Positions 1-12,736 of a DNA stretch of 12,736 nucleotides are shown here, piece after piece (the stretch's first letter is position 1; every line of letters starts with the position of its first letter). The stretch is from Chloracidobacterium sp. UBA7659 (GTDB lineage: Bacteria; Acidobacteriota; Blastocatellia; Pyrinomonadales; Pyrinomonadaceae): the NCBI GenBank assembly GCA_002483395.1, contig DLHV01000076.1, positions 25,057 to 37,792 on the forward strand, written 5' to 3'. Under the pieces are notes generated by a model that did no database searches, was not told the origin of the DNA, and saw nothing but the letters and a program-made list of their open reading frames with translations. The position numbers and the translations under genes were made by a program.

Positions 1-1
1 A

Positions 2-541
2 TTCAAGAATTCTGCCGTTTTCTCCTTTCGCCTGGTCGAAGACGTGACGGACGTTTTGGCCGAGCCGTTTGAAATTAGACGCGGCATCGTGATTCCTCCC
101 GGAACGTATCGTTTCAACCGCCCGCGAGTTGAGTTCTTCAGCGACCAGAGCAAAAAGATCGTTTTCACAGGACGTTACAAATGGGGCGGATTCTATTCGG
201 GCGAGCGGGACGAATATTCCGCCGGGGTAACGTATCGCCCGAATAAACATTTGCTGTTCGATTTCGCCGATACCTACAACGATGTGCGGCTTCGGCAAGG
301 CAAATTCACGACCAATCTTTTCGCCGGCCGGGTCAACTATAACTTTTCCCGGAAACTGCTGACCTCGGCTTTGCTTCAACTCAACTCAGCCGCGCGAGTT
401 TCGGCACTCAATGTTCGACTCCGTTACATCTATCGACCCAACAGCGACTTTTTCATCATCTACAATCAGACAACGGGCAGCGGACTGGAGCGGCCGTCAT
501 ACAGCCTTCAAATGAAAATGACTTATAATTTTACCTTCTGA
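2..541 (+). CDS. DUF5916 outer-membrane protein, C-terminal part (5' truncated by window)
   Basis: The reading frame is open from base 2 to a TGA at 539-541, so only the last ~179 residues of a larger protein are present; the GTG at 44 is internal and not a real start. The visible part matches my memory of the C-terminal end of DUF5916 proteins, which usually carry an N-terminal family 9 carbohydrate-binding-like domain: a stretch with PPGTYRFNRPRVEF, then RYKWGGFYSGERDEYSAGVTY, a run of alternating hydrophobic/polar strands, and IYRPNSDFFIIYN near the end. The protein ends MTYNFTF, with the terminal Phe and alternating pattern typical of outer-membrane beta-barrels. Function is not established for the family; an outer-membrane location is inferred. 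It is convergent with the activase gene ending at 989. Confidence 0.8.
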   Translation, partial: FKNSAVFSFRLVEDVTDVLAEPFEIRRGIVIPPGTYRFNRPRVEFFSDQSKKIVFTGRYKWGGFYSGERDEYSAGVTYRPNKHLLFDFADTYNDVRLRQGKFTTNLFAGRVNYNFSRKLLTSALLQLNSAARVSALNVRLRYIYRPNSDFFIIYNQTTGSGLERPSYSLQMKMTYNFTF

Positions 542-988
542 AAGCCGGCAAGACGGCGCGCCGCGGCAGGATTCCCGCGAAATTGTTTCGGTTCGGCTGG
601 ATCCTGAGGCAGGCTTGTTACTAATAAGCGGTTTGTATCCTATAAAAGCGGGGGCATACTTGTGCGACGCGGGGCAAGTTATCCTGGTCTCCGATCGAAA
701 GAGCTCGCTCGACCCCTAAACGCGTTAATCAGGCGGTGCAAGTCGCCGCAGGCTTAATTAAGAGCGAGTATCCGTTTGCCACAATGAAAGGCAAAAATCC
801 CGGGCCTACAATGATGGCAAGAATTATGACTCCTCCAAATCTTTAGTGTTTCTTGAGTGCAGAACCGTGGTTTGGCGTCTTGATATTTCCGGCGCAGGGG
901 AGTCCTTTCCTGATAACGCGCGTGCCGAATGCAACTGTTCGGTGTGTCGAATTTCCCCCAAACTTTCGATCTCCAGTGAAGGTCTTCC
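542..988. other. Intergenic region with no recognisable gene
   Basis: About 450 bp between two convergent genes. Short ORFs here are out-of-frame shadows without family resemblance. I looked for a tRNA and for a hairpin followed by a T-run and found neither convincingly. Weak structures present are a GGCGCGCC palindrome near 555 and a GGCG/CGCC stem around 733-750. The region probably holds the termination signals of both flanking genes, but I cannot point to them. Confidence 0.5.
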
Positions 989-1675
989 TCAGTATAGAAC
1001 TATTCGACCTGTTCGACGAGTCTCGCAAAGATCGATCACTCTTTGATTGCCGCTTCCCGTCCATGCCCCGGCACCCCCTGCTAAGGCAACGACGTAGGGA
1101 CCATCGATCAGCATATCGATATCAGCGAGAACTTCGCCTATCGCCGGCTGGGTTTCCGCTTGTCGCGCGAGCGTTTCCAACGTATAGCCTGTGTAACAAA
1201 GAATATGCTTGCAACCGGCTCGACGAAGCTCTTTGACAAGTGCTAGCAGACTTTCAGATTGAGCAAACGGTTCTCCACCGAGAATGCTAACCCCATCACG
1301 CTCGAAGGACGGGTCAAGCAACTTTTCAGCAAGCGTCGTAACTGAGACCAGTTGTCCACTATCCGGGCTGTGTAGATGCGGCACCCAACATCCTTTGCAA
1401 GACAACGGACAAAACTGAAAGAGCGCCGAGCTGCGGCGGCCCGGCCCTTCGACAAGCGAGTTGTGATAGTAGCCAGCGATCCTTACACGAGCCTCTTCTG
1501 TTTGGATATCCGGCGTGATCGGCGCCGGGATAACATCGAGCGGGCGAGCACATCCGCATTCCTTACCTTCGCCTGCAATGGCAGCAAATTTATCCAGCAC
1601 ATCGGCAGACAGGTGTGAATGCTCCAGGAGCATAACCCCGTTTGTCGTATCGATCAGCATTGTCAGTTCGCTCAT
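989..1675 (-). CDS. NrdG-like 4Fe-4S/radical SAM activating protein (reconstituted copy)
   Basis: A 228-residue protein of the anaerobic ribonucleotide reductase activase-like radical SAM family. Cys89, Cys93 and Cys96 form the CxxxCxxC motif that holds the 4Fe-4S cluster and binds S-adenosylmethionine. GGEP lies at 133-136, and TGSGNQRVIDL at 206-216 matches the family's C-terminal GSxNQR signature; the preceding IDMLIDGPY is also typical. Residues 1-65 are an N-terminal extension not found in classical NrdG. The ATG at 1675 follows a strong AGGAG. No reductase gene is nearby, so the target is unlikely to be NrdD; the context suggests it serves the Ycf46/Ycf35-like operon. Codons 1-95 appear to lie on the recombinase element and the rest on the host side, so this may be a chimeric gene rebuilt by integration. 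Family assignment is confident; function and origin are inferred. Confidence 0.82.
   Translation of the reverse strand: MSELTMLIDTTNGVMLLEHSHLSADVLDKFAAIAGEGKECGCARPLDVIPAPITPDIQTEEARVRIAGYYHNSLVEGPGRRSSALFQFCPLSCKGCWVPHLHSPDSGQLVSVTTLAEKLLDPSFERDGVSILGGEPFAQSESLLALVKELRRAGCKHILCYTGYTLETLARQAETQPAIGEVLADIDMLIDGPYVVALAGGAGAWTGSGNQRVIDLCETRRTGRIVLY
1386..1397. other. Candidate downstream attachment junction of the element
   Basis: On the - strand the intact activase reads GGA TGT (Gly95-Cys96) at 1393-1388, the same codon position where the interrupted copy breaks. GGAT at 1393-1390 is the shared core. The sequence upstream in the gene would be element-borne and the sequence downstream would be host. 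Confidence 0.4.
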
Positions 1676-1700
1676 CGTTTCTCCTCTCGAACTTCTTTAT

Positions 1701-3881
1701 TCATCTAACTTCCTGCCGCCCGTTTTCGTTCAGGTACGCGATGTTGCGGTCCATGCCGTCGATGGCTGTCGTCAACTCTCTATATACTTCTTCTTTTCGC
1801 GATGAGGGCAGCTTTTCAGTAGCCAGCCCTCGCAACTCGATGAGATTCGCTCGTTGCCGTTTGAGAAGCGGCAGACTCTGCTTGTCGGGAATGAGGTTTG
1901 GACAACTCTGACACGACAAGCGTGTTTCGCACGGATGATATGCAGTAAGCCCGCACCAGCCTAAGCCGAGATCAACAAACAGCGATTCCCGCCATTCAAC
2001 CTGCGCGGCGATGTGAGCTTCCGGGGAGAGCAGCACCCTGATTTGCGCCGTCGCACGGTGTTCCTCATCGATCTGAGCAAACGCCGTCTCAAACTCCTGT
2101 CGAAGCAAAGGCGGCATCACCGCGGCATATCGCATCGTCATTGTCAGGTTTTTGTGGCCGAGCATCCGGCTGATCGACTCGATCCGCATCCCGCGTCGGC
2201 GCCACAATGTGGCAAGCGTGTGGCGAAACCAATGGCTTGTATAGCGCTGATCTGTTTTTGCGAGTCCGCATAGTTTAGTGATGCATGCATTCAGCATATG
2301 AGTGGTGAATGGCAGCCCACGCCATGCAAACAGATAGTCGGTAGGCTTGTTGGTGCGCTCGTCGAGAAAAGAGGGTTGTTGGCCGCGCACTTTCATCCAG
2401 TTGTCGATCGCGGTGACCACTTGCGGACGGACCGGGATCATTCGATCATTGCGGAGTTTGCCAACCGGAACCCTGAGCCAATGTGTCTGCTCACCCGTTT
2501 GCGGGTCGATTGCCGCCAACAGACATCCCGTATCAAGGCGACAGAGTTCACCGGCCCGTAACCCTGACTCGAAGAGCACGGCCAGGACAGCCTGTACCCT
2601 CTCAAATGGCGGCGGAAAGCGTGCCGCATTCACTTGTTCAAAAGTCAGACTCTCCAGTACGGCACCGAGTCGGTGCCAATCCTGGTCCGGGATCGTGCGC
2701 GGTAGCTCTTGATCGACGCGCGGCAAGTCGCCGCGAATCCAGAGCTTTCGGCGCGGACGTTCCGGGTAGTCGAGGGCATCGATCTGTTCGCAAAAGTTGC
2801 GGACGCAAGACAGCGTACGAACTTGATGCCACCTCGACACTGGCTGCCCGAAGTTGACAGTATGAAATTCGTGGCCGGCGTTGGTGTAGTCTCCGCATTG
2901 CATATCTTTCACCGCACGCTTAAAGGCTTCTATATGCTTACGTCGGAGATCCGCGATCGACTTCACCGACGGGTCAACCTCGCCGAGCCAGTCGCCAAAG
3001 CGGCGCAAGGAAACGCGATATGTCTGAATAGTCCCTGCCGCACGCACCGTTTGAAAATCGGCAAGAAATCGCGTGAATGTCTCCCGTATCTGCGGAGCGG
3101 TGCGTCCCCATGTAAAGTGGGGTGATGGATCAGCCAAGAATCGGGTCGCTGGGGCCTCCTTTAGATATCCCATTGCCCGTAAGACCTTCTCAATACGGAT
3201 GACACTCGCATTTGCGACTCGTTTTGACCTCTTCGTGAAATTACGCCAATTCTCTATATCGACTCTTGTGAGTTCGCCGAGATCGGTCTTCTTAGCGAGT
3301 ACGAGCATTGCTAAAAGAGCGCTCGTAACGCACTTATGGAGCGTCACCTTATCTTTGTAGCCGACATTGAGGGCGGCCGTCATAAAACGTTCGCTGATTT
3401 TGCGTGCACGATCTTTTCCGAGCCATTTCTCAGCGAGAACGCGGTGAAAGGTCTTATGGATCTCTTCGCTGTACGGTATGATTCCAAGAAAGAAAAGCGT
3501 TGAAGCGACAAGGTGCCACTTATCTTCTTGATTCCAGTGCCAAACCTTCGAGCGATCCTTTTCTCGCTCCAGCATCTCGCTTTTCCAGGCTCGAAGGCGT
3601 TCCCACTCGAATCCCCAGTAGGTACAGTCGAACTCTAACATCAGCTTGCCGCAAAAGTGCAGCGCTTCGCTGAAGGCGAAATGATGATAACGCGCCTGGC
3701 GATTGCGTACGCAATAGTGTACGAAGGCTTTTTTGAATGGATCGAACAACTCCGCAATCTGCTGTTTTTCCTTAGCGTCCCAACGTTTTGTGGCAAGGAG
3801 TTGTCGCTCCTTCTCGGTAAGAGTCAGGCGGTGTGCGGTGAAGTTGAACTCTGGCTTATTCGGACTGATCGGGGTACTCAT
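1701..3881 (-). CDS. Large tyrosine recombinase (TnpB-like), 726 aa
   Basis: A site-specific tyrosine recombinase/integrase. The catalytic set is visible: Arg442 (ESGLRAGEL), Lys475 (VGKLRNDR), His550 and Arg553 (SHWFRHT), His576 (MLGHKN) and the nucleophile Tyr585 (MRYA). Residues ~265-380 look like a core-binding SAM-like domain. Residues 1-260 are a long N-terminal extension I do not recognise. After the catalytic domain, Cys643, Cys651, Cys657 and Cys660 form a possible zinc-binding cluster followed by a charged helical tail; large integrases of Tn554 TnpB type have similar tails. The ATG at 3881 overlaps the stop of the 343-aa recombinase by 4 bases and is preceded by a G-rich ribosome binding site, so the pair is translationally coupled. 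It probably acts with the smaller recombinase in strand exchange. Confidence 0.85.
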   Translation of the reverse strand: MSTPISPNKPEFNFTAHRLTLTEKERQLLATKRWDAKEKQQIAELFDPFKKAFVHYCVRNRQARYHHFAFSEALHFCGKLMLEFDCTYWGFEWERLRAWKSEMLEREKDRSKVWHWNQEDKWHLVASTLFFLGIIPYSEEIHKTFHRVLAEKWLGKDRARKISERFMTAALNVGYKDKVTLHKCVTSALLAMLVLAKKTDLGELTRVDIENWRNFTKRSKRVANASVIRIEKVLRAMGYLKEAPATRFLADPSPHFTWGRTAPQIRETFTRFLADFQTVRAAGTIQTYRVSLRRFGDWLGEVDPSVKSIADLRRKHIEAFKRAVKDMQCGDYTNAGHEFHTVNFGQPVSRWHQVRTLSCVRNFCEQIDALDYPERPRRKLWIRGDLPRVDQELPRTIPDQDWHRLGAVLESLTFEQVNAARFPPPFERVQAVLAVLFESGLRAGELCRLDTGCLLAAIDPQTGEQTHWLRVPVGKLRNDRMIPVRPQVVTAIDNWMKVRGQQPSFLDERTNKPTDYLFAWRGLPFTTHMLNACITKLCGLAKTDQRYTSHWFRHTLATLWRRRGMRIESISRMLGHKNLTMTMRYAAVMPPLLRQEFETAFAQIDEEHRATAQIRVLLSPEAHIAAQVEWRESLFVDLGLGWCGLTAYHPCETRLSCQSCPNLIPDKQSLPLLKRQRANLIELRGLATEKLPSSRKEEVYRELTTAIDGMDRNIAYLNENGRQEVR

Positions 3882-4909
3882 TTCGTTCCCCCCTTACTAT
3901 CCTTGTCGGCATCTTCCGTGGACTTAGCTTTCGAAGTGTCCGCCATTGCCTGGCGGTACTCCCGCTGAAGGCGAGTATCCCGGACCTCGTTATAAATAAG
4001 CGTCGTCTCTATATGTCGATGACCAAGCTGTCTCTGTAGCGCGTCCATCGGCATCCCGGCTTCTGCCAGGTTCGTCGCGCAGGTATGACGAAAAGCGTGA
4101 GCATGAACGCGTGGCACACCGGCTCGCTTGCGGGCTTCTTCGCAAACATAGACCCAGGCCCGGTAACGAAATGGCTGGCCAAAGTTCCGCCTCCCGAGAC
4201 AGACAAAAACGTAGTCGTGGGTCAGAGAGGTCGGGCGTTCTATTCTGATGTAGTTCGAAAGTGCAGTGAGAGCTTCGTCACTTAGAGGAACGATACGGGA
4301 GTTGCGACTCTTGGAAGCATGAACCGTAACGCGCCGGCCCGCCCAGTGAATGTCCGGCATCTGTAGGGAGAGAGCTTCGCCGATCCGGACACCTCCGTCT
4401 TTCAGCAGCCATACGATCGCACGGTCGCGATGCTTTGTTGCGGTCAACTGCGAGACGAAGCGATCGATCTCGTCCGGCGAGAGTGTCTGCGGTCGAGAGC
4501 GGTCGTACCGAAGAAGCGCGGGTTGGCCCGAGACGATCCCAGCGGCAGTGCGTAACGTTCCTCCAATCGGAACAGGGTTGCGTTGAACACCCGTTTGTTC
4601 GGGCTCCAACATAAGAAACTCATACCACTGCCGGAGTGCGGAAAGACGCCGGACGAGTGTGCGTGCCCCAACTGTCTCTCCGCGACATGTCGGACGCTCA
4701 CGCTCCGTGCGAACACACTGGATAATATCGGTAGGCCGAGCAGTAAGAGCATTGATCCCGGCGTCGTTGCAGAACGCGAGCCATCGCACGAGATCCTGCC
4801 GGTATGCCCTCACAGTGTTGTAGGGACGTACGGTTGATAGATCCTCGACGAAACGCTCAAACCAAAATGAAGTATCAAAAGTGTGCTGTTTGTTGTTGGT
4901 GTCTTTCAT
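3878..4909 (-). CDS. Tyrosine recombinase (TnpA/XerC-like), 343 aa
   Basis: A phage-integrase-family recombinase with an N-terminal core-binding domain (about residues 12-115) and a catalytic domain (about 140-320). Catalytic residues seen are Arg175 (DGGVRIGEAL), Lys200 (ASKSRNSR), His271 and Arg274 (HAFRHT), His297 (LGHRH) and Tyr306 (LIYNEV). The C-terminal ~25 residues are charged and low in complexity. Length and order (a ~340-aa recombinase followed by a much larger one with an overlapping start) fit Tn554-type TnpA/TnpB. No clear Shine-Dalgarno precedes ATG 4909. The truncated activase frame runs over this start and stops at 4875, so expression may depend on reinitiation after that frame. 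It is the first gene of the proposed mobile element. Confidence 0.87.
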   Translation of the reverse strand: MKDTNNKQHTFDTSFWFERFVEDLSTVRPYNTVRAYRQDLVRWLAFCNDAGINALTARPTDIIQCVRTERERPTCRGETVGARTLVRRLSALRQWYEFLMLEPEQTGVQRNPVPIGGTLRTAAGIVSGQPALLRYDRSRPQTLSPDEIDRFVSQLTATKHRDRAIVWLLKDGGVRIGEALSLQMPDIHWAGRRVTVHASKSRNSRIVPLSDEALTALSNYIRIERPTSLTHDYVFVCLGRRNFGQPFRYRAWVYVCEEARKRAGVPRVHAHAFRHTCATNLAEAGMPMDALQRQLGHRHIETTLIYNEVRDTRLQREYRQAMADTSKAKSTEDADKDSKGGTK

Positions 4910-5264
4910 GGGCTAAATCATACTTCGCCCTTTCAAGACTGTAGATAAATCCCTGACAGCGAATCGAACACCCACTGACTTGAACCACACTCCGTCGTCC
5001 GGGACCGTCAACCGTCGAATGATGGTAAAAACGGTAAAGCCAAATAGAGAATTCGTCTGATTCAGTTTGCTTGGGTGACTTACATTGACGAGGGAGAACG
5101 GGTAAGTTTCTTCGCGAGTTTTCAGCCGGCTTAGCGCAGTTTATGTTCACTCGCGTACCAAGATCACCCGCAAGATCGTCAACGGCTTGTTTCGAGGCCT
5201 GCGAGATCTCAACGGTAACCCGCCCGACATCAGGTTCCAGTACGAAGACCATTTCGTTATTCAT
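4875..5264 (-). pseudogene. Truncated NrdG-like radical SAM activase, original 5' half interrupted by the element
   Basis: The host-side first half of the activase gene. ATG 5264 overlaps the end of the DUF2997 gene by 8 bases, as expected for an operon member. Residues 1-105 belong to the family: FYHHSTVDGPGRRS at 79-92 aligns with YYHNSLVEGPGRRS of the intact copy, followed by Cys99 and Cys103. The third cluster cysteine is missing: the frame reads CQGF at 103-106 and then 23 residues of unrelated sequence to a stop at 4875-4877. It therefore lacks the GGEP motif, the SAM-binding core and the C-terminal signature and cannot be an active radical SAM enzyme. In the motif region it matches the other copy at about 13 of 31 positions, so the two N-terminal halves are diverged homologues and not a recent duplication. 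Confidence 0.75.
4945..4956. other. Candidate upstream attachment junction of the element
   Basis: On the - strand, family homology ends at the Gly codon GGA (4952-4950) and is followed by TTT instead of a Cys codon. The bases GGAT here (ATCC on the + strand, 4949-4952) are shared with the other junction at 1390-1393. The shared core is very short, so the exact crossover cannot be fixed from one sequence. Confidence 0.4.
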
Positions 5265-5451
5265 TTAATCCCACTCGCCGTTTTGCGTGAGGCTTTACGT
5301 GAAACTCCTCCGTTTTCCGGTCGGTTGTCGGAGCTCCGAGTATCTGTTTCAGTTGGCGGGCTGTTTGCTCACAAGCCGGCCCCTGGATACCGTTGATCGT
5401 GGTATCGCACTTCCCGGTTTCCGTATCGATCGTGAATTCGATTTCAGGCAT
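5257..5451 (-). CDS. DUF2997 family protein, 64 aa
   Basis: A 64-residue acidic protein starting MPEIEFTIDTETG, with NGIQGPACEQTARQLKQILG in the middle. This is the layout of DUF2997, a small family of unknown function that often sits beside Ycf35/DUF1257 genes in cyanobacteria and other bacteria. The frame is open further upstream to 5748, but ATG 5451 is preceded by a good GAGGAAC site and begins exactly at the family start. It follows the DUF1257 stop by 17 bases and overlaps the activase start by 8 bases, so it is probably co-expressed with both. The fold and role are unknown; a small adaptor or carrier is one possibility, not shown by the sequence. Confidence 0.78.
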   Translation of the reverse strand: MPEIEFTIDTETGKCDTTINGIQGPACEQTARQLKQILGAPTTDRKTEEFHVKPHAKRRVGLNE

Positions 5452-5468
5452 GTCGTTCCTCTTCGAAT

Positions 5469-5867
5469 CTAGAATTTGACTCTTATCTTGATCGTCTTTC
5501 CGATCCGCTCTTTGACAAGCGTCCCGCCGAGTTTCCTGGCCATCTTTCGGGCGCCAGCTTCGTGATAGTGATTTTGCAGCCTCACAACGAAATCCTTGCC
5601 GAGACGATAGTCGAGGTCCATATCGTCGATCACAGCGACGTAGCCTGACGCTGTTTTTTGGAAACCGATATCGGCCAGAAAATGATGGCTTTTTACGTCC
5701 TTTCGCCGGACAATAATGTCCGCCGTGCGGGCGTTGCGTTTGTCCCAACCATCAAGTGGCAGATCCTTGCCTTGAATCACGATATTGAATCCGAAGTCAG
5801 CTAGTGCTTCGAGCAGCAGATCACCATTTGCAAACGACTGAGATTCGAATGTCATGTATTTACTCAT
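5469..5867 (-). CDS. DUF1257 (Ycf35-like) protein, 132 aa
   Basis: A 132-residue soluble protein with the Ycf35/DUF1257 pattern: ALADFGFN near residue 22, TADIIVRR near 49, FLADIGFQKTASGYVAVIDDMD at about 63-84, and YRLGKDFVVRLQNHYHEAGARKMARKLGG at about 87-115, ending in short beta strands. Ycf35 is encoded in some plastid genomes and widely in cyanobacteria; its biochemical role is not known to me. ATG 5867 follows a TTGAGG site and starts 12 bases after the AAA gene stop. Pairing with a Ycf46-like AAA protein, DUF2997 and an Fe-S activase repeats an association I recall from other genomes, suggesting one complex or pathway. Confidence 0.82.
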   Translation of the reverse strand: MSKYMTFESQSFANGDLLLEALADFGFNIVIQGKDLPLDGWDKRNARTADIIVRRKDVKSHHFLADIGFQKTASGYVAVIDDMDLDYRLGKDFVVRLQNHYHEAGARKMARKLGGTLVKERIGKTIKIRVKF

Positions 5868-5879
5868 AAATACCTCAAG

Positions 5880-7499
5880 TTAAAATTCGTAAACGCGATC
5901 GGGGCTCTGTCCCACGAGTTGAGAGCCTTCGATCTTTGCGGCCGCACCCTTTATATTGTTCCGCGCCCATTTGCGAATCTCTTCGATCTTCTCGCTCATC
6001 ATCTGGGCTGTCGGCGTCATGTTGTCTACAGCCTTGAGAATGTCTCGCGTTTCGGCGGAACGGTCGCCGTCGATAAAAGCTTCCAGCACTCCGTCCTTTA
6101 CCGCTCCTTCGATCTCGGCTCCGGAAAAGTCCTTACTTCGTTCGACGAGCTTTTCCAAGTCGAACTGGTTGGCATCGAGTTGTCTCTTTTTGAGATGGAC
6201 TCGGAATATCTCTCGACGATCCTCGCTTTCCGGAAGGTCAACAAAATGGATGTAAGAAAAACGTCCAATCCTGAACTGCTCGGACTCAAGCTCGCGAACA
6301 TCATTCGCGGTTGCGAAAACCAGAACATCGCGGTTGTCCTGCATCCAGTTCAGCAGGTACGAAATCGTTCGGGCCGTCTCACCACCATCGGTCTTGTTCG
6401 AGGACTTCATTCCAGAGACAGCCTTCTCGAACTCGCTGATTCCGAGAATTCCCTTGATCGTTCCTGCAATCGACAGTGCTCGCTTTATCGACATCGCAGA
6501 CGAGCCGATCACTCCGCCGCCTTCGCCCATTATCGAACCAAAATCAAGATCGAGAAGGGCACGATTGGTTATGCTAGACGCAACGCGCTTGCACAGATCC
6601 TTTCCGCATCCTGGAAGGCCGACTAATAGTATTCCTTTGCACGGCTCGACAAGTCGTGCCTTCGCTCGTGGGCTGAACGTGTACGCGGCCCTTTCCAAGA
6701 TTGCCCGAAGCGATTTGTAGCCACCCAGATTGCTAGCCGCCTCGGGATGGACATAAGTCAGCGAACCGCTACCGCGAATCACGTTCTTCTTCTCTTCGAG
6801 AATTACCTTTATAGAATCCTGATTCAGCCCATTGCAGCTAATAACAGCTTTTGCGATGACATTGCTTATCTCGCCAGCGGTCAGACCTAGCAGTGATTGG
6901 AGCAAAGCGGTCTGTGTTTCTGTTGTGAGATCGATATCGAGTCCATTAGACCTTAAGTTCTCAAGTTGCAGATCTATCGATTCTTCGATCTCACCTTCTT
7001 TCGGAAGATCCAATTCGATCTGCGTAACCTCTTTTTCAAGGGTTTTCAATTCAGGAAAGTTCGGACCGACGAACAGAACGGTCGCTTTGGTCGATTTTAG
7101 CTTCCAGGCTATTTCGCGAAGACGGCGAACGAGAAGCGGATCTTCCTGACCGTAAGGCGAAATGTAAGGAGCGTAGTCACACAAGAGAAAGATGCCGGTC
7201 TTCTGCTCGCTAATGTAACCAAGCACACTTTCGGGGTCATCGGTATCCCCAATCGAAACCGGAGTCTGCTGAAGGCCGTCTTTTGGATCGACGATTTTTT
7301 GCAGGCCTGACGGTCGGCTCCAAAAATAAAGCGGCTTCTCCTTATGCCGCTCATGGAAGACCAGATCGAGAAGAGCCTCTCGAACCCTGTCCTCCTCGTA
7401 GGTGTTGATAGCGATAAGCGGATAGCGTGCCCGGATCCTTATATCCAGCTCGTGCAGGAATTTCCGGATGCTGTCGGCATCGGTTTCTTTTTCAGTCAT
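5880..7499 (-). CDS. Ycf46-like AAA protein with degenerate Walker motifs
   Basis: A ~539-residue AAA-family protein. The N-terminal ~200 residues contain RARYPLIAINTYEEDRVREAL, the hallmark opening of Ycf46-type proteins. The AAA core starts near residue 255. Walker A reads GLPGCGKD (294-301), with Asp in place of the usual Thr/Ser after Lys. The Walker B region reads ILGISEFEK, with Ser355 where the magnesium-binding Asp is expected but Glu356 kept. Sensor-1-like FATAND (395-400) and the RIGRF arginine-finger-like segment (410-414) are present, followed by a helical lid. The frame could begin at GTG 7517, overlapping the upstream stop by 4 bases, but ATG 7499 has a GAGAG site a few bases upstream and is preferred. 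Possible roles are a remodelling ATPase or a nucleotide-sensing scaffold for the neighbouring DUF1257/DUF2997 proteins; both are inference. Confidence 0.82.
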   Translation of the reverse strand: MTEKETDADSIRKFLHELDIRIRARYPLIAINTYEEDRVREALLDLVFHERHKEKPLYFWSRPSGLQKIVDPKDGLQQTPVSIGDTDDPESVLGYISEQKTGIFLLCDYAPYISPYGQEDPLLVRRLREIAWKLKSTKATVLFVGPNFPELKTLEKEVTQIELDLPKEGEIEESIDLQLENLRSNGLDIDLTTETQTALLQSLLGLTAGEISNVIAKAVISCNGLNQDSIKVILEEKKNVIRGSGSLTYVHPEAASNLGGYKSLRAILERAAYTFSPRAKARLVEPCKGILLVGLPGCGKDLCKRVASSITNRALLDLDFGSIMGEGGGVIGSSAMSIKRALSIAGTIKGILGISEFEKAVSGMKSSNKTDGGETARTISYLLNWMQDNRDVLVFATANDVRELESEQFRIGRFSYIHFVDLPESEDRREIFRVHLKKRQLDANQFDLEKLVERSKDFSGAEIEGAVKDGVLEAFIDGDRSAETRDILKAVDNMTPTAQMMSEKIEEIRKWARNNIKGAAAKIEGSQLVGQSPDRVYEF

Positions 7500-7513
7500 G
7501 TTGCTCTCAAAGA

Positions 7514-7912
7514 TCACGAAACGGACTGCGAAGCACGTCGTCCGTTATGTCCGTTCTGCGGTGCAGGGCTGCTCATACGCTCGACCTTCTGCATCTCTTC
7601 ACGGGATGCTATCCCGTTCTCAATTTTAAAACCGAGATTCGCGAGAGCCCGTCCAACCGCGCTCGTTTCACCGTTCTCTATGAAGGAAGTCGTATTCACA
7701 TACCCTTGGCCCCGGATCTCGAACGCGTGTCCTGTTGCGCTCGGTTCGGCATCGTCGGGGCAACGAAAGACGTTCGCCTTTACACACACGAAACCGGTTT
7801 CTTCGTTGAGTCTCACCAGGTCGGTAACGATGCGTCCTTCCGGGTATTTTTCGTAGAAAGCCGCGATGCGGGAGTGGACGGGTATGTATTTGCTTAGATC
7901 GAACTGTGCCAT
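7514..7912 (-). CDS. Possible single-strand-annealing-like protein (ERF/Rad52-Sak type), 132 aa
   Basis: The first gene of the operon. FDLSKYIPVHSRIAAFYEKYPEGRIVTDLV at the start and FIENGETSAVGRALANLGFKI at about 77-97 form a pattern I associate with phage and prophage proteins related to ERF/Sak single-strand annealing proteins, where the ETSAVGRALA segment is conserved. The C-terminal ~25 residues are Pro/Ser/Asn/Arg-rich and probably disordered. At 132 residues it is shorter than most annealing proteins, so it could be a trimmed domain with another job. ATG 7912 has a distant GAGG about 10 bases upstream, with a perfect 10-base palindrome in between. Its stop is 14 bases before the AAA start. 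I am sure it is a gene; the annealing role is tentative. Confidence 0.6.
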   Translation of the reverse strand: MAQFDLSKYIPVHSRIAAFYEKYPEGRIVTDLVRLNEETGFVCVKANVFRCPDDAEPSATGHAFEIRGQGYVNTTSFIENGETSAVGRALANLGFKIENGIASREEMQKVERMSSPAPQNGHNGRRASQSVS

Positions 7913-7913
7913 T

Positions 7914-7923
7914 GCGATATCGC
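7914..7923. repeat. Perfect 10-bp palindrome GCGATATCGC
   Basis: It lies directly upstream of the first start codon of the - strand operon, between the likely ribosome binding site and ATG 7912. In mRNA it could fold back or pair between transcripts; in DNA it could be a small operator half. One 10-bp palindrome can occur by chance. Confidence 0.35.
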
Positions 7924-8054
7924 CTCGGGAGTTGAATTTCTATGCGGATTAACGAAGAACTTGAACTCGTTGCAACATTCCTGTCCGCCGCTTATTTTTC
8001 GATATATGAAGCAATGAAAGCGCCCGGGTCTGGGGATGGTTTCCTCTGGTACAA

Positions 8055-8258
8055 GATTCCCAGCTGCTGCGAATCAACTCCAAGCTCGGGAAGCCTTATT
8101 CCCGCGCTGGGAGCGGTAGATCAAGCGTCGGGAAGCTTAGTTCGTTTCCCAGCGTCGGGAAACTTGCCCCGACTAAGATAAACTTCGCTTAAGCCTCAGT
8201 ATCTATCAGATTTCGCGCGGAGTGACAGTTTCGCAAGTTCGAGGCAGATTCCCGAATC
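8055..8258. repeat. Cluster of GGGAA/TTCCC inverted-repeat units
   Basis: TTCCC occurs at 8057, 8099, 8146 and 8249, and GGGAA at 8088, 8130 and 8157, with GGGAG at 8109. Three longer copies of a unit like AAGCGTCGGGAAGCTT begin at 8082, 8123 and 8150. Pairs form hairpins: GGGAA/TTCCC at 8088-8103, and GTTTCCC/GGGAAAC at 8144-8163 with a 6-base loop. GATTC/GAATC flank the first and last units (8055-8075 and 8247-8258). The density is far above chance for a 200-bp stretch. It could be a multi-site operator or a decayed interspersed repeat. Confidence 0.6.
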
Positions 8259-8298
8259 GTTCGGACTGATGATAAAATTATGGGTTGTATAAAAAACG

Positions 8299-9153
8299 AT
8301 GAAAAAGGATTTATCTGAGTATCCGCGCCGGATTATTTGCCTTACGGAAGAGACAACGGAAGTCCTTTATCTTCTCGGAGAGCAGGACCGCATTGTCGGC
8401 ATCTCGGGATATACGGTACGGCCACCTGAGGCACGGCAAAAGCCGAAGGTTTCTGCATTCATCAATGCCAAATTTGACAAGATAATGGCGTTGGAACCCG
8501 ACCTTGTATTTGCGTTTTCCGATTTGCAGGCAGACATTGCGGCTGAACTCATACGTCGCGGCGTAAACGTATTCACTTTTAATCAGCGCAGCGTTGAAGA
8601 AATACTTCATATGATCCTTACGGTCGGGCGCATCGTTGGCGGCGAAGATCAATCATTGTTCTTAGTCGGGCAACTTTGCGAAGAGCTAGATGCCGTCAGA
8701 GCCTCAGCAGCCCGGTTTCCGTTTCGGCCACGAGTTTATTTCGAAGAGTGGTTCGATCCACTCATTTCCGGCATTCGTTGGGTCGAGGAATTGATCGAAA
8801 TAGCCGGCGGCGAAACGATCTTTCCCGAACTCAGAAATTGCCAGGCTGCAAAAGACCGCATTCTTTCAAGCGAGGCTATCATAGATGCAAATCCGGATGT
8901 AATTATAGGTTCATGGTGCGGGCGGCAAGTAAAAAAAGAAGTGATTCGTTCTCGTGCGGGATGGGCCAACATAGCGGCTGTAGCCAGTGGACATATTTAC
9001 GAAGTGAAATCGACGTATATTCTACAACCCGGCCCTGCCGCCTTGACCGAAGGAATTCGCCAAATACATAAAATACTGGCACATGTCGCAGCAGCTGATG
9101 TTGATATAACACTCGCTCCGGTGGAGAAAACGGACGCGGCCTTATCAGCGTGA
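8299..9153 (+). CDS. BtuF-like cobalamin-binding protein without signal peptide
   Basis: A 284-residue class III periplasmic-binding-protein fold of the BtuF/FecB type. RIICLTEETTEVLYLLGEQDRIVGISGY at 11-38 is the usual opening of corrinoid-binding proteins, followed by LEPDLVFAFSDLQADIAAELIRRGVNVFTF (65-94), the linker helix region around 100-135, RVYFEEWFDPLISGIRWVEELIEIAGG (145-171) and the C-terminal lobe ending near 262. There is no signal peptide or lipobox, and a TAA eight bases upstream of ATG 8299 rules out an in-frame N-terminal extension. The protein is therefore predicted to be cytoplasmic, which makes a role as an ordinary ABC transporter partner doubtful; corrinoid binding inside the cell is an alternative. 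No strong ribosome binding site is seen. It overlaps the convergent CWC gene by 9 bases. The cobalamin riboswitch downstream supports a corrinoid role. Confidence 0.82.
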   Translation: MKKDLSEYPRRIICLTEETTEVLYLLGEQDRIVGISGYTVRPPEARQKPKVSAFINAKFDKIMALEPDLVFAFSDLQADIAAELIRRGVNVFTFNQRSVEEILHMILTVGRIVGGEDQSLFLVGQLCEELDAVRASAARFPFRPRVYFEEWFDPLISGIRWVEELIEIAGGETIFPELRNCQAAKDRILSSEAIIDANPDVIIGSWCGRQVKKEVIRSRAGWANIAAVASGHIYEVKSTYILQPGPAALTEGIRQIHKILAHVAAADVDITLAPVEKTDAALSA

Positions 9154-9534
9154 TATTTGCTTCACATAGCCGTATGGACAATGTTTACAACCGTTACGGC
9201 AACAATATCCACGCTTCAGATGATACCAGGCTGTAAAAACAAAATTGCCATCGTCATTAATGTAGTAGTCGATTCCCTCGACCGTCTTGCTGCTGGTATT
9301 GAAATCCTTCGCCATATTGTTTGAGGCATTTTCGGGAGTTACAGTCTGGACGTATTCCGCTATCTTTTCCTGCACGACGATCTTCAAACACGCCGGACAG
9401 CGGCAATCCTGACTGAAATCAAGCGGCATTATCGGCGGGTAATCGTTGCACCAGCAATTCTGATCGGAGCTTTCGGAACCACAATCAAAGCTCGTCCCAC
9501 AAACTGAACAAGTTTTTGCTTTCATACCGGACAT
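9145..9534 (-). CDS. Cysteine-rich CWC/DUF5522 domain protein, 129 aa
   Basis: Two small Cys-rich modules in one chain. Residues 9-50 fit the cysteine-rich CWC family: Cys9, Cys12, Cys18, the CWC at 27-29, then Cys44, Cys46 and Cys49, likely binding zinc or another metal. Residues 89-122 fit DUF5522: YYINDDGNFVFTAWYHLKRG followed by Cys111, Cys112, Cys116 and Cys119 in the CCRNGCKHCPYG segment. Neither module has a function known to me. ATG 9534 or ATG 9525 could be the start; neither has a strong Shine-Dalgarno. It is convergent with the BtuF-like gene (stops overlap by 9 bases), so it is probably unrelated to that transcript. Confidence 0.75.
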   Translation of the reverse strand: MSGMKAKTCSVCGTSFDCGSESSDQNCWCNDYPPIMPLDFSQDCRCPACLKIVVQEKIAEYVQTVTPENASNNMAKDFNTSSKTVEGIDYYINDDGNFVFTAWYHLKRGYCCRNGCKHCPYGYVKQISR

Positions 9535-9601
9535 AATTCGGAATCGCTAATTATCCCAAACATAAACAAATTCTATCGCAATTTTATTTATCTAACACAT
9601 C

Positions 9602-9633
9602 TTGTTTGCTCTCGCGTTCTCATCTGCTATAGT
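9602..9633 (+). promoter_or_regulatory. Candidate promoter for the cobalamin riboswitch operon
   Basis: TATAGT at 9628-9633 with an upstream TG (extended -10) lies just before the riboswitch. A TTGTTT at 9602-9607 is a possible -35, but the 20-base spacing is long. The position is right for transcription to begin close to the aptamer's 5' end. Confidence 0.35.
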
Positions 9634-9825
9634 TTAGGCGAAGGTTCTTTTCAGTTATCAAACCGAAAAGGTTTTGCCGTATGGCAAATCAAAAGGGAAT
9701 CGTGTGTAAATCACGAACTGTCGCGCAACTGTAAGTAACGAAATAATTTTCTCCAATATATCCACTGCTGATTAAGTGGGAAGGATGGTAGAAAAGGTTA
9801 CAAGTCAGGAGACCTGCCTTTACTA
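9632..9825 (+). ncRNA. Cobalamin riboswitch
   Basis: Conserved blocks of the cobalamin aptamer appear in order: GGTTC at 9643, GGGAA near 9696, GTG then AAATCAC near 9703-9714, CTGTCGCGCAACTGTAA at about 9718-9734, CCACTG near 9761, GGGAAGG at about 9779, and the terminal B12 box AAGTCAGGAGACCTGCC ending near 9818. The leader continues about 200 bases to the DUF6580 start codon. By family precedent, cobalamin binding should repress the downstream genes. Exact edges (P1 helix) are estimated. Confidence 0.95.
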
Positions 9826-9907
9826 AATTGACAATGCTTTCGCGGATTGAAGCAAGCGGTCAGAACTAAGGCGCGTTTCTTGAACAAGCTCCCTGCCGAT
9901 CAAGAAG

Positions 9908-10020
9908 CCTTTCTTCCTTCTTTCCTTTCTCCAAATCCAGAACACATCGTACAGTATCAGCGAAAAGCTGCGCATAAAACTTGTGCGTAGTCTGATCAAT
10001 CTTTTGTTCTAGAGAGGACA
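9908..10020 (+). promoter_or_regulatory. Candidate riboswitch expression platform (ribosome-binding-site sequestration)
   Basis: A pyrimidine tract at 9908-9932 contains TCCTTTCT (9923-9930), which can pair with the Shine-Dalgarno AGAGAGGA (10011-10018) of the DUF6580 gene with one G-U pair. A second hairpin can form between CTGCGCA (9968-9974) and TGTGCGTAG (9982-9990). No hairpin with an immediate U-run was found, so translational control looks more likely than intrinsic termination. Confidence 0.35.
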
Positions 10021-10022
10021 TT

Positions 10023-10610
10023 ATGCAGGCAAAAAAGATCGACGTTAGATTTGGCGTTATCGCTTTGATGATCCTTGCCGCGGCGTTTAGCCGTCTGATC
10101 CCGCATCCGGCGAACTTTGCGGCGATAGGCGCGATGGCCTTGTTCGGAGCCGCGCACTTCAAAAGCAAATGGGCGGCTTTCATCGTCCCTTTGCTGGCGC
10201 TTTGGTTAAGCGATCTGGTTGTCACGAACATTCTTTACGCGTCGTATTACAAAACCTTTACGCTTTTCTACAGCGGATTTTACTGGGTTTATGGAGCGAT
10301 AGCTCTAACAACGGTGCTTGGTTTTTTGCTCTTGAAGAAGGTTAATTTCGGCAGGGTCGCAGGTTCGGGCCTTGCGGCATCACTGTTGTTTTTCATCGTT
10401 ACGAACTTCGGTTCGTGGCCGGGCAATCCGCTCTACAGCCAGGATTTTAACGGGTTGATAGCTTGCTACGTCGCGGGGATTCCATTTTTTGGCGGGACGC
10501 TTGCCGGTAATTTGTTTTACTCGGCGGTTTTATTCGGCGGCTTTGCATTGGCGCAAAGACAGTTTCCGATTTTGCGTTCGGTCGAGGTTCGAAGCGAGGT
10601 ACAGGCTTGA
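10023..10610 (+). CDS. DUF6580 family membrane protein, putative corrinoid-related transporter component
   Basis: A 195-residue integral membrane protein with about five to six hydrophobic segments: roughly 9-27, 31-45, 51-68, 86-104, 112-130 and 145-177. Short signatures such as AFSRLIPHPANFAAIGAMALFG (21-42), LWLSDLVV (60-67) and NFGSWPGNPLY (128-138) match DUF6580 as I remember it. ATG 10023 has a strong AGAGAGGA site. It is the first gene after the cobalamin riboswitch, which suggests cobalamin or cobalt uptake. Its size and all-helical layout resemble the substrate-binding S components of ECF transporters, but no ECF ATPase is in the window. Its stop overlaps the TTG start of the radical SAM gene, so the two are translationally coupled. 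Confidence 0.78.
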   Translation: MQAKKIDVRFGVIALMILAAAFSRLIPHPANFAAIGAMALFGAAHFKSKWAAFIVPLLALWLSDLVVTNILYASYYKTFTLFYSGFYWVYGAIALTTVLGFLLLKKVNFGRVAGSGLAASLLFFIVTNFGSWPGNPLYSQDFNGLIACYVAGIPFFGGTLAGNLFYSAVLFGGFALAQRQFPILRSVEVRSEVQA

Positions 10611-11569
10611 ATAGAAGCGACGTTTACAGAGCCTGGGGAAAAATCTTACGCGGCGGTCACCCTTCGATGTCCATCGAGATCACACGCGAATGTCCACTAA
10701 GATGCCCCGGCTGTTATGCATACGAACCGGAACATCTGCAGGGGAACGGGGTTCTCAGAGAGTTAAGCGACCATAAGGGCGATGACCTGATCAATAATGT
10801 CCTAAAGCTCGTAAAAAAACATAAACCGATTCACCTCTCGATCGTCGGCGGCGAACCGCTTGTCAGATTCCGTGAACTGGACATTCTGCTTCCGCAACTG
10901 AGCCAACTCGGGATTGCGGTTCAGCTTGTGACAAGCGCCGTACGCGAAATTCCGAAAGCATGGAACAAGATAAAGGCTCTGCATATCGTCGTTTCTATAG
11001 ACGGTTTACAGCCGGAACATGACGCACGGCGAAAACCCGCGACATACGAGCGAGTCTTAAGAAACATCCAGGATCAGAAAATAACCGTTCATTGCACCGT
11101 CACTTCGCAAACGGCACAGCGCGAAGGCTATTACGAAGAGTTTCTTAAGTTTTGGTCTGCAAGGCCGGAGGTCAAGCAAATATGGATGAGTTTGTTCACT
11201 CCGCAAATGGGTGCCGACGACGAGGAAATACTTTCTCCGGTAGTTCGTTCGAATGTAATAAGCGAGTTCGTCGTTTTACGTGAAAGATTTCCTAAGCTCA
11301 TCTTTCCAGATCGAGTTGCCAAGGGCTACCGGGAACCGCCCAAGTCGCCGAACGAATGTATATTTGCACGAACCACTTTGAACCTGACGGCCGATCTGAC
11401 GAGCCGTGTTACGCCGTGTCAATTCGGCGGAACACCGGATTGCTCGCAGTGCGGATGTATAGCGTCGGCCGGACTAGCGGCGGTCGGGAACTACAAGTTG
11501 TTCAACATCTTGCCACTTCGTACCATCTACAACGCCTCGGACCGTATCGGACAAACATTTCGACGATAG
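10607..11569 (+). CDS. Radical SAM protein with C-terminal Cys cluster, cobalamin-regulated
   Basis: A 320-residue radical SAM enzyme. Cys29, Cys33 and Cys36 (CPLRCPGC) bind the 4Fe-4S cluster, GGEP is at 81-84 and IDGLQPEHD at 131-139 is a typical barrel segment. Cys251, Cys271, Cys279, Cys282 and Cys284 form a SPASM-like C-terminal cluster that could hold a second Fe-S centre. The start is TTG 10607, overlapping the DUF6580 stop, with GAGG 8 bases upstream; the first ATG is too far into the domain. Being under a cobalamin riboswitch suggests a job in corrinoid or lower-ligand metabolism, or a B12-independent replacement reaction. I do not recognise the exact subfamily. Confidence 0.8.
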   Translation: MNRSDVYRAWGKILRGGHPSMSIEITRECPLRCPGCYAYEPEHLQGNGVLRELSDHKGDDLINNVLKLVKKHKPIHLSIVGGEPLVRFRELDILLPQLSQLGIAVQLVTSAVREIPKAWNKIKALHIVVSIDGLQPEHDARRKPATYERVLRNIQDQKITVHCTVTSQTAQREGYYEEFLKFWSARPEVKQIWMSLFTPQMGADDEEILSPVVRSNVISEFVVLRERFPKLIFPDRVAKGYREPPKSPNECIFARTTLNLTADLTSRVTPCQFGGTPDCSQCGCIASAGLAAVGNYKLFNILPLRTIYNASDRIGQTFRR

Positions 11570-11621
11570 GTGTATCGTCCCTAAGAAGACCTGCTTCAGC
11601 CGACGCAATTATCGACAATTA

Positions 11622-12323
11622 ATGCGAACGAAACCAAAAGCAGTAATGAATTGGAGCGGCGGCAAGGATTCTGCTCTCGCTCTAAATAGATTGCTTTACG
11701 AAGACGAGTTTGACGTAAAATTCTTGCTTACGAGTGTTAACAGTCACTGGCAGCGAATCTCGATGCATGGGGTTCGACGGGAATTACTTCATAACCAAGC
11801 CGAGGCTATAGGAATAAAGCTTGTCGAAATTCTCATGCCGGAATTGCCATCGATGGAGACTTACGAACAGGAGTTGAATAAGACACTTAATTACCTGATC
11901 GAACAAGGCGTTACGCAGTCGATCTTCGGCGACATTTTTCTCGAGGATTTGCGAAAGTATCGCGAAACTCAGTTAAAAAAGAAAAACTTGTCCGCAGTAT
12001 TTCCTTTATGGAAGATTCCCACAAGAAAACTGATTGACGAGTTTCTTGCTGGCGATTTCAAGGCGGTGGTAGTTTGCGTCGATGGAAAGAAACTCGATAA
12101 AAGCTTTTGCGGCCGGATACTCGATGAATCGTTTGTAGACGACCTGCCGCCGCACGTTGACATTTGCGGAGAAAACGGTGAGTTTCATACTTTCGTTTAC
12201 GACGCTCCTTTTTTCAGCAAACCCGTTGCCTTCGAGATCGGAGAAACAGTCTTTAAGCAATATCGAACGTGTGAAGTAGGTATTAGTTCCGAGTTCTATT
12301 TTTGTGATTTGGTCCCGAAATAA
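11622..12323 (+). CDS. Dph6-like PP-loop ATP pyrophosphatase (diphthine-ammonia ligase family)
   Basis: A 233-residue adenine nucleotide alpha-hydrolase-like enzyme. SGGKDS at 12-17 is the PP-loop that binds ATP; FGDIFLEDLRKYRE (102-115), FPLW (127-130) and CGENGEFHTFVYDAP (182-196) are hallmark segments of the Dph6/diphthine-ammonia ligase family. Family members activate a carboxylate with ATP and transfer ammonia to make an amide. Diphthamide itself is made only on archaeal and eukaryotic EF2, so a bacterial copy must act on something else. Its place in a cobalamin-regulated gene set makes a corrinoid side-chain carboxylate a reasonable guess. The gene starts 52 bases after the radical SAM stop, with no strong ribosome binding site; ATG 11646 is in frame but would cut into the first beta strand. 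Confidence 0.85.
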   Translation: MRTKPKAVMNWSGGKDSALALNRLLYEDEFDVKFLLTSVNSHWQRISMHGVRRELLHNQAEAIGIKLVEILMPELPSMETYEQELNKTLNYLIEQGVTQSIFGDIFLEDLRKYRETQLKKKNLSAVFPLWKIPTRKLIDEFLAGDFKAVVVCVDGKKLDKSFCGRILDESFVDDLPPHVDICGENGEFHTFVYDAPFFSKPVAFEIGETVFKQYRTCEVGISSEFYFCDLVPK

Positions 12324-12583
12324 AATCGCTCACGTTTGCTATTACAACCTCAATCGTCCGTTTCCACACGAACACGCTACTCTATTAAAACCGGCACGCT
12401 CGTCATTCGGCCCACGGCCAGCATATGACATACGTCGTTCGACCATCATTTAAACATCCGGCTGCGCTTTCGACGCTGTGCGGGGTGTCAGCATATTGGG
12501 ATCAGCGCGTCTATCCGCTTTTTCAGAGAACGGTCCTTCAGATGGACATTCTTTTTGATGCCGAGAAGTTGGCTTACACTAAA
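12324..12583. other. Unassigned region downstream of the Dph6-like gene
   Basis: It contains part of a 75-codon + strand frame (12425-12652) with ordinary codon use but no recognised family and no ribosome binding site. I see no clear terminator, tRNA or repeat. Confidence 0.35.
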
Positions 12584-12736
12584 TCAAAGCTCAAGAGCGG
12601 AAAGCCGATCCTCATCGAGCAGCCGTTTGGATTGAATGGTCGTTGCTCTTAGAACGTCGGTTAATACCATTCGCATCTCCTCGGGCGAACGAGTTTTCAC
12701 GTCGCGACCAGCAGCCGCTTTCAATCTGGTTAAGAC
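12584..12736 (-). CDS. Possible 3' end of an unrecognised - strand gene (runs off the window)
   Basis: The - strand frame is open from the window edge to a TGA at 12586-12584, giving 50 residues that end with TTIQSKRLLDEDRLSALEL. The stretch SPEEMRMVLTDVLRA looks like an amphipathic helix. The overlapping + strand frame ending at 12652 is a competing interpretation; codon use does not clearly separate them. No family is recognised. Confidence 0.35.
   Translation of the reverse strand, partial: VLTRLKAAAGRDVKTRSPEEMRMVLTDVLRATTIQSKRLLDEDRLSALEL

Follow-up and report, generated by a model that had tools for sequence, protein, structure and literature searches.

We found that a 23,721-bp mobile element splits a radical-SAM activase gene into halves 24 kb apart. 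With a probability of about 0.75, we read it as a Tn554-like site-specific transposon whose third core gene, act2, is a full-length substitute for the activase that it destroys. The window, meaning the whole stretch of 12,736 nucleotides that was analyzed (C48:25057-37792 of the assembly G000, which is 82% complete and consists of 268 contigs), holds the left part of the element with its core, in the gene order recA-recB-act2. Here recA and recB are convenience names for two tyrosine recombinases and do not denote the RecA protein. The term "Tn554-like" refers to the gene layout; recB was compared with plasmid-borne long recombinases.

The interrupted activase and the ends of the element

The 5' part of the host activase (4950-5264, minus strand; codons 1-105 by reading frame and family alignment) keeps the family sequence up to CSIRCQG, whose last glycine codon ends at 4950. 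Past this point the frame runs on as FIYSLERAK..., and the third cysteine of the CxxxCxxC motif is gone. The original prediction, made from the window alone, had placed the loss of family sequence inside this motif and two tyrosine recombinases followed by an intact activase downstream, and all of these are present (4909-3878, 3881-1701 and 1675-989). It had also stated that no 3' half of the first copy remained between the 5' half and the intact activase at 1675-989, and none does. That 3' half is instead preserved beyond the window, on the same strand of this contig at a distance of 24 kb (C48:6278-5910). Read in frame, this displaced half opens with CFVPQTHERENGTLVSIASIVSEIV, the same continuation that follows CSIRCQG in the element-free locus L030. 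Searching the genome with act2 returned three places, namely act2 itself, the 5' half and C48:5928-6314. Compared with 32 element-free activases, the host N half (5264-4950) has 49-88% identity (88% to L030 and L011) and the displaced C half 52-78% identity to the corresponding halves.

Measured from the displaced 3' half, the element spans C48:6284-30004 and not the 3.6 kb first proposed. By the junction positions, its in-window part is 1-4948, and it continues outside the window to C48:6284. The insertion point is immediately 5' of the third cysteine codon of CxxxCxxC. Entry of a tyrosine-recombinase element at the conserved cysteine motif, as anticipated, is borne out by the junctions in G000 and in a second genome, G023; because G023 breaks before the same codon, we do not attribute the break to chance.

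The left junction reads GGA/TTTATCTACAGTCTTGAA and the right junction CACACTGTAGATAACTGCT/TGTTTCG. The left terminal inverted repeat TTATCTACAGT (4938-4948, minus strand) is the perfect 11-bp inverse of the right end ACTGTAGATAA (C48:6294-6284). In comparison with L030 (TGTCAGGGATGTTTCG), the left junction retains the host bases AGGGAT next to the left end (4949-4954, minus strand; the putative attL core, whose 6-bp extent is taken from L030), and the right junction has CTGCTT (attR core, C48:6283-6278, outside the window) ahead of the host bases GTTTCG. This pattern implies a 6-bp core, with host bases on the left and apparently foreign bases on the right. The right core is CTGCTT in G000 and G023 and CTGCCT in a third copy, in G009, a constancy that exceeds the expectation from free carry-over of donor bases.

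Among the 162 genomes of the class, the exact 18-bp left end occurs only in G000 and G023, and the exact 18-bp right end only in these two and G009. Patterns with up to two mismatches also matched the reversed control (7 places against 13 for the right end; for the left end the reversed control matched more often than the true pattern), so exact matches alone were used. The G000 element contains 2-bp runs of N and one 69-bp run. The 23.7-kb span therefore depends on those joins, and the G023 copy is gap-free. Scans for promoters and terminators stayed at chance level.

The host operon and its genomic setting

The interrupted activase belongs to a host operon whose other genes lie on the same strand: a 64-aa DUF2997 protein that overlaps the activase start (5257-5451; PF11211, 24.9 bits against a cut-off of 24.1), a DUF1257 protein (5469-5867; sequence match) and an AAA+ ATPase (5880-7517; sequence match and relatives). 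The close relatives of the ATPase gene are found in Acidobacteriota and Pyrinomonadaceae MAGs. We surveyed the insertion codon at 42 loci, 32 of which carry an act1-type activase that reads through it. The remainder consists of the G023 insertion (L047), two loci with other activase types (L036 and L046) and seven that do not cover the codon (L009, L034, L035, L037, L041, L042 and L044). Some of the 32 element-free loci are near-identical or come from the same genome, and one (L016) ends at a contig end past the codon.

The genes upstream of the target are PRTRC-like (ThiF, E = 2e-37; B, 2.5e-18; A, 2.8e-8; all below the curated cut-offs), one end of the contig carries an integrase and a tRNA-Asn, and a TraG-type P-loop protein lies farther in. 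The target is therefore probably part of a genomic island.

Recombinases and cargo

The recA gene (3878-4909, minus strand) encodes a tyrosine recombinase of ordinary size (343 aa) and begins within the reading frame that runs on from the truncated activase. It overlaps by 4 bp with recB (1701-3881, minus strand), which encodes a long tyrosine recombinase of 726 aa. Both keep the RHRY residues. In recA, R175, H271, R274 and Y306 are conserved in 120, 119, 118 and 115 of 120 aligned relatives (the best 120 of 153); in recB, R442, H550, R553 and Y585 are conserved in 90, 89, 90 and 86 of the 93 aligned from at least 93 relatives. These two adjacent genes are the only tyrosine recombinases in the element core. 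No third recombination gene (tnpC) adjoins them among the open reading frames of at least 80 codons, and act2 occupies that place.

The recB protein shares about 22-29% identity with plasmid-borne long recombinases, and two Rhodococcus plasmid recombinase pairs have the same layout of one ordinary and one long protein. At E ≤ 1e-30, recB was found in three of the 162 class genomes (G000, G023 and, at 27% identity, G053), and at E ≤ 1e-80 recA was found in one of 396 phylum genomes, its own. A search of viral contigs with recB gave no matches. The PHROGs name for both proteins is integrase.

From act2 to the right end, the cargo comprises ChrB, a chromate transporter, an MFS transporter, a two-component pair, a DUF1259 protein, an ABC binding protein and permease, and a DUF5916/CBM9 protein. 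The cargo gene end at 2-541 (plus strand) is probably the continuation of the last of these from C48:23386, with a frame broken by short N runs.

The element-borne activase

By its reading frame, family match and predicted fold, act2 (989-1675, minus strand) is a complete radical-SAM activase of 228 aa with the motif CPLSCKGC. It starts 25 bp after the recB stop codon, behind a likely ribosome-binding site (GAGGAG). With the copy in the G023 element it shares 83% identity in the N half and 83% in the C half. Identity to the 32 element-free act1-type activases is 26-34% in the N half and 38-46% in the C half (L016 contributes 68 C columns only), with 28% and 43% to the interrupted host activase, and 54% and 62% to L036. 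Judged by these identities, act2 is not a chimera; the entire gene belongs to another lineage.

An alignment of 47 of the 120 listed relatives shows no variation in the three motif cysteines and the GGEP motif of act2, and its dN/dS between G000 and G023 is 0.15, a sign of purifying selection. The predicted model (pLDDT 78, pTM 0.74) has as its best fold match a pyruvate formate-lyase activase (E = 1.4e-5, TM 0.46), the fold matches in general being moderate (TM about 0.45-0.48). From its sequence and model, act2 looks functional. The best NCBIfam match is NrdG, below its cut-off, and the PHROGs names are ribonucleotide-reductase-subunit and QueE-like. A PDB sequence search gave no match, and the four pattern matches in viral contigs included no relative.

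At E ≤ 1e-60, act2 matches six of 119 family genomes, namely the three with the element (G000, G023 and G009) and three with an operon-type gene (G047, G124 and G129). The operon-type genes adjoin DUF2997 (L036/G124, G129 and G047), and AAA and DUF1257 genes are also present nearby in L036/G124 and G129. L036 and G124 are the same contig (equal length, 20720) with an identical protein, so the operon-type act2 genes among the sequences examined number three. The act2 lineage thus also exists as a normal operon gene, and such a gene is a likely origin of the element's copy. When the arm next to the target core is compared with the two occupied targets, each act2 copy agrees with the nearer one at 8 of 14 bases. 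In this arm 31 of the 32 act1 genes have 9-14 matching bases and the remaining one has 8, a weak hint that act2 itself may be a poor insertion target.

Further copies of the element

The copy in G023 (L054, whose start equals L047; JAHBSI010000005.1) has both junctions before the same codon within 40 kb that contain no N. Its left end is at 1282, its right repeat at 14713 and the host 3' half begins at 14729; both ends (left TTTATCTACAGTCTTGAA, right CACACTGTAGATAACTGC) are identical to those of G000. Here the recA match stops after 107 codons, the recB match starts only at codon 474, and 2.9 kb of other DNA separates the two parts. A second recB remnant lies beside act2, so this copy has been rearranged. 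The act2 gene (13939-14625), with both recombinases broken, is nevertheless an intact frame of 228 codons and the last gene before the right end. The third copy, in G009, shares with the other two the right end and its junction at the same codon, and it also shows act2, a strong hairpin and a further host 3' half. In the G009 assembly (99% complete) we found no other activase match and no DUF1257; either this genome may do without the activase, or the locus is missing from the assembly.

Silent divergence between G000 and G023 is greater in the flanks (DUF1257, dS 2.0; N half saturated, pS 0.84; C half, dS 1.05) than in the element genes (dS of 0.58 for act2, 0.54 for the recB part and 0.72 for the recA part), so the two insertions are probably separate events. 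The closest relatives of the left flanks also differ, with the N half of G000 88% identical to L030 and L011 and that of G023 88% identical to L017, as do the nearest tRNA genes in the surroundings of the copies (Asn, Thr and Glu, with Glu at a distance of about 10 kb). The right flank may still be common to both, since the displaced C halves of G000 and G023 are joint best matches at 78%, compared with 64% for the N halves.

Association of act2 with recombinases in metagenomes

We took act2-family and recombinase clusters with equally long longest contigs as co-located. The comparison covered the best 120 of 896 act2-family clusters (117 of the 120 were usable for this matching), 120 listed of 153 recA clusters and at least 93 recB clusters. 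At least 15 of the 120 listed act2-family clusters match a recA or recB cluster in their longest contig, and at least five match both. As a control, lengths were moved by 1-300 bases (600 shifts), which gave 1.9 matches on average and never more than 9, versus the 15 observed; for lengths above 6000 the mean was 0.10 versus 8 observed. Because shifted lengths give a mean of only 1.9, the excess is real, with about two of the 15 matches possibly due to chance.

Protein identities co-vary between recA and the activase (Mantel r = 0.80; 11 loci including that of G000; 0 of 5000 permutations as high) and between recB and the activase (r = 0.64; 11 loci; 1 of 5000 as high). On metagenome contigs, act2 seems to travel and co-diverge with the recombinase pair. 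In an activase tree of 129 rows (three clusters dropped for length, 101 rows unlabelled), the 17 element-linked rows require two label changes relative to four operon-type act2 rows, two of which (L036 and G124) are the same contig, and seven act1 rows. None of 500 shuffles was as low. One 4019-bp contig would fit recA, recB and act2 with about 100 bp left over.

Alternative explanations

The rival that fares best accepts the same element and takes act2 for a hitchhiker or a recombination helper, for instance one replacing TnpC of Tn554, and not for an activase substitute. We consider this doubtful, though it deserves to be taken seriously. It agrees with the position of act2 in the place of the third Tn554 gene, where no further core gene was seen, and with the state of act2 in G009, frameshifted at a contig end. 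It also agrees with G023, which has three other intact act1-type activases, so that rescue may be unneeded there. On the other side, act2 belongs to the protein family of the target, keeps the cluster motif and the predicted radical-SAM fold, has the dN/dS given above and is intact in G023 even though recA and recB are broken there.

We think it very improbable that act2 is a second, tandem host gene that predates the insertion. Within the examined flanks of the 32 element-free act1 loci (the shortest reaching 204 bp past the codon), no act2-type gene with >50% identity was present at any locus, and no relative of recA or recB at that identity. Genes of the act2 type do serve as the operon activase beside DUF2997 in L036/G124, G129 and G047, but act2 recurs in the elements of G023 and G009 and, as judged by equally long contigs, with metagenome recombinases.

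Still less probable is that the split gene arose from faulty scaffolding of the metagenome-assembled genome. The runs of N in the element, together with a genome that is 82% complete and in 268 contigs, could be taken to suggest this, but in the N-free sequence of G023 both junctions fall at the same codon, and the element ends are perfect 11-bp inverted repeats.

Close to negligible, finally, is the original proposal that a 3.6-kb element contributes the 5' part of a reading frame that the host 3' half completes: the activase frame beside the recombinases does span the same codon, but the partner of the N half at 5264-4950 is the displaced host half at C48:6278-5910 and not 1390-989, which goes with the N half of act2 and not with the host operon activases, and act2 is complete, both its halves being 83% identical to the G023 copy and alike distant from host activases. 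The original prediction had itself named such a grouping of the C half at 1390-989 as grounds for refuting it.

Comparison with known elements

The nearest precedent that we found for the proposed transposon with its activase substitute is Tn552-II of Staphylococcus aureus, whose tgl gene is a homologue of the interrupted gene. In the sections of PMC12486829 that deal with it, the authors compare the element with Tn554, suggest that tgl may rescue the function of the target and cite a similar report by others. Both elements carry a homologue of the very gene that they interrupt. Tn552-II leaves a donor-base footprint at the right end, which the apparently foreign right core of our element would match. 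According to the same sections, Tn552-II is a single described element with tnpABC and a 7-bp core that targets a yolD-like gene or a plasmid CDS. Here, in contrast, a radical-SAM activase gene is hit, we saw no third gene for recombination, the substitute comes from a distant lineage and the association appears across many diverged lineages. In the open-licence literature we found only Tn552-II (PMC12486829) naming a target-gene-like passenger, and in its titles and abstracts no activase target for such an element.

Tn554 and actinobacterial tandems pair an ordinary with an abnormally long recombinase, adjacent and co-oriented, and some Tn554-like tandems have no TnpC (PMC3414803, in its account of tandems). 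Our pair is likewise adjacent, with RHRY residues, 343 and 726 aa and a 4-bp overlap. Like Tn554-related transposons, the element has a specific target, the same codon in G000, G023 and the right junction of G009, three copies only. A target-gene substitute is not mentioned in the account of tandems in PMC3414803. The strand-biased circularizing integrative elements (SEs), which their authors detected only in Gammaproteobacteria, also have ordinary and large RHRY recombinases and terminal inverted repeats; their 6-bp footprint next to the right end, with host bases next to the left, is a pattern that the putative cores of our element would match (PMC10214605, in its description of SE structure). 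Unlike in SEs, whose core genes include tfp and srap, neither gene was seen beside recA-recB and there is no room for tfp; the description of SEs in PMC10214605 does not mention a target substitute. GInts, as characterized in the relevant parts of PMC5385486, resemble the element in their recombinase operon and variable cargo, and the GInt circle has attachment-site sequence variants. They have three integrases and a small protein, and some of them are expected to alter or silence their target. GInts and RITs have three recombinase genes, unlike the two adjacent ones here, and those parts do not mention a substitute in GInts.

Proposed mechanism and implications

We propose that the two recombinases excise the element or copy it as a circle, and that they would recombine its inverted ends across the 6-bp core, which would place the element at the activase motif. 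On re-insertion, the 6-bp spacer of the circle would be laid at the right end, as in SEs and Tn552-II. Transcription of the host operon probably continues past the broken activase and reaches recA, recB and act2, because the operon and these three genes lie on one strand and recA starts in the truncated frame. If act2 then stands in as the operon activase, it would rescue operon function and the insertion would cost little. The original prediction had supposed that the cost of insertion is hidden; the element does offer a way to do so, a whole activase, but not by half-gene repair.

Site-specific elements usually limit harm by using tRNA genes or gene ends, or by partial gene repair. Here the element cuts an active-site motif, and seems to have long carried a substitute for the whole enzyme. 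More tentatively, we raise the possibility of a home-and-rescue family whose target is one radical-SAM activase gene, which it destroys, and whose conserved third core gene is a rescue gene from another lineage. If this were true, the rescue gene would be too diverged for easy recombination with the flanks, and insertion would swap the activase lineage of the operon, which could make the operon dependent on the element. With many lineages in the activase element family, a rescue role could be tested by comparing them, and the family would be a natural parallel to rescue-carrying gene drives.

Other sequence changes near the insertion codon

We also considered the activase codon as a general recombination seam and rejected this idea. 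One pair, L014 and L015, is identical over 3661 bp up to the insertion codon and about 80% identical past it, but in other pairs the change points fall +20 to +38 bp away or at other places. The change in L014 and L015 is a switch for which ordinary recombination is an unproven explanation. When 20 genomes were searched for activase pieces, those of L014 and L015 gave one match each, the known gene. Shorter C-terminal activase fragments (in G523, twice in G521 and at C48:60169 of G000) begin at residue 131 or later and not at the codon. Several relatives have more than one copy of the operon.

Insertions in the island and copies of the operon in relatives

In the probable genomic island that houses the target operon, binding-protein, DUF5522, membrane, radical-SAM and Dph6-like genes (the last assigned by PF01902) occupy window positions 8299-12323 and are flanked by two island genes, C48:37786 and C48:32570. 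The counterparts of these two genes in a relative (locus L007) are separated by only about 220 bp. This gene block is another insertion within the island, besides the Tn554-like element. On the same contig, an activase C-terminal fragment (residues 172-213; G000:C48:60136-60420) sits about 1.5 kb past a gene that gives a TraG P-loop match, perhaps near the opposite end of the island.

The element copy of genome G023 (L054:1282-14728) is rearranged. The ordinary and long tyrosine recombinase genes (recA and recB) are both broken, recB being represented by two remnants, and an RHS-repeat gene of 2044 codons lies inside the copy, which still keeps the element-borne complete activase (act2). This copy is probably immobile.

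Some genomes among loci L007-L048 carry several copies of the AAA-DUF1257-DUF2997-activase operon, in some cases at contig ends. G023 has four DUF1257 copies, and its operon copies lie, for instance, on contigs C2, C5 and C6.

Two MAGs (L014 and L015) are identical over 3661 bp ending at the activase third-cysteine codon, past which identity falls to about 80%; metal-efflux-like genes (judged by eye), about 71% alike, come next. In L008 and the element-free loci L011/L030, identity drops 20-38 bp further on.
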